Part shown: in pieces, positions 1 through 64,000 of the stretch
Layout of the letters: each line of letters starts with the position of its first letter
How positions within the stretch are numbered: the stretch's first letter is position 1
Source: Poseidonibacter lekithochrous
GTDB taxonomy: Bacteria; Campylobacterota; Campylobacteria; Campylobacterales; Arcobacteraceae
NCBI RefSeq assembly: GCF_018861145.1
Contig: NZ_JAHKQT010000004.1
Span: 62,001 to 126,000, forward strand
Length of the DNA stretch: 64,000 bases
Reading direction: 5' to 3'
Notes under the pieces: generated by a model
Databases searched by the model: none
What the model saw: only the letters and a program-made list of their open reading frames with translations
What the model was told of the DNA's origin: nothing
Position numbers and translations under genes: made by a program

Positions 1-119
1 GTAAATTACCAATAAGTGATAGATGTTTTGAATATGAAAAGAAACAATGTGATTTAAATAAAGATGCCTCATCAATAGTAAATGACATCATCCATGATAT
101 AGGAATTATGCAATGGTAG
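1..119 (+). CDS. 3' end of a gene, possibly the large subunit of a glutamate-mutase-like enzyme (partial)
   Basis: An open reading frame enters from the left edge and stops at TAG 117-119, leaving about 38 C-terminal residues that end in MQW. Its stop overlaps the start of the next gene by 7 bp, so the two are almost certainly translated together. The tail has a short LP...F/Y pattern followed by an I-x-D-I-I-x-D-I segment, which vaguely resembles the end of glutamate mutase E subunits. Together with the MutL/GlmL-type gene directly downstream, this makes a B12-dependent mutase subunit the best guess. The fragment is too short to be sure, so the function is inferred mainly from context. Confidence 0.45.
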   Translation, partial: KLPISDRCFEYEKKQCDLNKDASSIVNDIIHDIGIMQW

Positions 120-1297
120 AAAATAAACTTTTAATCGATATAGGAAGTACATACTTTAAAGTTGCCACTTCTAACAATGTTGAACAACACTTTAGAGATT
201 TTAACAAAGACATTTATGATGATTTAGTTAGTAAATGTTCAAGTACACTTGAGAGCTTTAAAAAAGAAGAAATATTTATTTGTTCTTCTGCAAATGGTGG
301 ATTATCAACATTAGTAATTGGTGTTACTAACTCTTTTTCTTTAAAATATGCTACAAATATTGCATATAATTCTGGTATTAATATTATTGATACTGTTTTA
401 TATCAAGAGATAGATAAAGCTTCAGTTCCAAGTGATTTAATTGATGTTGTAATAATTGTTGGTGGAATTAATAGTGTTGATAATATCTTTAAAGAAGATT
501 TATTTAAATATTTAGAAAATGTAAATTATTCAAATGTAGTTTTTGCAGGTTCAAGCAAAGATGCTGAGTATTTAAGTTCACATATAGAAAACTTAGTATT
601 AATTGATAATGTAATTGATAATAAACTCCATGTAGTTGAAGAGCCTTTAAAAGAGTATTTAACTAATCTTTATCAAGCTGATATTATGGGTAAGGAAGAT
701 ATTAAACATTTATATGATTTAACATCAAATCAAATTTATTCAACTCCTTATATTGTAAATAAAACATTGCCACTAATTGATTCAAAATTTGCAGCTGTTA
801 ATCCATTTATTTTAATTGATATTGGAGGAGCAACAACGGATATTCATTATTCTAAAGATTTATCTTATGATAATATTGTTACTTCTAATGAATATGATAG
901 ATTAGTATTTAAGAAACTTGGTGTTTTTAAATCAAAAGAATCATTAATTTTTGCAGCTCAAAATAATGAATTTGTATATGAATTATTAGCTCATTTAAAA
1001 GTAACTGAAAATATTTTTAATGAAGATACTAATAAAAGTCTACGAATTTTAATGCAACTTGCAATCTTCTTAGTTTTATATAAAGTATCAGAAGTTCATC
1101 CTTTATATATCAAACTAAAATTACACTTATTAAAATCTGTTGTATTAACAGGTGGAATTACTAAAGTATTAAGTTTTGAAGAAGTAGAAGATATTATTGC
1201 ATTTTTCTATAAGAAAATTTTAAACAGTGATATTCATCCTGCAATCATTTTAGATTCAAATTATGATATTTGGACTCTTGGAATAACTCAAAAATAA
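113..1297 (+). CDS. MutL/GlmL-family protein, probable reactivating factor of a B12-dependent glutamate-type mutase
   Basis: This 394-residue protein has the layout of the MutL/GlmL branch of the ASKHA (actin/Hsp70-like) ATPases. The N-terminal phosphate loop (LLIDIGSTYFK, residues 6-16) and the second loop (ILIDIGGATTDIHY, about residues 232-245) are both clear, as is a VVLTGGITK segment near residue 343. Known members are encoded beside glutamate (methylaspartate) mutase or ornithine aminomutase and are thought to exchange damaged cobalamin, so the protein should act in the cytoplasm on the mutase. The start overlaps the end of the preceding gene, and an adenylating ligase follows after 10 bp, so these form one operon. 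The length is shorter than the roughly 450-460 residues of clostridial GlmL. The mutase itself must lie to the left of the window. Confidence 0.75.
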   Translation: MVENKLLIDIGSTYFKVATSNNVEQHFRDFNKDIYDDLVSKCSSTLESFKKEEIFICSSANGGLSTLVIGVTNSFSLKYATNIAYNSGINIIDTVLYQEIDKASVPSDLIDVVIIVGGINSVDNIFKEDLFKYLENVNYSNVVFAGSSKDAEYLSSHIENLVLIDNVIDNKLHVVEEPLKEYLTNLYQADIMGKEDIKHLYDLTSNQIYSTPYIVNKTLPLIDSKFAAVNPFILIDIGGATTDIHYSKDLSYDNIVTSNEYDRLVFKKLGVFKSKESLIFAAQNNEFVYELLAHLKVTENIFNEDTNKSLRILMQLAIFLVLYKVSEVHPLYIKLKLHLLKSVVLTGGITKVLSFEEVEDIIAFFYKKILNSDIHPAIILDSNYDIWTLGITQK

Positions 1298-1307
1298 AGG
1301 AAATAAT

Positions 1308-2879
1308 ATGTCAATAAATTGTATAAGAACATTAGTAGAAGAAGCAAATATTTCAAATCCAGAAAAAATTGCTTTAACATTTGGACATGAGAAAATTACA
1401 TATAGCGAATTATTTACTAAAGTAAATCAAATTGCTTATTATTTAGATGAGTTAAATATGCCAAGCAAAAGTAGAATTGGTATTTATTCAAATAAAGGAA
1501 TAGATCAAGTTATTGCAATACTTGCTATTTTATCAACTGATTATATTCTAGTTCCTTTAACAAAATTACTTAAACAAGAACAAGTAAAATATATAATTGA
1601 TGATTGTGATATTGCTTGTATTATTACAGATAAAGTAAAACTTGAAACACTTGAAGAAATAAACTTTACAGGTACTGTTATTTCATATGAAACAGCACAT
1701 AAAGAATTACCATCATTTGAAGAGATTTACAAATACTATAATAAACCTTATGAATGTAATATTTCAGGACATCAAAATGCTGCTATTACTTACTCATTTG
1801 GAATAAGTGGAAAACCAAAAGGTATTGTGATTTCACATAGAAACTTTATAGATTCAGCTCGTGTTGTGTCACAATACTTAAAACTAAAAGAAGAAGATGT
1901 AATTTCAGGAACACTTGTTTTTAATCTTGATTATGGATTAAATCAAATCTTTTGTTCTTTATATAAAAGAGCAACATTAGCACTTCACAAATTTGTTTTA
2001 CCTAATGACTTTTTTAATCATATTATAAATGATAAAGTTACAGTATTACCAATTATGCCTATTAATTTAACAGACATGTTTGATGAAGAAGAAAATAGAC
2101 TTCCAAGTAGTGAATTATTACAAAATGTAAGAATTATTACATCATCAGGTGGTAATGTTACAAATAAAATGATTACAGACGTAGAAGAGTACTTTTCAAA
2201 TGCAAAATTTTATTCAATGCATGGATTAACAGAAGCATTTAGATCAACATACCTAGATCCAACTCAATTAAAAATAAGACCTGATTCAATAGGAAAAGCT
2301 ATTCCTGATGTTGAATTATATGTAATTGATGAAGAAGGTAATGAATGTGCCCCTAGAGTTGTTGGAGAGTTAATTCATAGAGGTGGATATATTTACCAAG
2401 GTTACTGGAAAGGTCCAAAAGAAACAAAAGAGAGATTTAAATCTGCTCAAATTTTAAAAAATATAATAAATCTTGATGGTGATTTAAATGATGAAATAGT
2501 TGTTGCAACTGGAGATTATGTTTATAAAGATGAAGAAGGTTATTTATACTTTGTTTCAAGAAAAGATAATATGATTAAAACTAGAGGATTTAGAGTAAGT
2601 CCTCATGAAATAGAATCTGTAGTTTACAAAAATATTTCAGAAATTGAACAATGTGCCGTTTTTTCAATTGAAAATGAAGAGATTGAAGAAGAAATTGTTT
2701 TAGTATATAGTGCAAGTAGTGAGATAAGCTCAAAAGAAATTACTTTTGAATTAAAAAAACATTTAGCTTCATATATGATTCCTAGTAAAATTATTTATAA
2801 AAAGTCTTTACCTCTTATTCCTTCCGATAAAAATAAAATAAATATTGATGAGTTAAAAAAAGAACTACTCATCAAATAA
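1308..2879 (+). CDS. AMP-dependent synthetase/ligase (acyl- or aminoacyl-adenylating enzyme)
   Basis: This 523-residue member of the ANL superfamily activates a carboxylate as the acyl-adenylate. Visible core motifs are the P-loop (YSFGISGKPKG, residues 162-172, an unusual version of the family's TSGSTGKPKG), the A5 motif (YSMHGLTEA), the A7/A8 stretch (TGDYVYKDEEGYLYFVSRKDNMIKTRG, given here only as a landmark around residues 404-430) and a C-terminal lysine in DKNKIN that could be the catalytic A10 lysine. A good AAGGA site lies six bases before the ATG. It sits 10 bp behind the MutL-like gene and ends at a hairpin, so it closes the operon. No carrier domain is fused. The substrate cannot be read from sequence; a product of the neighbouring mutase is an inference. 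Confidence 0.85.
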   Translation: MSINCIRTLVEEANISNPEKIALTFGHEKITYSELFTKVNQIAYYLDELNMPSKSRIGIYSNKGIDQVIAILAILSTDYILVPLTKLLKQEQVKYIIDDCDIACIITDKVKLETLEEINFTGTVISYETAHKELPSFEEIYKYYNKPYECNISGHQNAAITYSFGISGKPKGIVISHRNFIDSARVVSQYLKLKEEDVISGTLVFNLDYGLNQIFCSLYKRATLALHKFVLPNDFFNHIINDKVTVLPIMPINLTDMFDEEENRLPSSELLQNVRIITSSGGNVTNKMITDVEEYFSNAKFYSMHGLTEAFRSTYLDPTQLKIRPDSIGKAIPDVELYVIDEEGNECAPRVVGELIHRGGYIYQGYWKGPKETKERFKSAQILKNIINLDGDLNDEIVVATGDYVYKDEEGYLYFVSRKDNMIKTRGFRVSPHEIESVVYKNISEIEQCAVFSIENEEIEEEIVLVYSASSEISSKEITFELKKHLASYMIPSKIIYKKSLPLIPSDKNKINIDELKKELLIK

Positions 2880-2880
2880 T

Positions 2881-2905
2881 AAATATAGCGTTTTCCGCTA
2901 TATTT
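2881..2905 (+). terminator. Hairpin terminator after the ligase gene
   Basis: A perfect 10-bp inverted repeat (AAATATAGCG / CGCTATATTT) with a 5-base loop lies directly after the ligase stop codon. It is followed by an A/T-rich run including a T tract, which fits intrinsic termination. Confidence 0.75.
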
Positions 2906-2924
2906 TATAAAAAAACTTTTTTTA

Positions 2925-2938
2925 TTGATTTACGTCAA
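2925..2938 (+). promoter_or_regulatory. CRP/FNR-family operator (TTGAT-N4-GTCAA)
   Basis: TTGATTTACGTCAA differs at one base from the FNR consensus TTGAT-N4-ATCAA. Its centre (2931.5) lies about 41.5 bases upstream of the start expected from the TATAAT at 2961-2966, the spacing of a class II FNR/CRP-activated promoter. The site lies before a c-type cytochrome gene, a typical target of such regulators. Confidence 0.7.
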
Positions 2939-2960
2939 TTACTTCTAATATAGAATATCA

Positions 2961-2966
2961 TATAAT
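2961..2966 (+). promoter_or_regulatory. -10 box of the cytochrome c promoter
   Basis: A perfect TATAAT. The predicted transcription start is near 2972-2973, leaving a 5' leader of about 25 bases with an AAGAAGGAA ribosome site. There is no good -35 box, as expected for a promoter that needs an activator bound at -41.5. Confidence 0.6.
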
Positions 2967-2997
2967 TACAACATAATATAAAAGAAGGAACGAAACA

Positions 2998-3273
2998 ATG
3001 AAAAAAATTATAGCATTATCACTTATTACAGCATGTGTTGCACTTGCTAACCCTTACGCAAAATGTGCAGGATGTCATGGAGCTGATGGTGGAAAATCTG
3101 CTTTAGGTAAATCAAAAATTATTAAAGATATGACAAAAGCTGATTTTGTTGCTTCTTTAAAAGGTTACCAAGATGGTTCTTATGGAGGTCCAATGAAGGG
3201 TCTTATGAAAGGTCAAGTTAAAGGTATGGATGAAGCAACTATGCAAGCAATTGCAGATAAAATTGCTAAGTAA
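2998..3273 (+). CDS. Small periplasmic monohaem cytochrome c (c553 type)
   Basis: The 91-residue product starts with a signal peptide (MKKIIALSLITACVALA, cleavage near residue 17) and then one haem-binding motif, CAGCH, at residues 23-27. Several downstream methionines (GGPMKGLMKG) can provide the axial ligand. Size and layout match the c553-like electron carriers that move electrons between the bc1 complex and terminal oxidases or peroxidases in Campylobacterota. The gene is monocistronic: an FNR-type site and TATAAT precede it and a strong hairpin follows. The promoter suggests induction when oxygen is low or under another CRP/FNR-family signal. Confidence 0.9.
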   Translation: MKKIIALSLITACVALANPYAKCAGCHGADGGKSALGKSKIIKDMTKADFVASLKGYQDGSYGGPMKGLMKGQVKGMDEATMQAIADKIAK

Positions 3274-3291
3274 TTTTTAATAAACTTCTAT

Positions 3292-3324
3292 AAAATAGTA
3301 GCTAAATAATTTAGCTACTATTTT
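3292..3324. terminator. Bidirectional terminator between cytochrome c and diguanylate cyclase
   Basis: A perfect 15-bp inverted repeat (AAAATAGTAGCTAAA / TTTAGCTACTATTTT) with a 3-base loop lies between two convergent genes. The A tract on one side and T tract on the other let it work in both directions. Confidence 0.85.
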
Positions 3325-3334
3325 AACTACTTAA

Positions 3335-4174
3335 TTATGTAAATTCAACTCTATCTCTACCTTTATTTTTTGCTCTATATACTGCAAAATCAGCTCTTTG
3401 AATCATTTCATTTGCATCTTTACAATCAGTAAAAAAAGAGACTCCCATACTAACACTAATAGAGATATCTCTTATAGAATGATATATTTTTTTTGATTTT
3501 ATATCTTCTCTCAAATCATTAAGTTTTTGTACAATATGTTTTTTTGTAATAAAACAAAGAATAATAAATTCTTCTCCACCATATCTATAAACTTCACCAT
3601 TTAATATTTCAGCATGTTTTTTTAACTTCTCAGCAAGATAGACTAAAACCTTATCTCCTGTATCATGACCAAAGGTATCATTTATTCCTTTGAACCTATC
3701 AGCATCAATAAATATAGCACTTAAGAAACTTGAATTACTCTGTCTTGAAAAGACTTTCAAATCCTCTTCCATTTTTCTTCTATTATAAATTTTTGTTAAG
3801 TGATCTCGATTCATACTATCTTTAAGAAGTTCTTTTTCTTTTAATAATTGCTCAATTAAATTGTCTTTATAGTTTTCTTCTAAGTTTGTGTTCTTCTGTT
3901 CTATTACTTTTCCTAAAGTAAATTCAAAACAATCCTTAGAACTTGAATAATCAATTTTTTTACACTCAATTACTAAAGATGGATTATCTTTTCCTAATCC
4001 ATTTGTGATAGTTAAAGTATCAAATTGTTTTATTGAGTATTCAATCTTATCATTAATAATCTTAGGTTCTAAAAGTACTTTCTTCCAATATTTATTATTT
4101 TCCTTAGAAAGAACAGATACTTTTTTTAATAAAATATTTTCAAATAATTCTTTTGAAAGTGAAAACTTATGCAT
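3335..4174 (-). CDS. Diguanylate cyclase (GGDEF domain)
   Basis: This 279-residue protein has a C-terminal GGDEF domain from about residue 118. It contains the DxLTxxxNRR entry motif, the FxDxDRFKxxNDxFGHxxGD nucleotide/metal segment and an intact GGEEF active site at residues 199-203, so it should make cyclic di-GMP from two GTP. The inhibitory RxxD site normally found five residues before the active site is absent (ILNG is there instead). The first 110 residues form no domain I recognise; they lack membrane segments, so the protein looks soluble and the N-terminal part is probably an input domain. It is transcribed alone, divergently from the membrane protein gene at 4342. Confidence 0.9.
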   Translation of the reverse strand: MHKFSLSKELFENILLKKVSVLSKENNKYWKKVLLEPKIINDKIEYSIKQFDTLTITNGLGKDNPSLVIECKKIDYSSSKDCFEFTLGKVIEQKNTNLEENYKDNLIEQLLKEKELLKDSMNRDHLTKIYNRRKMEEDLKVFSRQSNSSFLSAIFIDADRFKGINDTFGHDTGDKVLVYLAEKLKKHAEILNGEVYRYGGEEFIILCFITKKHIVQKLNDLREDIKSKKIYHSIRDISISVSMGVSFFTDCKDANEMIQRADFAVYRAKNKGRDRVEFT

Positions 4175-4341
4175 ATTATATAATTCCTAAAATAAACTAT
4201 TGAAACTATATCAAGTAATAACTTAGCTATATATTTAAAAAATATTTTTAAATTATAAACATAAGATTAACTTATATTATTTTCATAAGTATTTAATATA
4301 ATATATAGTAATATTTATGAAATTTATTTAAGGATTTAAAA

Positions 4342-5502
4342 ATGACTTTAAGAGAAAAATTCTCTCCAATGTGTTTTTTAGCAGCATTAGGTGCTGGTGG
4401 TTTATCAGTTTCATTCTTTATGTATTTAATGTTCTTAGTACCACATAAAGGTGCACCTATGGCTACATTTGATTTTGTATATTCACAACTATTAAAAGGT
4501 GATTGGCTATCTTTTGTTTCAGCCTTTGCGCTTGTTATGATTATAGCTTTTGCATTTTTGCATTTTAAACTTTTAATTTGGAATACTAAACAATTTAATA
4601 TGTATAAAAAGTCTGATACTTATAAAGAATTAAAAAACTCAAATGCTGAGATTACTTTAATGACAATACCTCTTACATATACAATGACAATAAACGTATG
4701 CTTTGTTTTAGGAGCAGTATTTGTTCCAGGACTTTGGGGAATAGTTGAGTATTTATTTCCATTTGCTTTAATTGGGTTTATGATTACAGGTTTTTATGCT
4801 TTAAAAATATTTTTCAATTACTTTTCTAGAATTATAATAAATGGTGATTTTGACTTTACTAAAAACAATAACCTTTCACAAATGATTTCTATTTTTGCTT
4901 TTGCAATGGTGGCAGTTGGTTTTGCAGCTCCTGGAGCAATGAGTCATAATATAGAAATAAATGCAATAGGTATTTTTGGTGCCCTATTCTTTACCTCTTT
5001 ATCTCTTTTATTATTAATAATAAAACTTACAATTGGTTTTAAAAATATGTTTGAACATGGTATTTCTATTGAAGCTTCTCCTTCATTATGGATTATTATT
5101 CCAATTTTAACTCTTTTAGGAATTACTGCTGTACGAGTATCTTTTGGGCTTGATCATAATTTTGGTGCTATTGTTGATAAATCTTCGCTATTTACTTTAA
5201 CTTCTATTATTGTTTCACTTCAAATTATATTTGGAATATTAGGATATAAAATTATGAATCAACTTGGATATTTTGAAAAATTCATAGATTCAGAAGAACG
5301 ATCTAGTGTATCTTTTGCATTAATTTGTCCAGGTGTTGCATTTTTTGTATTTGGTATGTTTTTTATTAATTTTGGGCTTACTTTTAATGGAATAATTGAA
5401 AAATACTCACTTGCATATTTTATAATTATGCTTCCATTTATGTTTGTTCAATATAAAACAGTTATTTATTTTTTTAAATTAAAGAAAAAGTTCTTTTTTT
5501 AA
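4342..5502 (+). CDS. Multi-spanning membrane protein of the TsoY/TehA(SLAC1)-like type
   Basis: The 386-residue product is almost entirely hydrophobic, with about ten predicted transmembrane helices starting at residues 11-33 and 57-77. The even spread of helices and the FSPMCFLAALGAGGLSVSFF opening recall the TehA/SLAC1 ten-helix fold and the TsoY proteins of Campylobacterota, a family in which selenocysteine versions are known. No in-frame TGA is present, so this copy is an ordinary protein. A clear AAGGA site lies ten bases before the ATG. Transported substrate and partners are unknown, and neighbouring genes are not obviously connected. I regard the family as likely and any function as open. 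Confidence 0.6.
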   Translation: MTLREKFSPMCFLAALGAGGLSVSFFMYLMFLVPHKGAPMATFDFVYSQLLKGDWLSFVSAFALVMIIAFAFLHFKLLIWNTKQFNMYKKSDTYKELKNSNAEITLMTIPLTYTMTINVCFVLGAVFVPGLWGIVEYLFPFALIGFMITGFYALKIFFNYFSRIIINGDFDFTKNNNLSQMISIFAFAMVAVGFAAPGAMSHNIEINAIGIFGALFFTSLSLLLLIIKLTIGFKNMFEHGISIEASPSLWIIIPILTLLGITAVRVSFGLDHNFGAIVDKSSLFTLTSIIVSLQIIFGILGYKIMNQLGYFEKFIDSEERSSVSFALICPGVAFFVFGMFFINFGLTFNGIIEKYSLAYFIIMLPFMFVQYKTVIYFFKLKKKFFF

Positions 5503-5531
5503 TAAATAGAAAAATTATAAAATGATACAAT

Positions 5532-5552
5532 CTCTAAATTAAATTTTAGAGG
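5532..5552 (+). promoter_or_regulatory. Possible ribosome-site-masking hairpin before the lipoprotein gene
   Basis: CTCTAAA (5532-5538) and TTTAGAG (5545-5551) are complementary with a 6-base loop. The right arm contains the AGAGG that serves as ribosome binding site for the ATG at 5562. The arm is short and AT-rich, so a real effect is uncertain. Confidence 0.3.
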
Positions 5553-5561
5553 TTATATCAT

Positions 5562-6839
5562 ATGATAAAAATAAAAAAACTAAGTAATATTATTCTTCTC
5601 TCAACAACACTACTTTTTACTGCCTGTTCAGTAAAAGAGCCTATTATAAAAGTTGAAAAAAGTGATTTAAAAAATACGACGAAATATGCAAATAACAACT
5701 TCATAGATCAAAATCAAGAAACAAATAAATACCTAAAAAGATATTTTACTCCATGGGAACAAAATAAAGTTACTTACAGTAAGGAAGAAGCTACTTGGGG
5801 CTTTTCATATAAAAATAAAACTGTTTACTTAGAAAACCATAGACTAGCTAGTCAAACATGGTTTGAAAAACAAATAGAGAATTCAAACTTTGATTCATAT
5901 AATACTCTTTTAAAAAAAGCAATTACATTAAAAAATAGTGATGTAAGGGTTTTCCCAACATCCTCACCTATGTTTTATAATCCATCAAAAGCAGGAGAAG
6001 GTTTTCCTTTTGATTATAATCAAAACTCAGCAATTAAAATAAATACACCAATTTTTTTATCTCATTATTCAAAAGATAGAGCATGGGTTTATATGCAATC
6101 AAGTACAGTTGGAGGATGGATAAAAACAAGTGATATTGCTTTTGTAAATGAAACATTTATTCAAAACTTTAAAACAGGTTCATATTCAGTTGCTATAAAA
6201 GAAAAGTTTCCTATTTACGATAATAGTTTTAGAGAATATGTAAAACTAGCAACTATTTTTCCTAAGTTTGAAGATAAATATATTATTGCAAAAAAAGATT
6301 TTCAAAATAACGCAATAATTGCATATATAAATTTAAGTTCACAAAGTGTTCAAAATATGCCTATAAAATTTAACTCAAAAAATAGAATCAAAATTGCACA
6401 AGCGTTACTTGATGAACCTTATGGTTGGGGTGGATTATTAAATAATAGAGATTGCTCAAGTTTTACACAAGATTTCTTTGTTCCTTTTGGAAAGTTTATT
6501 TCAAGAAATTCAAGAGCACAAACAAAAAATGGGAAATATCATGATATCTCTACTTTTTCTAAAAAAGAGAAAAAAGAATATATAAAACAAAATGGAGTAC
6601 CTTTTTCTACACTTATTTATTTAAAAGGTCATATCATGTTATATGTAGGAGTTAAAAACAATGAACCTCTTGCTATGCATAATATGTGGAGTGTAAGACT
6701 TAAAAATAAGTTTGGAGAAAAATATAGACATATAGTTGGGAAAGCAAGTATTACAACTTTGGAACCTGGGAAAAATTTAAAAGATTTTGATGAAGAAAAT
6801 AATGTTTTAAGACAAATACTAGGGATCGTAGTTTTATAA
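5562..6839 (+). CDS. NlpC/P60-family lipoprotein, probable peptidoglycan endopeptidase with SH3 domains
   Basis: The 425-residue product has a lipoprotein signal peptide with lipobox LFTAC (lipidated Cys22). The middle (about residues 115-270) looks like bacterial SH3-type domains (WVYMQSSTVGGWIKTSDIAFV), and the C-terminal part is an NlpC/P60 cysteine peptidase. The catalytic cysteine is in NNRDCSSF (Cys298) and the histidine in KGHIMLYVG (His357), with a further polar residue expected after it. Such enzymes cut stem-peptide bonds in peptidoglycan; the lipid anchor places it at the cell envelope. It is transcribed alone. The domain order matches the SH3-SH3-NlpC/P60 lipoproteins common in this phylum. 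Confidence 0.85.
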   Translation: MIKIKKLSNIILLSTTLLFTACSVKEPIIKVEKSDLKNTTKYANNNFIDQNQETNKYLKRYFTPWEQNKVTYSKEEATWGFSYKNKTVYLENHRLASQTWFEKQIENSNFDSYNTLLKKAITLKNSDVRVFPTSSPMFYNPSKAGEGFPFDYNQNSAIKINTPIFLSHYSKDRAWVYMQSSTVGGWIKTSDIAFVNETFIQNFKTGSYSVAIKEKFPIYDNSFREYVKLATIFPKFEDKYIIAKKDFQNNAIIAYINLSSQSVQNMPIKFNSKNRIKIAQALLDEPYGWGGLLNNRDCSSFTQDFFVPFGKFISRNSRAQTKNGKYHDISTFSKKEKKEYIKQNGVPFSTLIYLKGHIMLYVGVKNNEPLAMHNMWSVRLKNKFGEKYRHIVGKASITTLEPGKNLKDFDEENNVLRQILGIVVL

Positions 6840-6946
6840 TCATAACCCCATAAAATAACTAATAAGATTATATGTTATGTGTCTAATCAAAATAAAATAA
6901 TTTTTTAAGTAAACTTTCAATAAGAATTTTTATAAGGTGAATTTTT

Positions 6947-7330
6947 ATGGAAGAAGAATTAAAATTAACAACTGACTCTTTTTTATTATCAGAAACAGAT
7001 GAAAAAGGAATTATTCGATATGCAAATGATGAATTTTGTCATTTTGCAGAATATTCACTAGAAGAACTTGTAGGTCAACCACATAATATGGTTAGACATC
7101 CTGATATGCCAAAAGCTGCATTTAAAGATTTATGGGAAACTGTTCAAAGTGGAAAACCTTGGAAAGGTTTTGTTAAAAACAAGACTAAACATGGAAAGTG
7201 TTATTGGGTTTTTGCAACCATATTTCCTTTTACTTCATGTGATGAAACAAAAGGTTATATTTCTTGCCGACGAATGGCTTCTCAAAATGAGATTGATAAG
7301 TATGAAGCTCTATATAAAACAATGAACTAG
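6947..7330 (+). CDS. PAS-domain protein (CetB/Aer-like redox sensor partner of chemoreceptor)
   Basis: The 127-residue product is a single PAS domain. The [32 protein letters not shown] and [11 protein letters not shown] segments are the ones typical of the FAD-binding PAS domains of Aer and CetB. It has no membrane segment or output domain. The chemoreceptor gene starts 8 bp downstream, so the two are co-transcribed and co-translated. In Campylobacter the split pair CetB (PAS) and CetA (receptor) senses cellular redox state for energy taxis, and this pair has the same division of labour. FAD binding is inferred from the family. Confidence 0.85.
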
Positions 7331-7338
7331 GAATTATT

Positions 7339-9567
7339 ATGTTATTAGCATTAAAAAGAATATCAGTTGAAAATAAGATGAAGTTACTTGTTCTCTTTCC
7401 CTTACTTTTTATTATTGGATTATCAATATACATAACAGTAAGTTCTTATACAAAAGTAAACAAACTTGAAAAAGTAGACAAATTAGTTATTTTAAATACT
7501 AAAATTTCATTATTATTACATGAAACACAAAAAGAAAGAGGTGCTAGTGTTGGGTACTTAGGAAGTAAAGGTGATAAATTTAGAGATATTTTAGTAAAAC
7601 AACGAAACCTTACAGATACAAGAATAAATGAATTTAAAACTTACATAGAAAATTTTTCTTATTATCCTACAAAAGGGAAAGAAAATATAGAAAAAGTAAT
7701 TAATGAGTTATCAAAAATTCAAGGATTTCGAACAAATATAGACAATTTAGATATAGAAATTAAAAAAGTAATAAATTATTATACAGATATAAATAGATAC
7801 TTATTAAATTTTGTTGCAAAATCTTCATTAATTGCAGAAAATGAAATAATCATCAAAGATATAACTGCATATTATAACTTTTTAATGTCAAAAGAAAGAG
7901 CTGGAATTGAAAGAGCTGTTGGTTCAAATATTTTTGCTAAAAATGCTTTTACGACAGACTTATATTTAAAATTTTTGACTCTAATAAATGAGCAAAATGC
8001 TTATATAAATACCTTTTATTTATATGATTCTGGAAAAGAGGACTATGTAAAAGAAAAACTAAACAACCCAATTGTAACAGAAGTTCAAAGAATCAGAAAT
8101 GTTTTATTATCTTATAATGAAAATAAGAATACTTCATTAAATGTAGATTCTACTTATTGGTTTAATACTATTACAAAGAAAATCAATATTTTAAAAGAAA
8201 TAGATGATTATCTTTCAAAAAATATTATTAATGATATTTCAACAATGAAAGATAAAGAATATAATCAAATGATATTTATTGCCTCTTTATCACTTTTAAT
8301 TATCCTTCTTGTTATTACATTTGTAATTCTATTTGTAGGAAGTATTAATAAAGCTATTGAAGAAATTTATTTTGGTATTGAAAATTTTATTAAATACTTA
8401 AATAAAGAAAGTAATGAAATAGAACATATAAAACTAGAAACAAAAGGTTCCTTAGGAAATCTTACAAAAATGATAAATACTAATATTGATAGAATGAATA
8501 ATAATTTAGAAAAAGATTTATTATGTGTAGGAGAAGCTACTATTACACTTGATAAGGTTCAAAAAGGTTATTATGGATGTAGAGTACATTCTGTTGCAGC
8601 AAACCCACAAGTTAGTATCTTAGCAAAAACTATTAATAAAATGCTAGATGTTCAACAAAAAGTAATTAATGATATTTTAACAATTTTAGATGAATATACA
8701 AACTATAACTATTTAGGTCTTATAGATATTAAAGGTTTAAATGGTGAATCTAAGCAAATGATTGAAGGTATTAATAGCTTAGGTAAATCAATTACAACTA
8801 TGTTAGTTCAAAACAAATCCAATGGCGAAACTTTACAAGAAGGTTCAAGTCAATTATTAAAAAATGTAGATGAACTAAATAGAGCTTCAAATGATGCAGC
8901 AGCAAGATTAGAAGAAACAGCAGCTGCAGTTGAAGAGATTACAAGTAATATTGCCTCAAGTAGTGAAAATATTGCAAAAATGGCAAAGAATGCAAATGAA
9001 TTAAATGTATCTGCAAATGAGGGAGAAAAGTTAGCAAATCAAACTGTTTCTTCAATGGAGGATATAAATACTCAAGTAAGTGCAATTAACGAAGCTATTT
9101 CTGTTATTGATCAAATTGCATTTCAAACAAATATTCTATCACTAAATGCAGCTGTGGAAGCTGCAACTGCTGGTGAAGCGGGAAAAGGTTTCGCAGTAGT
9201 TGCTGCAGAAGTTCGAAACCTTGCAAGTAGAAGTGCAGATGCCGCTAATGAAATTAAAACACTTGTTGAAAATGCAACATCAAAATCTAAACAAGGTAAA
9301 GATATTGCAGCTTTAATGATTAATGGTTATCATAATTTAAATGAAAATATAACTAGTACTTTATCACTGATTGATGAAGTTGAAAATGCTGCAAAAGAAC
9401 AAAAGTTTGGAATTGAGCAAATTAGTGATGCTATTAATAGCTTAGATAAACAAACACAAATAAATGCAAATATTGCTAATGCTACAAATGATATTGCAGT
9501 TGAAACATCAAGTTTAGCTGATAATGTAGCAGATGCTACAAATGAAAAAGAGTTTAGAGGAAAATAA
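7339..9567 (+). CDS. Methyl-accepting chemotaxis protein with NIT sensor domain
   Basis: In this 742-residue receptor a first membrane helix (about residues 14-35) is followed by a large periplasmic region with the NIT-domain signature ([17 protein letters not shown]), then a second helix (about 312-336), a linker, and a cytoplasmic signalling domain whose conserved hairpin tip reads [23 protein letters not shown] domains are associated with nitrate/nitrite sensing. It follows the PAS gene at once, so it may receive both a periplasmic signal and a redox signal from that partner. The C-terminus ends in EFRGK, similar to the other receptor in this window, and lacks the NWETF-type methyltransferase tether. 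Confidence 0.9.
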
Positions 9568-9573
9568 AGATTT

Positions 9574-9605
9574 ATTAGACTAGATTATAAATAAACTAGT
9601 CTAAT
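9574..9605. terminator. Bidirectional terminator between chemoreceptor and RND pump
   Basis: ATTAGACTAG (9574-9583) and CTAGTCTAAT (9596-9605) form a perfect 10-bp stem with a 12-base loop between convergent genes. Confidence 0.7.
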
Positions 9606-9619
9606 TTAAATAAAATCTT

Positions 9620-12600
9620 TTAAAACTTTCTCAAATAAATAATTCGATAAACCATAGGTACATAATATAGATTTAATACAGTTGCCCATAAAATTCCAAA
9701 GCCTAAAGATATAGCCATAGGTTGTAAAATCAAAGCTTGACCTGAAGCAAAGAAAATTAAGCTACTAAGACCTAATACTGTTGTAATAGAAGTAAGTAAA
9801 ATAGGTCTTAATCTCATTTTTGCATATTTTTCTAGCTCTTCCATATTTTTAGCTTTTTTTATAAAGTCCATCATAATAATTCCATCATTAACTATAACTC
9901 CAGCAAGTCCTACCATTCCAATCATACTCGGCATTGTAATATTTATATCCATAATTAAATGCCCTATTAAAACACCTAAGATAGATAAAGGAACAGTACT
10001 TATAATAATCAAAGGTTTTACTAAAGAGTCAAACATCCACACAAGAGCAATAAAGATTAAAATAATAGCTATTAAAGCAGCTTGCCCCATTTCACTTTGT
10101 ACTTTTTTATTTTCTTGTTGTTCACCTTTAATATCTAAAGTTACTTTACTTTTTAAGACATTTAACTCTTTATCTAACTTTTCAAAAACTTCAGCTGATG
10201 TAATATCACTTAATGATGCTGTTACACTTATAATTTGTTCATTATTCTCTTTAAATATCTGAGAATATGCAGGTACTTTAATAAAATCAACTACTTGAGA
10301 AAGTAAAACTTTTTGATTTGAAGAAGTTGTAACTTGGAAGGTATCTAAACTACTTAGCATATCTTTTGATTTACTTTTAAATACAATATCAACAATACCT
10401 TCATCATCAAACATTTTTGAATAAGTTGCTTTAAAATAATATGGTCTTAATTCATTTAAAACTGTTTGTTCACTTATTCCTAAATCACTTCCATAAGAGT
10501 TTACTTTAAACTTTAATTCATAGTTACCTATTAATGCATCATCTGCAATATTGGATACACCATCAATTGAGTCTAAATGTTCTTTAAGAGATCTTACAGC
10601 TTGTGTAACCTTGCTTTTATCCCCTGATATAGCAATTTCAACATCATTTTTTACAATTCCTGCTTGTGGTACAAATATTTTCAATTCATCATAAACACCA
10701 GAATTTACATCATCTTTTAAAATCTCTTTTAATTGTTTTTCCATATCCTGAGCACTTGATTCTCTTATCATATTTGAATCATCATATTTAGGTGAAAGAT
10801 AAGGGTTTATATACTTTTCAAAAATATTAATAGGTGCTCTTTCGTTTAAATTTATAAATAATTGAAAATAAAACTCTTCATAGTGAGGTTGATTTTTACC
10901 GTCTAGTTTTAAACCAGTTACAGAAGTAACTGAACTTACTACATTTTTAAAATCAACATTATCCAATATCTTTCTTTCTATATCATAAACTAACTGCTCA
11001 GTTTGTTCTATCTTTTTTCCAACTCCAACTGAACCTGTTATATAAACTTGTGTAGAGTCAAAAGCTGGCATAAATTCAAATTTCTGAGATTTAAAAACTA
11101 TAACACTTGCACCTAAAATAGATACCACCATTAAAAATATTGCTAGATATCTACCTTTTAATAAAAAGTCTAAAATATTTCCATAAAGCTTATAATTAAA
11201 CTCCCATACCTTATGTGATTTTCTATCTCCTTTACTAACTCTAAGAATCTCTTTTGAATGTAAAGGAAGAAAGAAAAAAGCTTCAAGAAGAGAACTTAAA
11301 AGAAGTACAGAAATCATAATAGGAAGGATTTGCATAAATTTACCAGTTTCGCCAGTCATAAGTAAAATTGGTAAAAATGCAAAAATAGTTGTAGCCGTTG
11401 CTGTTAAAACAGCTGGATACATTTCCATTGCACCATCCCTGGCTGCTGTAAATTTATCTTTTCCCATTTCGAGGTGTCTATAAATATTTTCACCCACAAC
11501 AATAGCTTCATCAACAAGCATTCCTAGTGCTATTAAAGCGCCTAAAAGTGAGAGCATATTTAGACTATAACCTAAGTAATCAGCAGCAATTAAACCTATC
11601 ATAAATGAAGTTGGAATTCCAATTGCAATTACAATAGCAATTCTAATATTTATAAATATTAATAGTGCAATAAAAAGTAAACACAATCCAAATAATATAT
11701 TTGATACGACAGTATTTAGTCTATTTTTAATCCAAATAGAAGTATCAATATACGTGCTAAACTCTAAATTTTCATATTTTTGTTCAAACTCTTTTGTGAT
11801 TTCTTTAATTTCTTTAACAAGTTCAATAGCATCACCACTAACACCTTTATTTATTCCAACAGCGATATTTGGTTTAGCATTATAATGTGAGATATCAACT
11901 ACATCTCCCAAAGAAAATTCAACATCAGCAATATCTTTTAAATAAAACTTTTTACCATCAACTTTGATTAATGTATTTTTGATTTTATCAATATTTTTTT
12001 CACCATTAAAAGTAGATAAATAATAGTGTCTTGTGCTATCTTTTATTATTCCTATTGGGAAAATTGAGCTTAAAGATTGAACTGCTTGAATAACCCTACT
12101 TTTATCTAAACCATAAGCATTAATTTTTTCATCATTAAAGCTTACAAGTAATTCTTTATCACTTTTCCCAAAAACAGAAACTTGAGATAAGTCTTTTAAT
12201 TGCATTACTTTTGATTTTACTTTATCAGCAACTTCAAGTAAATATTCCCTTGAATCATCTCCTTTAGAATAAACAGCAACTGTTATTAAAGGAAAAGAGT
12301 GTTCAATACTTTTTACAACTGGTTCGTCCATATCAGAAGGAAGATTTGTTTTGATTTTTGAAATAATATCTTTAACATCAGATATTTCATTATCAGCTTT
12401 ATATCCATCTTTCAAATCAACTTTTATAGTAAAAAATCCATTTTTAATTGTTGATGATATTTTATCAGCGGCACTTAAACCTAATAATTCATCTTCAATA
12501 TCAGCAACAGCAATCTTATCCAAAAGCTCAGAACTAGCACCCGCATATGAGCCTGAAATAGAAATTGCATCAAGAGAGGAAGGAGGAAATATCTCTTTTG

Positions 12601-12703
12601 GAATTTTAAAATATGAAAAAATAGCAAGTAAAAAAATAAATAGAAGTAATAAGTGATTTAAAATAGGTTTTCTTAGAGCAAATTCTATAATGCCTTGAAT
12701 CAT
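9620..12703 (-). CDS. RND-family efflux transporter permease (AcrB/MdtB-like)
   Basis: The 1027-residue protein has the typical RND arrangement: a first membrane helix near residues 13-31, a large periplasmic loop, a bundle of helices from about residue 333 with the GALIALGMLVDEAIVVGEN charged segment used for proton relay, then a repeat of the same layout ending in the second bundle (about residues 855-1020). It should be a proton-driven exporter in the inner membrane. No membrane-fusion or outer-membrane partner gene is next to it. Its ATG overlaps the stop of the ftsL-like gene by four bases (ATGA), so it is translated as the last cistron of the rsmH-ftsL transcript. The substrate is unknown. 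Confidence 0.9.
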   Translation of the reverse strand: MIQGIIEFALRKPILNHLLLLFIFLLAIFSYFKIPKEIFPPSSLDAISISGSYAGASSELLDKIAVADIEDELLGLSAADKISSTIKNGFFTIKVDLKDGYKADNEISDVKDIISKIKTNLPSDMDEPVVKSIEHSFPLITVAVYSKGDDSREYLLEVADKVKSKVMQLKDLSQVSVFGKSDKELLVSFNDEKINAYGLDKSRVIQAVQSLSSIFPIGIIKDSTRHYYLSTFNGEKNIDKIKNTLIKVDGKKFYLKDIADVEFSLGDVVDISHYNAKPNIAVGINKGVSGDAIELVKEIKEITKEFEQKYENLEFSTYIDTSIWIKNRLNTVVSNILFGLCLLFIALLIFINIRIAIVIAIGIPTSFMIGLIAADYLGYSLNMLSLLGALIALGMLVDEAIVVGENIYRHLEMGKDKFTAARDGAMEMYPAVLTATATTIFAFLPILLMTGETGKFMQILPIMISVLLLSSLLEAFFFLPLHSKEILRVSKGDRKSHKVWEFNYKLYGNILDFLLKGRYLAIFLMVVSILGASVIVFKSQKFEFMPAFDSTQVYITGSVGVGKKIEQTEQLVYDIERKILDNVDFKNVVSSVTSVTGLKLDGKNQPHYEEFYFQLFINLNERAPINIFEKYINPYLSPKYDDSNMIRESSAQDMEKQLKEILKDDVNSGVYDELKIFVPQAGIVKNDVEIAISGDKSKVTQAVRSLKEHLDSIDGVSNIADDALIGNYELKFKVNSYGSDLGISEQTVLNELRPYYFKATYSKMFDDEGIVDIVFKSKSKDMLSSLDTFQVTTSSNQKVLLSQVVDFIKVPAYSQIFKENNEQIISVTASLSDITSAEVFEKLDKELNVLKSKVTLDIKGEQQENKKVQSEMGQAALIAIILIFIALVWMFDSLVKPLIIISTVPLSILGVLIGHLIMDINITMPSMIGMVGLAGVIVNDGIIMMDFIKKAKNMEELEKYAKMRLRPILLTSITTVLGLSSLIFFASGQALILQPMAISLGFGILWATVLNLYYVPMVYRIIYLRKF

Positions 12704-12957
12704 TTTACTTCTTTAATTAAAGGATTAAATAAAAGAGAATCAATAATTTGATTTTTAAATTTCATATCTTCTAGTTGTTGTGCGAGGAATTTATTCTCTT
12801 CTTGTAATGAAATATAATGGGCATAAAGTTTATTTATATCTTTACTAATATAGTAAATATTATTTCTAAAATATATCTTAGGAAAATATAAAACAATAGC
12901 AAAAAAAAGTATTGTAAATACAATTATTAAAGTGTTCAAAGCATTTAATCTAATCAA
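12700..12957 (-). CDS. FtsL-like cell-division protein
   Basis: The 85-residue product has a short N-terminus, one membrane helix (about residues 8-27) and then a coiled-coil stretch (about residues 38-70) rich in E, Q, N and L. This is the architecture of FtsL, the divisome protein that links FtsB/FtsQ to FtsW/FtsI. Position supports it: the gene overlaps the end of rsmH (mraW) by 8 bp, the place where ftsL normally lies in the division and cell-wall cluster. FtsL sequences diverge fast, so the identification rests on architecture and context. Downstream the division cluster is interrupted by an RND pump rather than ftsI. Confidence 0.7.
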   Translation of the reverse strand: MIRLNALNTLIIVFTILFFAIVLYFPKIYFRNNIYYISKDINKLYAHYISLQEENKFLAQQLEDMKFKNQIIDSLLFNPLIKEVK

Positions 12958-13852
12958 ATTTAAAAATCCTTAATTTAGAACTTCTACTTCTTGGATTTTG
13001 TTTAATTTCCTCTTTAGTAGGAATAATTGGTTTTTTCGTAATTACTTTTCCTAAAGCATGATTATTTCCACATTCACATCTAAAAGCTTCAGGTGGACAA
13101 ATACATGATTTTGTCCATTTTTTAAAATAGTTTTTTACAATTCTATCTTCTAAAGAATGAAAAGAGATAATTGCCACGATACAATTTTTTAATTTTGCAG
13201 TTTCAAGTGAATCAAAAAGTCTTGTTAATACTCCAAGTTCATCATTTACTTCAATCCTTATACCTTGAAAAGGAAGAGTTGCTGGATGTATTTTACCTTT
13301 GGACATTTTTCTTGATAGTAAAGTTGCTATTTTTTTAGCTGATGTAAAGGGTCTATTATTTACAATTAGAGAAGCTACTTTTTTATATTCTCGAACTTCT
13401 CCACATTCTTTGAAAACTCGTTCTAACTCACTTTGAGAATATGTATTTACAACTATTGAAGCATCTAAACTTTGATTTTGATTCATTCTCATATCTAAGG
13501 TTTCACTTTCAAAACCAAAACCACGATCAAGTTTATCTAACTGTAAAGAAGAAACACCAATATCAGCTAAAACACCTCTAATATTATATTCTTTAAAGTT
13601 ATCAAGAACATGTTCAAAATTACCTTTGTTAAATGTAACTCTTGAAGAAAAAGGTTCAAGTCTTTTAGCACAAAAAGCTAAAGCTTCGTCATCTTGGTCA
13701 TTACATATTAAATTCACAGTTTCATTTTGTTCAAGTAAACCTTGAGTATGTCCACCAAAACCAGTAGTACAATCTATTATATAGCCCTCTTTTATATCAG
13801 AAAAAGCATTTAGTGTTTCATTAAATAAAACGGGAACATGAGGTATTTGCAT
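12950..13852 (-). CDS. rsmH: 16S rRNA (cytosine1402-N4)-methyltransferase RsmH
   Basis: The 300-residue product matches RsmH (MraW) in length and motifs: HVPVLFNETL at the N-terminus, the SAM-binding DCTTGFGGHTQ segment (residues 28-38), the DIGVSSLQLD motif, LDMRMN and the SFHSLEDRIVK signature. It methylates C1402 of 16S rRNA, which lies in the ribosomal P site. It is the first gene of the rsmH-ftsL-RND transcript and is divergent from the aldolase-like gene. The TATAAT around 13880 lies between them. Confidence 0.95.
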   Translation of the reverse strand: MQIPHVPVLFNETLNAFSDIKEGYIIDCTTGFGGHTQGLLEQNETVNLICNDQDDEALAFCAKRLEPFSSRVTFNKGNFEHVLDNFKEYNIRGVLADIGVSSLQLDKLDRGFGFESETLDMRMNQNQSLDASIVVNTYSQSELERVFKECGEVREYKKVASLIVNNRPFTSAKKIATLLSRKMSKGKIHPATLPFQGIRIEVNDELGVLTRLFDSLETAKLKNCIVAIISFHSLEDRIVKNYFKKWTKSCICPPEAFRCECGNNHALGKVITKKPIIPTKEEIKQNPRSRSSKLRIFKFD

Positions 13853-13913
13853 TCAAACAGTCCTTATTAAAATTAGTATATAATACCCAAAAATATATTT
13901 AAGGCTTTTTAAA

Positions 13914-14492
13914 ATGGTTGACAAGGCTACAGTTAAACAATTAAGTAATTTATCACTTACTATGTTTAGAAAGAACTTTTTTGGGATTTACCATGGAGCA
14001 ATTTCTGCAAAACTTGATCAAGATAATTTTCTGATTAATACAAATGATGCGATATTTGATGAAATGAATCCAAACTCATTTTGTACTTTAAATATTAATA
14101 AGCAAGATTATAGATGGAAAATAGCAAGTATGGAATCACATATTCATGCAACTATTTATACAAATATTCATGAAGCAAAATATATAGCTTTTGGAATGCC
14201 AATTTACACAACAGCATATACTTTTGATCATGATACAATTATTTTTGAAGATTATTTTGGAAAAACTACGTTTAATGAAATTCCAATTTATGATCCAGGA
14301 GATTCTGAAACTTGGTATGATAGAAATGCACTTGAAATTACTAAGTACCTAAAAGAGTCATCAAATAATGTAATGGTTATAAAAGGTGTAGGAGCTTATG
14401 TATACGATAGAGACCTAAATGAACTAGTAAAAAAGATTGCTATCTTAGAAAATTCATGTAGATTACTAAGCATTAAGACATCATTTTGCTAA
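13914..14492 (+). CDS. Class II aldolase/adducin-family protein
   Basis: The 192-residue product has the fold signature of class II aldolases (fuculose-phosphate aldolase, MtnB, RhaD). A FFGIYHGAISAKL segment stands where the phosphate-binding GNxS loop is expected, an ESHIHATIYTNIHEA segment carries histidines at the zinc-site position, and a later VMVIKGVGAYVYDRD segment corresponds to the HG(x)G strand. The loop departs from consensus, and the usual third histidine (in NHG) is replaced in KGVGA. Metal binding and aldolase activity are therefore uncertain. The gene is monocistronic and divergent from rsmH. Confidence 0.7.
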   Translation: MVDKATVKQLSNLSLTMFRKNFFGIYHGAISAKLDQDNFLINTNDAIFDEMNPNSFCTLNINKQDYRWKIASMESHIHATIYTNIHEAKYIAFGMPIYTTAYTFDHDTIIFEDYFGKTTFNEIPIYDPGDSETWYDRNALEITKYLKESSNNVMVIKGVGAYVYDRDLNELVKKIAILENSCRLLSIKTSFC

Positions 14493-14612
14493 AAAATCTT
14501 TTATTTCGTTATTAATTAAGTTATTTCTCAATATAAAGCCCTAGTTTTAGCTATTTCAAAGCTTAAATACTATAAAGTTTAATCAAATTTATTTTAATTA
14601 AGGAGTTCATTC

Positions 14613-14891
14613 ATGAACAAAGCTGAATTTATTGACGCAGTAGCTGCAAAAGCTGGATTATCTAAAAAAGACGCAAAAGGTGCAGTTGATTCTGTATTAG
14701 AAACAATTACTGAAACATTAGTAAAAAAAGAATCTGTAAGTTTCATTGGTTTTGGTACATTTACAACTGCAGATAGAGCTGCAAGAACTGCTAAAGTTCC
14801 AGGAACTGATAGAACTGTTGACGTTCCAGCGACTACTGTTGGAAAATTCAAAGTTGGAAAAGCTTTAAAAGAAGCAATTGCAAAAAAATAA
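14613..14891 (+). CDS. HU-family DNA-binding protein
   Basis: This 92-residue nucleoid protein has the whole HU/IHF layout: MNKAEFIDAVAAKAGLSKKDA at the N-terminus (listed as a landmark), the GFGTF turn, and a DNA-binding arm that here reads DRTVDVPATTVGKFKVGKALK. It compacts and bends DNA as a dimer. The arm differs from the usual GRNPQTGEEI sequence but keeps the right length. A strong AAGGAG site precedes the ATG and an intrinsic terminator follows, consistent with a highly expressed single gene. Confidence 0.95.
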   Translation: MNKAEFIDAVAAKAGLSKKDAKGAVDSVLETITETLVKKESVSFIGFGTFTTADRAARTAKVPGTDRTVDVPATTVGKFKVGKALKEAIAKK

Positions 14892-14911
14892 TTTATTTAT
14901 TTAAATAACTT

Positions 14912-14946
14912 AAAAAAGGATCTGTTTTTAACAGGTCCTTTTTTTA
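14912..14946 (+). terminator. Intrinsic terminator of the HU gene
   Basis: The stem AAAGGATCTGT / ACAGGTCCTTT has one G-U pair and a short T/A loop. It is followed by a run of seven or more T residues, a classic rho-independent terminator. Confidence 0.9.
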
Positions 14947-15065
14947 TATCTAAAATGATTTAATTTAAATACAATAAAAAAAGTATATAATACTTTCCAT
15001 TCTAAAATAGTCACAATAAATAGTTTTAATAATTTTAAAATGTACTTGATTCAAGGAAAATAATT

Positions 15066-17684
15066 ATGAAATTTACTAAAAAAAAGTTCTTCATATATAT
15101 AATAAGTATTATATTTATTTTACTATTTACATTATTTATATATTTAATTAAAATACAAGATAATATTAAAGACTATACTATTTATAAAAATCAATTCACA
15201 AATCTAATTCATATAGAAAAAGAATTTAACTATTTATTTTCTGAAAAAAATAAAGCAATTAATATTGAAAAAATTGAAAAGCAATTATTAAGTTTTAAAG
15301 AAATATTAACTTTATTAAATAATAATAATCTAAAAAAAGATTTTGGAAATAAATTGTTATCAAAACTTAATTTAATAAACTCAGAGTATGAAAAAAGATT
15401 AAAACTAATTAAAGATTATAAATCTTCAATAGTTTCCTCTTCAACAGAACAATTAAACTTAAAAAATAACTTATTAGAACAGTCCCAAGAAATATCACTT
15501 GAAGACTCAACTATTAGTGCTTCTATATTATTAGATAAAAAACATAATGATTATTTACAAGAATTAGTAGTGATATCCTTTTTATTTTTTATAGCTGCTA
15601 TTAGTATAATAATAATCTTTATAAGAATATCATTTAAAAATATTAAAATAAACAATGAACTTTTAGCTTTTAAATATGCAGTGGAACATAGTGACAATTC
15701 AATAGTTTTAACAGATGAAAATAAAAATATTGTATACCTAAATGAAAATGTTGAAACGAATTCAGGTTATTTAAAAAATGAACTTTTAGGAGAAAACCCA
15801 AGGATTTTAGCATCTGGATTAACTGTAGATACAACTTATGTACAAATGAATAAAAGACTTGAACAAGGGTTAAAATGGGATGGAGAATTTATCAATAAAA
15901 GAAAAGATGGAACTTTATATTATGAAAAAGTTTCTATTGTACCTATTTTTATAAATGGTAAAATACAAAATTATCTTGCTATTAAACTTGACATAACAAA
16001 ATATATTAAGCAAAGAGATCAACTAAAAGAGTCATTAATTCTTTTTGAAAATACAGAAGAAGGTATTTTAATTACGGATGAAAAACAAAAAATTATATCA
16101 GTAAATAAAGCATTTGAAAAGATATCTGGATATAAAAAAAAGGAACTAATAGGAGAAAAACCTTCTTTATTTAAATCAAATAAACATGATATAATTTTTT
16201 ATAAAAGAATGTGGGCTAGTATAGAAGAAAATGGTCATTGGAAAGGTAAAGTTTATGACAAAATAAAAGATGGTTCTATTATTCCAACATGGCTTAATAT
16301 CACAGCAGTTAAAGATAAAAATGGGAAAATTATAAAATATATTTCTATTCATACAGACTTACAAGAAATAATTGATACTCAAGAAAAAGCTGATTATCTT
16401 GCATATCATGATAGTTTAACAAACCTACCAAATAGAATTAAACTTGAAGATCATTTATCTCATGTAATTTCAGTTGCAAATAGAGATAATCTTAGTATGA
16501 GTATTCTATTTATTGATTTAGATAGATTTAAAATTATAAATGACACTCTTGGTCATCAAATTGGGGATAGACTTTTACAAAATGTAGCCAAAAATATAAA
16601 GAGTGTTTTAAGAGATACTGATATGGTAGCAAGAATGGGTGGTGATGAATTTATTGTCGTTCTAGAAACAGCAAGAAATAAAAAAGAAGCAGCTTACGTA
16701 TGTGAAAAAATCCTTAATATTCTTAAAGAACCAATCAAAATCAAAGAGCATATACTTAATACAAGTGGAAGTATTGGAGTTGCTATGTTCCCTGATAATG
16801 GAACAAATATGACAACGCTAATTAAAAATGCTGATACAGCTATGTATCATGCTAAAAGTCTTGGTAAGAACAATTATCAATACTACAATGAAGAATTATC
16901 TATTAATATACACAATCAACTAAAAATTGAGCAAGCTTTAAAACACTCAGTTTCAAATAATGAGCTATATCTAAACTATCAACCTCAATATGAATTAAAA
17001 ACAAAAAAAATCATCTCACTTGAAGCACTAGTTAGATGGAATAGTAAAATAATTGGATTTGTTCCTCCAAATGAATTTATTCCAGCAGCAGAAGATTCAG
17101 GAATGATTGTAGAAATAGGAGATTTTGTCTTTGAACAAGCATCTATTGATTTCAAAAAGTTTAAAAAAATCCATAATGAACTTCAATATATAGCAATTAA
17201 TATTTCTACAATTCAGTTCAAAGATAAAAACTTTATAAATAAAATAAAAGAGATTATAAAAAGAGTTGATATAAAACCTTCACAAATAGAACTGGAGATT
17301 ACAGAAAGATATATAATGGAATTTAATGAATCTAATATCACAATTCTTGAAGATTTAAGAGCTTTAGGTTTTAGAATGTCTATTGATGACTTTGGAACTG
17401 GTTATTCATCTATGAATTACTTAACTAAATTACCAATTGATATTATTAAAGTAGATAAATCTTTTGTAAATGGAATACCAAATGACAATAATAATATGCA
17501 AATATCAAAAGCAATTATTGCACTATCAAAAAGTTTAGGCTATAAAACAGTAGCTGAGGGTATAGAAACAAAAGAACAAGAAGAAACACTAATTAGCCTA
17601 GATTGTAATATCGGACAAGGATATCTATTCTCTAAACCATTAAACTATGAAGATGCTGTAGAGTTTTTAAAAGAAAGAGTATAA
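15066..17684 (+). CDS. Membrane-bound PAS-PAS-GGDEF-EAL protein (cyclic-di-GMP turnover)
   Basis: In this 872-residue protein two membrane helices (about residues 8-29 and 167-190) flank a helical periplasmic region. Two PAS domains follow (about 195-315 and 320-435), then GGDEF (about 440-605) and EAL (about 615-868). The GGDEF active site is intact (RMGGDEF) with an RDTD inhibitory site just before it. The EAL domain keeps SLEALVRW, the AINIS asparagine, ELEITE, SIDDFGTGYSS, the IKVDKSF lysine and AEGIET, so it should have phosphodiesterase activity. Which activity dominates cannot be told from sequence. It is transcribed alone and ends 12 bp from the convergent hrpB gene. Confidence 0.92.
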   Translation: MKFTKKKFFIYIISIIFILLFTLFIYLIKIQDNIKDYTIYKNQFTNLIHIEKEFNYLFSEKNKAINIEKIEKQLLSFKEILTLLNNNNLKKDFGNKLLSKLNLINSEYEKRLKLIKDYKSSIVSSSTEQLNLKNNLLEQSQEISLEDSTISASILLDKKHNDYLQELVVISFLFFIAAISIIIIFIRISFKNIKINNELLAFKYAVEHSDNSIVLTDENKNIVYLNENVETNSGYLKNELLGENPRILASGLTVDTTYVQMNKRLEQGLKWDGEFINKRKDGTLYYEKVSIVPIFINGKIQNYLAIKLDITKYIKQRDQLKESLILFENTEEGILITDEKQKIISVNKAFEKISGYKKKELIGEKPSLFKSNKHDIIFYKRMWASIEENGHWKGKVYDKIKDGSIIPTWLNITAVKDKNGKIIKYISIHTDLQEIIDTQEKADYLAYHDSLTNLPNRIKLEDHLSHVISVANRDNLSMSILFIDLDRFKIINDTLGHQIGDRLLQNVAKNIKSVLRDTDMVARMGGDEFIVVLETARNKKEAAYVCEKILNILKEPIKIKEHILNTSGSIGVAMFPDNGTNMTTLIKNADTAMYHAKSLGKNNYQYYNEELSINIHNQLKIEQALKHSVSNNELYLNYQPQYELKTKKIISLEALVRWNSKIIGFVPPNEFIPAAEDSGMIVEIGDFVFEQASIDFKKFKKIHNELQYIAINISTIQFKDKNFINKIKEIIKRVDIKPSQIELEITERYIMEFNESNITILEDLRALGFRMSIDDFGTGYSSMNYLTKLPIDIIKVDKSFVNGIPNDNNNMQISKAIIALSKSLGYKTVAEGIETKEQEETLISLDCNIGQGYLFSKPLNYEDAVEFLKERV

Positions 17685-17696
17685 ATAAATAGGTAG

Positions 17697-20198
17697 CTAC
17701 ATAAACTTTTTAGTTTTCCGTGTAGCTATTGCTTCTAAAGGATTTTCCGGCCAGTAATGCTTTTTATATTTTCCTCTTAACTCTTTTCTTACTTCACTAT
17801 ATGAATTTGCCCAAAAGCTTTCTAAGTCATATGTAATTTGTATTGGTCTTAAAGCTGGTGTAAGAAGATGTATTTGTAGTAGAATTTTATTATTTAAAAT
17901 TTTTGGTGTGATATTTAAACCAAATATTTCTTGAATTTTTACAGCTAATACAGGAGTTTTTATATTTGAATAATCAATATTTATATTTGAACCACTAGGA
18001 ACTTTAATACTACTTGGAGCTAAATTATCAAGCTTTTGCATACTATCCCAAGGAATCAAACTTTTTAACATCGAAAAAGTATCTATTTGTTCTAAGTGTT
18101 TTATTGTTCTTACATTCTCTAAATATGGACCTAAATAGTCACTAATATTTTTTAATAAATTTTCATCATCAAAATATGGCAAGCTTATATCTAATTCAAA
18201 CTCTTTTTTATTTTCATTAATAAAATTAACTCTTAATATTAAATCCTTTGCTTTTTTATTCCAAGTTAAAAGTTTTAATCCCTCTTTTTTTATTAAATCA
18301 ATAAATAAAAGAGGATATTTATTATTTGCAATATTTGTACTTATAGATGAAAATATTTCAAGTTCAAAAAAATATGTAACAGTTTTTATATCAAGTTTAT
18401 TTAACTCTTTCTTATAAGCGATTACATCTTTGTTGTAAATATATGAAGAAAAATATTTCTTTATATCTTCAAATAAAATAATAGAAGCTAGATGAATAAT
18501 AGAATCTTTTTCTTTTGCATTTATATTAGGAACTACTAAATATTCACTATTGAAAAGTGTATCTTTTAGATTTATAATAGCACCTTTACCATTACTTAGT
18601 TTGTATTTATTTTCATTTTTAACTCTTAATTTTGCTAATCTATTTGGATATGCAAAAAGAAGTAAAACTCCTATTAAATTTTTAGCCAAAGACTTTCTTT
18701 CATCTTTAATTCTTTTTAATTTTTTTAATTTTTTATAAAAATATTCTGCTTGATTTAAAACTTCTTTCGCTATATAACTATTCGCATTATAAAAATCTTT
18801 TTCTTTTAAAACTATATATCTTTCATAAATATCACAAGAAGAGAATTGTTTTGAAAAAATATCTTTTTCAATTAACATAGAAGCTAATAAACAAGCATCA
18901 TAAGCAAAACCTAATTCATTTGCTTTTAATATCATATTTGCAAACCTAGGATGAATACCTAAAGATATAGCTTCTTTTCCAAAGTTTGTAATATTTTTTT
19001 TATCATCTAGCATATTAATGTTTTGCAATAGTTTTGAAGAAGATTCAATAATCTGTGAAGATGGGATATTCAAAAACTTCAACTCTTCAAAATCTTTAAC
19101 TCCAAAAAAAGCTAAGTCTAAAAGTAAACTTGACAAATCAGCTCTTAGTATTTCAGGTTTACTTGAATCTTCTAAAACCCTATTTTTATGCCATAACTTA
19201 TAACATTTTCCTTTGCTTAATCTTCCTGCTCGTCCTTCTCTTTGAATTGATGAATCTTGAGAAATAAAACTATATTCTAAATGATCCATATCATTTGAAG
19301 GATTATATCTTATTTGTTTTTCCATCCCACTATCTATTACTACTTTTATACCTTCAATTGTAAGTGAAGTTTGAGCTATATTTGTAGATAAAATTACTTT
19401 TCTATTTTCGCGATTATATATTGCTTTTTCTTGCCCTTCTTTTGAAAGATTTGAATATAAAGGAAAAACCTTTATCTTTTCAGACTTTAATTTCTCTTCT
19501 AACTCTTTTATTTCTTTAACTCCTGCTAAAAAAACCAAGATGTCGCCCTCATCTTCTTTGATTGATTTTAAAATTGTATTTAAAACTATTTTATTTAAAT
19601 CATTTTTACTAGGATGTTTTATATTTTCAGATAAATATATGTTTTCAACATCATACATTTTTCCTTTACTTGTAATTATAGGAGTATCTTCAAGTAAAAA
19701 AACTAATTCTTTTGAGTTTAATGTTGCTGACATAAGCATGATTTTCAAATCATCTCTTAATATTTCCTGTACTTGTAAAGACAAAGCAAGTGATAAATCT
19801 GTATATATACTTCGTTCATGAAACTCGTCAAAAATTATTAAAGCAACATTTTCTAAAGCTTCATCACTTTGTATTTTTTTTACTAATATACCTTCTGTTA
19901 CTACTAATATTTTTGTATTTTTAGAATAACAAGAATCCATTTTTACTTGATACCCTACACTTTCACCTACTTTTTCATTAAGTAATTTTGACATTTGAAA
20001 AGCAAGTGCACGTGCTGCCATTCGTCTAGGTTCTAACATGATAATAATCTTATCGTTAAGCCATGTTTCTTTAAGTAAAGAAATTGGTACAAGAGTACTT
20101 TTTCCAGCACCTGCTGGTGCTTCTAAAATTAATCTTGCGTTTTTATTTAATACATTTTTTATATCATCTAAGACATCATTTATTGGTAGTTTTTTCAT
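17697..20198 (-). CDS. hrpB: ATP-dependent helicase HrpB
   Basis: The 833-residue DEAH/RHA-family helicase has Walker A in EAPAGAGKSTLVP (about residues 25-37), a DEFH motif II, an SAT motif III, TNIAQTSLTIEGI and the QREGRAGR motif VI, followed by a long C-terminal region ending in YWPENPLEAIATRKTK, typical for HrpB. Length fits the family (about 800-840). HrpB is an RNA helicase of poorly known cellular role in bacteria. It is a single gene divergent from the DEAD-box helicase at 20325. Confidence 0.92.
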   Translation of the reverse strand: MKKLPINDVLDDIKNVLNKNARLILEAPAGAGKSTLVPISLLKETWLNDKIIIMLEPRRMAARALAFQMSKLLNEKVGESVGYQVKMDSCYSKNTKILVVTEGILVKKIQSDEALENVALIIFDEFHERSIYTDLSLALSLQVQEILRDDLKIMLMSATLNSKELVFLLEDTPIITSKGKMYDVENIYLSENIKHPSKNDLNKIVLNTILKSIKEDEGDILVFLAGVKEIKELEEKLKSEKIKVFPLYSNLSKEGQEKAIYNRENRKVILSTNIAQTSLTIEGIKVVIDSGMEKQIRYNPSNDMDHLEYSFISQDSSIQREGRAGRLSKGKCYKLWHKNRVLEDSSKPEILRADLSSLLLDLAFFGVKDFEELKFLNIPSSQIIESSSKLLQNINMLDDKKNITNFGKEAISLGIHPRFANMILKANELGFAYDACLLASMLIEKDIFSKQFSSCDIYERYIVLKEKDFYNANSYIAKEVLNQAEYFYKKLKKLKRIKDERKSLAKNLIGVLLLFAYPNRLAKLRVKNENKYKLSNGKGAIINLKDTLFNSEYLVVPNINAKEKDSIIHLASIILFEDIKKYFSSYIYNKDVIAYKKELNKLDIKTVTYFFELEIFSSISTNIANNKYPLLFIDLIKKEGLKLLTWNKKAKDLILRVNFINENKKEFELDISLPYFDDENLLKNISDYLGPYLENVRTIKHLEQIDTFSMLKSLIPWDSMQKLDNLAPSSIKVPSGSNINIDYSNIKTPVLAVKIQEIFGLNITPKILNNKILLQIHLLTPALRPIQITYDLESFWANSYSEVRKELRGKYKKHYWPENPLEAIATRKTKKFM

Positions 20199-20324
20199 AT
20201 AAAGTATTATATGAAAATATCCTTATAATCTAACTTTTTTAAACTTTGGTTAAAAATCTTGAAAATTTGGATATAATCGCAAAATATATAAAACAAAGGA
20301 ATTGTTATCAAAACATTTACTTCT

Positions 20325-21614
20325 ATGAACTTAAATTCTCTATTAATCGATGCGTTAAAAGATTTAGAGTTTGAAAAAGCAACGGAAATACAACAAAAGT
20401 CTATACCAATAGCACTAAAGAAAAAAGATATTCTAGCAGCCGCACAAAGTGGTACTGGAAAAACAGCAGCATTTTTATTACCTATTTTAAATGAAATACA
20501 TGAAAATGAACAAGGACTTAAAGATAAGACTTTAAGAGCATTAATTATTGTTCCAACAAGAGAACTAGCAAACCAAATATCAAAAGTAATTGAAGACTTC
20601 TCAAAATACATCAGAATTGAAAAGACTGTTGTATATGGTGGTGTTTCATCTACTACTCAAGCTAAGAAAATTGCTCGTGGATTAGATATTTTAGTAGCAA
20701 CTCCGGGAAGATTACAAGAGCATATTAGAAATAAAACTGTTGATTTATCTTCTGTTACAACTTTAGTTGTAGATGAAGTTGATACTATGCTTGATATGGG
20801 TTTTTTACATGATATTGAAGCAATTTTTCTAGAAGCAAACCAAACTAGACAAATTTTAATGTATTCAGCAACAATGACACAAAATGTTAAAAAACTTGCA
20901 AAAGAGTTTTTAAAAGATCCTGTTGTTGTGGAAGTGTCATCTCAAAGATCAAGTGTTAAAAAGATTGTACAACGAGTAATTGAAGTAGATCCAGATAAAA
21001 AAGCTGAATTATTATCTTATATTATAGGTTCAGAAAACTACTCACAAGTTTTAGTTTTTGTAAATACAAAAAAAGAAGCAGATGGTTTAGTAGAGCACTT
21101 AAATCTTGATGGTTTACCAGCTTCTTGTATTCATGGAGACATTAGACAAACAGCACGGGCAAAAGCTTTAAGAAAATTTAGATCAGGGGATAACAGAGTT
21201 TTAGTAGCAACTGATATTGCTGCTCGTGGGATTGATATTCAAATGCTTCCACTTGTTGTAAACTTTGAATTACCAGAAACAGTAAGTGATTATACACACA
21301 GAATCGGAAGAACAGGTCGTGCAGGACAATCAGGATTAGCAATTACATTATTAAGTGTAAAAGATTATAAGATGATGAAAGAAATTGAGAAAGAGTTAAT
21401 TCTTGACTTAGGAAGAGAAACCGTAGATGATTTCGAACCTTCAGAGAAAAAACCTAGAATATTTGTACATAAAAGAAGACCTTTAAGTCAAAAAAAGGGT
21501 TTAAAAGATAAATTTGGGAAACCAAAGACTACTAAGAAAACTACACAAAAAGCAAAACAAAAAGTATCTAAAAAAACTACAAAAAGAGATGAAAACAGAA
21601 ATTTTAGAAAATAA
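20325..21614 (+). CDS. DEAD-box RNA helicase, RhlE-like (start probably upstream at a non-AUG codon)
   Basis: From the first ATG this is a 429-residue protein. The Q motif (EIQQKSIP), Walker A (AAQSGTGKTAA), PTREL, TPGR, SAT and the HRIGRTGRAG motif VI are all present. Motif II reads DEVD rather than DEAD. The C-terminus is a basic tail (about 50 residues rich in K and R). The first ATG has no ribosome site, and family proteins carry about six more residues before this point. The frame is open back to a stop at 20289. An AAAGGA at 20295-20300 sits six bases before an in-frame ATC at 20307, and no ATG, GTG or TTG lies in between. I give the conservative ATG but think translation may start at 20307. 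Confidence 0.9.
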   Translation: MNLNSLLIDALKDLEFEKATEIQQKSIPIALKKKDILAAAQSGTGKTAAFLLPILNEIHENEQGLKDKTLRALIIVPTRELANQISKVIEDFSKYIRIEKTVVYGGVSSTTQAKKIARGLDILVATPGRLQEHIRNKTVDLSSVTTLVVDEVDTMLDMGFLHDIEAIFLEANQTRQILMYSATMTQNVKKLAKEFLKDPVVVEVSSQRSSVKKIVQRVIEVDPDKKAELLSYIIGSENYSQVLVFVNTKKEADGLVEHLNLDGLPASCIHGDIRQTARAKALRKFRSGDNRVLVATDIAARGIDIQMLPLVVNFELPETVSDYTHRIGRTGRAGQSGLAITLLSVKDYKMMKEIEKELILDLGRETVDDFEPSEKKPRIFVHKRRPLSQKKGLKDKFGKPKTTKKTTQKAKQKVSKKTTKRDENRNFRK

Positions 21615-21635
21615 AATATCGTAAAGATATTTTAT
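21611..21635. terminator. Bidirectional terminator after the DEAD-box helicase
   Basis: A perfect 10-bp stem (ATAAAATATC / GATATTTTAT) with a GTAAA loop follows the stop codon. It ends in a T-rich stretch and lies between convergent genes. Confidence 0.8.
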
Positions 21636-21656
21636 TTTTATACTACTTTAACTATT

Positions 21657-22178
21657 TCATATTACTTTCATTCTTTTTAATATCTCATAAGTTTTAGAAA
21701 CATCATATGTAGCACTATGATATTTTACAGTATCAAAATCAATTTCATAAAAGATACAAGTTTCATCCAATTTGGGGTTTTTAATATTTCCATTTTTATT
21801 TAAAGCTTTTACTATTTTTTTGTTCTCTTTCATCGTACAAAAATGATTTTCAAATTTTACCATTCTATTTAAGTGTCTTAATTCAAAAGAGATATTATGT
21901 GCTACTAATGTCTCACAATCATCACAAAATTCAACAAAATCTACATCCTCAGTAAAATATGAAGAATAATCCATATCTTTTCTATGTTCTAATATAAGTT
22001 CAGGGGTGAGTTTATGTACTTCATATGAATATGGATTTACACTATATCTAGATAGATAATATCTATGGAATTTATCTATTATTTTAAAAACTCCATCTAT
22101 TTTTTTTAATTTTACAGCTGCTACTTCTATTACATCACCAATATTTTGTGAATTTGTTTCAAAATCTAGTATTATCAT
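21657..22178 (-). CDS. DEDDh 3'-5' exonuclease (DnaQ-like)
   Basis: This 173-residue protein has the three Exo motifs of the DEDDh family: DFET at residues 5-8 (Exo I), AHNISFELRHL (Exo II) and the HSATYDV segment giving H-x4-D (Exo III). It should remove nucleotides from 3' ends of DNA or RNA using two metal ions. It is a stand-alone exonuclease domain, not a polymerase subunit by position. It overlaps the DUF309 gene upstream by 20 bp, so the two are co-translated. Confidence 0.85.
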   Translation of the reverse strand: MIILDFETNSQNIGDVIEVAAVKLKKIDGVFKIIDKFHRYYLSRYSVNPYSYEVHKLTPELILEHRKDMDYSSYFTEDVDFVEFCDDCETLVAHNISFELRHLNRMVKFENHFCTMKENKKIVKALNKNGNIKNPKLDETCIFYEIDFDTVKYHSATYDVSKTYEILKRMKVI

Positions 22179-22500
22179 ATTTTCTTTTTCTTCTTTTTTT
22201 ATAAATTAATTCTTGTATATTTTTATATTCTAGTATATTTATTGAGTTTAATTCATCTATTAAAGGCTCATATTTCTTAAAAAGTTGCCATATTTTATCT
22301 GCATGCTCATATCTTTGCATACTTATTAATTCAAAAAAAGCAAAGGCATTTACAAAAGCTTTTAATATAAATGATTCAGTTCTTGTATTCTTATTATTTT
22401 TATACTCTCTCCATAAATCCTCAGTTTTATCATGAGCAATTAGGAAATAATTTTTATTTATTAAAAGTATAATCTCATCTAATTCTTTTTTTATATTCAT
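22159..22500 (-). CDS. DUF309-family protein
   Basis: Starting at the ATG at 22500 (MNIKKELDEI) gives a 113-residue helical protein. The NYFLIAHDKTEDLWREY segment matches the 'yfEAHevlEelWr' core of DUF309, and a second helical hairpin follows (FVNAFAFFELISMQRYEHA). The reading frame stays open further upstream, but that part would run through the flagellin promoter and has no protein-like composition, so I reject the longer start. The C-terminus is very basic (KKRRKRK). Function of the family is unknown. It overlaps the exonuclease gene by 20 bp. Confidence 0.7.
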   Translation of the reverse strand: MNIKKELDEIILLINKNYFLIAHDKTEDLWREYKNNKNTRTESFILKAFVNAFAFFELISMQRYEHADKIWQLFKKYEPLIDELNSINILEYKNIQELIYKKRRKRKYDNTRF

Positions 22501-22587
22501 CAGTAACCTATATAATATACTTTTAATATTATATCGAAGTAATTTTAAAATAATTTCAACAGTTAATAATATTTTAATATTACTAGT

Positions 22588-22595
22588 TATACAAT
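22588..22595 (+). promoter_or_regulatory. Probable -10 region of the flagellin promoter
   Basis: TATACAAT lies 27 bases before the flagellin ATG. I see neither a sigma-28 (GCCGATAA-like) nor a sigma-54 (GG-N10-GC) element, so the gene appears to use the main sigma factor, in keeping with the reported lack of those factors in Arcobacter. Confidence 0.45.
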
Positions 22596-22621
22596 GTGTA
22601 AAGGTAAATAAAGGAGTCACT

Positions 22622-23449
22622 ATGCAAGTAGGAAACAACTCTCAAATAAATGCAGATGTATATTTAAATGCAAATCAATCTTTAAATAGAATTGCAACAG
22701 GTATTACATTAAATCAAGCAAGTAATGACGCTTCAAGTTTAGCAATATCAAATAACTTACAAGCTCAGGCAAATGGATATACTCAGGCAATTGAAAATAG
22801 TAATTCAGCAATAGCTTTAACTCAAATAGCAGATGGTGCTACTAAAGAACAATCAAGCATTTTAGATAATGTTAAAGAGAAATTGTTACAAGCCTCAACT
22901 GACACAACTAGTCAAGAAGGTCGAGATGCTATTTTAAAAGATGTTAAAGGATTATTAGAACAATTTGATAATATTGCTAGTAGTACAAACTATAATGGTA
23001 ATACTTTATTACAAAATAGCCAAACAGATAATAGTGCAAGTAATGATTTACAATTTCAAGCTGGAAATGAAAATTCTGATATAATTGATTCAACAGGAAT
23101 TCAATCAAATACAGAAGGTCTTGGATTAAGTGCTCTTTTAAATCAAAATGCTAGTAGTTTTAGTGCAAGCGATGCTAGAGCTTTCTTAGATGATGTGGAT
23201 GAAGCTATTACGGGATTAAGTGATATAAGAAGCGAATTTGGAGCAGTTACTAATCAATTGGAAAGTTCAACAAGGAACTTATTAACTCAGAAAAATCAAA
23301 CTCTAGAAGCAAACTCTGTATTTGATACAGATTATGCAAAAGAATCGGCTAATTTTTCTAAACAAAATGTTTTAGCACAAATTGGAGCTTTTGCATCAGC
23401 ACAAGCAAATAATATAAATCAACAAACTGTTGGAAGATTGCTAAGCTAA
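22622..23449 (+). CDS. Flagellin
   Basis: This 275-residue protein has both conserved ends of flagellin. The N-terminal part has SLNRIATGITLNQASNDASSL and the C-terminal part has FDTDYAKESANFSKQNVLAQ and ends in VGRLLS. Only the D0 and D1 regions are present; the variable outer domains are missing, making it one of the shortest types. It is exported through the flagellar secretion system and polymerises into the filament. An AAGGAG site precedes the ATG and a long perfect hairpin follows. The gene is apart from the other flagellar genes of this window. Confidence 0.95.
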   Translation: MQVGNNSQINADVYLNANQSLNRIATGITLNQASNDASSLAISNNLQAQANGYTQAIENSNSAIALTQIADGATKEQSSILDNVKEKLLQASTDTTSQEGRDAILKDVKGLLEQFDNIASSTNYNGNTLLQNSQTDNSASNDLQFQAGNENSDIIDSTGIQSNTEGLGLSALLNQNASSFSASDARAFLDDVDEAITGLSDIRSEFGAVTNQLESSTRNLLTQKNQTLEANSVFDTDYAKESANFSKQNVLAQIGAFASAQANNINQQTVGRLLS

Positions 23450-23464
23450 AGTATTTTAAATCAC

Positions 23465-23492
23465 TTTAACTCAAGTTAAAACTTGAGTTAAA
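23465..23492. terminator. Bidirectional terminator between flagellin and the minus-strand secreted protein
   Basis: Two perfectly complementary 13-base arms (TTTAACTCAAGTT / AACTTGAGTTAAA) separated by two bases, with A tracts and T tracts on the proper sides, lie at the meeting point of convergent genes. Confidence 0.85.
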
Positions 23493-23811
23493 AGTTTATT
23501 GTTTCTGTGATTTTTATTCTATTTTTTCTATGATTTGAAAATTTATGAAATTCTCTATTTTTATAAACAAAATAGTTTTTATATCCTACTAAGACTTTTT
23601 GTTTCCCATTTCTTTTATATCTATTATAATTATCACCATAATTTGTAATCTCATATCTTGTATTATTAAAATTCTTTTTATTATGATTTCTATTATCTCT
23701 ATATTCATATACAGGTTCACTATGCGTTACGTGAGCATGAAAATAAGTTGTATGTTGTTTTGCAAAAGCAAAAGAGCCACATATTAAAAGTGATAGCAAT
23801 ATTTTATTCAT
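23488..23811 (-). CDS. Small secreted protein resembling glycine-zipper 2TM proteins but without the zipper
   Basis: The 107-residue product has a signal peptide (MNKILLSLLICGSFAFA). The mature part begins with AHVTHSEPVYEYR and ends with VLVGYKNYFVYKNREFHKFSNHRKNRIKI. These are like the start and the end of periplasmic 'glycine zipper 2TM' (Rickettsia 17-kDa antigen-like) proteins, in which a G-rich double helix normally lies between. Here that region is replaced by a short N/Y/K-rich stretch (about residues 38-70). The mature protein is strongly basic and rich in tyrosine. Function is unknown; it is probably periplasmic. Confidence 0.6.
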   Translation of the reverse strand: MNKILLSLLICGSFAFAKQHTTYFHAHVTHSEPVYEYRDNRNHNKKNFNNTRYEITNYGDNYNRYKRNGKQKVLVGYKNYFVYKNREFHKFSNHRKNRIKITETINF

Positions 23812-23880
23812 TTTGAACTCCTTTTGTAATTAAACTTCAAGAAGTATATTTTTAAATAGTGTACTTATTGTGGAGATTTT

Positions 23881-24222
23881 TTATTTTAATTTTCCAAAAA
23901 CTTTGTATTTTTCCCAGTAAATATCTAAGGCTTCATTTAATTTTTCATCACTTAGTTTACTCTTTTTCTTAATACCAAATCTTTTAATAAAAGCTTCAGG
24001 CATTATAGTTCTGTCTTTTTCTGGTTTTTTTAAAAAAGAGAACATTGCATTTTTTACATTTTTTTCACTACTATATTTTAATAAATATCTATAAAAGTAT
24101 TTATCAATTGAAACAGGAAGTTTTTTATGACACTTAATACAATTACTTTCATATATAGTTTTAATCTTTGCAGCTTGTAAAAAAGAAGAAAAAAGAATTA
24201 TTCCTAGTATTAATTTTGCCAT
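23881..24222 (-). CDS. Small c-type cytochrome-like protein (one CxxCH)
   Basis: The 113-residue product has an N-terminal signal peptide (MAKLILGIILFSSFLQA) and one haem c motif, CIKCH, at about residues 28-32. The rest is helical and lysine-rich with a conserved-looking IMPEAF segment whose Met can be the second haem ligand. Its start overlaps the end of the histidine kinase gene by 13 bp, so it is the last cistron of a DUF1104-regulator-kinase-cytochrome operon. It may be a redox partner or a target of that system. Confidence 0.8.
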   Translation of the reverse strand: MAKLILGIILFSSFLQAAKIKTIYESNCIKCHKKLPVSIDKYFYRYLLKYSSEKNVKNAMFSFLKKPEKDRTIMPEAFIKRFGIKKKSKLSDEKLNEALDIYWEKYKVFGKLK

Positions 24223-25403
24223 ATTACCTCCACTTTTGTTCCTTTTGTAAGTTCAGATTCTACTTTAATATCTAAGTTATACTCTTTAGCTATTAAAGAA
24301 ACTATATTAAGCCCTATTCCAAAGCCTCCAACACTTTTATCAAACCTTGAATATCTTTCAAAAAGATTTGATAAATTTTCTTTACTCATACCTTTTCCTG
24401 TATCTTCTATACTTAAAAGATTATCATTTAATATAACAGTTATTGTTCCCGCAATTTTATTATATTTAATTGCATTTGATATTAGATTATCTATTAGTTT
24501 TGATATCTTTTTTACATCAGTATTTAAATAAATATCTTCTTTTATATTTAAAATAAAATTTATTTTCTTAATAGTTGCTAAACTTTTAAAATATTCAACT
24601 CTTTGCTCAATTATATTTGATAAGTTTAACTTTTCATTTTGTGATATGATTTTATTATTTAGTGTTAAAAATGTTAAGTCTTCATAAATATTGGATATCG
24701 TTTTAGCACCAATATCAATACGATTTATCTTTCTTTTTAATTTTTCATCTAATCTATCTTTATCTATCATTTCAATATTTGTAATAATGGCAGAAATAGG
24801 TGTATTTAGCTCGTGAGTAGTGTCTTTAATAAAGCCATCTAATAAATGTAAAGCATCACGCATAGGTTTTAAAAATAGTTTTGAGATAAAATATCCAAGT
24901 ATTAGCATAAAGACAAAAGCAATAAGAGAGTAAGTAATAATCTCTTTTTTTACTCGAATAAACCATAAATTTTCGTCAGGTACTTCAATAATCACATATT
25001 TTGCACCTAAATAGTATGATTCTGGTTCTTTTATAAAATGAATCATTTTATTTGAAATATATGTTACTTTGTCAAACTTTATATCTTTTTCTTTTAGTGT
25101 TGAAAAGATAAGCTTTTTATCACTATCAAAAATTGCTGAATTAAAGTGACTAACTCTTGGATAAAATTTATATTTATCAAAATTTACATGTAGATCTTTT
25201 ATTTTAAAAATAAAATCATTTGAATATTCTTGAAGTATATGACGTTTTTCTTGTAACATTAAATCTTTTTGAAACTTATAATAAGTAAAAGAAATGCCAC
25301 CAATTATTACAAGAACTAAAAAAGAGTAAAGAAGACTGAATCCAAGAAGGGTTCTAGCCTCGCTCTTGGTTAAATCGATATCCAAGCTTTTTAAGACTAA
25401 CAA
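24210..25403 (-). CDS. Sensor histidine kinase
   Basis: This 397-residue protein has two membrane helices (about residues 19-40 and 167-189) around a periplasmic sensor region of about 125 residues, then a HisKA domain with DTTHELNTPISAI (phosphorylated His near residue 204) and a HATPase domain with N, G1 (EDTGKGM) and G2 (GFGIGLNIV) boxes. The start shown is TTG and overlaps the response regulator gene by 50 bp; a second TTG 18 bases further in is possible. The overlap shows it works with that regulator. The periplasmic domain is not one I can name. Confidence 0.88.
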   Translation of the reverse strand: MLVLKSLDIDLTKSEARTLLGFSLLYSFLVLVIIGGISFTYYKFQKDLMLQEKRHILQEYSNDFIFKIKDLHVNFDKYKFYPRVSHFNSAIFDSDKKLIFSTLKEKDIKFDKVTYISNKMIHFIKEPESYYLGAKYVIIEVPDENLWFIRVKKEIITYSLIAFVFMLILGYFISKLFLKPMRDALHLLDGFIKDTTHELNTPISAIITNIEMIDKDRLDEKLKRKINRIDIGAKTISNIYEDLTFLTLNNKIISQNEKLNLSNIIEQRVEYFKSLATIKKINFILNIKEDIYLNTDVKKISKLIDNLISNAIKYNKIAGTITVILNDNLLSIEDTGKGMSKENLSNLFERYSRFDKSVGGFGIGLNIVSLIAKEYNLDIKVESELTKGTKVEVIWQN

Positions 25404-26028
25404 TTTTATCTTTTCCTAATACCTTTCTAAGGTTTTTTATATAAGTTCTCAAAGAATTATCACTATATTCTTCATCATATTCCCAAACATAATCATAAAT
25501 TCTATCATGAACTAAAAGTTCATTTGGATGTTGTAAGAAAAACTTTAAAAGTTTTAACTCTTTAAAATTAATCTTAACAATTTCACCATTTGATATAAGT
25601 TCATTTGCAATTGAATCAAAAGTAATATTTTCATCAATCTGTATTAAATCATTTTTCGCAGAGAATTCTCTTTTAATGATTGTTTGAACTCTAATTAGAA
25701 GCTCTTTTAATGCAAAAGGTTTTCGAATGTAATCATCACAACCACTTTCATAGCCTTCTTCTAATGAATCCATTGAGTTTAATGATGTAATAAATATTGC
25801 AGGTGTTTTATTTCCTTCTTTTCTTACTTGTTTTAAAACTTCAAAACCATTTAAAGAAGGAACATTCACATCTAAGAGTAATAAATCAAAACTATTTTCA
25901 TAAATAGCAGAAAGAGCATCATCACCATCATAAACACTAACTATCTCATAACCTTCATCTTCAAAATATTCAACAACAGTTTCATTTAAAGTTAAATCAT
26001 CTTCTAATAATAACAATTTCGTTTTCAT
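25354..26028 (-). CDS. OmpR-family response regulator
   Basis: The 224-residue product has a receiver domain with acidic pocket (LLEDD), phosphoacceptor aspartate in LLLDVNVP and the lysine in RKPF, then a winged-helix DNA-binding domain (about residues 130-222) with the SLRTYIKNLRKVLG recognition region. It should bind DNA after phosphorylation by the kinase encoded next to it. The start forms TAATG with the DUF1104 stop. A 21-bp imperfect palindrome at the operon promoter could be its site or that of another regulator. Confidence 0.92.
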   Translation of the reverse strand: MKTKLLLLEDDLTLNETVVEYFEDEGYEIVSVYDGDDALSAIYENSFDLLLLDVNVPSLNGFEVLKQVRKEGNKTPAIFITSLNSMDSLEEGYESGCDDYIRKPFALKELLIRVQTIIKREFSAKNDLIQIDENITFDSIANELISNGEIVKINFKELKLLKFFLQHPNELLVHDRIYDYVWEYDEEYSDNSLRTYIKNLRKVLGKDKIVSLKKLGYRFNQERG

Positions 26029-26246
26029 TATTTATTCAACTTTGGTAAATTATTTTCATAAGATTTTTTTTCATTTTCACTCATTGTAGAAACTCTAGAT
26101 TTTAGTTCTTGAACAAATTTATTCTTATTTTCAGCCTTAACATAGCCCATAATTGCGATCAATTCTTGAGTACTCATTTCTGAATAATCCTCCTTAGCAA
26201 AAAGAAAACTTATCATAAGTAAAAATAATATTAATGTCTTTTTCAT
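26028..26246 (-). CDS. DUF1104-family secreted protein
   Basis: From the ATG at 26246 the product has 72 residues: signal peptide MKKTLILFLLMISFLFA and a short helical mature part (YSEMSTQELIAIMGYVK, MSENEKKSYENN) that fits DUF1104, a family found mostly in Campylobacterota. An upstream TTG would add 14 residues in front of the signal peptide and is less likely. It is the first gene of a four-gene operon with a two-component system and a cytochrome. Function is unknown; a periplasmic role connected to the kinase's sensor domain is a reasonable idea. Confidence 0.8.
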   Translation of the reverse strand: MKKTLILFLLMISFLFAKEDYSEMSTQELIAIMGYVKAENKNKFVQELKSRVSTMSENEKKSYENNLPKLNK

Positions 26247-26273
26247 TTTTGATACTTTATTTATTTTATTATT

Positions 26274-26304
26274 ATTATAGCATAACAACTGTGTAATAAT
26301 TGTT
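26274..26304 (-). promoter_or_regulatory. Promoter and candidate operator of the DUF1104/two-component operon
   Basis: On the minus strand a TATAAT (26279-26274) lies 28 bases before the DUF1104 ATG. Directly upstream is an imperfect inverted repeat, AACAATT-N7-AGTTGTT (26304-26284; six of seven positions symmetric). It occupies the spacer and -35 region, a typical position for a repressor or an activator replacing a -35 box. Confidence 0.45.
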
Positions 26305-26496
26305 AAAGACCTAAGTATAGCGAAAATAGCATCTTTATATCAATAAAATAGCTCTTTCATAGCATACTAAGAATTACTGTAATTTTTAACAGTTTTTTAC
26401 TCCTTTTGTCCATTTTTTAATGATATAGTAAGTGAAATCATTCATTTCTTATGTATAATATAGGTATAAACACAACTAATAGATTTAGGATAAATC

Positions 26497-27267
26497 ATGA
26501 CACAAATAGGAAAACTGTTTAATAAAACACCATATTTAGTAAGAGATATCGATAACACTTATAAAGATATAAAATATGTTGAACAAATTGTAAATACCTT
26601 AATAAAAAAATATTCTATAAAAGCAGAAAACATTATAAATATTTTTTCTAATAATAGAGACAATATATTACATTTTCATATCGTAATTAAAACAAATATG
26701 CCAAAAGAGAATCTTTGTTTAGAATATCAAAATGAAGATATAGAGTTTACATTTGAGGAATATAAAGAGTCTAAAACTAAAACTAAATACATCAATTCAT
26801 TTATGTTTATTGAAACATTTAAGCATTTAAATGAAAAAAGCTTAGTTACAGTATTTGATGAAATGATTGGATGTGATGGTAAAAAACTGTTTATCTCAGT
26901 TTTAAAAGAGAATTTAAAATTATTTCAACCAAGTTCTAAACATTACTATTATAGAAACATTCTAATTCTTAAAAAAGATATAATTTGTAATACTGCAAAT
27001 ACATTTAGTATTAATACAGATGAATTATATGAAGATTTACATCCAAATGTAATAAAACAAGTTTGTAAAGATTTAAATCTTACTTATAAAAAATTATCTT
27101 ATGAGTTAGGTTATAAACCTGATACGATTAATAAAGCAGCCTCAACGGGAAAAGTAAGTGATCAATTAAGCAAAGCAATTGAACTTTATTTAGAAAATTT
27201 AAGATTAAGAGAACAACTTAAAGATTTTGACGTGATTAAGCAAACACTTCAAAATGTTATAGTTTAA
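26497..27267 (+). CDS. Hypothetical protein with C-terminal helix-turn-helix
   Basis: The 256-residue product has an N-terminal part (1-180) that I cannot assign. The C-terminal 70 residues (VCKDLNLTYKKLSYELGYKPDTINKAASTGKVSDQL, cited only as landmarks around residues 189-225) look like an HTH unit: KLSYELGYKPDTINKA forms the turn and recognition helix, followed by a helix LSKAIELYLENLRLREQL. Several Campylobacterota regulators carry a similar tail. It is probably a cytoplasmic DNA-binding protein. It is alone on its transcript. Nothing in the sequence tells the signal or the target. Confidence 0.55.
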   Translation: MTQIGKLFNKTPYLVRDIDNTYKDIKYVEQIVNTLIKKYSIKAENIINIFSNNRDNILHFHIVIKTNMPKENLCLEYQNEDIEFTFEEYKESKTKTKYINSFMFIETFKHLNEKSLVTVFDEMIGCDGKKLFISVLKENLKLFQPSSKHYYYRNILILKKDIICNTANTFSINTDELYEDLHPNVIKQVCKDLNLTYKKLSYELGYKPDTINKAASTGKVSDQLSKAIELYLENLRLREQLKDFDVIKQTLQNVIV

Positions 27268-27298
27268 GCTTTTCTAAATATAATTTTACTACAATCAA

Positions 27299-27616
27299 AT
27301 GAAAAAAAGAGTCTTAATGTATAAACACTTATTAGCACTAACAGCAATTGCTTTTCTATTTACAGCATGCGGAGAAGAGAAAGCAGAAGAAAAATGGAAT
27401 TCTTTTATTTATCCTGATAAAACAAACAATAAAAGAAGTATTAAAAGCCCAGTATTTTTCAAAACTCTTCAAGAGTGTCAAAAAGAGTCTGAAAATCAAT
27501 TAGTAATTCTTAATATTACTGATAATGGTACATATAAATGTGGTCTTAACTGTGAATTTCATGATGGTATGAAACTAGAAGTTTGTGAAAAAATGTTAGC
27601 TGCACCTGTAAAATAG
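27299..27616 (+). CDS. Small lipoprotein of unknown function
   Basis: The 105-residue product has a clear lipobox (LFTACG; lipidated Cys at position 24 from the first Met). The mature part holds four further cysteines (ECQKES, YKCGLNCEFH, LEVCEK), which could form two disulfides. An alternative start at the Met at 27317 gives a more standard signal peptide and has a weak AAGAG site, so the real protein may be six residues shorter. It is followed by a strong terminator. Family unknown to me; the outer or inner membrane is the likely location. Confidence 0.65.
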   Translation: MKKRVLMYKHLLALTAIAFLFTACGEEKAEEKWNSFIYPDKTNNKRSIKSPVFFKTLQECQKESENQLVILNITDNGTYKCGLNCEFHDGMKLEVCEKMLAAPVK

Positions 27617-27637
27617 TAAGATTTTTTACTATTTTAC
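27608..27637 (+). terminator. Intrinsic terminator of the small lipoprotein gene
   Basis: A perfect 12-bp stem (GTAAAATAGTAA / TTACTATTTTAC) with a 6-base loop overlaps the stop codon of the lipoprotein gene. Confidence 0.75.
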
Positions 27638-27718
27638 AATCTCCATAAAAAATAATTTAAATTATTTTTTATACTCTTTATGATATAACTCTACTTATTA
27701 TTAAAAATAGGAATATAA

Positions 27719-28375
27719 ATGAAAGAGTTAAAGTACTTAAATGTACTATATATATCAAATGGTTTCAATCAAGAAACTATAATAGAATATCTAAATATCA
27801 AGGCTAAAGACTTCTTTCTAACTAATGATTTAAATGAGGCATTAAATATATTAAATACAAAGAAAGTGAATATTATATTCTCAGAATACAATAATCTTGA
27901 ATATTTTAAAGAAGTTAGAAAAAAATATGAAAAAATCCAAATTATAATTATAAGTAATCTAATAGAAAATATACAATTAATCGAAGGAATTAAAATAGGT
28001 CTTTTAAAGTTCTTACAAGCACCTATAAAAAAAGAAGAATTAATCTCATCTTTAAAAATCTGTATCCAAACATACGATGCAAATAAATCTAATATTATAA
28101 ATTTACAAAATGGATATTCTTATGATTACTATAATCAAGTTCTTTTAAAAAATAATAAAATAGTTATATTATCAAAAAAAGAAAATGATTTTTTTAAATT
28201 CATGTCAAGCAAAGCTAATAATACAGTTTCATATGAAGAAATTAATAAAAGTATTTGGGAAGGCTCTATGACACATGATGCACTAAGATCACTTGTAAAA
28301 GAATTGAGAAAGAAAACATATAAAGATTTAATTAAAAATATTTCAGGAATTGGATATAGATTTAATTTAAATTAA
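27719..28375 (+). CDS. OmpR-like regulator with degenerate receiver domain
   Basis: The 218-residue product has the size and order of an OmpR-type response regulator: a receiver-like domain (1-120) and a winged helix (about 130-217, with LRSLVKELRKKTY and the terminal GIGYRFNLN). The receiver lacks the phosphorylation machinery: the acidic pair expected after the first strand is replaced (LYISNGF), and the strand that normally ends in the aspartate reads NIIFSEYNN. It therefore probably works without phosphorylation. No kinase gene is adjacent. The target is unknown; the ABC exporter 48 bp downstream is a candidate. Confidence 0.75.
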   Translation: MKELKYLNVLYISNGFNQETIIEYLNIKAKDFFLTNDLNEALNILNTKKVNIIFSEYNNLEYFKEVRKKYEKIQIIIISNLIENIQLIEGIKIGLLKFLQAPIKKEELISSLKICIQTYDANKSNIINLQNGYSYDYYNQVLLKNNKIVILSKKENDFFKFMSSKANNTVSYEEINKSIWEGSMTHDALRSLVKELRKKTYKDLIKNISGIGYRFNLN

Positions 28376-28422
28376 GGTATTTATAGTAAAACTTAACTCT
28401 AATTTAATTAAGAAAGACTACT

Positions 28423-30195
28423 ATGAATAAACACATTTCCTTTAAAAATATATTTAAACTACTTTTAGACAATAAAAAGCACCTACTTTTAGGTCAAGCT
28501 ATAACTTTTATAGCTATTTTAATAAGTATTCCAATTCCTTTAATGCTTCCAATTTTAGTGGATGAAGTATTACTAAAGAAACCAGATTTCTTTATAAATA
28601 TAATAAATGATACCTTTGGAATTGGCAATGCCTTTTACTATATAGCAATAGTTACTCTAGTTGTTATTCTTCTAAGATTAATTCATTTTGTTTTTACAAT
28701 AGTAATCACAAAACTTTTTACCTATATTTCAAAATATGTAACTTATAAATTAAGAGTAAAAGTACTAAGTCACTTAAAGTTTGTTAATATGAATGAATAT
28801 GAAAGCCTAGGTTCAGGTGCAATATCATCAAACTTAGTGACAGATATAAACACACTTGATACTTTTATAATATCAATCGCAAGTAAGTTTGTAGCTTCTG
28901 TTTTAACACTAATAGGAGTTGCTATTGTTATAATAGCAATTGACCCAATATTAGGTTTAATGATTCTATTTATTCAACCAATTATTATGCTTTTATCTAA
29001 AAAAATATCTAAAAAAACTGGTGCTTTAAAAAAAGAAGAAAACCAAGCAATTGAAGAATTTCAAGATAATGTGGGAGAAACACTAGATTTGTTTGGACAA
29101 ATAAAAGCAAGTAACAAAGAAGAGTATTTCTTTAATGAAGCTATAAAAAAAGCCAAGAATATCCAAATAGCTTCAAATGAATATAATTATAAAAGCGTTG
29201 CTTATGAACGATTATCATTTACTGTATTTTTAATTGCCTTTGAAATTTTTAGAGCAACTGGTCTTATTTTAGTTGAATATAATGATTTATCAATTGGTAT
29301 GATGTTTGCAATGTTTGGTTATATCTGGTTTATTATGACACCAGTACAAGATATTTTATCAATTCAATACTCATATGCAAGTGCAAATGCTGCAATAAGT
29401 AGGATTAATCGAATTTTAGATTTAGATATAGAAAAAAGTGGAGATGAAGAACTTTGTGTTAAAAATAAAGAAGTAAATATCTCAATAAAAAATCTTAACT
29501 TCTCATATACAGAAGAAAAAAACATACTAGATGACATCTCTTTAGATATTAATACTGCAGATAAAGTAGCATTAATTGGTGCAAGTGGAAGTGGAAAAAC
29601 AACACTAGCACAAATAATCTCAGGTTTTTATTCAAAGAAAAATGGTGATATTTTTTATAATGGTGTAAGTATTGAAAAACTAGATAAAAAAAGTTTACGA
29701 GAAAATATATTTTTAGTACTTCAAATGCCAATACTTTTTAATAATACATTAAAATTCAACATCACAATGGGAAATGAAAATATAAGTGATGAGCAAATTC
29801 ATAAGGCTTTAAAAATAGCACAACTTGATGATGTAATAGCAAAAATGACTGATGGCTTAGAGACAAAGGTAGGACGTCATGGTGTTAGATTAAGTGGTGG
29901 GCAAAGACAAAGACTCTCAATTGCTAGAATGATAATTGCAGACCCTGCTGTTGTTATCTTTGATGAATCAACATCAGCACTTGATGTTCATACAGAAGCA
30001 AAACTATTTATAGCGTTAGAAGAGATTTTAAAAAATAAAACTGTAATTACAATTGCTCATAGATTAAGTACAGTAAAAAATGCAAATATAATTTATGTTT
30101 TAGATGAGGGTAAAATCGTTCAAAGAGGTAATCATAAAGAATTAGAAGAGGAAGAAGGACACTATTTAGAGTTTGTTAAAAATCAGTTAATTTAG
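28423..30195 (+). CDS. ABC transporter, fused permease and ATP-binding subunits
   Basis: The 590-residue half-transporter has an exporter-type membrane domain with six helices (about residues 17-310) and a nucleotide-binding domain (about 345-585) with Walker A GASGSGKTT, signature LSGGQRQR, Walker B VVIFDEST and the switch histidine in TIAHRLST. It should work as a homodimer exporting lipids, peptides or drugs. The regulator gene lacking a functional receiver lies just upstream in the same direction. The substrate cannot be told. Confidence 0.9.
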   Translation: MNKHISFKNIFKLLLDNKKHLLLGQAITFIAILISIPIPLMLPILVDEVLLKKPDFFINIINDTFGIGNAFYYIAIVTLVVILLRLIHFVFTIVITKLFTYISKYVTYKLRVKVLSHLKFVNMNEYESLGSGAISSNLVTDINTLDTFIISIASKFVASVLTLIGVAIVIIAIDPILGLMILFIQPIIMLLSKKISKKTGALKKEENQAIEEFQDNVGETLDLFGQIKASNKEEYFFNEAIKKAKNIQIASNEYNYKSVAYERLSFTVFLIAFEIFRATGLILVEYNDLSIGMMFAMFGYIWFIMTPVQDILSIQYSYASANAAISRINRILDLDIEKSGDEELCVKNKEVNISIKNLNFSYTEEKNILDDISLDINTADKVALIGASGSGKTTLAQIISGFYSKKNGDIFYNGVSIEKLDKKSLRENIFLVLQMPILFNNTLKFNITMGNENISDEQIHKALKIAQLDDVIAKMTDGLETKVGRHGVRLSGGQRQRLSIARMIIADPAVVIFDESTSALDVHTEAKLFIALEEILKNKTVITIAHRLSTVKNANIIYVLDEGKIVQRGNHKELEEEEGHYLEFVKNQLI

Positions 30196-30196
30196 A

Positions 30197-30528
30197 AAAA
30201 AGGTAAGCTCATAAGCCGAGTTTTGTTTTAAAGACAATAATTTATCTAGCTACTAAATTACTTTAGTAGTCGAGCAAAGACCAAAAATGTGAAGTAAATA
30301 CCAGGTCTTTTTGCTGCAAGTTGGGTTTACAAAGCACTAATGATTACTCAAAAGTCTGGTGAGCTCTTACCTCACCGTTTCACCATCACCAAAAAATTGG
30401 CTGTCTATTCTCTGTTGCACTATCCCTTAGGTTACCCTAGCCATTAGTTAAATGGAACCATACTTCACTGCAGCCCGGACTTTCCTCTTGAATATTTTAA
30501 TTCAAGCTATTGTCAAGCTTACCTTTTG
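30197..30528 (-). ncRNA. rnpB: RNase P RNA (class A)
   Basis: Read on the minus strand, the 5' part contains the conserved GAGGAAAGTCCGGGCTGCAG, then AGTGCAACAGAGAA-like and AGACAGCC segments, a GGTGAAACGGTGAGG stretch, and at the 3' end ACAAAACTCGGCTTAT. The two ends pair as P1 (AAGGTAAGCT with AGCTTACCTT). A T run follows directly before the ABC transporter stop codon. This is the catalytic RNA that matures the 5' ends of tRNAs. It explains the only gene-free stretch longer than 300 bases. The ends are approximate to a few bases. Confidence 0.95.
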
Positions 30529-30555
30529 CGTATTATATCTAAGTTAGCTAAAAAT

Positions 30556-31089
30556 TTACTTTCTAATAATATCGTAGTGTTCAGGTGCAGAAAATTTAAA
30601 AATATCGTCATTTATTTCTTTATTTGATATTTGATTTTCAAATTTGATTTCAACACTATTATCCAGTTTATCTTTATATTTAATTATTTCAATTTCATCT
30701 GAATCTTTTGACCCTTCTATTAAATAATCAATATCATCAATATTTGCAATATATGAATTTTCATTTATCTTTTTAGATGTGTTTAATAATTTTATTATAT
30801 TTATTTCACTTTGTAATTGAGTATAAATTGCTTGTTCTAACTCTGGTTCATCTACAATTGCAAAATCATTTAAAATATAAACATTCTTTTCAATTGGTGT
30901 TTTATATTTCCATAAAATTTTTCCAGTATTTTTTATAAATACTTCACCTTTATATTCAATAATTTTATTATTAATTGACTTGATACTTTGTGTAAAATCA
31001 GCTTTAAAAGTCTCTAATTTTTTAATATCAGCAGCTGCATTAAACGTAGCAAAAAAAACTATAAATACAAATATCATCTTATAAAACAT
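30556..31089 (-). CDS. lolA: Outer-membrane lipoprotein carrier protein LolA
   Basis: The 177-residue product has a signal peptide (about residues 1-20) and the LolA layout: FKADFTQSI, a GEVFIKNTGKILWKYKTPIEKNVYI beta stretch (landmark around residues 47-72) and a C-terminal FKFSAPEHYDIIRK-like end. LolA ferries lipoproteins across the periplasm from LolCDE to LolB. A LolC/E-like permease gene lies 2.7 kb away on the other strand beyond secA. The gene is divergent from secA. Confidence 0.9.
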   Translation of the reverse strand: MFYKMIFVFIVFFATFNAAADIKKLETFKADFTQSIKSINNKIIEYKGEVFIKNTGKILWKYKTPIEKNVYILNDFAIVDEPELEQAIYTQLQSEINIIKLLNTSKKINENSYIANIDDIDYLIEGSKDSDEIEIIKYKDKLDNSVEIKFENQISNKEINDDIFKFSAPEHYDIIRK

Positions 31090-31145
31090 ATTTTAACCTT
31101 TATTTTTATATAATCTAGCGATTATAACAAAAAGGAATTAATTTT

Positions 31146-33764
31146 ATGTTAAATGTTTTTTCAAAGATTTTTGGTACTAGAAATGATAAAGAAGTAAAAA
31201 GATATAGAAAAAGAGCTCAAGAAATAAATACACTTGAAAGTAAGTATGAAGCAATGAGCGATGATGAATTACAAAATAGTTTTAATAAATTAAAAGAACA
31301 AGTACAAAATGAAGGAAAATCATTAAATGATGTATTAAATGATTCTTTTGCAATTACGAGGGAAGCTAGTAAAAGAGCTTTAAATATGAGGCCATATGAC
31401 GTTCAACTAATTGGAGCTATGGTTTTACATGATGGAAGAATTGCAGAAATGAAAACAGGTGAAGGAAAAACACTTGTAGGTTCATTAGCAGTAGCACTAA
31501 ACGCATTAACGGGCAAAGGTGTACATGTTGTTACAGTAAATGATTACTTAGCTTCAAGAGATGCACAAGAACTAGAACCTTTATATAACTTCTTAGGTTT
31601 TAGTGTTGGTGCAATTATTGGTACTTTAAAAGATGATGATTTAAGAAAAGAGCAATATGCAGCTGATATTACTTATGGTACAAATAATGAGTTTGGATTT
31701 GACTTCTTAAGAGATAATATGAATTATGATGTTGAAGAAAAAGTTCAAAGAGAACATTCATTTGTTATTGTTGATGAAGTAGATTCAATTTTAATTGATG
31801 AAGCTAGAACTCCCTTAATTATAAGTGGACCAACAAATCAAAAAAGTGCAAACTATGCAAGAGCAAATGAAATAGCAATGACTTTAGAAAAAGGTGAGTT
31901 AATCGAACCTAAAAAAGCTGATGAAAGACCTATAACAACAGGTGATTTTACAGTTGATGAAAAAAATAAATCTGTTGTTTTAACAGAAGATGGAACTACA
32001 AAAGCTCAAGAATTATTTGAAGTTGACAACTTATATTCTTTAGAAAATGCATCTTTATCGCATAATTTAGACCAAGCCCTAAAAGCTAACTATATTTTTG
32101 AAAAAGATGTAGATTATGTAGTTAAAGATAATGAAGTAATTATTGTAGATGAGTTCACAGGAAGATTAAGTGAGGGGAGAAGATTCTCTGAAGGTCTTCA
32201 TCAAGCTTTAGAAGCAAAAGAAGGAGTTTCAATTCAAGATGAATCTCAAACTTTAGCTGATATTACTTTCCAAAATTACTTTAGAATGTATGATAAACTA
32301 GCGGGAATGACAGGTACTGCACAAACTGAAGCTACTGAGTTTGCAGAGATTTATAATCTTGATGTAGTTTCTATTCCTACAAATGTACCAGTTACAAGAC
32401 TTGATAAAAATGATTTAATCTACAAAAGTGAAGCAGAGAAATTTGAAGCTGTTTGTAATAGAATTAAAGCTTTAAATGAAAAAGGACAACCTGTACTTGT
32501 GGGTACTGCTTCAATTGAAAAATCTGAAAAATTACATAAAATTTTAAAAGATAAAAAAATACCTCACACAGTTTTAAATGCAAAACAACATGAAAAAGAA
32601 GGTAAGATTATTGAAGATGCTGGTCAGAAAGGTGCAGTTACAATTGCTACAAATATGGCTGGACGGGGAGTTGATATTAAGCTTACACAAGAGATTCTTG
32701 ATCTTGGTGGATTAGTAATTTTAGGGACTGAAAGACATGAATCAAGAAGAATTGACAACCAATTAAGAGGAAGAGCAGGACGGCAAGGTGATGCTGGAGA
32801 ATCTCAATTCTATTTATCATTAGAAGATAACTTATTAAGAATCTTTGGATCAGATAAAATCAAAGGTATCATGGAAAGACTAGGTATTGAAGATGGAGAA
32901 CATATTGAATCAAAAATGGTAACACGTGCAGTTGAAAATGCTCAGAAAAAAGTTGAGCAAATGCACTTTGAATCAAGAAAACATTTACTTGAATACGATG
33001 ATGTAGCAAATGAACAAAGAAAAGTTATCTATAAATTTAGAAATGATTTATTAAGACCAGATTATGATATTGATACTAAACTTAATGAAAATAAATTAGA
33101 ATATGTACAAACAACACTTTTAAATGCTGAAATAATAGATGGTATGCCAGCTGAAGATTATAATTATGAATATATACTTGCTAAGTTTAAAGAAGAACTT
33201 CGATTAATTATTACACTTGAAGATATTAAATCTGAATCTTATGAAGAATTAGAAAAGAAACTTCTTGAAATAATTACAGATGTATATGCTAAGAAAATGG
33301 AAATGGCAGCACCTGAACAAAAAAGTGAAATAGAAAGAATTCTTTACTTACAAATTTTAGATAATGCATGGAGAGATCATTTATACTCTATGGATACATT
33401 AAAAACAGGTATAGGACTTCGAGGGTATAACCAAAAAGATCCATTAGTTGAATATAAAAAAGAATCATATAATATGTTTATTGAATTAATTTCAAATATT
33501 AAACATGAAATTATTAAAGTACTATTTACTATTCAACTTCAAAATCAAGAAGATGCAAAAAAAGAGCAAGAAGCTGTTGAAAAAATGAAAGAACAAATGG
33601 AAGAAGCTACTGAAAATATCACTACTAATGTTGCTCAAAAAGAAGTAATGGCAAGTGAAAAGAAAATTGCAAGAAATGACAACTGCCCTTGTGGTTCTGG
33701 GAAAAAGTATAAACAATGTTGTGGGAAAAGCGGACCTAAAAGAGGTTTAGCAGCAGGGAACTAA
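31146..33764 (+). CDS. secA: Preprotein translocase ATPase SecA
   Basis: The 872-residue protein has all SecA hallmarks: [11 protein letters not shown] Walker A (about residues 99-109), the [20 protein letters not shown] segment, [32 protein letters not shown] and the C-terminal zinc-binding [13 protein letters not shown]. It drives protein export through SecYEG. Between the scaffold and the zinc tail lies a Q/E/K-rich linker. The stop codon is one base before the TTG start of the LolC/E-like gene. Confidence 0.97.
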
Positions 33765-33765
33765 T

Positions 33766-34971
33766 TTGAATAAAAAATTAGTTAATTTTATTGTAAAAAA
33801 ATATTTACGATTTGACAAAAAAAATCCTTTTATATCTATAAGTGCTATTTTAGCATTTGTAGGTGTAGCTATTGGGGTTATGGTTTTAATTCTTTCTATG
33901 GCGATTATGAATGGTACGGCAAAAGAATTTGAAAAAAAACTTTTTACTATGAACTACCCTCTTACAATTTACTCTAAATTTAATAATTCAATAGATAAAT
34001 CACTTTTAAACCAATTACAAAATAAATATCCCAATTTAAAATTTTCACCTTATATTTCATCTCAAGTAATTGCACAAAGTGGTGAAGATATGAGTGGGGG
34101 TATGATTTTTGGAGTAATTCCAGAAAAAGAAGCTTCAATAAATGATATTTATAAAAAAGCCTTAGGTAATTTAGAACTTAGTAAATATGATATTATCACT
34201 GGTGTAGGAATTTCTTCTAAACTATTTTTAAACAAAGGAACTAAAACAACTCTATATTTTACATCATTAAATCCAACAGGATTTTCTATGATTCCAAAGA
34301 TGAAAAGATTTACTTTCCAAAATTCATTTAAATCAGGTTTAAATGCTTATGACCAAGCTTATATGTATACTTCTATTGAAGCTTTACAGACTTTATTAAA
34401 AAAGCCTAAAGATACTTATGATGGTATTCATATTTTCTCAAATGATGCTTTTAAAGATATTGAAAAGTTAAAAGAAGATTTAAAAGATACAGGTGCTGGA
34501 GTTTTAGGATGGTGGCAACAAAATGGAAACTTCTTCGCTGCAATGAAAATGGAAAAAACAGCCTTATTTATAGTTTTAATGCTAATTATTCTAGTAGCTT
34601 CATTAAATATCATATCATCACTTTTAATGACAGTAATGAGCAGAAGAAAAGAAATCGCCCTACTTTTATCAATGGGTGCCTCTAATAAAGAGATTAAATC
34701 TATCTTTTTAAGAGTTGGTATAATTATTGGTTTTTCTGGAATTTTGAGTGGGATTGCTTTAGGATTTATTGGGTATTGGGCTTTAGACACTTTTGATATT
34801 GTTTCTCTTCCTGCTGATGTTTATGGAACAGCAAAACTTCCACTTGATTTAGCATTAAGTGATTTTATATCTATTGTAATAGGTGCTGCTGTTATTGTAA
34901 CCTTATCATCATATTATCCAGCAGCAAAAGCTACAAAAATAGATGTTATTGATGTACTAAGAAATGAATAA
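33766..34971 (+). CDS. LolC/LolE-like lipoprotein-releasing ABC permease
   Basis: The 401-residue product starts at TTG one base after the secA stop. It has the FtsX-type layout: one helix near the N-terminus (about residues 25-48), a periplasmic domain of about 200 residues, and three helices at the C-terminus (about 265-285, 310-335, 365-385) with MSRRKEIALLLSMGAS and the closing ATKIDVIDVLRNE. These are the features of LolC/LolE, which release lipoproteins from the inner membrane to LolA. No LolD ATPase is adjacent, so it must be supplied from elsewhere. Epsilon-type bacteria often have one such permease (LolF-like) working as a homodimer. Confidence 0.85.
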   Translation: MNKKLVNFIVKKYLRFDKKNPFISISAILAFVGVAIGVMVLILSMAIMNGTAKEFEKKLFTMNYPLTIYSKFNNSIDKSLLNQLQNKYPNLKFSPYISSQVIAQSGEDMSGGMIFGVIPEKEASINDIYKKALGNLELSKYDIITGVGISSKLFLNKGTKTTLYFTSLNPTGFSMIPKMKRFTFQNSFKSGLNAYDQAYMYTSIEALQTLLKKPKDTYDGIHIFSNDAFKDIEKLKEDLKDTGAGVLGWWQQNGNFFAAMKMEKTALFIVLMLIILVASLNIISSLLMTVMSRRKEIALLLSMGASNKEIKSIFLRVGIIIGFSGILSGIALGFIGYWALDTFDIVSLPADVYGTAKLPLDLALSDFISIVIGAAVIVTLSSYYPAAKATKIDVIDVLRNE

Positions 34972-34990
34972 ACCTAATTTTTTTAGGTTT
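34970..34990. terminator. Bidirectional terminator between LolC/E-like permease and AsmA-like gene
   Basis: AAACCTAA (34970-34977) and TTAGGTTT (34983-34990) with a T5 loop lie between convergent genes whose stops are 17 bases apart. Confidence 0.7.
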
Positions 34991-37901
34991 ATTTCTTTGG
35001 TTCTTCTTTCCCTAAATCTTTTAAAAAGTCTACAAATTCAGAAGGAGATGTTAAAACTCTTTTTGCAATATTTAAAGGAACAGAGAAGGCATCTTTTGTT
35101 AAGTTTGTAGATATTTTTGGATTCTCTAAAGGTCCAAAGATATTAACTTTTGTTTCAACTCTTTTATCTTTTCCCAATAACACATAATTTACTATAGGAA
35201 TAGCTCCTACAATCTTTGAATAATCTTTTAAAAATATCAATTTTACATGTGAATCTAATGTTCCTTTATCTACATCAATAATTCCTGAACCATCAAAATC
35301 AATACCATTTCCAACTGTAACTAGTTTTTCAATATTAAAAAGTTTTTTATCTTGATTATAATCAAAAGTTAAGACTCCATCTATTATTCGATATCCTGTT
35401 AAATTAAAGCCTCCACTTGTTGTCATACCTACAACTGAAGGAATCGCTAATAAAGGATTAATTAATGCAGGAGAAGTATTTATAAACAATAATAAGTTAT
35501 TTAAAATTGCTAAATCTTCAACTTTTACATTTTTAAAAATCATTTTTCCTTTTATTGATTCTGATGTACCTTTTGCTAAAAATAATATATTATTACCTTT
35601 TAAAATCTCTTTATTAAATATAGTATTAATAAACTCATCACTTATATCATTAGCATAAATATCAATTTCTTTATCTTTTGATTCCTTAAATGTAAAATCT
35701 GTTTTTTTATGATTTAAATGAAAATATTTATTCTCATCACGTAATCTTAATGAGAAGCTATCAGCTAAAAATTTGAATTTTTCATTTATTATTATGTTTG
35801 AGTTTTTTCCCTCAATATTTAAATCCTTAATTTTACTTTCTTCTTCTTTATTTGTATTTACTAAAACATCATAATCATCAATTTTTATATCTGCTTTATT
35901 ATTTTGAGAATATTTTAAAATGATCTTTTTATCTAAACTCTCAATATTTACACTATTTTTAGTGTAATCACCTTTTATACTAAGAGAAGACACCTTCTTC
36001 CCATCTTTTAGAATTGGTAAATCTAGATTTCTTACATCAGCCCAAAAACTAATAAGCTTTGGCTTTAAAATAGCCTTTGCTGTTTTTAAATTATATACCT
36101 CATTATCAAGTTTAAATTTTGCATTTTTAGCATTAATATTTAATAATGGTAAATCGTTATTTGATGATTCTTTTGTATTAATCACTATATCTGTATTATT
36201 TAAAGACACAAATATCTCTTTATTTTTAACTTCTACTTTTATGTTATTATCAAGAGAATTTACTTTTACATAATCATTTTTTATTAAACCTTTTACTTTT
36301 AATTCTGTAATTTTTTTAGAATTGTTTTCAATTGGAAAATCAAGTCCTTCCATAGAAGAAGTAAAAGAGATATTATTTTCATCTTTAATTTTTAAAGATA
36401 AATCCCCCTCTTTTATATTGATTTTTTTTAAAAGGTCTGAATACTCATAGATTGAAGATATTTCATCAATATCTACGTAAATATAATCACTAATTTTAAT
36501 ATCAGTATTTATTGCATCAAGTTTTATATTTACATCATCTTTATAAGAGAAAAATAGTGCTGATTTTTTATTTGTTATATGCACTATTTTATCAGTTTTA
36601 TCTTCTATTAAAAAAGATTTAATTAAAGCATTTCCTTTTGCACTTGAAGTATTTGTATCAATAACAAAATCTAAATTTGCATGAATCATATTTTTATATT
36701 TAATATCAGCATTAGAAATTTTGACTTTTGAATTATCCAAAACTACTGTCGCTTTTGTAGTAGAAAAAGGAAAGTTTTGCAATAAAATATCAGATTTAGA
36801 AAGGATAAATTTACCTTTAGTATCCATCTTCTTATTTTTTGCATAGGGAATTATTAATTTAACAGTTGCATTTGTAGTACCTGTTTTTTGGAGTATTGGA
36901 AGATTTATATTAAACTCTTTTAATATATTTAATATTCTATTATCTAATTTAGCTTTTTTTGCTTCAATATTTACAACTACATTTCCATTTTTAGAACTTG
37001 CTATATTATTAATATGAACATAACTTCCATCAATTTTAATATTATCAAATATAGGTTCTATCAAATCTAAAGTAAGTTTATTATCTTCAAAACCTACATC
37101 AATTTGCTTTGTATTGATTTCTTTTACATTTTTATGAAACTTAATTTTTGCATCTTTTATAACAGCTTGACCATATAATGATTTTTCAATTATTTTATTT
37201 TTTACTAAATCAAAACTTCCATAAAATTCTTTTAATTGTATTTTTCCATCAACATTATCATACATCCAAGCTTCTGCAACTTTAGATAATCTAAAGAATT
37301 TTTTTAAAAATTTTAAACTTTCAAACTCCTGACTATTCAAATAAAAGTTTGCTAACTTTTCATTTATATCTAAAGTTATCTCACCTTGAATATCTTGATA
37401 ATAATATTCACCTAATAAATCTAATTTTTCATTAAAATAATCAACTTTTACTTTTCCAGTTAACATTAAATCAATATCTTTTAAATATAAAGAATATAAA
37501 TCAAAAATAACTTGATTAGATACAAAATCTAAACTTGATGAAATATTAATAAATTTATTATCCAAATATAAAGATTCGTCATTTAATGCAATAGTGAATT
37601 CATTTCCATCGATTTTTAATCTTCTAACATCAATTTGTTTAAAGAATTTTAAAACAGTAGGAAGTAATTCAATATTCTTTTTTAAGTCTTCATAAGAGTT
37701 GTTTACACTAGATTTTTTAGATTTTATTTCTATATTTTCTATGTCTACAATAAGCTTTTTATCAAATTTTATATAGAATTGCGAGATTAAAACATTTCCA
37801 AAAGAAAAAGAGTTTATTTTTATGCCCAAAAACAATGCCGAAGATATTAGTACAACAATAAGTAGTAAAAAGAAAAATAGAAGTTTAATTGCCTTTAACA
37901 T
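34989..37901 (-). CDS. AsmA/YhdP-like envelope protein
   Basis: The 970-residue product begins with an N-terminal membrane anchor (about residues 6-26). The rest is a long repetitive beta-strand-rich periplasmic region, with the family's conserved end (about 790-960): GMTTSGGFNLTGYRIIDG, FDGSGIIDVDKGTLDSHVKL, and GKDKRVETKVNIFGPLENP. This matches the YhdP/DUF3971 group of AsmA-like proteins, which are thought to bridge the periplasm and carry phospholipids to the outer membrane. Its start overlaps the divergent mltG gene by 80 bp, and no internal start keeps the membrane anchor. Confidence 0.8.
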   Translation of the reverse strand: MLKAIKLLFFFLLLIVVLISSALFLGIKINSFSFGNVLISQFYIKFDKKLIVDIENIEIKSKKSSVNNSYEDLKKNIELLPTVLKFFKQIDVRRLKIDGNEFTIALNDESLYLDNKFINISSSLDFVSNQVIFDLYSLYLKDIDLMLTGKVKVDYFNEKLDLLGEYYYQDIQGEITLDINEKLANFYLNSQEFESLKFLKKFFRLSKVAEAWMYDNVDGKIQLKEFYGSFDLVKNKIIEKSLYGQAVIKDAKIKFHKNVKEINTKQIDVGFEDNKLTLDLIEPIFDNIKIDGSYVHINNIASSKNGNVVVNIEAKKAKLDNRILNILKEFNINLPILQKTGTTNATVKLIIPYAKNKKMDTKGKFILSKSDILLQNFPFSTTKATVVLDNSKVKISNADIKYKNMIHANLDFVIDTNTSSAKGNALIKSFLIEDKTDKIVHITNKKSALFFSYKDDVNIKLDAINTDIKISDYIYVDIDEISSIYEYSDLLKKINIKEGDLSLKIKDENNISFTSSMEGLDFPIENNSKKITELKVKGLIKNDYVKVNSLDNNIKVEVKNKEIFVSLNNTDIVINTKESSNNDLPLLNINAKNAKFKLDNEVYNLKTAKAILKPKLISFWADVRNLDLPILKDGKKVSSLSIKGDYTKNSVNIESLDKKIILKYSQNNKADIKIDDYDVLVNTNKEEESKIKDLNIEGKNSNIIINEKFKFLADSFSLRLRDENKYFHLNHKKTDFTFKESKDKEIDIYANDISDEFINTIFNKEILKGNNILFLAKGTSESIKGKMIFKNVKVEDLAILNNLLLFINTSPALINPLLAIPSVVGMTTSGGFNLTGYRIIDGVLTFDYNQDKKLFNIEKLVTVGNGIDFDGSGIIDVDKGTLDSHVKLIFLKDYSKIVGAIPIVNYVLLGKDKRVETKVNIFGPLENPKISTNLTKDAFSVPLNIAKRVLTSPSEFVDFLKDLGKEEPKK

Positions 37902-38943
37902 TATAGAGGTTTTCCTTGTAGCTTGTATTATAATTTTATTTTATATAACTATTCCTATGAGTTCAACAAAAGTGTTATTTATTCCTAAAGGTAGTACGAA
38001 TGATACTGTATTTTACCTAAATAAAACAGGTTACGAACTAAATGTAATTGATAAAGTTATTTTAAGATCTATAGGTTTTATCCAAAGTGGATGGATTAGT
38101 ATAGATGAAAACAGATTAACAAAAATGGACTTTTTATACAAATTAACAACATCTAAAGCTGCATTAAAAAATATAACTTTAATTCCAGGTGAAACTTCAT
38201 ATGTATTTTTAAAACAATTAGCTAAAGAGCTTAACCTTTCAGAAAAAAAACTACAAGAAGTATATAAAAAGCATTCATATAAATTAGACGGTAATATTCT
38301 TGCAGATACTTATTCTTTACCTTATGGAATGAATGAAGATCATTTAATATTTTATTTATTATCTCAAAGTAATAAGAAATATGAAGAATTTTCTAAAAAA
38401 ATATTTGGCTTATATGATAAGAAAAAATGGTATCACTATTTAAGTTTAGCATCTGTGATTCAAAAAGAAGCGGCAAGCATAGAAGAAATGCCAATTGTTT
38501 CAAGTGTAATTCATAATAGATTAAGACGTGGGATGAAACTACAAATGGATGGAACTTTGAATTATGGAAAATATTCCCATGTAAAAGTAACATCACAAAG
38601 AATAAAAGAAGATACCTCTTCATACAATACTTATAAACATAATGGTTTACCAAAAAATCCAGTATCAGCAGTTAGTTTAAATGCAATAAAAGCAGCAATT
38701 TTTCCTGTTAAAAGTGATTATCTATATTTTGTAAAAGATAATAAAACTGGTTTACATACTTTTTCTAAGTCATATAAAAAGCATGTGAATAATATTAATG
38801 CAAATAGAGGTGTAAAGAAAAGTTACACAAAAATAAAAGCAAAAGAGACTCAAATTGATAAAGAAGCTAAAATCATCATGAAGACCGATGTAAAAGAGCA
38901 AAAACCGACTTCTATTAAATCACTTTGGGATAATGTAAAATAA
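37822..38943 (+). CDS. mltG: Endolytic murein transglycosylase MltG
   Basis: The 373-residue product has one N-terminal membrane helix (about residues 24-43) and the YceG/MltG domain. The catalytic glutamate is in SVIQKEAASIEEMP, and VIHNRLRRGMKLQMDGTLNYG and GLPKNPVSAVSLNAIKAA follow (landmarks around residues 220-290). MltG cuts growing glycan strands in the periplasm and sets their length. The only ATG that keeps the membrane helix lies within the first codons of the opposite-strand AsmA-like gene, giving an 80-bp divergent overlap. The last 60 residues are a basic tail not needed for the fold. Confidence 0.9.
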   Translation: MPKNNAEDISTTISSKKKNRSLIAFNIIEVFLVACIIILFYITIPMSSTKVLFIPKGSTNDTVFYLNKTGYELNVIDKVILRSIGFIQSGWISIDENRLTKMDFLYKLTTSKAALKNITLIPGETSYVFLKQLAKELNLSEKKLQEVYKKHSYKLDGNILADTYSLPYGMNEDHLIFYLLSQSNKKYEEFSKKIFGLYDKKKWYHYLSLASVIQKEAASIEEMPIVSSVIHNRLRRGMKLQMDGTLNYGKYSHVKVTSQRIKEDTSSYNTYKHNGLPKNPVSAVSLNAIKAAIFPVKSDYLYFVKDNKTGLHTFSKSYKKHVNNINANRGVKKSYTKIKAKETQIDKEAKIIMKTDVKEQKPTSIKSLWDNVK

Positions 38944-39056
38944 GAACTGTGAAAAATTGAAACATACATCTTTTTGATATAAAATTAAACCTAGCTTTAA
39001 ATAGCTCTAAATTCAATTAGTGCTAATATACATCCAGTATAAAAATTTAAATTTAG

Positions 39057-41258
<2,202 letters not shown>

Positions 41259-41285
41259 AATAAACAAATTCATTTGTTTTATTTA

Positions 41286-41319
41286 AAAAGGCAAGACTTA
41301 AAAGTCTTGCCTTTTTTTA
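41286..41319 (+). terminator. Intrinsic terminator of icd
   Basis: A 13-bp stem (AAAGGCAAGACTT / AAGTCTTGCCTTT) with a 2-base gap is followed by seven T residues. It is one of the clearest rho-independent terminators of the window. Confidence 0.95.
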
Positions 41320-41387
41320 TTTAAAATCAGTATACTTTAATCAAATTAGATTTAATATATAAATAAAACAATATAGAAGGTATAAAA

Positions 41388-41684
41388 ATGAAACAAACAT
41401 TTGAAGTAGAAAACGTAAAATGTGGTGGGTGTGCTAATACATTGATTTCATCATTAAAAGAAGAGTTTGGTGAAGTTTCAGTAGATTTAGATGTTCATCC
41501 AAGAAAAATTACATTAGACTTAGAAAATGAAAAAAAAGATTCTTTAAAACTAAAATTAAGAGCTCTAGGATACCCTTTATCAAGTGATGAGCTCTCTGGT
41601 TTACAAAAAGCTACAACAACAGCTAAAAGCTTTGTATCATGTGCTATTGGTAAGGTTAATGTTGCTACAGGGAAAACTGAATAA
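41388..41684 (+). CDS. Heavy-metal-associated (HMA) domain protein
   Basis: The 98-residue product has a ferredoxin-like HMA fold in its first 70 residues. The metal site is CGGC at residues 12-15 in the first loop, where copper chaperones have GMxCxxC. A further 25 residues follow (KATTTAKSFVSCAIGKVNVATGK) with one more cysteine. It probably binds Cu(I) or a similar soft metal in the cytoplasm. No P-type ATPase is adjacent. The methionine usual before the first Cys is absent (VKCGGC), so the metal preference is open. Confidence 0.8.
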   Translation: MKQTFEVENVKCGGCANTLISSLKEEFGEVSVDLDVHPRKITLDLENEKKDSLKLKLRALGYPLSSDELSGLQKATTTAKSFVSCAIGKVNVATGKTE

Positions 41685-41722
41685 TTAAATAAAAAAATAA
41701 CTACTTTGATTAAAACTTCATA

Positions 41723-41755
41723 ATCTTTTTCCAGCTTTAAATTCTGGAAAAAGAT
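41723..41755. repeat. Perfect 12-bp hairpin in the gap between two small genes
   Basis: ATCTTTTTCCAG (41723-41734) and CTGGAAAAAGAT (41744-41755) are perfectly complementary with a 9-base loop. No long T run follows on either strand, so it is not a standard terminator, but it could still end transcription from the HMA gene or be an RNA processing or regulatory structure. Confidence 0.6.
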
Positions 41756-41838
41756 ATGTCTTTTAATTTAAGAAAAACTATAAAATACACAATTAGTAAA
41801 CTTTTAAATTATAAACTATTATATATAAAGGATTATTA

Positions 41839-42090
41839 ATGAAACTATTGACATTTATTATTACTATCTCAATTTCACTTCTTGTACTGTATATAAGTTT
41901 AGAAACATCTAGTACTATTGGTGATATTTTTATTACACCAATTACATATATAGCAACTCTTTTAGAGCAAAATTTTTCTCATTTGCCATATTTTATTCAT
42001 GCATTATTAATTTTTACTATGGGAGTTTTTTATATATTATTATTTATATTATCTTCAAGGTTTTTTATGAGAAAACTTTTAAGTAACTAA
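41839..42090 (+). CDS. Small two-helix membrane protein
   Basis: The 83-residue product has two hydrophobic helices (about residues 3-23 and 50-72) separated by a short polar loop, and a basic C-terminus (RFFMRKLLSN). An AAGGA site eight bases before the ATG supports translation. I do not recognise a family. It lies alone between the HMA gene and the convergent chemoreceptor. Confidence 0.6.
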   Translation: MKLLTFIITISISLLVLYISLETSSTIGDIFITPITYIATLLEQNFSHLPYFIHALLIFTMGVFYILLFILSSRFFMRKLLSN

Positions 42091-42107
42091 CTTTAGATAC
42101 TTAAAAG
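42076..42107. terminator. Hairpin at the end of the small membrane protein gene
   Basis: CTTTTAAGTA and TACTTAAAAG form a perfect 10-bp stem with a 12-base loop across the stop codon. Convergent genes flank it, so it may end both transcripts. The T run is weak. Confidence 0.45.
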
Positions 42108-42132
42108 CTAAGCTAATTTAACTTCTAATTAT

Positions 42133-43842
42133 TTAAAAATTTTTACCATTAAAGTTATTCTTATTTACATTTTGAACAACATCTAAAGCAATATCATTTG
42201 TTTCATTAGCAATTGTATTTGCTTTATCTGCTACTACTGCATTTTCTTGAGTAAATCTATCTAATTGATTAATAGCATCAGAAACTTGAATCATTCCTTG
42301 ACTTTGTTCTTTAGCAGCATTAGTAACATCATCTATTAACTTATTAGTAGTTGATATTTTTTCTTCTAAAGTAGTAAACCCTTCAATCATTTCTATACTG
42401 ATTTTTTTACCTATATTTGTTTTATTAGTTGCATTTTCCACTAACTCTTTAATCTCTTTTGCCGCTTCAGCAGATCTATTTGCTAAGTTTCTTACCTCTT
42501 GGGCTACAACTGCAAAACCTTTTCCTGCTTCACCTGCAGTTGCTGCTTCAACAGCTGCATTTAATGAAAGAATATTTGTTTGAAATGCAATTTGATCAAT
42601 AACTGAGATAGATTCATTAATATAAAGAACTGTGTTATTAATATCTTCCATAGCTTTTACAGTGTCACTTGCCAGCTTTTGTCCATCATTTGCAGATGAT
42701 TTAGTATCATTTGATATATTTGACATCTCTTGAGCTTTTAAACTTGTTTTTTCAATATTACTTGTGATTTCATCAATAGATGCTGCAGTTTCTTCTAAGC
42801 TTGCAGCTTGTGATGTAGCATTATTTGATAATGTATTCACATTTTTTGTAAGCTCTTGAGCGCTTAATTGAAGAGAAGTTCCATCTTTTTGATTTGTTTG
42901 TAAAATATCAGTAATCATTTTATTCATTTCAATAATCTTAATACCTATATCTCCTGATGTTTTTGGATCTAAGGTTGCTGTAAAATCTCTTTGAGAATAT
43001 TTTGAAAGAACAGTAGTAAGACTATTTATATCTTTTCCTACCAAAGATTCTAAGTTATTCAACATATCATTTAAAAGATTTTTTAATAACTCAACATTTT
43101 CATTTGAAGTTGAACCTTCAATTCTATTTCCCATATTACCTTTATTTACTTCTTTTACAATATCAATTGTTGAGCTAATAATTACTTCACTCTCTTTTTG
43201 TTCTTCATTTATTTTAGCTATTGATTTTTCAGATTCAAACTGTAAACGCTTAGCTAATATAAATTGTTCAATAGTTGAAAATACAATATAAGCTAATAAA
43301 ACCACTTCAATTGCAAACATCACAACATGTAAGATTGTAATTTCCCAACTACATCCATAACTAAAATACATCAGTTGATAACCATTTATATCTATTTTAT
43401 TTAATTGAATAAAGGTAAATATAATATGCCCAAGTGCAGCTGTAACCGTAGCAGCTAATATTGCAGTTAAATCTTTATATACAGTTAATGCCGCAGCTAA
43501 GATAAAGTATCCAAAATGCATTTCAATCATTCCCATATTTTGGATAATCATAATTGAAGGATAACTCATTAAAACAATACCTGCAACTATTCTTGAAACG
43601 GCAGTACCTTTAAAAAACTTATATGAAATAAAAGTAATTAATAACAATGGTATACCACTTACAATACCTATTGCATAAGTATTATATGGAATAGAGGAAA
43701 CTGCTGTAATAATTACAAATAAGACAATAGAAAGTATTAATATATATTTATCGCTTTTAATATAATCAACAGTCAATGCATCTTTTATTTTTACATCTAA
43801 TTTTCTAGACATTGGGAAAAAAGTAAATAATTTTTCTAACAT
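42133..43842 (-). CDS. Methyl-accepting chemotaxis protein with multi-helix membrane sensor
   Basis: In this 569-residue receptor the first 200 residues hold about six membrane helices without a large periplasmic loop, so the sensed signal may be in the membrane or its redox state. A coiled-coil/HAMP-like connector and the conserved signalling domain (about residues 330-560) with [20 protein letters not shown] follow. It ends in NFNGKNF, related to the EFRGK end of the other receptor. The ATG overlaps the SCO gene stop (TAATG), so the receptor is translationally coupled to a copper/thiol protein. Confidence 0.9.
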
Positions 43843-44414
43843 TAATCATCCTTTAATATATTAGATATATCATTAGTAATCATCTTAAAATCATATGAAT
43901 TACTTAGATATACATATTTTTGTAAATATTTGTCTTCTTTTTTTTCTAGAAGGTATAAAAAACTTGAATGATTCATTTCTTCTTTATTAAATATTGATTT
44001 AGAAAAGCTTACTTTTAATTGACTCGTAACATTTAAAAGTTCCTTTTTATCAAGTACAATTGCATTAAAGTTTTTGTTAAATGAATGAACGTAATCTTTT
44101 GTATCTTTAGAGGATACTTCATCAAGCAGGTTTATAAAATATATAGAAACCTTATTCTTATCAACTTCCGAGTAGAGTTGATTAAGTCTATTTAAAGCTA
44201 AAACACAAACATCTGGACAATAAGTGTATCCAAAATATAAAAGAACAATAGGCTTATTCTCTTTTTGTAAAAATTTAAAATTTGTTGCTATTTTTTTTTC
44301 TACCTTTCCAGTATTATCGAAAAATACCAAAATGGAGTTTATAAGAAAGAACATTAAAAAAGTAATAAGAATTAAAAGTATTCCATATAACTTTTTTGAT
44401 TTAAATATATTCAT
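43842..44414 (-). CDS. SCO1/SenC/PrrC-family copper or thiol-redox protein
   Basis: The 190-residue product has an N-terminal membrane anchor (about residues 9-31) and a thioredoxin-like domain with the SCO copper site CPDVC (Cys66 and Cys70) and the third ligand in MNHSSF (His149). SCO proteins deliver copper to the CuA centre of cytochrome oxidase or act as thiol-disulfide reductases in the periplasm. The oxidase genes are not here. The gene is instead joined to a chemoreceptor gene by a one-base overlap, which is unusual. Confidence 0.9.
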
Positions 44415-44522
44415 ATGTTGAAGCCTTTAGAAACAAAAGAAAAATTATAATTGTTTTAATAATTAAATCTTAGCATTATTAGACTTCAAATTCAAGTTTT
44501 TGTAAAATAAATAATTTTATCA

Positions 44523-45104
44523 CTATAGTAGATTAGAAATTAGTGTTCCAATATAGTTATTAGCTTCTTCTTTTGTTATACCAAACTCTAAGGCACCTTT
44601 TTTTACTTCTGCTTCTTTTAACTTAACTATTGAATTATCTTCATTAATCTTAAAAATAAAATATTTAGTTTGCGTATCATCTGTAATATTAAGTAATTTA
44701 GTAAAATTTCCACTTGAATCATTTACCATAGGAATATTAGAATTTATATTTAATTCTTCAAGTTTTCCATCTACTGCTAATTTTTTTATAAACCATGGAG
44801 TTTTAGAGATATTAGCAACTAATACTATATCTTTTCTATCCACAGTTTTTAAAGGCTCTATAAGAGATAGTGCATCATGGTTTAACACAATAATATATTT
44901 TCTATTTGCATTTTTAAATAAATCATTCTTTTTCATATATCCACCAACACCAATAACCTCAAAATGACTTGGAAATAAAGAAGTGTTTAACTTCATACTT
45001 TTATCGATTTTTGTATCTTTACTCGCTTGTTTAGGAGCAGTTAAGTATACTAATATACCAAAACCTATGATTGCTAAAAAAACTATTTTTAAAATATTTG
45101 CCAT
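44523..45104 (-). CDS. Membrane-anchored protein with thioredoxin-like fold, no cysteines
   Basis: The 193-residue product has one N-terminal membrane helix (about residues 5-23), then a soluble domain of about 160 residues outside the membrane. The pattern of strands, including RKYIIVLNHDA, KDIVLVANIS and a proline-containing IPMVNDSSGNFTKLL turn, resembles a thioredoxin/peroxiredoxin fold. It has no cysteine, so it cannot do thiol chemistry. The family is unknown to me. It lies about 110 bp upstream of the SCO gene on the same strand and may belong with it. Confidence 0.55.
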   Translation of the reverse strand: MANILKIVFLAIIGFGILVYLTAPKQASKDTKIDKSMKLNTSLFPSHFEVIGVGGYMKKNDLFKNANRKYIIVLNHDALSLIEPLKTVDRKDIVLVANISKTPWFIKKLAVDGKLEELNINSNIPMVNDSSGNFTKLLNITDDTQTKYFIFKINEDNSIVKLKEAEVKKGALEFGITKEEANNYIGTLISNLL

Positions 45105-45137
45105 TAATTGTATTCCTATTCTTATAATTATTTTTAA

Positions 45138-46322
45138 TTAAGATTTTCTACTTTTTTGTTTCTTTGCCCATCTTTTAAATAAGCGATATATTGATATTGT
45201 GTCTTCAATTTTTTTATTATTTATTATATTTTCAACTAATTCATTTGCTAAATAAGGGGATAATACAAAACCTCTTCCGCCAACACCATTTAAAACATAA
45301 AGGTTTTCTATTTTATCTAACATCTCTTCTTTTATATGTGTTCCATTTATTAGATGAGGGAATTTATCAAAACTTTTTTTTGAATCAATTAGTCTCCCAA
45401 TCATTGGAAAATAATCAGTACTTGAAGCTCTTGCTCCAATTTTAACATCTATAACATTTACATCTTCTAATTTCATAATATCATTTGCTTTAGCTATTAA
45501 TTCTAGTGAATCCTTATCTGTAATATCTTTTGTATAACACTTAGAACAATCTTTATTCAGGTTTGCAACTTCTACACAATAATTACAAATACTCTTATCA
45601 CAGTTAAATCTATGATGAGTAGCACCTATTGACACTTTATATAAATCTTTTTCTTTAGTTTTAAAAGCTTTTGAGAGTGAACACTCTTTATGGTAGTTAA
45701 AATCAACGCAAGTGCTTGTTGTAATATCTATTTTTTGTCCCCAAACAGCTCTTATATCAAAATATTTTTCTTTGATTAATTCTGTATTAGCACCAGTACA
45801 AAGTATTAATTTTTTAGCTTTAATTTCATTGTTTAAAAGCCATGATTCATTTTCGTTAGCTATTGAAATTACATTATAGTTTAACTTCTGTTTAATATCT
45901 TTTGTTAGTAATTCACAAATTTCAGAAGGGTTAATCCACGAACCAATATCAAAAAAATATCCATCTTTTAACTCTTTATATTCAAAATCCATATAAGGTT
46001 TATAAGAATTAAACTTTTCTCTATCTTCATTATTTTTAGGAATTCTACATACTCCATCATTTGTAAAAGATTTACTATTAACTTCTTTATAAAAAGAAGT
46101 AGAAAAGTTTAAAGCTTTTCTTATTAAGTCTTTAAATTTATTAGGCTTACCTAATAATGGTGACAAAAAAGCACCAGCTGCACCACTTGCACCAAAAGCT
46201 ACTTTATCATTTTTATCAAGAAGTAAAACTGATGCTGAATATTTAGATAAAAAATATGCAGTAGAACTTCCAGCAATTCCAGCACCAATAATTACATAAT
46301 CATATTCTTCAATTTTAGACAT
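45138..46322 (-). CDS. FAD-dependent oxidoreductase like the C-terminal domain of MnmC, with added cysteine cluster
   Basis: The start chosen is the ATG at 46322 (MSKIEEYDYV), with GGAT five bases before it, giving 394 residues. The Rossmann motif IIGAGIAGSSTAYFL is followed by GASGAAGAFLSPLLGK, then WGQKIDI, GATHHRF, GARASSTDYFPMIGR and NGVGGRGFVLSPYLA. These fit the MnmC oxidoreductase domain, which removes the carboxymethyl group from cmnm5(s2)U34 in tRNA. The MnmD methyltransferase half is absent. Inserted after GATHHRF is a cluster of five cysteines (C-x4-C-x2-C-x9-C-x2-C, residues 241-262) that looks like a metal site. It overlaps the rhodanese gene by 8 bp. Confidence 0.75.
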   Translation of the reverse strand: MSKIEEYDYVIIGAGIAGSSTAYFLSKYSASVLLLDKNDKVAFGASGAAGAFLSPLLGKPNKFKDLIRKALNFSTSFYKEVNSKSFTNDGVCRIPKNNEDREKFNSYKPYMDFEYKELKDGYFFDIGSWINPSEICELLTKDIKQKLNYNVISIANENESWLLNNEIKAKKLILCTGANTELIKEKYFDIRAVWGQKIDITTSTCVDFNYHKECSLSKAFKTKEKDLYKVSIGATHHRFNCDKSICNYCVEVANLNKDCSKCYTKDITDKDSLELIAKANDIMKLEDVNVIDVKIGARASSTDYFPMIGRLIDSKKSFDKFPHLINGTHIKEEMLDKIENLYVLNGVGGRGFVLSPYLANELVENIINNKKIEDTISIYRLFKRWAKKQKSRKS

Positions 46323-46641
46323 TTTTATCCATTTCATCAAGTAGCTGATAATTAGGTCGCCAGTACCCTCTTCCTCCTCTTAAACTAATACATTTATAAT
46401 CAGGAAATTTCTTTTTATAATAAGACAATCTCTCTCTTGTAGTTTTTCCAGTATCACAATAAAAGACAAAAACAGAACCTTTTGGCATTAAATTCATTTC
46501 ATAAGGATTATATGTAATTGTTTCTATTCTATCAAGTGGCTTTAAAATAGTATCAATAAGAACAACTTGAATATTACTTTCTTCTAACTCTTTTGAATAT
46601 TTATATAACTCATTTTGTGTCCACTCATCTTTATTAAACAT
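46315..46641 (-). CDS. Rhodanese-like domain protein
   Basis: The 108-residue single-domain protein has the rhodanese active loop in VFYCDTGKTTRER (Cys near residue 62) preceded by the hydrophobic strand and followed by CISLRGGRGYW, as in other single-domain sulfurtransferases. It should carry a persulfide on that cysteine. The gene precedes and overlaps the MnmC-like gene by 8 bp, so the two are co-translated. Because MnmC acts on the same wobble uridine that is 2-thiolated, a role in sulfur supply for tRNA is possible, but this is inference. Confidence 0.8.
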   Translation of the reverse strand: MFNKDEWTQNELYKYSKELEESNIQVVLIDTILKPLDRIETITYNPYEMNLMPKGSVFVFYCDTGKTTRERLSYYKKKFPDYKCISLRGGRGYWRPNYQLLDEMDKNV

Positions 46642-46765
46642 TTATAATACCTATTTCTTTAATTGGTAAAATCCTAACTAAATACATAGAAAATAAGGCT
46701 TAAACACTAAAGTTTTTCTATTAAATTATCAATTAACAGATATAATTGCTAAAAATATTCACAAC

Positions 46766-46786
46766 CTTGATTGACTTAGACTCAAG
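46766..46786 (+). promoter_or_regulatory. HAIR operator for HspR
   Basis: CTTGATT-N7-ACTCAAG matches the HAIR consensus CTTGAGT-N7-ACTCAAG at 13 of 14 positions. It covers the -35 box of the cbpA-hspR promoter, so HspR encoded by the second gene should repress its own operon until heat or protein damage relieves it. Confidence 0.85.
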
Positions 46787-46799
46787 TTTTAGATATAAT
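46771..46799 (+). promoter_or_regulatory. cbpA-hspR promoter (TTGACT-17-TATAAT)
   Basis: TTGACT at 46771-46776 and TATAAT at 46794-46799 are separated by 17 bases, the optimum for the main sigma factor. The HAIR site overlaps the -35 box. Confidence 0.85.
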
Positions 46800-46844
46800 A
46801 CATTTAAAAATTAACATATATATTAAAATACCATAGGAAAAAAA

Positions 46845-47708
46845 ATGGCTAAAAGTTTATACGAAACATTAGAAATAAGTGAGAATGCATCAAAAGATGA
46901 AATTAAAAAAGCATATAGAAAATTAGCAAGAAAATACCATCCAGATGTAAATAAAGATAAAGATGCAGAAGAAAAATTCAAAGAATTAAATGCTGCATAT
47001 GAAGTTTTAAGTGATGATCAAAAGAAATTACAATACGACCAACATGGTGACTCAATGTTTGGAGATCAAAATTTCCACGACTTTGCACGAGGACAAGGTT
47101 CAAATGCTGATTTAGATGATATTTTAAGACAAATGTTTGGTCAAGGTGCTGGTGGATTTGGAGGAGGAGGCTTCTCACAAGGTGGATTTGGTGGTTTTAA
47201 CGAACCAGATTTAGATACAAGTGCTCAACTTACTATTGCATTTGATGTATCGGTTTTAGGTGGTAAGCAACACGTAACATTAAATAATGACTCATTTGAC
47301 ATAAAAATTCCAGAAGGAATTCAAGATGGCCAAAAAATTAGAGCAAAAGGAAAAGGTAAATCTTACCAAGGACAAAGAGGAGATTTAATTTTAAAAATCA
47401 ATGTTGCTCCTTCTCCTGAATATGAAAGAGAAGATGATACATTGATTAAGAAATTTGACATCCCTTTAAAAATAGCTTTATTTGGTGGAAAAGTTGAAAT
47501 CAAAACAATTCATAAAGATATCACATTAAAAGTTCCTCAAAATACTAAACAAAATCAAAAGTTTAGAGTTAAAGAGCTTGGAGTTTTAAATAGAAAAGCT
47601 GGTGTTAAAGGTGATTTATATTTAAAAGCAAATATTATATTACCTAAAGTTGAAGACTTAGATGAAGACTTAGTTGAAGTTCTAAAAGAGAAACTTCCTG
47701 AAAATTAA
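46845..47708 (+). CDS. cbpA: DnaJ-type co-chaperone CbpA
   Basis: In this 287-residue protein the J domain (about residues 1-70) has the essential HPD in KYHPDVN. A Gly/Phe-rich linker follows (about 100-125) and then two beta-barrel substrate-binding domains. The Cys-rich zinc finger of true DnaJ is missing, which makes it CbpA-type. It hands unfolded proteins to DnaK. The gene is first in the operon with hspR (13 bp gap) behind a HAIR-controlled promoter, as in Helicobacter and Campylobacter. Confidence 0.95.
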
Positions 47709-47720
47709 AAGGATTGATGA

Positions 47721-48113
47721 ATGGAAACAAATAGTTATATTGAACCAGTTTTTTTAATTTCGGCTGTTGCAGAGATTTTAGATATTCATCCTCAAACATT
47801 AAGACAATATGAACGAGAAGGATTAATTACACCTTCTCGAACAAATGGGAAAATAAGACTTTATTCTCAAAAAGATATAGATCATATTAAATACGTTTTA
47901 ACGCTAACTAGAAAGCTTGGAGTTAATTTAGCAGGTGTTGATGTAATTTTACAATTAAATGAAAGAATAGCAGCATTAGAGGAAGAAATACAAACATATA
48001 AAGTAAAGATTAAAAATATTAATAATTTAGCAGTAGTTCCAGATACAAAAGCATTAGTTGTTCAACAAACGTCATTCGATATTGTAATTATAGAAAAAAA
48101 TGAAGAAGATTAA
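47721..48113 (+). CDS. hspR: Heat-shock repressor HspR (MerR family)
   Basis: The 130-residue product has a MerR-type HTH at residues 11-70 (AVAEILDIHPQTLRQYEREG with the LITPSRTNGKIRLYS wing), then a coiled-coil (LNERIAALEEEIQTYK). HspR represses chaperone genes by binding HAIR inverted repeats. Such a site lies at the promoter of this same operon, so feedback control is evident from the sequence. Confidence 0.93.
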   Translation: METNSYIEPVFLISAVAEILDIHPQTLRQYEREGLITPSRTNGKIRLYSQKDIDHIKYVLTLTRKLGVNLAGVDVILQLNERIAALEEEIQTYKVKIKNINNLAVVPDTKALVVQQTSFDIVIIEKNEED

Positions 48114-48127
48114 TTCTTCATTTTTTT
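48101..48127 (+). terminator. Intrinsic terminator of cbpA-hspR
   Basis: TGAAGAA / TTCTTCA stem with a 6-base loop that includes the hspR stop codon, followed by seven T residues. Confidence 0.75.
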
Positions 48128-48133
48128 AGTAGT

Positions 48134-49264
48134 TTAAATTTGATATTGTACTACGTAATCTCTCATTAAAGGTGGTACATCTAAATAGTTGTCATCGGCA
48201 GAAGACATAGTATTTTGAGTTCCATCTTCTGTATTTTCACTAGGTTCTTCGTGTTCATCATTTTTAGATTCAAAACCAGTTGCTACAATTGTAATTTTAA
48301 CTTCATCTGTTTCAAGTGTAGAATCAGATGTTGTTCCAAAAATAATTTCTGCGTTTGAATCCATTCTATCATTAATAGTTCCCATAACATCATTAATAGC
48401 AAATAAGGATACTTGAGGATGGATATTAAAATGTATTAAAATACCTTTTGCACCATTTAGTGATACTTTATCAAGTAAAGGAGAGTCAATAGCATCTTCT
48501 AATGCTCTTTGTGCTGCATCTTCGCCTTTAGCTTTACCAATTCCCATTAAAGCCATACCACGATGTTGCATGATTGTTTTAACATCAGCAAAGTCTGTAT
48601 TGATATCTGAATTACCTGGATTTAAAATAACCTCAGACATTCCATTTACTGCTTGGAAAAGAATATTATCAATAATTTTGAAAGCATCTTTCATTCCAAC
48701 ATTTTCATCAATAATTTCTAATAACCTATCATTTGGCACTACAATAATTGAATCTGATACTTTTTTAAGTTCTTCAAGGCCAAGGTTTGCTAAACCTGCT
48801 CGTTTCTTACCTTCCCATGTAAATGGTTTTGTAACAACTGAAACAGTTAATGCACCGATTTCTTTTGCAGCTTTTGCAATAATAGCAGCAGCACCAGTTC
48901 CAGTTCCACCACCAAGACCAGCAGCAATAAAGATAATATCTGCACCCTTAAGTGCAGATTTGATATCTTCATATGATTCAACTGCAGAATCTCTACCAAT
49001 TTCTGGCTTCATTCCTGCGCCTAAACCTTTTGTTAATTTCATTCCAAGTTGAATTTTCTTAGGTGCTTTTGAAATATGTAAAACTTGCAAATCAGTATTT
49101 GCAGCGATTAAATCGATTTTATGAGAACCTTCTTTAATCATATGGTTAATCATATTACAACCACCACCACCAACACCAATAACTGCAATTTTAGCTACAT
49201 TATCTGATAAAACTTTATTTGGCATATCCACTTTTATATCATCCACTTTAAATAAGTTATCCAT
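48134..49264 (-). CDS. ftsZ: Cell-division protein FtsZ
   Basis: The ATG at 49264 overlaps the ftsA stop (TAATG) and has GGAGT as ribosome site, so I prefer it over a GTG nine bases upstream; the protein then has 376 residues. It has the tubulin signature GGGTGTG (in AAGLGGGTGTGAAA), the N-terminal GVGGGGCNMI phosphate loop and NTDLQ. The C-terminal tail ends with a DVPPLMR-type peptide for binding FtsA and other partners. FtsZ polymerises with GTP into the division ring. Confidence 0.97.
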   Translation of the reverse strand: MDNLFKVDDIKVDMPNKVLSDNVAKIAVIGVGGGGCNMINHMIKEGSHKIDLIAANTDLQVLHISKAPKKIQLGMKLTKGLGAGMKPEIGRDSAVESYEDIKSALKGADIIFIAAGLGGGTGTGAAAIIAKAAKEIGALTVSVVTKPFTWEGKKRAGLANLGLEELKKVSDSIIVVPNDRLLEIIDENVGMKDAFKIIDNILFQAVNGMSEVILNPGNSDINTDFADVKTIMQHRGMALMGIGKAKGEDAAQRALEDAIDSPLLDKVSLNGAKGILIHFNIHPQVSLFAINDVMGTINDRMDSNAEIIFGTTSDSTLETDEVKITIVATGFESKNDEHEEPSENTEDGTQNTMSSADDNYLDVPPLMRDYVVQYQI

Positions 49265-50646
49265 TAAAACCACTCCGATACTTTACTCCAGAATTTTGAA
49301 ACACCTTTTTTCTTATCTTTTCGTAAAGGTGTTAAAATTGTGGGGTCATCTTTTAAGTTTAAATCTTCTCTATGTTTATTAGAAGCAGATTTAGTATTAA
49401 TTGAATTATTGTTTATTGCTTTTTCTTCAGCAATAGCCTGTTTTTTAACTGGTTTCATTAGTTTCTTACTTGAGTCTAATTCGTAACTTCTATTAATTCC
49501 TAAAGAGTATACAAGTAAGCCTACAATTGTAGACATCTTAGGATCATCAAAACTCATATAACCATTTTCAATATTTTTAGGATTTGATAAAGAAATAGGA
49601 ATACCATCATAGATTTTTATAGCAAGTGCTTTAATACCTTCTAAATTACTCATACCACCTGTTATTACAATTCCAGAACCAACATTATCTAAAATTCCAC
49701 TTTTCTTTAACTGATTTTTTACAAGTATTAATATCTCTTCAATTCTTGCATGGATTATTGTTTGGATACGATTTAATGCAATTTCAGAATGCATTTCTTC
49801 ATCTCCAATTCTAGGTATTTTAACTTTAGTTACACCTAAATCTGTTGCTGAAGAATAATCTTTTGTTAAAGAACCATATTCTGTTTTAATTTTTTCAGCA
49901 GCTGCTGGTGGAGTATGAAGCATTACAGATAAATCATTTGTTATATGATTTGAACCAACAGGAATAAATCCATTATAAATTAATGAATTACCTTTATAAC
50001 ATACAAATTCTGTAGTTGTAGAACCTATATTAATTACAGTTGCTCCAAACTTCTTTTGTTGTTCGTCCAATATAGAAATGGCAGATGCATAACCATCTAA
50101 CACAAATCGTGTTACATCAACACCTGATATTTTAAGAGCTGATTTTATATTTGTAAGAGCTGTTCTTTTTGCAGTTACTATATACACAGAAACTTCAAGT
50201 CTAGAACCATTCATGTTAAGAGGATTATCAACATCAACAGAATCATCAACTTTAAAGAAAATAGGTACAACATGAACTACTTCATATTCAGGAACTATAG
50301 TGGCGTTATATAATGCCATTTGCATTACTTGGTTAATTTCAGTTTCAGTAATAAGGCCATTAGGAACATTTACAGAACCTGAACTTCTAATACTTTTTGT
50401 ATAAGAACCTGAAATAGAAACAACTGAAGTGTCAATAACTTCAGTTGTACTTCTTTTTGCTATATTAATTGCGTCTTTAATAGCTTTTGAAGCCTCTTCT
50501 ATATTTATGATTATCCCTTTATTAACACCCTCACTCTTTTGTACAGCAGTACCAAGGATATTAATATTAGACTCTAAATCATGCTTCGCAATAACTGCTG
50601 TTATTGAACATGAACCAATATCAATTGCTAAAAGAGTATTATTCAA
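49264..50646 (-). CDS. ftsA: Cell-division protein FtsA
   Basis: The 460-residue actin-like ATPase has LLAIDIGSCSITA (residues 4-16), the central ATVINIGSTTTEF phosphate loop, and VITGGMSNLEGI. The C-terminus ends in the amphipathic FWSKVSEWF membrane anchor. It ties FtsZ filaments to the inner membrane. The gene lies between the ppiD-like gene (3 bp gap) and ftsZ (1 bp overlap). About 50 residues of disordered linker precede the anchor. Confidence 0.96.
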   Translation of the reverse strand: MNNTLLAIDIGSCSITAVIAKHDLESNINILGTAVQKSEGVNKGIIINIEEASKAIKDAINIAKRSTTEVIDTSVVSISGSYTKSIRSSGSVNVPNGLITETEINQVMQMALYNATIVPEYEVVHVVPIFFKVDDSVDVDNPLNMNGSRLEVSVYIVTAKRTALTNIKSALKISGVDVTRFVLDGYASAISILDEQQKKFGATVINIGSTTTEFVCYKGNSLIYNGFIPVGSNHITNDLSVMLHTPPAAAEKIKTEYGSLTKDYSSATDLGVTKVKIPRIGDEEMHSEIALNRIQTIIHARIEEILILVKNQLKKSGILDNVGSGIVITGGMSNLEGIKALAIKIYDGIPISLSNPKNIENGYMSFDDPKMSTIVGLLVYSLGINRSYELDSSKKLMKPVKKQAIAEEKAINNNSINTKSASNKHREDLNLKDDPTILTPLRKDKKKGVSKFWSKVSEWF

Positions 50647-50649
50647 TTG

Positions 50650-52113
50650 TTATTCCTTTGTTTGTATAGATGACTGTACTTCGTATTTATTTTCTAATCT
50701 TTTTACAAGATTATTCATTAATTCTTCGCTTTGTAATTGTACAATAGTGCTTTTTACAGATTCATCTCTTGCTTTATCATAAGTTCCTAATTTAGAATTA
50801 TTTATTCTAAATAATACAACTTTATCATTTATTTTGATTGTACCAGTTTTTGTTGTTAATGAAAATAATTGGCTTAAAAAATCAGCAGTTTCTTGTGGCT
50901 GTAAACCTACAATTTTATCTATTGATTGTCTTGATACACCTTTAACATCTGTTCCAACAAAATTTTCTAATTCTGTTTTTGCTAGTTCATCAAGTTTTTT
51001 AGCTTTAGCAACTTTTTCATATGAAACTTTCACATTTTCTAAAGCATCTTCGTAAGATAAAGGTTTAGATTCATTTTTTGCTAAAACTTTTACAATAACA
51101 AACTTATCACCATCTAAGAATGGTTTTAATAAATCACCTGGTTTTGCATCAATGATTTGCTTATTATTTTCAGAACTATAAGGAAGTTTACTTTCATCCA
51201 AAGTACTTGATGAAGTTAATGTTTCTTCAGCTTTCTTTATTTTAAGATATTTTTTTAATGCTTCTTTTTTAGTAAATTTATTATCTAATTCTTTTATAAC
51301 TTCAGCTTTTGCTTCATCAAATGATTTAATTTTTCCATCTTCTTTTTTATAATCAATTTTAAATTTACTATGATGTTTTAAAATATCTTCTTCACTAGAA
51401 TTTGCAGAGACTACTGGAACCTCACTTGTTTCAAAAATATATGAAACTTCTGACATATATGCATTTTTATTTGCTTCCCAATATTCTTTTAATTCTGTTT
51501 CAGTAGGAGATACTGTAATATCTTTCATACTTAAGATTTTGTAAGTAATATCATCCTCTACAAATAATAACTTATTTAAATTTTCTATTTCATTTTTATT
51601 TGGTTTAATTTCAAATAATGATTGAACTTTTTGTAATAAAATATTTCTCTTTAATGACTCTTCGAATTTAACAGGTGTAGTTCTATTTTGTGATAAAACA
51701 TTAACATAAGTAGGTTTGTCAAACTTCCCATCTTTCATAAAAGCATTATATTTTAATAATTCTTTAGCGATATCTTGATCTGTTACATCTAAACCTAAAG
51801 AATCAGCATAAGTTAAAATTAAATTCTTTTGAATAACTTGATTATAAGCAAGATCTCTTAAGTTTAATTTATCTGCCATATCTTTGTTAAATGTGCTACC
51901 AAATAATCTTGCATATTGATCATAAAGACTTGAATATTCTTCTTGATATTCTTCAACAGAAACTTCTCTATCAGCTACAACTGCTACAGTTCCGCCCTCT
52001 TTTCCAAATTCATAAGAACCCCAGCCAACAAAACCTGCTCCTACAAACGCAATAGTACTTATCCAAATTGTAATCACAAGCCATCTTTTATGTCTTTGCA
52101 TCCACGTAATCAT
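50650..52113 (-). CDS. PpiD/SurA-like periplasmic folding factor
   Basis: The 487-residue product has one N-terminal membrane helix (about residues 11-31), a SurA-N-like chaperone domain (about 35-190) and a C-terminal part with a parvulin-like region (about 300-420). This corresponds to PpiD, a membrane-anchored chaperone that assists newly exported proteins near SecYEG. The parvulin motifs look weak, so isomerase activity is doubtful. It heads the ppiD-ftsA-ftsZ run, an arrangement seen in other Campylobacterota. Confidence 0.85.
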   Translation of the reverse strand: MITWMQRHKRWLVITIWISTIAFVGAGFVGWGSYEFGKEGGTVAVVADREVSVEEYQEEYSSLYDQYARLFGSTFNKDMADKLNLRDLAYNQVIQKNLILTYADSLGLDVTDQDIAKELLKYNAFMKDGKFDKPTYVNVLSQNRTTPVKFEESLKRNILLQKVQSLFEIKPNKNEIENLNKLLFVEDDITYKILSMKDITVSPTETELKEYWEANKNAYMSEVSYIFETSEVPVVSANSSEEDILKHHSKFKIDYKKEDGKIKSFDEAKAEVIKELDNKFTKKEALKKYLKIKKAEETLTSSSTLDESKLPYSSENNKQIIDAKPGDLLKPFLDGDKFVIVKVLAKNESKPLSYEDALENVKVSYEKVAKAKKLDELAKTELENFVGTDVKGVSRQSIDKIVGLQPQETADFLSQLFSLTTKTGTIKINDKVVLFRINNSKLGTYDKARDESVKSTIVQLQSEELMNNLVKRLENKYEVQSSIQTKE

Positions 52114-52171
52114 AAAATATAATCCTCTTAAAAATTTTAGTTATATTACTAAAGATTTGCTTGAATTTTAG

Positions 52172-54490
52172 TTAAATATCTATTAGTTTATTTTTAATTG
52201 CGGCCTTAGATAATAAATCATTTATAACCGATTCGCGTATAGTAATCTCAAGTTTCTTACATGCACTTACAAAAGCTTCCTCTTCTCCTACAATAAAACA
52301 CATACTCTTTGCCCTTGTAATTGCAGTATAAAGTAGTTTTGTATTATGCATGATATAGTGAGAAAAGCTCATTGGAATTAATGCATTTTCATACTCCATC
52401 CCTTGTGTTTTATGAATAGTTAAACAATATGCTAAAGACAATAATGATGCAATTGTATCAAAGTCATAAAAAACTACCATATCATCATTTGGATATAATA
52501 CAATACACTTATTTTCATCAAAATCTAGCTTTATTATAAGCCCTAACTGACCATTAAAAACTCTTTTTTCTATAAAATCACTTGAACCACTTTTATACAT
52601 AGTCATAGTCTGAGATCTCATATTTTCATTTTTAATATGTATTACTTTATCTGTAATTTTATACTCATAAAGTTTGGTAGAATATGCCTTACCTTTTGTA
52701 TGATTAAAAAGTTTTTGAAGCTGCATATTTAAGTTCTCAACACCTAATAATCCACCTTTCATTGGTGTAATTACTTGAAATAAAGTTAGTGCTTTATTTA
52801 TTTTCTTGTCTTTAATTAAATCAAAATAATTTTGAATATACGTTGCAGAAATATTTAATATATTATTTAAAATATGTTCTGAGTTTTCACCTCTAATATC
52901 TGCAAATTCATTTGAAGAATTAGAATTTTTTTGTGAATAGTAGTTTGAAATAGAAACATTCACAAACTTAAAATCCTCATATTCTTGGTCATATTTAGGG
53001 ACTTCACCCTTTCTTATATCATTTGCAATAACTGCTATTGCTTGATTTTCATTTTGACGATAAATTTTTGTTAGTTTACAAACTGGAGCTAAGTCATACT
53101 TTATTGAATCAGCTAATATATTTCCTGCACCAATTGCAGGTAATTGACCATCATCACCTACGATAATAAAAACGGTATCATCATCAATTTTTGAGATAAT
53201 TTGATAAAAGGTAACAGAATTAACCATTGATGCTTCATCTAATAAAATAACCTTATGTGGAAAAAAATCTTTCTCTTTATATTTCATTAAAAGAGATTGA
53301 ATAGTTGCAGAATTATATCCAGTTGTATCAGAAATCCGCTGACTTGCTATTCCACTTAAAGCAATAGTAATAATATCATCATAAGAAACCACTTCTTCAA
53401 GTAACTGTAAGATTGCTTTACTAGATGTTGATTTACCCGTTCCAGCATAACCAATCAGAAAAAGTGTATTATGACCTTCATTTATCAACTCTACTGCTTT
53501 TTTTTGTTCGGTACTCAATTCAAAACCTAAAGTTAGTTGCTTTTTTACTAGATAATCATCAAAAGAAGCAATAATTTTTCGATTTAGTTCATTTTCTCTT
53601 CTTTGAAAAAATTCTAAAATTCTTTTTTCTGCATAATAAAGAATAGAAGGTGCATAACGATTTTCTTTTGTTACAAAAATATCTTCGTCAACTAACATTT
53701 TAGTTAATGATTCTTCGTATAAATCATTTTTATCATTAAACCTTAAAGAATCATCTAAAAGCTTATATAAATGAAACTTATCAATAGATGAGTTACCATT
53801 ATTATCACAGTACTCTCGTAGAGTGTAATTTAAACATGCCATTATTCTAAACTCAGAGAAAGGGTCTATTCCTAAAGCTTTTGCTATCTCATCTGCACGT
53901 TTAAAACCTATTCCTTTTATGTTTATTAGAAGGTATGGGTTTTTTTTAATTTTTTCTATTAGGTTATCAACTTCACCTAAACTAGAATATATTCTAGTAA
54001 TTAGGTTTGAAGTCACTCCGAATTTTGCTAGGAAAGATCCAAGTTCACGTAGATGTTTAAATTTTTGCCAAGAAGAGACAATCATTTTAAGTTTTTTTTC
54101 TTTTATTCCTTTAAATTTCAATAATTCTTCAGGTTTTTCATTTAGTATTTTTACTAGCTCTTCTTCTTTGTATTCTTCTAATAATTCTTTAGCAAATTTT
54201 TTGCCAACACCTTTTACTATTTTTGTAAGAAAAAAGAACATTTCTGCTTCTTTTAACTCTAAGGTATCAAATTCAAATTGAACTCCATATTTCTTATGAG
54301 TAGTCCAATTCCCTTTTAATACAACTTCTTCTCCAACAATTTTTTCAATATCTGTGTCAAAATAAGCACCACAAATCTTTTGATTGTTTTCTAAAACAGC
54401 AATTACATATTTTGTTTCTTCATTTGTATAAAGAACTTTTTTTATAACACCTGAGAGCTTGAAGGTTTTATATTCTTCTTCTTTGGCCAT
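52172..54490 (-). CDS. RecD2-type DNA helicase
   Basis: In this 772-residue protein an N-terminal OB-like domain and helix-hairpin-helix motifs (FLTKIVKGVGKKFAKEL and later INIKGIGFKRADEIAKALG) come before the helicase core. The core starts with LIGYAGTGKSTSS (Walker A, about residue 345) and continues with VILLDEASMV, GDDGQLPAIGAG and the C-terminal YCLTIHKTQGMEYENAL and LLYTAITRA motifs. RecD2 is a 5'-3' helicase that works outside RecBCD in DNA repair. Its start is joined to the stop of the small gene upstream (TAATG). Confidence 0.92.
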   Translation of the reverse strand: MAKEEEYKTFKLSGVIKKVLYTNEETKYVIAVLENNQKICGAYFDTDIEKIVGEEVVLKGNWTTHKKYGVQFEFDTLELKEAEMFFFLTKIVKGVGKKFAKELLEEYKEEELVKILNEKPEELLKFKGIKEKKLKMIVSSWQKFKHLRELGSFLAKFGVTSNLITRIYSSLGEVDNLIEKIKKNPYLLINIKGIGFKRADEIAKALGIDPFSEFRIMACLNYTLREYCDNNGNSSIDKFHLYKLLDDSLRFNDKNDLYEESLTKMLVDEDIFVTKENRYAPSILYYAEKRILEFFQRRENELNRKIIASFDDYLVKKQLTLGFELSTEQKKAVELINEGHNTLFLIGYAGTGKSTSSKAILQLLEEVVSYDDIITIALSGIASQRISDTTGYNSATIQSLLMKYKEKDFFPHKVILLDEASMVNSVTFYQIISKIDDDTVFIIVGDDGQLPAIGAGNILADSIKYDLAPVCKLTKIYRQNENQAIAVIANDIRKGEVPKYDQEYEDFKFVNVSISNYYSQKNSNSSNEFADIRGENSEHILNNILNISATYIQNYFDLIKDKKINKALTLFQVITPMKGGLLGVENLNMQLQKLFNHTKGKAYSTKLYEYKITDKVIHIKNENMRSQTMTMYKSGSSDFIEKRVFNGQLGLIIKLDFDENKCIVLYPNDDMVVFYDFDTIASLLSLAYCLTIHKTQGMEYENALIPMSFSHYIMHNTKLLYTAITRAKSMCFIVGEEEAFVSACKKLEITIRESVINDLLSKAAIKNKLIDI

Positions 54491-54690
54491 TAGTATTCAT
54501 CATTAAATTTATTGTTTTTATGTTTATCTTTACTATAAGATTGGTTATTCTTCTCTTTTTGTAAAAGATTTGCATCTTTTAATAAAATAGCTCTTTCATC
54601 TTCAAAAGTTTTTGAGTGTTCATTTACAAACATCATAGTTTTCTCAATAAAATTTTTTATGTCAGTCATATAAGGAGAGTATAATTCCAT
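54490..54690 (-). CDS. Small hypothetical protein coupled to recD2 (may start further upstream)
   Basis: From the ATG at 54690 the product has 66 residues with a helical N-terminal half (MTDIKNFIEKTMMFVNEHS) and a very polar K/N-rich tail. The ATG has no good ribosome site. The frame is open for another 54 codons upstream and the extra residues look like real protein (KQLRIRYIRVSEKFFTRTVS), but no ATG, GTG or TTG lies there. A GGAG at 54858-54861 sits five bases before an in-frame ATT at 54852, a possible rare start, which would give 120 residues. The stop overlaps the recD2 ATG by one base. Function unknown. Confidence 0.6.
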   Translation of the reverse strand: MELYSPYMTDIKNFIEKTMMFVNEHSKTFEDERAILLKDANLLQKEKNNQSYSKDKHKNNKFNDEY

Positions 54691-54833
54691 TTCTTCAGCT
54701 TTTTTAAAATCTTCATAATTCTTTAATGTTCTAATTTTAAATTTTTCATGGTCAAAATTCTCTAATTTTAATAAAGATACAGTTCTAGTAAAGAATTTTT
54801 CTGAAACTCTTATATATCTAATTCTTAGTTGTT

Positions 54834-55193
54834 TTACATGTATTTCTTTAATAATAACTCCATATTTTCAATTGGTCTTGCAATTACTGCTTCATCTCCA
54901 TCTATAATTATAGGTCGCTCTATTAGTATAGGGTTTTCTACCATTGCATCAATGATTTTATTTTCATCATTCTCTTCTTTTAAATTCAATTCTTTATAAA
55001 TTGTTTCACTTTTTCGTAAGAGATCTTTAGCATTTATACTTAATAGTTCTAAAATATTTGTGATTTCTTTTCTAGTAGGTTTAGATTCTAAATAGTCAAA
55101 AACTTTTGAATCAATATTTTTTTCTTCTAATAAATTTAAAGCATTTCTAGATTTTGAGCATCTAGGATTATGCCAAATTACTACTTCTTCCAT
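54834..55193 (-). CDS. ArsC-family (glutaredoxin-dependent) arsenate reductase-like protein
   Basis: With the start at 55193 (MEEVVIWHNPRCSKS) the product has 119 residues, the usual size of ArsC proteins. The catalytic cysteine is Cys12 in HNPRCSKSRNAL, and the three arginines that bind arsenate correspond to LLRKSE, IERPIII and IARPIEN. It could reduce arsenate to arsenite or be a related thiol reductase of the ArsC/YffB group. No arsenite pump or ArsR regulator is adjacent, so arsenic resistance is not supported by context. A longer frame upstream adds only ten weak residues. Confidence 0.85.
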   Translation of the reverse strand: MEEVVIWHNPRCSKSRNALNLLEEKNIDSKVFDYLESKPTRKEITNILELLSINAKDLLRKSETIYKELNLKEENDENKIIDAMVENPILIERPIIIDGDEAVIARPIENMELLLKKYM

Positions 55194-55285
55194 ATGTATA
55201 AACCTTTTTATTATAATTAGCATAATTATAGCTAAAAGTTTTTTATACTATATGAAATTATTGCATTTTGTAATATTTATATAAT

Positions 55286-56128
55286 TTAGAAATTTACATT
55301 AACACCAATAAATGGCCCAGCAAATTCAACTTTTAATTCATCATTAATTATATTTTTAATATTAAATGTTCTATTTTTATACCCAACAACAAAAGATTCA
55401 TCACTATGTATAGATGGTTTAATATTTATATTAAAGAAATATTCATATGAATAGTCAATATTATTTCCTATTCCTACAGAACCTCCATATTCAAAATCAA
55501 TGTAATCTAAACTGTTTTTGAAATCTATTTCTAAAGAAGGAAAAGTTTCCTTTTCTTTTGAAAATAAATCAGTATCAAAAATTAAATGATTAAATGCAAG
55601 ACCAAAATTTACATTTTTATAATTATGTTTATAAGCTAATTTATACCAAATAGTTTCTGTATTTAAAAGATCTGAGAAAAAACCATTTTCACTTTTAAAA
55701 TAATTAGCTTCAATTTTATGATTTCCAAAACTTACAGACCCACTAGGCTCATACAAAGTAGAATTATCTTTTTCTAAATCATCTAACTTAGTGCTAAGAG
55801 GAGAGTATGTTAATCTTGCAGAGTATAATATATCTTTGTTATATCTTGTTTTTTGAATAGTATTATTTTTCGACGTTTCTTTTTCTAATTGTTTTTCATT
55901 TACAGGTTGATGTATTTGTTCTTTTTCCACTACTAAGTTTGTTTCTTTAGTCTTAGTAACTTCTTGAACTATTGGTTTTCCAATTTTAATATTTTTACTA
56001 TAATCTACTTCAATTTTATTAAAGTTATACTTTATTTGGTCACTTTTAGAAAACTTACTAAAAGGAACATAGTCCGAATTTGCGTATAATGTTGCACCAA
56101 TTGATAATAATAAAAAAACTCTAATCAT
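55286..56128 (-). CDS. Hypothetical secreted protein, probable outer-membrane beta barrel
   Basis: The 280-residue product has a signal peptide (MIRVFLLLSIGATLYA), a charged linker (about residues 50-95, rich in E, K and N) and a C-terminal domain of alternating strands with many aromatic residues, ending in Phe (GVNVNF). The closing phenylalanine and strand pattern suggest insertion into the outer membrane. I do not recognise a family. It has its own transcript and lies near flagellar genes without evident link. Confidence 0.6.
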   Translation of the reverse strand: MIRVFLLLSIGATLYANSDYVPFSKFSKSDQIKYNFNKIEVDYSKNIKIGKPIVQEVTKTKETNLVVEKEQIHQPVNEKQLEKETSKNNTIQKTRYNKDILYSARLTYSPLSTKLDDLEKDNSTLYEPSGSVSFGNHKIEANYFKSENGFFSDLLNTETIWYKLAYKHNYKNVNFGLAFNHLIFDTDLFSKEKETFPSLEIDFKNSLDYIDFEYGGSVGIGNNIDYSYEYFFNINIKPSIHSDESFVVGYKNRTFNIKNIINDELKVEFAGPFIGVNVNF

Positions 56129-56188
56129 AGTAACTCCCTAATAAAAATCACAATATATTAACATAAAGTGAAAAAGAAAGATATTAAA

Positions 56189-56563
56189 TTAGAATTTAGG
56201 AAGTATTTGATCAAAAAGTTCTAAGCCTAACATAGAAGAATCTAAATGAATTTGACCCATTTTTAGATTTTTATTATTTAGAATTATAGGAGAGAAAGTA
56301 TTTAAAGAATTTTCTGTATTTACCCCTTGAAGAACAAACACATAATATATTGAGATATCATCAAAACTAGCGATTTCTAATTTTTTCATAAACTCTTCAG
56401 GTAAAGTGAATGCTACTTTTTTCAAAGCTCCAAAGTTCATAAGTCTTATTTCTTTTTGGCTTTCAACTGCTGTAATTGTAGAAAAGAAATCATCTACTTT
56501 AGTGAAAATAAATTCTTTTTCATCTTTAAAACCATCAATTGGTACTGCAACATCAAACTTCAT
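56189..56563 (-). CDS. fliW: Flagellar assembly factor FliW
   Basis: The 124-residue product has the FliW features: IDGFKDEKEFIF near the N-terminus, YYVFVLQG in the middle, and NTFSPIILNNKNLKMGQIHLD near the end. FliW binds flagellin and the RNA-binding protein CsrA, so that flagellin translation follows the state of export. It is divergent from the fliK-like gene. The flagellin gene of this window is a plausible target. Confidence 0.88.
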   Translation of the reverse strand: MKFDVAVPIDGFKDEKEFIFTKVDDFFSTITAVESQKEIRLMNFGALKKVAFTLPEEFMKKLEIASFDDISIYYVFVLQGVNTENSLNTFSPIILNNKNLKMGQIHLDSSMLGLELFDQILPKF

Positions 56564-56681
56564 CTATTTACCTTAGAATAATTTCATTTTTATATTGTAT
56601 TAAAAATACTCTTATATATTCTAATAGTAAATTTAAGAGTTATTTCTTTTTTAACTTTATATTTTATGATATACTTCTTCT

Positions 56682-58673
56682 ATGTTAGTTGCAGATAATC
56701 CATTATTAAATATACTTATTCCAAAAGATAATAAAGCTCTTAAAACTGTACTTAAAGAAGCTGATACAAAAACACTTCAACAAATGCCGCAGAATAAATC
56801 TAACTCTGCTAGTGAAGTATTGAAAAATTTATTTGATCAAGTAAAAAGTGGAGGTAAATCAAACTCAACAATTGAGAATATGATAAAAAACTCTTCTTTA
56901 TTTAAAGATTTAGGTTCTTTCTCAAAATCAACAACAACACTTTTAAATCAAATAGATTCAAATAGTAATCTTGCTAAATTCAAGCCATTATTAGAAAACT
57001 TTTTAAAAGATATAAAAAATCTAGATGCAAATAGTTTAAAAGAACAATTAGGAAAATCAGGAGTATTTCTTGAATCAAAAATTGCTCAAAACACTCAAAA
57101 AGGAACAGGTTTAAATGTAGGACTTGATAAACTACTAAATCAAATTCAAAATATTATGAAAGATATAAATTCTCCTCAGGCTAAACAAATTAGTGATTTA
57201 ATTACTAAATTAGTGAAACCAAATACTCAAATATCAAGTACAAATCAAGCATCAAATATGAAAAGTTTAGTTTCATTATTACAAAACCTAAGCACATCCT
57301 TAGCAGATAAAGGAACACAAAACTTATCCAACTTAACAAATCAATTAAGCTCTTTAATAAGTAAGGGTTCTCTTGTTGAATCAAAAATCCAAAATACACA
57401 ATCACAAAACCCTCAAGTTTTAGAAAGTAAAAATGCGATTAATACCCAAACTAAAGACTTATTAGTACAAATAAAAAATGAAGTTTTAAATAATAACCCT
57501 CAAAATCAAACAAAGAATCTTCTATCTCAAATTGATTCCTTGATTAAAACCAATGACTTATTTACAAAAAACGATAAATTAATTGAGCCTAAAGCCCTAC
57601 TTAATCAACTAATAAACTCTAATGATATTAAAAATGCAGCAAATACAAATAATAATATTTCAACACTTGTTTTAAATCTAAAAAATATTGCTAGCGAAAT
57701 TACAAATTTAGAACAAAAAGTATTAAATTCCCAAACAATAGTAAATGATAAAAGTTCATTGATTGATAACTTAAAACAAAACTTGGGACAATTAAAAACT
57801 GAGTTATCTAATTTGCCCAATATAGATAATAAAACTTTAAATCAAGTAATTTCAAAACTAGAAAACATACAAACACTTTTTACAAAAGTAGAAAACCCAA
57901 TTTCTAATTTACAAACAAATATTGCAAATAATATAAGTACTTTTACAAATAATTTCACTTCAAACCTATCAACTTTATTAATGTCACTAAAAGATGACAT
58001 TACAAACTTATCATCAAATCAAAATAACTCCAATATACAAAACAATTTATTAAAAGTTGTAGATAAAATTGAAAATATTTTAAAAGAGAATATTGTAAAT
58101 GTAAATCTAGGCCAAAATCCAGTAAAAAATGAAACAAGTCAAATCTCAAATGATATGAAATCTGTTTTATTACAAATGCAAGATGACTTAGCTTCAAAAA
58201 CAGATCCAAAATCACAAGAGATGTTTAAACAAGTTGATAAAATGCTAACACAAATAGATTATCATCAACTTTTATCTCATACGGGAAATTCAAATAATGT
58301 ATATGTTCCATTTTTATGGGATATGCTTGAAGATGGCTCTATAAATATGAAAAAAGTTGATGAAGAAAAGTTTTATTGTCAGATTAATCTAACACTAAAA
58401 GATTTTGGAAAAGTTGATTTAATGCTAGCTATGTATGACAAAAATAAAATTGATTTAACTATTCATGCGCAAAGAGAACATTTTAAAGTAGCTGTAAAAG
58501 ATAATCTTATAAACTTGAAAAAAGCTCTAAATGATGTAGATTTAATTCCTGTAAATATTAAACTATTAGACTTAAAAGAAGAAAGTGAAAAAACACAAGT
58601 AGAGAAAAAAACTGATGTATTTGTAAATCCTTACAATAATCAAAATACAACAAGTGTCGATATAAGGGCTTAA
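56682..58673 (+). CDS. FliK-like flagellar hook-length control protein
   Basis: The 663-residue product is mostly low-complexity helical sequence rich in N, Q, S, K and L (about residues 20-540). A compact C-terminal domain (about 545-640) resembles the FliK C-terminal domain, with WDMLEDGSINMKK, INLTLKDFGKVDLMLAMYD and LIPVNIKLLDLK. FliK measures hook length with its long N-terminal part and switches export by touching FlhB. One base separates its stop from the FlhB-tail gene, which supports the assignment. The ATG has no clear ribosome site. Confidence 0.75.
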   Translation: MLVADNPLLNILIPKDNKALKTVLKEADTKTLQQMPQNKSNSASEVLKNLFDQVKSGGKSNSTIENMIKNSSLFKDLGSFSKSTTTLLNQIDSNSNLAKFKPLLENFLKDIKNLDANSLKEQLGKSGVFLESKIAQNTQKGTGLNVGLDKLLNQIQNIMKDINSPQAKQISDLITKLVKPNTQISSTNQASNMKSLVSLLQNLSTSLADKGTQNLSNLTNQLSSLISKGSLVESKIQNTQSQNPQVLESKNAINTQTKDLLVQIKNEVLNNNPQNQTKNLLSQIDSLIKTNDLFTKNDKLIEPKALLNQLINSNDIKNAANTNNNISTLVLNLKNIASEITNLEQKVLNSQTIVNDKSSLIDNLKQNLGQLKTELSNLPNIDNKTLNQVISKLENIQTLFTKVENPISNLQTNIANNISTFTNNFTSNLSTLLMSLKDDITNLSSNQNNSNIQNNLLKVVDKIENILKENIVNVNLGQNPVKNETSQISNDMKSVLLQMQDDLASKTDPKSQEMFKQVDKMLTQIDYHQLLSHTGNSNNVYVPFLWDMLEDGSINMKKVDEEKFYCQINLTLKDFGKVDLMLAMYDKNKIDLTIHAQREHFKVAVKDNLINLKKALNDVDLIPVNIKLLDLKEESEKTQVEKKTDVFVNPYNNQNTTSVDIRA

Positions 58674-58674
58674 A

Positions 58675-59001
58675 ATGGAAGATAAAAATATAGAACAAGC
58701 GCAAGCCCCAGTTGTAAAAGCAGTCGCCTTAAAATATGATATGGAAAAAGACAGTGCTCCAAGTCTTATAGCTAAAGGAAAAGGAGAAACTGCTTCAAAC
58801 ATCATAAAACTAGCAAATGAACATGATATTCCAATTAAAAAAGATGAAGATTTAGTTGAACTTTTATCTCAAATAGATATTGAAAAAGAAATACCAGGAA
58901 GTATGTATAAAGCTGTTGCCGAAATATTCTCTTTTATATATGACTTGTCTAATAAAAATAAAGAATTTAAAGATAGTTATGAAGAGAAAAATTTAAACTA
59001 A
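58675..59001 (+). CDS. FlhB C-terminal-domain-like protein (FlhX/FhlB)
   Basis: The 108-residue product corresponds to the cytoplasmic C-terminal domain of FlhB without the membrane part. It begins with a VVKAVALKYD strand and continues with SLIAKGKGETASNII, HDIPIKKDEDLVELL and IPGSMYKAVAEI, as in FlhB after its NPTH cleavage site. Such free-standing copies can replace the cleaved half of FlhB. It follows the FliK-like gene by one base; FliK and the FlhB C-terminus interact in specificity switching. Confidence 0.85.
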   Translation: MEDKNIEQAQAPVVKAVALKYDMEKDSAPSLIAKGKGETASNIIKLANEHDIPIKKDEDLVELLSQIDIEKEIPGSMYKAVAEIFSFIYDLSNKNKEFKDSYEEKNLN

Positions 59002-59065
59002 ATTGATATGAATATAAGAAATTTTATAATATAATCGCGATAAACTATAAGAAGTATTATATTAT

Positions 59066-59506
59066 ATGACTCGAAACAATTTAGATAATCCAATTTTTCT
59101 ATTCACATTATTATTAGTAATTATTACTATAAATACAATATCTTCTATACATTTTTTATTGATTATGATTGCAGGTATTACTTTTATATCATTTTATGTA
59201 TGTCTTAAAAGAAAATATCTATATTCACTCATTTTTGTTGTTTTTACATTTATTTTTATTGAAATAAACTCTGGTTTAAAGCCTTTGTCTTTAACTTTAT
59301 TATCATTATTTATTTATATATTTATTATTCCAAATATTGATAGGATGATGTCTTTTAACAAGTTGAATGAATATATTTATATATTAATCTTTTATCTTGG
59401 AGTATTTTTAATATGGGTTATGACAATTGGAATGTCTGATAGTTTTATTGCTATAATATTTGTAAACATCATCATTGACTTATTATTTTTTGGAGTATTT
59501 ATTTGA
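59066..59506 (+). CDS. Small multi-helix membrane protein, MreD-like by position
   Basis: The 146-residue product is highly hydrophobic with about five membrane helices. Size, topology and position directly before mrdA (overlap of 4 bp) fit MreD, the rod-complex membrane protein normally encoded in that place, but the sequence gives no conserved motif to confirm it. It could be any short integral membrane protein of the elongation machinery. Confidence 0.5.
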   Translation: MTRNNLDNPIFLFTLLLVIITINTISSIHFLLIMIAGITFISFYVCLKRKYLYSLIFVVFTFIFIEINSGLKPLSLTLLSLFIYIFIIPNIDRMMSFNKLNEYIYILIFYLGVFLIWVMTIGMSDSFIAIIFVNIIIDLLFFGVFI

Positions 59507-61281
59507 TTAATAGACTAAACATTATATTTTTATTCATTATTGTAATTATGATAACTCTACTTTCTAGAGTATACTTTTTAAGTATAAAATCAAATACATA
59601 TTATGAAGAATTATCAAAAAGAAATTATATTAGTAGAGTTAAGAAAATTCCCGTTAGAGGAATTATCGAAGATAGAAATGGTAAAAAACTTGCTGTAAAT
59701 CAAATGGGGTTTTCGATTTTAATCAAGCCACATTTAAATTCAAAAAAGAACAAAGATAAACTTGAAAAAGCAATTGATTTAATAATTAAGCATTTTCCTG
59801 ATTTTGAAAAGAAAAAACTACTAAGGGCATACAATAGAGAGAATTCAGCTTATAATCATGATTACGTAAAAATAGTTGATTATATCCCTTATGAAGATTT
59901 TTTTCCTAAATATACTCTTTTTGCATCAAAAAATAGTATGAAAATAGAATCAGCTGTAAAAAGATTTTATCCTTATAGAAAAGCAGCTTCTCATGTGATT
60001 GGTTATGTAGGAAAAGCCTCAAGATTAGATATTTTAAAAAATGAACTTTCAGCACATAATGGAATTATTGGTAAAAATGGTTTAGAAAAATTTTATAATG
60101 AAAAACTACAGGGTGAAATTGGCTATAAAGATATAAAAGTAAATGCTTTAAATCAAGAAATCGCAGTAATTGACGAAAAAGAACCTTCTATTGATAATAG
60201 TATTAAAATATCATTAGATATTGAATTACAAAAATATATACAAGAAATTTTTGGTAAAAAAAGTGGTGCAATAATTGTAATGGATGCGAATAATGGTGAA
60301 ATATTATCAGCGGCTTCGATGCCTGAGTTTGATAATAATATCTTTGCTTCTGGTATTTCTGTAAAAGAGTGGAATGTAATGAGAAATGATCTTAGCCATC
60401 CTTTTACAAATAAACTTATCAACGGATTATATCCTCCAGGATCTATTATAAAGATGGGTGTTGCTTTATCATTTTTAGAAAATGGTATAGATGAAAACTA
60501 CACAGTAAACTGTTCAGGTTCTATAAGAATTGGAAACAGAAACTTTAGATGTTGGAAAAGATTTGGGCATGGCAAAGTAAACTTTAGAAAAGCAATTAGA
60601 GAAAGTTGTGATGACTTCTTTTATAAAGGAAGTCTTAGAATTGGAATAAATAAAATATCTCAAACTTTAGATAAATTTGGATTTGGTAAACAAACAGGTG
60701 TTGATCAAGTAAATGAATTCTTTGGTGTAAACCCAAATAAACTATGGAAAGAAAAAAAATTCAAACAACCTTGGTATGTAGGGGAAACTGTAATTACATC
60801 TATTGGTCAAGGAAATATGCTTGTAACTCCTATGCAAATGGCAAGATACACTGCATTTATAGCAACAGGGAAACTTCCAAAACCACATTTTTACAAAGCT
60901 AATTATGAAGAGCCTGAAGATTTAAAAGTACCAGAATCACAATTAAATATATTAAGACGTGGAATGTATGATGTAACTCATCACATTAAAGGTACCGCTA
61001 CAAAAAATATTAATTCTAAAATAACAATTGCAGGAAAAACAGGAACAGCACAAGTTGTTAGTATTCCTCAATCTGAAAAAGTAAGAATGAAAGAAAGCGA
61101 ATTAAAATATTATCAAAGATCACATGCATGGCTTACAACATATGGACCATATAAAAATCCTAAATATGTTGTAAATGTATTAGTTGAACATGGTGGACAT
61201 GGTGGTACAGCAGCGGGTGAAATTGTGAGTAAAATATACGATAAGCTTTATGAAATGGGATATATCAAAAGTAGAAACTAA
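59503..61281 (+). CDS. mrdA: Penicillin-binding protein 2 (elongation transpeptidase)
   Basis: The 592-residue protein starts at TTG overlapping the previous stop (TTGA). It has a membrane anchor (about residues 7-27), a PBP dimerisation domain with KIPVRGIIEDRNG, and a transpeptidase domain with SIIK (Ser314 in PPGSIIKMG), SCD (368-370) and GKTGTAQ. It cross-links peptidoglycan during lateral growth together with RodA. A GGAG site lies seven bases before the TTG. Confidence 0.95.
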   Translation: MINRLNIIFLFIIVIMITLLSRVYFLSIKSNTYYEELSKRNYISRVKKIPVRGIIEDRNGKKLAVNQMGFSILIKPHLNSKKNKDKLEKAIDLIIKHFPDFEKKKLLRAYNRENSAYNHDYVKIVDYIPYEDFFPKYTLFASKNSMKIESAVKRFYPYRKAASHVIGYVGKASRLDILKNELSAHNGIIGKNGLEKFYNEKLQGEIGYKDIKVNALNQEIAVIDEKEPSIDNSIKISLDIELQKYIQEIFGKKSGAIIVMDANNGEILSAASMPEFDNNIFASGISVKEWNVMRNDLSHPFTNKLINGLYPPGSIIKMGVALSFLENGIDENYTVNCSGSIRIGNRNFRCWKRFGHGKVNFRKAIRESCDDFFYKGSLRIGINKISQTLDKFGFGKQTGVDQVNEFFGVNPNKLWKEKKFKQPWYVGETVITSIGQGNMLVTPMQMARYTAFIATGKLPKPHFYKANYEEPEDLKVPESQLNILRRGMYDVTHHIKGTATKNINSKITIAGKTGTAQVVSIPQSEKVRMKESELKYYQRSHAWLTTYGPYKNPKYVVNVLVEHGGHGGTAAGEIVSKIYDKLYEMGYIKSRN

Positions 61282-61326
61282 CTATTTTTTTGATATTATG
61301 ATTTTAATTATTACATAGGATTATAT

Positions 61327-62055
61327 TTGAAACTTTTATTAACATTATTACTTTTTACTGTATACGTATTTGCAGAAGATACAGCTCCTATTGTAAACCT
61401 TTCAGTCGCAGGTCTTGATGATCCTGCACAGTTTGTAAAAACAATCAATATTGCTATTATTTTAACACTATTTGTATTAGCTCCAACACTGATTTTAATG
61501 GTAACTTCATTTACAAGAATTGTAATTGTATTTTCTCTTTTACGACAAGCAATGGGATTACAACAAACTCCTCCAACTCAAATTGTAATTTCACTTGCAT
61601 TAATACTAACTATATTTATCATGGAACCATATGCAAAAAAATCATGGGAAGATGGGGTTCAACCATATATGAATGAACAAATAGGTTATGAACTTGCTTT
61701 TGAAAGAGGAATTAAGCCTTTTAAAGAGTTTATGATTAAAAATACTAGAGAATCTGATATTGCCCTATTCTACCGTATTAAAAAAGAGCCAAATCCTAAA
61801 AATATTGATGATGTTCCTTTAACATTATTAATGCCTGCATTTATAGTAAGTGAGCTTAGGACAGCCTTTGAAATAGGTTTTCTAATATTCTTACCTTTTT
61901 TAGTAATAGATATTATCGTAGCATCTATTTTAATGAGTCTAGGGATGATGATGCTGCCACCTGTTATGATATCTCTACCTATTAAAATCATCTTCTTTAT
62001 TGTAATTGATGGATGGCAGTTGATTATTGGAAATCTAGCTCAGTCCTTTAAGTGA
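61327..62055 (+). CDS. fliP: Flagellar export-gate protein FliP
   Basis: The 242-residue product starts at TTG with AGGA seven bases before it. It has a cleavable signal peptide (residues 1-17), as expected for FliP, then SFTRIVIVFSLLRQAMGLQQTPPTQ, LLMPAFIVSELRTAFEIGFL and a C-terminal pair of helices. Together with FliQ and FliR it forms the export gate of the flagellar secretion system. The gene lies 45 bp behind mrdA. Confidence 0.96.
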   Translation: MKLLLTLLLFTVYVFAEDTAPIVNLSVAGLDDPAQFVKTINIAIILTLFVLAPTLILMVTSFTRIVIVFSLLRQAMGLQQTPPTQIVISLALILTIFIMEPYAKKSWEDGVQPYMNEQIGYELAFERGIKPFKEFMIKNTRESDIALFYRIKKEPNPKNIDDVPLTLLMPAFIVSELRTAFEIGFLIFLPFLVIDIIVASILMSLGMMMLPPVMISLPIKIIFFIVIDGWQLIIGNLAQSFK

Positions 62056-62141
62056 TGGGATTAGCTGCTTTAAAAATTGTAATCTAATGTTTTTAGAGTA
62101 TCCTTGTATAAAAAATTGTATATTTAAATAAGGAGTAATAT

Positions 62142-63863
62142 ATGGCTGTAGGAAAAGTTTGGTTCCCTAAAGAACTAGAAAATCATCTTAAAGAACTTCT
62201 AACTAAAACGGGAGGGCAACCTCCTTTCTTAAATGTCACAGATTCAGATTGTAATATCTCATCTTCTATTCACATTCCAACTCATTATCCTCAACTAACT
62301 GTTCCTAGTAAGAAAGATGGTGACTGGAATAAAGTTGCACTACATATAAATCATCTTAATAGAGCACTAGAAGGAATACCAGAGTTACGAGCACAAGGTA
62401 CTCAAGAAGAAATGAAGATAGCACAATCATTAAATAACGAAATTGAATGGCTTGCTTCTGTTTCTATGTCTCTAATTAGTGATAAAAAACATAATAAACT
62501 TTTACTATCACAAGTTAAGGAATTTATAGAATTAGATCATTCTAACAGTATAGAGGCTTCTCGTATATTTTTTGCATTTAGAATAAACAATAAAAGAGAA
62601 CTGGGAATACCTCTATACGATGATGCATTCAAGCTATTCTCAAAGCATTTCAGAAATGAAACTGATAAAGCACTTCTTATAAATAAACGTATTAAGGAAG
62701 TAGAAATAAGTACTTTACTAGGTAAAGTTAAAGCTTGTAAGATTCTTATAGAAGAACTCAAGTTGGATAAAAGTAAGTTCTATTTCAAAGAAACAAAATT
62801 CGTCAAAGGTATTTCAAACTTAAAAAGTATAGACTACTATGATAGATTAGAGATTCAAAGACATAATACTTTTAACTCTTTTGATGATGCTTTTATTATT
62901 ATAGATATTCAATTACCATTTCATATACCAATATCAGCGGGTGCTTATAAACTTAAAGAAGGTACGATCGTTTTAGAAAATAAAACCATTAGTAATATTA
63001 ATGCTTCTTTCGAATCAGAAGGTGAAACAAACATTGAATGTATGATGGATACAAATGGACTCTACAAAAACTCTTTCTTACAAGTTTTTATTAAAGGTAT
63101 ATATACCACAGATTTGAATCTGCCACCTACAAGTGACAAACTATATAAAAACTATAAAATATATCCTTCTTATATTAAAGATAGTGTAATTCTTATTAAC
63201 AAACTTATTGACTACATTCGTAAAGATAATGAACGATGTGATATTCCTGATGTAATACCTTCACATATTAATAAGATAACATTCACACAATACAATGAGA
63301 AAAAAGAAATTATAAAAAGACTTACACAAAGCTTGGAGTTTGTCAAGATTACTACAGGTATTCCAAATTTGGAATCTGAGATATTAAAGAATGAACAAAT
63401 TGTTACAGAACAACCTTTTCATACACAACTTCTAGAATCTGCAAAACTACATTTACTTCAACATAACTTTAGAAGGTCAATACTGGATTTCTGTGGTGCT
63501 TTCGAATCTTTTGTTTCTACTTTTATTGTAATAAAGTTACATTCATCAAAAGAAACTCTAAAAGAAAAGTTTCTTAGAACGTATAAAGACTCTTTAGATT
63601 CTGATGTTGAAGAAATGATAAGTAAGTTAAGTTCCTCTAATGACAATCCTTTTCATTTACCAATCAGAAAGCTAATTAAAAACTATATAAAAGAAAATCA
63701 TAAACCAAGTATTTGTAAAAAAGAAGTAGTAAAGATAACAAAAGTATTTGACTATAGAAATGATGCTGCTCATGGTAGACCTATAACAGGATTAGATTTA
63801 AATGAACTTGAATTGGCAATTGATACATTTGAAGAAATAGAAGAGTTATTTATAAATGAGTAA
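62142..63863 (+). CDS. Hypothetical protein with HEPN-like C-terminal motif, possible defence gene
   Basis: The 573-residue protein matches no family I can name. The last 150 residues are helical (LLESAKLHLLQHNFRRSILDFCGAFESF around 440-470) and end with YRNDAAHGRP, which contains R539-x4-H544, the catalytic pattern of HEPN ribonucleases. The N-terminal two thirds is mixed helix and strand (a TGGQPPFLN opening and an IDIQLPFHIP strand). It has a good AAGGAG ribosome site. It is not linked to the flagellar gene in front and has more GC-rich codons and a different style from its neighbours, so it may be acquired DNA. HEPN function is an inference from one motif. Confidence 0.65.
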   Translation: MAVGKVWFPKELENHLKELLTKTGGQPPFLNVTDSDCNISSSIHIPTHYPQLTVPSKKDGDWNKVALHINHLNRALEGIPELRAQGTQEEMKIAQSLNNEIEWLASVSMSLISDKKHNKLLLSQVKEFIELDHSNSIEASRIFFAFRINNKRELGIPLYDDAFKLFSKHFRNETDKALLINKRIKEVEISTLLGKVKACKILIEELKLDKSKFYFKETKFVKGISNLKSIDYYDRLEIQRHNTFNSFDDAFIIIDIQLPFHIPISAGAYKLKEGTIVLENKTISNINASFESEGETNIECMMDTNGLYKNSFLQVFIKGIYTTDLNLPPTSDKLYKNYKIYPSYIKDSVILINKLIDYIRKDNERCDIPDVIPSHINKITFTQYNEKKEIIKRLTQSLEFVKITTGIPNLESEILKNEQIVTEQPFHTQLLESAKLHLLQHNFRRSILDFCGAFESFVSTFIVIKLHSSKETLKEKFLRTYKDSLDSDVEEMISKLSSSNDNPFHLPIRKLIKNYIKENHKPSICKKEVVKITKVFDYRNDAAHGRPITGLDLNELELAIDTFEEIEELFINE

Positions 63864-63901
63864 TAATTAGTTAATAGAGATACAATAAAAGGAAGATAAC
63901 T

Positions 63902-63976
63902 ATGTTATTCCCTCTTTTATCTAATGATACTTCTAATTTAATCTTAATAGCATATGATGTAAAGTTAATAACGTGA
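63902..63976 (+). CDS. Possible 24-residue small protein after the HEPN-like gene
   Basis: ATG 63902 to TGA 63974-63976 with AAAAGGA at a spacing of about eight bases before the start. The product would be neutral and mostly hydrophobic (MLFPLLSNDTSNLILIAYDV). It might be a real microprotein, a gene fragment or chance. Confidence 0.2.
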   Translation: MLFPLLSNDTSNLILIAYDVKLIT

Positions 63977-64000
63977 TTTTTATACATAAGTTCTTTTACA

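Follow-up and report, generated by a model that had tools for sequence, protein, structure and literature searches.

The window analyzed here (the whole 64,000-nucleotide stretch of Poseidonibacter lekithochrous DNA) contains a gene whose product is, with a probability of roughly 0.8, a divergent stand-alone MnmC oxidoreductase that would work alongside MnmD in trans, that bears an optional cysteine-containing loop and that is accompanied by a dispensable rhodanese. The protein is most likely an ordinary cmnm5U34-to-nm5U34 oxidase, with the loop being dispensable and possibly zinc-binding.

This mnmC(o)-like gene, recognized from its reading frame, from Pfam and NCBIfam searches and from profile alignment, spans positions 45138-46322 (minus strand, as for the overlapping gene and for all of the motifs considered below) and encodes a FAD-dependent oxidoreductase of 394 residues. 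Directly upstream lies a rhodanese-like gene (46315-46641), encoding a diverged single domain of 108 residues that was assigned on the basis of its frame, Pfam and a predicted model. Both frames are present where the original prediction had placed them, as is the 8-bp overlap between them (ATGTCTAA, 46315-46322), in which the stop codon of the rhodanese falls within the start of mnmC(o); the two genes also overlap in the closest homologs. The ATG start of mnmC(o) at 46322 is backed by homologs sharing 91 and 89% identity and the same first residue, rendering a longer frame beginning with TTG (to 46340) unnecessary. Elsewhere at the locus, positions 44523-45104 encode a 193-residue protein that matched nothing in Pfam or NCBIfam, with a similar-looking frame also being found downstream of mnmC(o) at two homologous loci (L036 and L060). 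Downstream of the 193-residue protein, a SCO1/SenC-like protein is encoded at 43842-44414.

In Pfam, the oxidoreductase matches the DAO superfamily (PF01266), while the best-scoring NCBIfam family is MnmC1 (TIGR03197; E 2.3e-43, 148.8 bits, residues 10-368), as compared to 59.9 bits for the next distinct family, ThiO. The likeness to the oxidoreductase half of MnmC that had been predicted is therefore real. Because the score of 148.8 bits lies below the curated TIGR03197 equivalog cut-off of 174.2, the protein is classed here among divergent MnmC(o)-type homologs and not as an NCBI equivalog; the MnmD and ThiO of the same genome likewise score below their own NCBIfam cut-offs. Homology to the C-terminal FAD domain of Escherichia coli MnmC, i.e., MnmC(o) or MnmC1 (TIGR03197; PDB 3awi and 3ps9), extends over the full length of the protein. 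In family-profile alignments, E. coli MnmC(o) scored 182 and fused campylobacterial MnmC(o) sequences scored 159-182, with the values for the same-genome paralogs DadA, LhgO and ThiO being 85, 58 and 33, respectively.

A tree that included ThiO, DadA and LhgO did not join the stand-alone family to E. coli MnmC(o) in preference to ThiO and DadA, with the outgroup branches reaching 4 to 7 changes per column. As this tree was indecisive, the identity of the oxidoreductase was judged from profile scores and hallmark residues. An AlphaFold2 model of the oxidase, generated from four sequences, had a mean pLDDT of 31.5. The hallmark set comprised those FAD-domain residues of MnmC listed as being more than 98% conserved in PMC3648344, together with Ser304. 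Eight of the nine E. coli MnmC residues tested, namely, G271, G273, S304, G518, R567, G578, G619 and R653, are kept as G13, G15, S46, G233, R298, G309, G351 and R380, respectively. The only one of the nine not kept is G287, described in PMC3648344 as lying near the interface between MnmC1 and the methyltransferase domain, MnmC2. G13 and G15 are part of the GxGxxG dinucleotide-binding motif (residues 13-18; 46269-46286), and R298 and G309 are part of the MnmC(o) signature GxRxxxxDyfPmiG (GARASSTDYFPMIG; 45396-45437). As such, the FAD motif, the FAD-site residues, this signature and the C-terminal R653 equivalent are all held in common with E. coli MnmC(o), whereas the protein considered here differs from E. 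coli MnmC in standing alone, in not keeping G287 and in presenting a cysteine-rich variable loop after a GATH motif.

Several of the kept hallmark residues are general to the superfamily. Moreover, the PF01266 superfamily is common to MnmC(o) and to amino-acid or amine oxidases of the ThiO, DadA or sarcosine oxidase type, the protein tree, with its very long outgroup branches, does not separate them, and the MnmC1 structure is close to that of glycine oxidase, according to PMC3648344, all of which would fit an oxidase of that sort and not a tRNA enzyme. Such an assignment is, however, distinctly unlikely, given that the family model and the profile scores prefer MnmC(o) by a wide margin, that ThiO and DadA already exist as separate genes in this genome, and that the oxidase co-occurs with MnmD in the Arcobacteraceae (see below). 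Furthermore, the R653 equivalent is present in 84 of 90 homologs, whereas at the position of R380, DadA contains a leucine, and ThiO and LhgO, the other two of the three paralogs tested, are without an aligned residue. ThiO glycine oxidase itself, which shares the fold superfamily and relies on similar chemistry, was rejected as the identity of the oxidoreductase, since the genome encodes a separate ThiO adjoining thiC that scores 248 bits with the ThiO model versus 41 bits with MnmC1. The oxidoreductase is most likely a divergent MnmC(o)-type homolog, predicted from these comparisons to catalyze the MnmC(o) reaction.

The 394-residue protein corresponds to the oxidase domain only. The contention that it occurs without the MnmD half is correct insofar as a MnmD domain is neither fused to it nor encoded alongside, yet does not extend to the genome as a whole, where a search for mnmD revealed a stand-alone version on another contig (PF05430, 76.2 bits versus a gathering threshold of 22). 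The best NCBIfam match of this MnmD is the MnmC2 model (91.5 bits), and the equivalents of F67, G68, G70, D178 and F180 are kept. The known stand-alone MnmD/MnmC2 of Aquifex aeolicus (DUF752) thus has its counterpart in this partner enzyme at another locus, and not in the gene considered here. MnmG and MnmA are also encoded in the genome, the latter as a separate gene.

When 399 genomes sampled from across the order were searched, matches to the oxidase query were found in 283 and matches to MnmD in 319. Each of the 44 oxidase-bearing Arcobacteraceae in this sample encodes MnmD as well; the three Arcobacteraceae listed as being without MnmD belong to a single genus and contain neither gene. 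Within the Campylobacterales, mnmC(o) and MnmD are as a rule encoded by separate genes, with fusion being limited to one sampled family (f10), the only one in the order sample where MnmD frames were long enough to represent fusions (about 610-655 residues); the MnmD frames listed outside this family are of about 160-350 residues. In families f5, f7, f8 and f22 and in genus g48 of family f20, some or all of the sampled genomes gave a MnmC(o)-like match and no PF05430 match. Such genomes may rely on a different methyltransferase or may have nm5U as the end point. Stand-alone MnmC1 orthologs were previously recognized from sequence, as related in the parts of PMC3648344 and PMC3936742 consulted, and these monofunctional proteins show the same split arrangement; neither a cysteine loop nor a rhodanese neighbor is described for them in those parts. 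In PMC3936742, E. coli MnmC(o) was also reported to show activity when produced in the absence of MnmC(m). A literature search combining Arcobacter and mnmC returned nothing. In other observations, three genomes of family f16 (G414, G434 and G449) each contain two mnmC(o)-like paralogs, e.g., loci L068 and L069 of G449, where the first contains a C-x3-C-x2-C loop and the second a loop without cysteines. At locus L067, from an Arcobacteraceae genome (G052), the mnmC(o) sequence clusters with those of families f11 and f16, reflecting either horizontal transfer or a stray contig.

In the pathway proposed, MnmE/MnmG would install cmnm5 on U34 and MnmA would thiolate C2. MnmC(o) would then use FAD to oxidize the Cα-N bond of cmnm5(s2)U34 in tRNA to yield nm5(s2)U34, which we infer to be methylated by the separately encoded MnmD, giving rise to mnm5(s2)U34.

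As originally predicted, the oxidase contains a C-x4-C-x2-C-x9-C-x2-C insertion that E. coli MnmC does not. The five cysteines (C241, C246, C249, C259 and C262; residues 241-262, 45537-45602) are found within a variable loop (residues 237-274; 45501-45614) that directly follows the invariant GATH motif, for which the E. coli counterpart is G518-A-S-Y. Across 90 homologs, the loop is 14-39 residues long and cysteines account for 6.2% of its residues, as compared to 1.5% elsewhere in these proteins, figures drawn from related sequences and not amounting to a formal test. The cysteine density of the loop is not a matter of chance, and the cluster itself is lineage-specific.

A survey of the cluster across homologous loci, picked by score and spread and not at random, showed it not to be conserved. 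All five cysteines are present in 13 of 69 Arcobacteraceae copies, a further 12 contain the first three with C-x4-C-x2-C spacing, and 27 have no cysteines in the loop at all. The copies from two congeners (L014 and L016; 76 and 75% identical to the protein considered here, respectively) are among those with none. In a tree from which the loop columns had been excluded, the possession of three or more cysteines underwent at least 14 changes. The proposal that the cluster defines a metal or Fe-S site is accordingly not supported, as closely related and otherwise conserved enzymes have lost some or all of it. From the sequences, a metal-binding knob is plausible, unlike a Fe-S or catalytic site on which the enzyme would depend.

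It is possible, albeit tentatively so, that the loop binds structural zinc and helps the stand-alone oxidase recognize tRNA or interact with MnmD, in place of the contacts that fusion would provide, a notion that would refine the MnmC(o) assignment and is compatible with it. The position of the loop, immediately after the conserved GATH/GASY strand that holds FAD-site residue G518, is in keeping with this idea, as is the recurrence of unrelated cysteine patterns (C-x3-C-x2-C, C-x2-C and C-x2-C-x3-C) at the same site in other lineages. Many copies, however, have loops of only 14-20 residues without any cysteine, and as such, the role of the loop cannot be a general one. In the MnmC(o) enzyme considered here, the cysteine-rich loop beside GATH would probably serve as a small, optional zinc-type knob, stabilizing the loop or making contact with tRNA and being gained and lost across lineages.

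The 108-residue product of the upstream gene scored 12.5 with PF00581, below the gathering threshold of 22.2, and is hence named rhodanese-like. When the siblings in an alignment were considered, eight of nine members matched PF00581 at E values of up to 1, with the best value being 6.6e-4. A rhodanese-type active-site loop, C62-DTGKTTRER (46429-46458), is present, with C62-DTGK being kept in no fewer than 90% of the 50 copies aligned. The predicted model is of low confidence (mean pLDDT 60), and a Foldseek search with it gave a best E value of 0.08 and Z of at most 6.0, with the higher-ranked matches being mostly rhodaneses. The protein shares the cysteine-containing active-site loop of single-domain rhodaneses, such as GlpE (PDB 1gmx) and the Staphylococcus aureus protein (3iwh), and its low-confidence model tentatively matches their fold, although it differs from them in its sub-threshold Pfam score. 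Taken as a sequence, it is weakly but recognizably rhodanese-like.

The overlap between the rhodanese gene and mnmC(o) is real and conserved. At 47 of 69 distinct Arcobacteraceae loci, the rhodanese immediately precedes mnmC(o), in most cases with an overlap, and in a second sample, all 12 rhodanese-positive Arcobacteraceae had it adjoining mnmC(o). The rhodanese was not found in nine genomes that keep mnmC(o) (G007, G008, G009, G014, G015, G016, G027, G044 and G102), and in the other families sampled, it is encoded at another locus and not beside mnmC(o). Outside the Arcobacteraceae, the rhodanese is next to a DUF309 gene at several of the loci examined; at three of these (L122, L123 and L124), the two genes overlap. 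At another locus (L055), a DUF309-like gene precedes mnmC(o) by no more than a few hundred bases.

The pairing with a rhodanese had been suggested as a possible coupling of the oxidase to the delivery of sulfur to tRNA. In the fullest form of this idea, a functional Fe-S or redox center would be formed by the five cysteines, with the rhodanese either feeding it or providing sulfur for tRNA, thereby coupling side-chain trimming to thiolation. The C-x2-C pairs and the cysteine enrichment of the loop, along with the overlapping rhodanese and its intact C62-DTGKTT-R loop, would be expected of such an arrangement. Still, it is highly unlikely, given the rarity of the complete cluster, the retention of the rhodanese in L014 and L016 despite their cysteine-free loops, the frequent changes in cysteine content, the nine mnmC(o) genomes in which the rhodanese was not found, and its placement elsewhere in other families. 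In a comparison of independent pairs, no association between the cysteine-rich loop and the rhodanese was seen, with the comparison having little power, as the rhodanese differs in fewer than six pairs. In addition, MnmA, encoded separately, is the actual 2-thiolase of the wobble uridine. Coupling of the oxidase to sulfur delivery is thus not upheld, and a pathway shared by the rhodanese and MnmC(o) is hypothetical. It is unlikely, if less so, that the loop arose repeatedly as a metal-binding module aiding tRNA recognition or MnmD docking in trans, with the co-translated rhodanese participating in the same wobble-uridine pathway in the Arcobacteraceae. For the stand-alone MnmC(o) favored here, the rhodanese-like protein would be co-translated in most Arcobacteraceae and not be required by the oxidase.

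In seeking other neighbors of mnmC(o), a gene that we take to be glyS (encoding the glycyl-tRNA synthetase beta subunit), named from sequence recognition and likeness among the loci and not from a family search, was found to immediately precede mnmC(o), in the same orientation, at 11 sampled loci from six families (L058, L063, L064, L065, L074, L075, L078, L083, L086, L087 and L088). At L063, the gene order is glyS, rhodanese, mnmC(o). That glyS adjoins mnmC(o) in several families independently speaks for a role in tRNA biology, with no need to invoke the rhodanese.

The find is mostly ordinary, being a known enzyme in stand-alone form, one that shortens a chemical group carried by the decoding base of tRNA, since the MnmD partner is encoded elsewhere in the genome and the cysteine cluster is a labile loop. 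As the cluster illustrates, a conspicuous motif can be mere decoration of such a loop. In most cases, Campylobacterales carry the two MnmC activities on different genes, thereby providing a naturally split oxidase for study; as of 2013, according to PMC3936742, the only natural single-domain protein with experimental proof was a MnmC(m) homolog.
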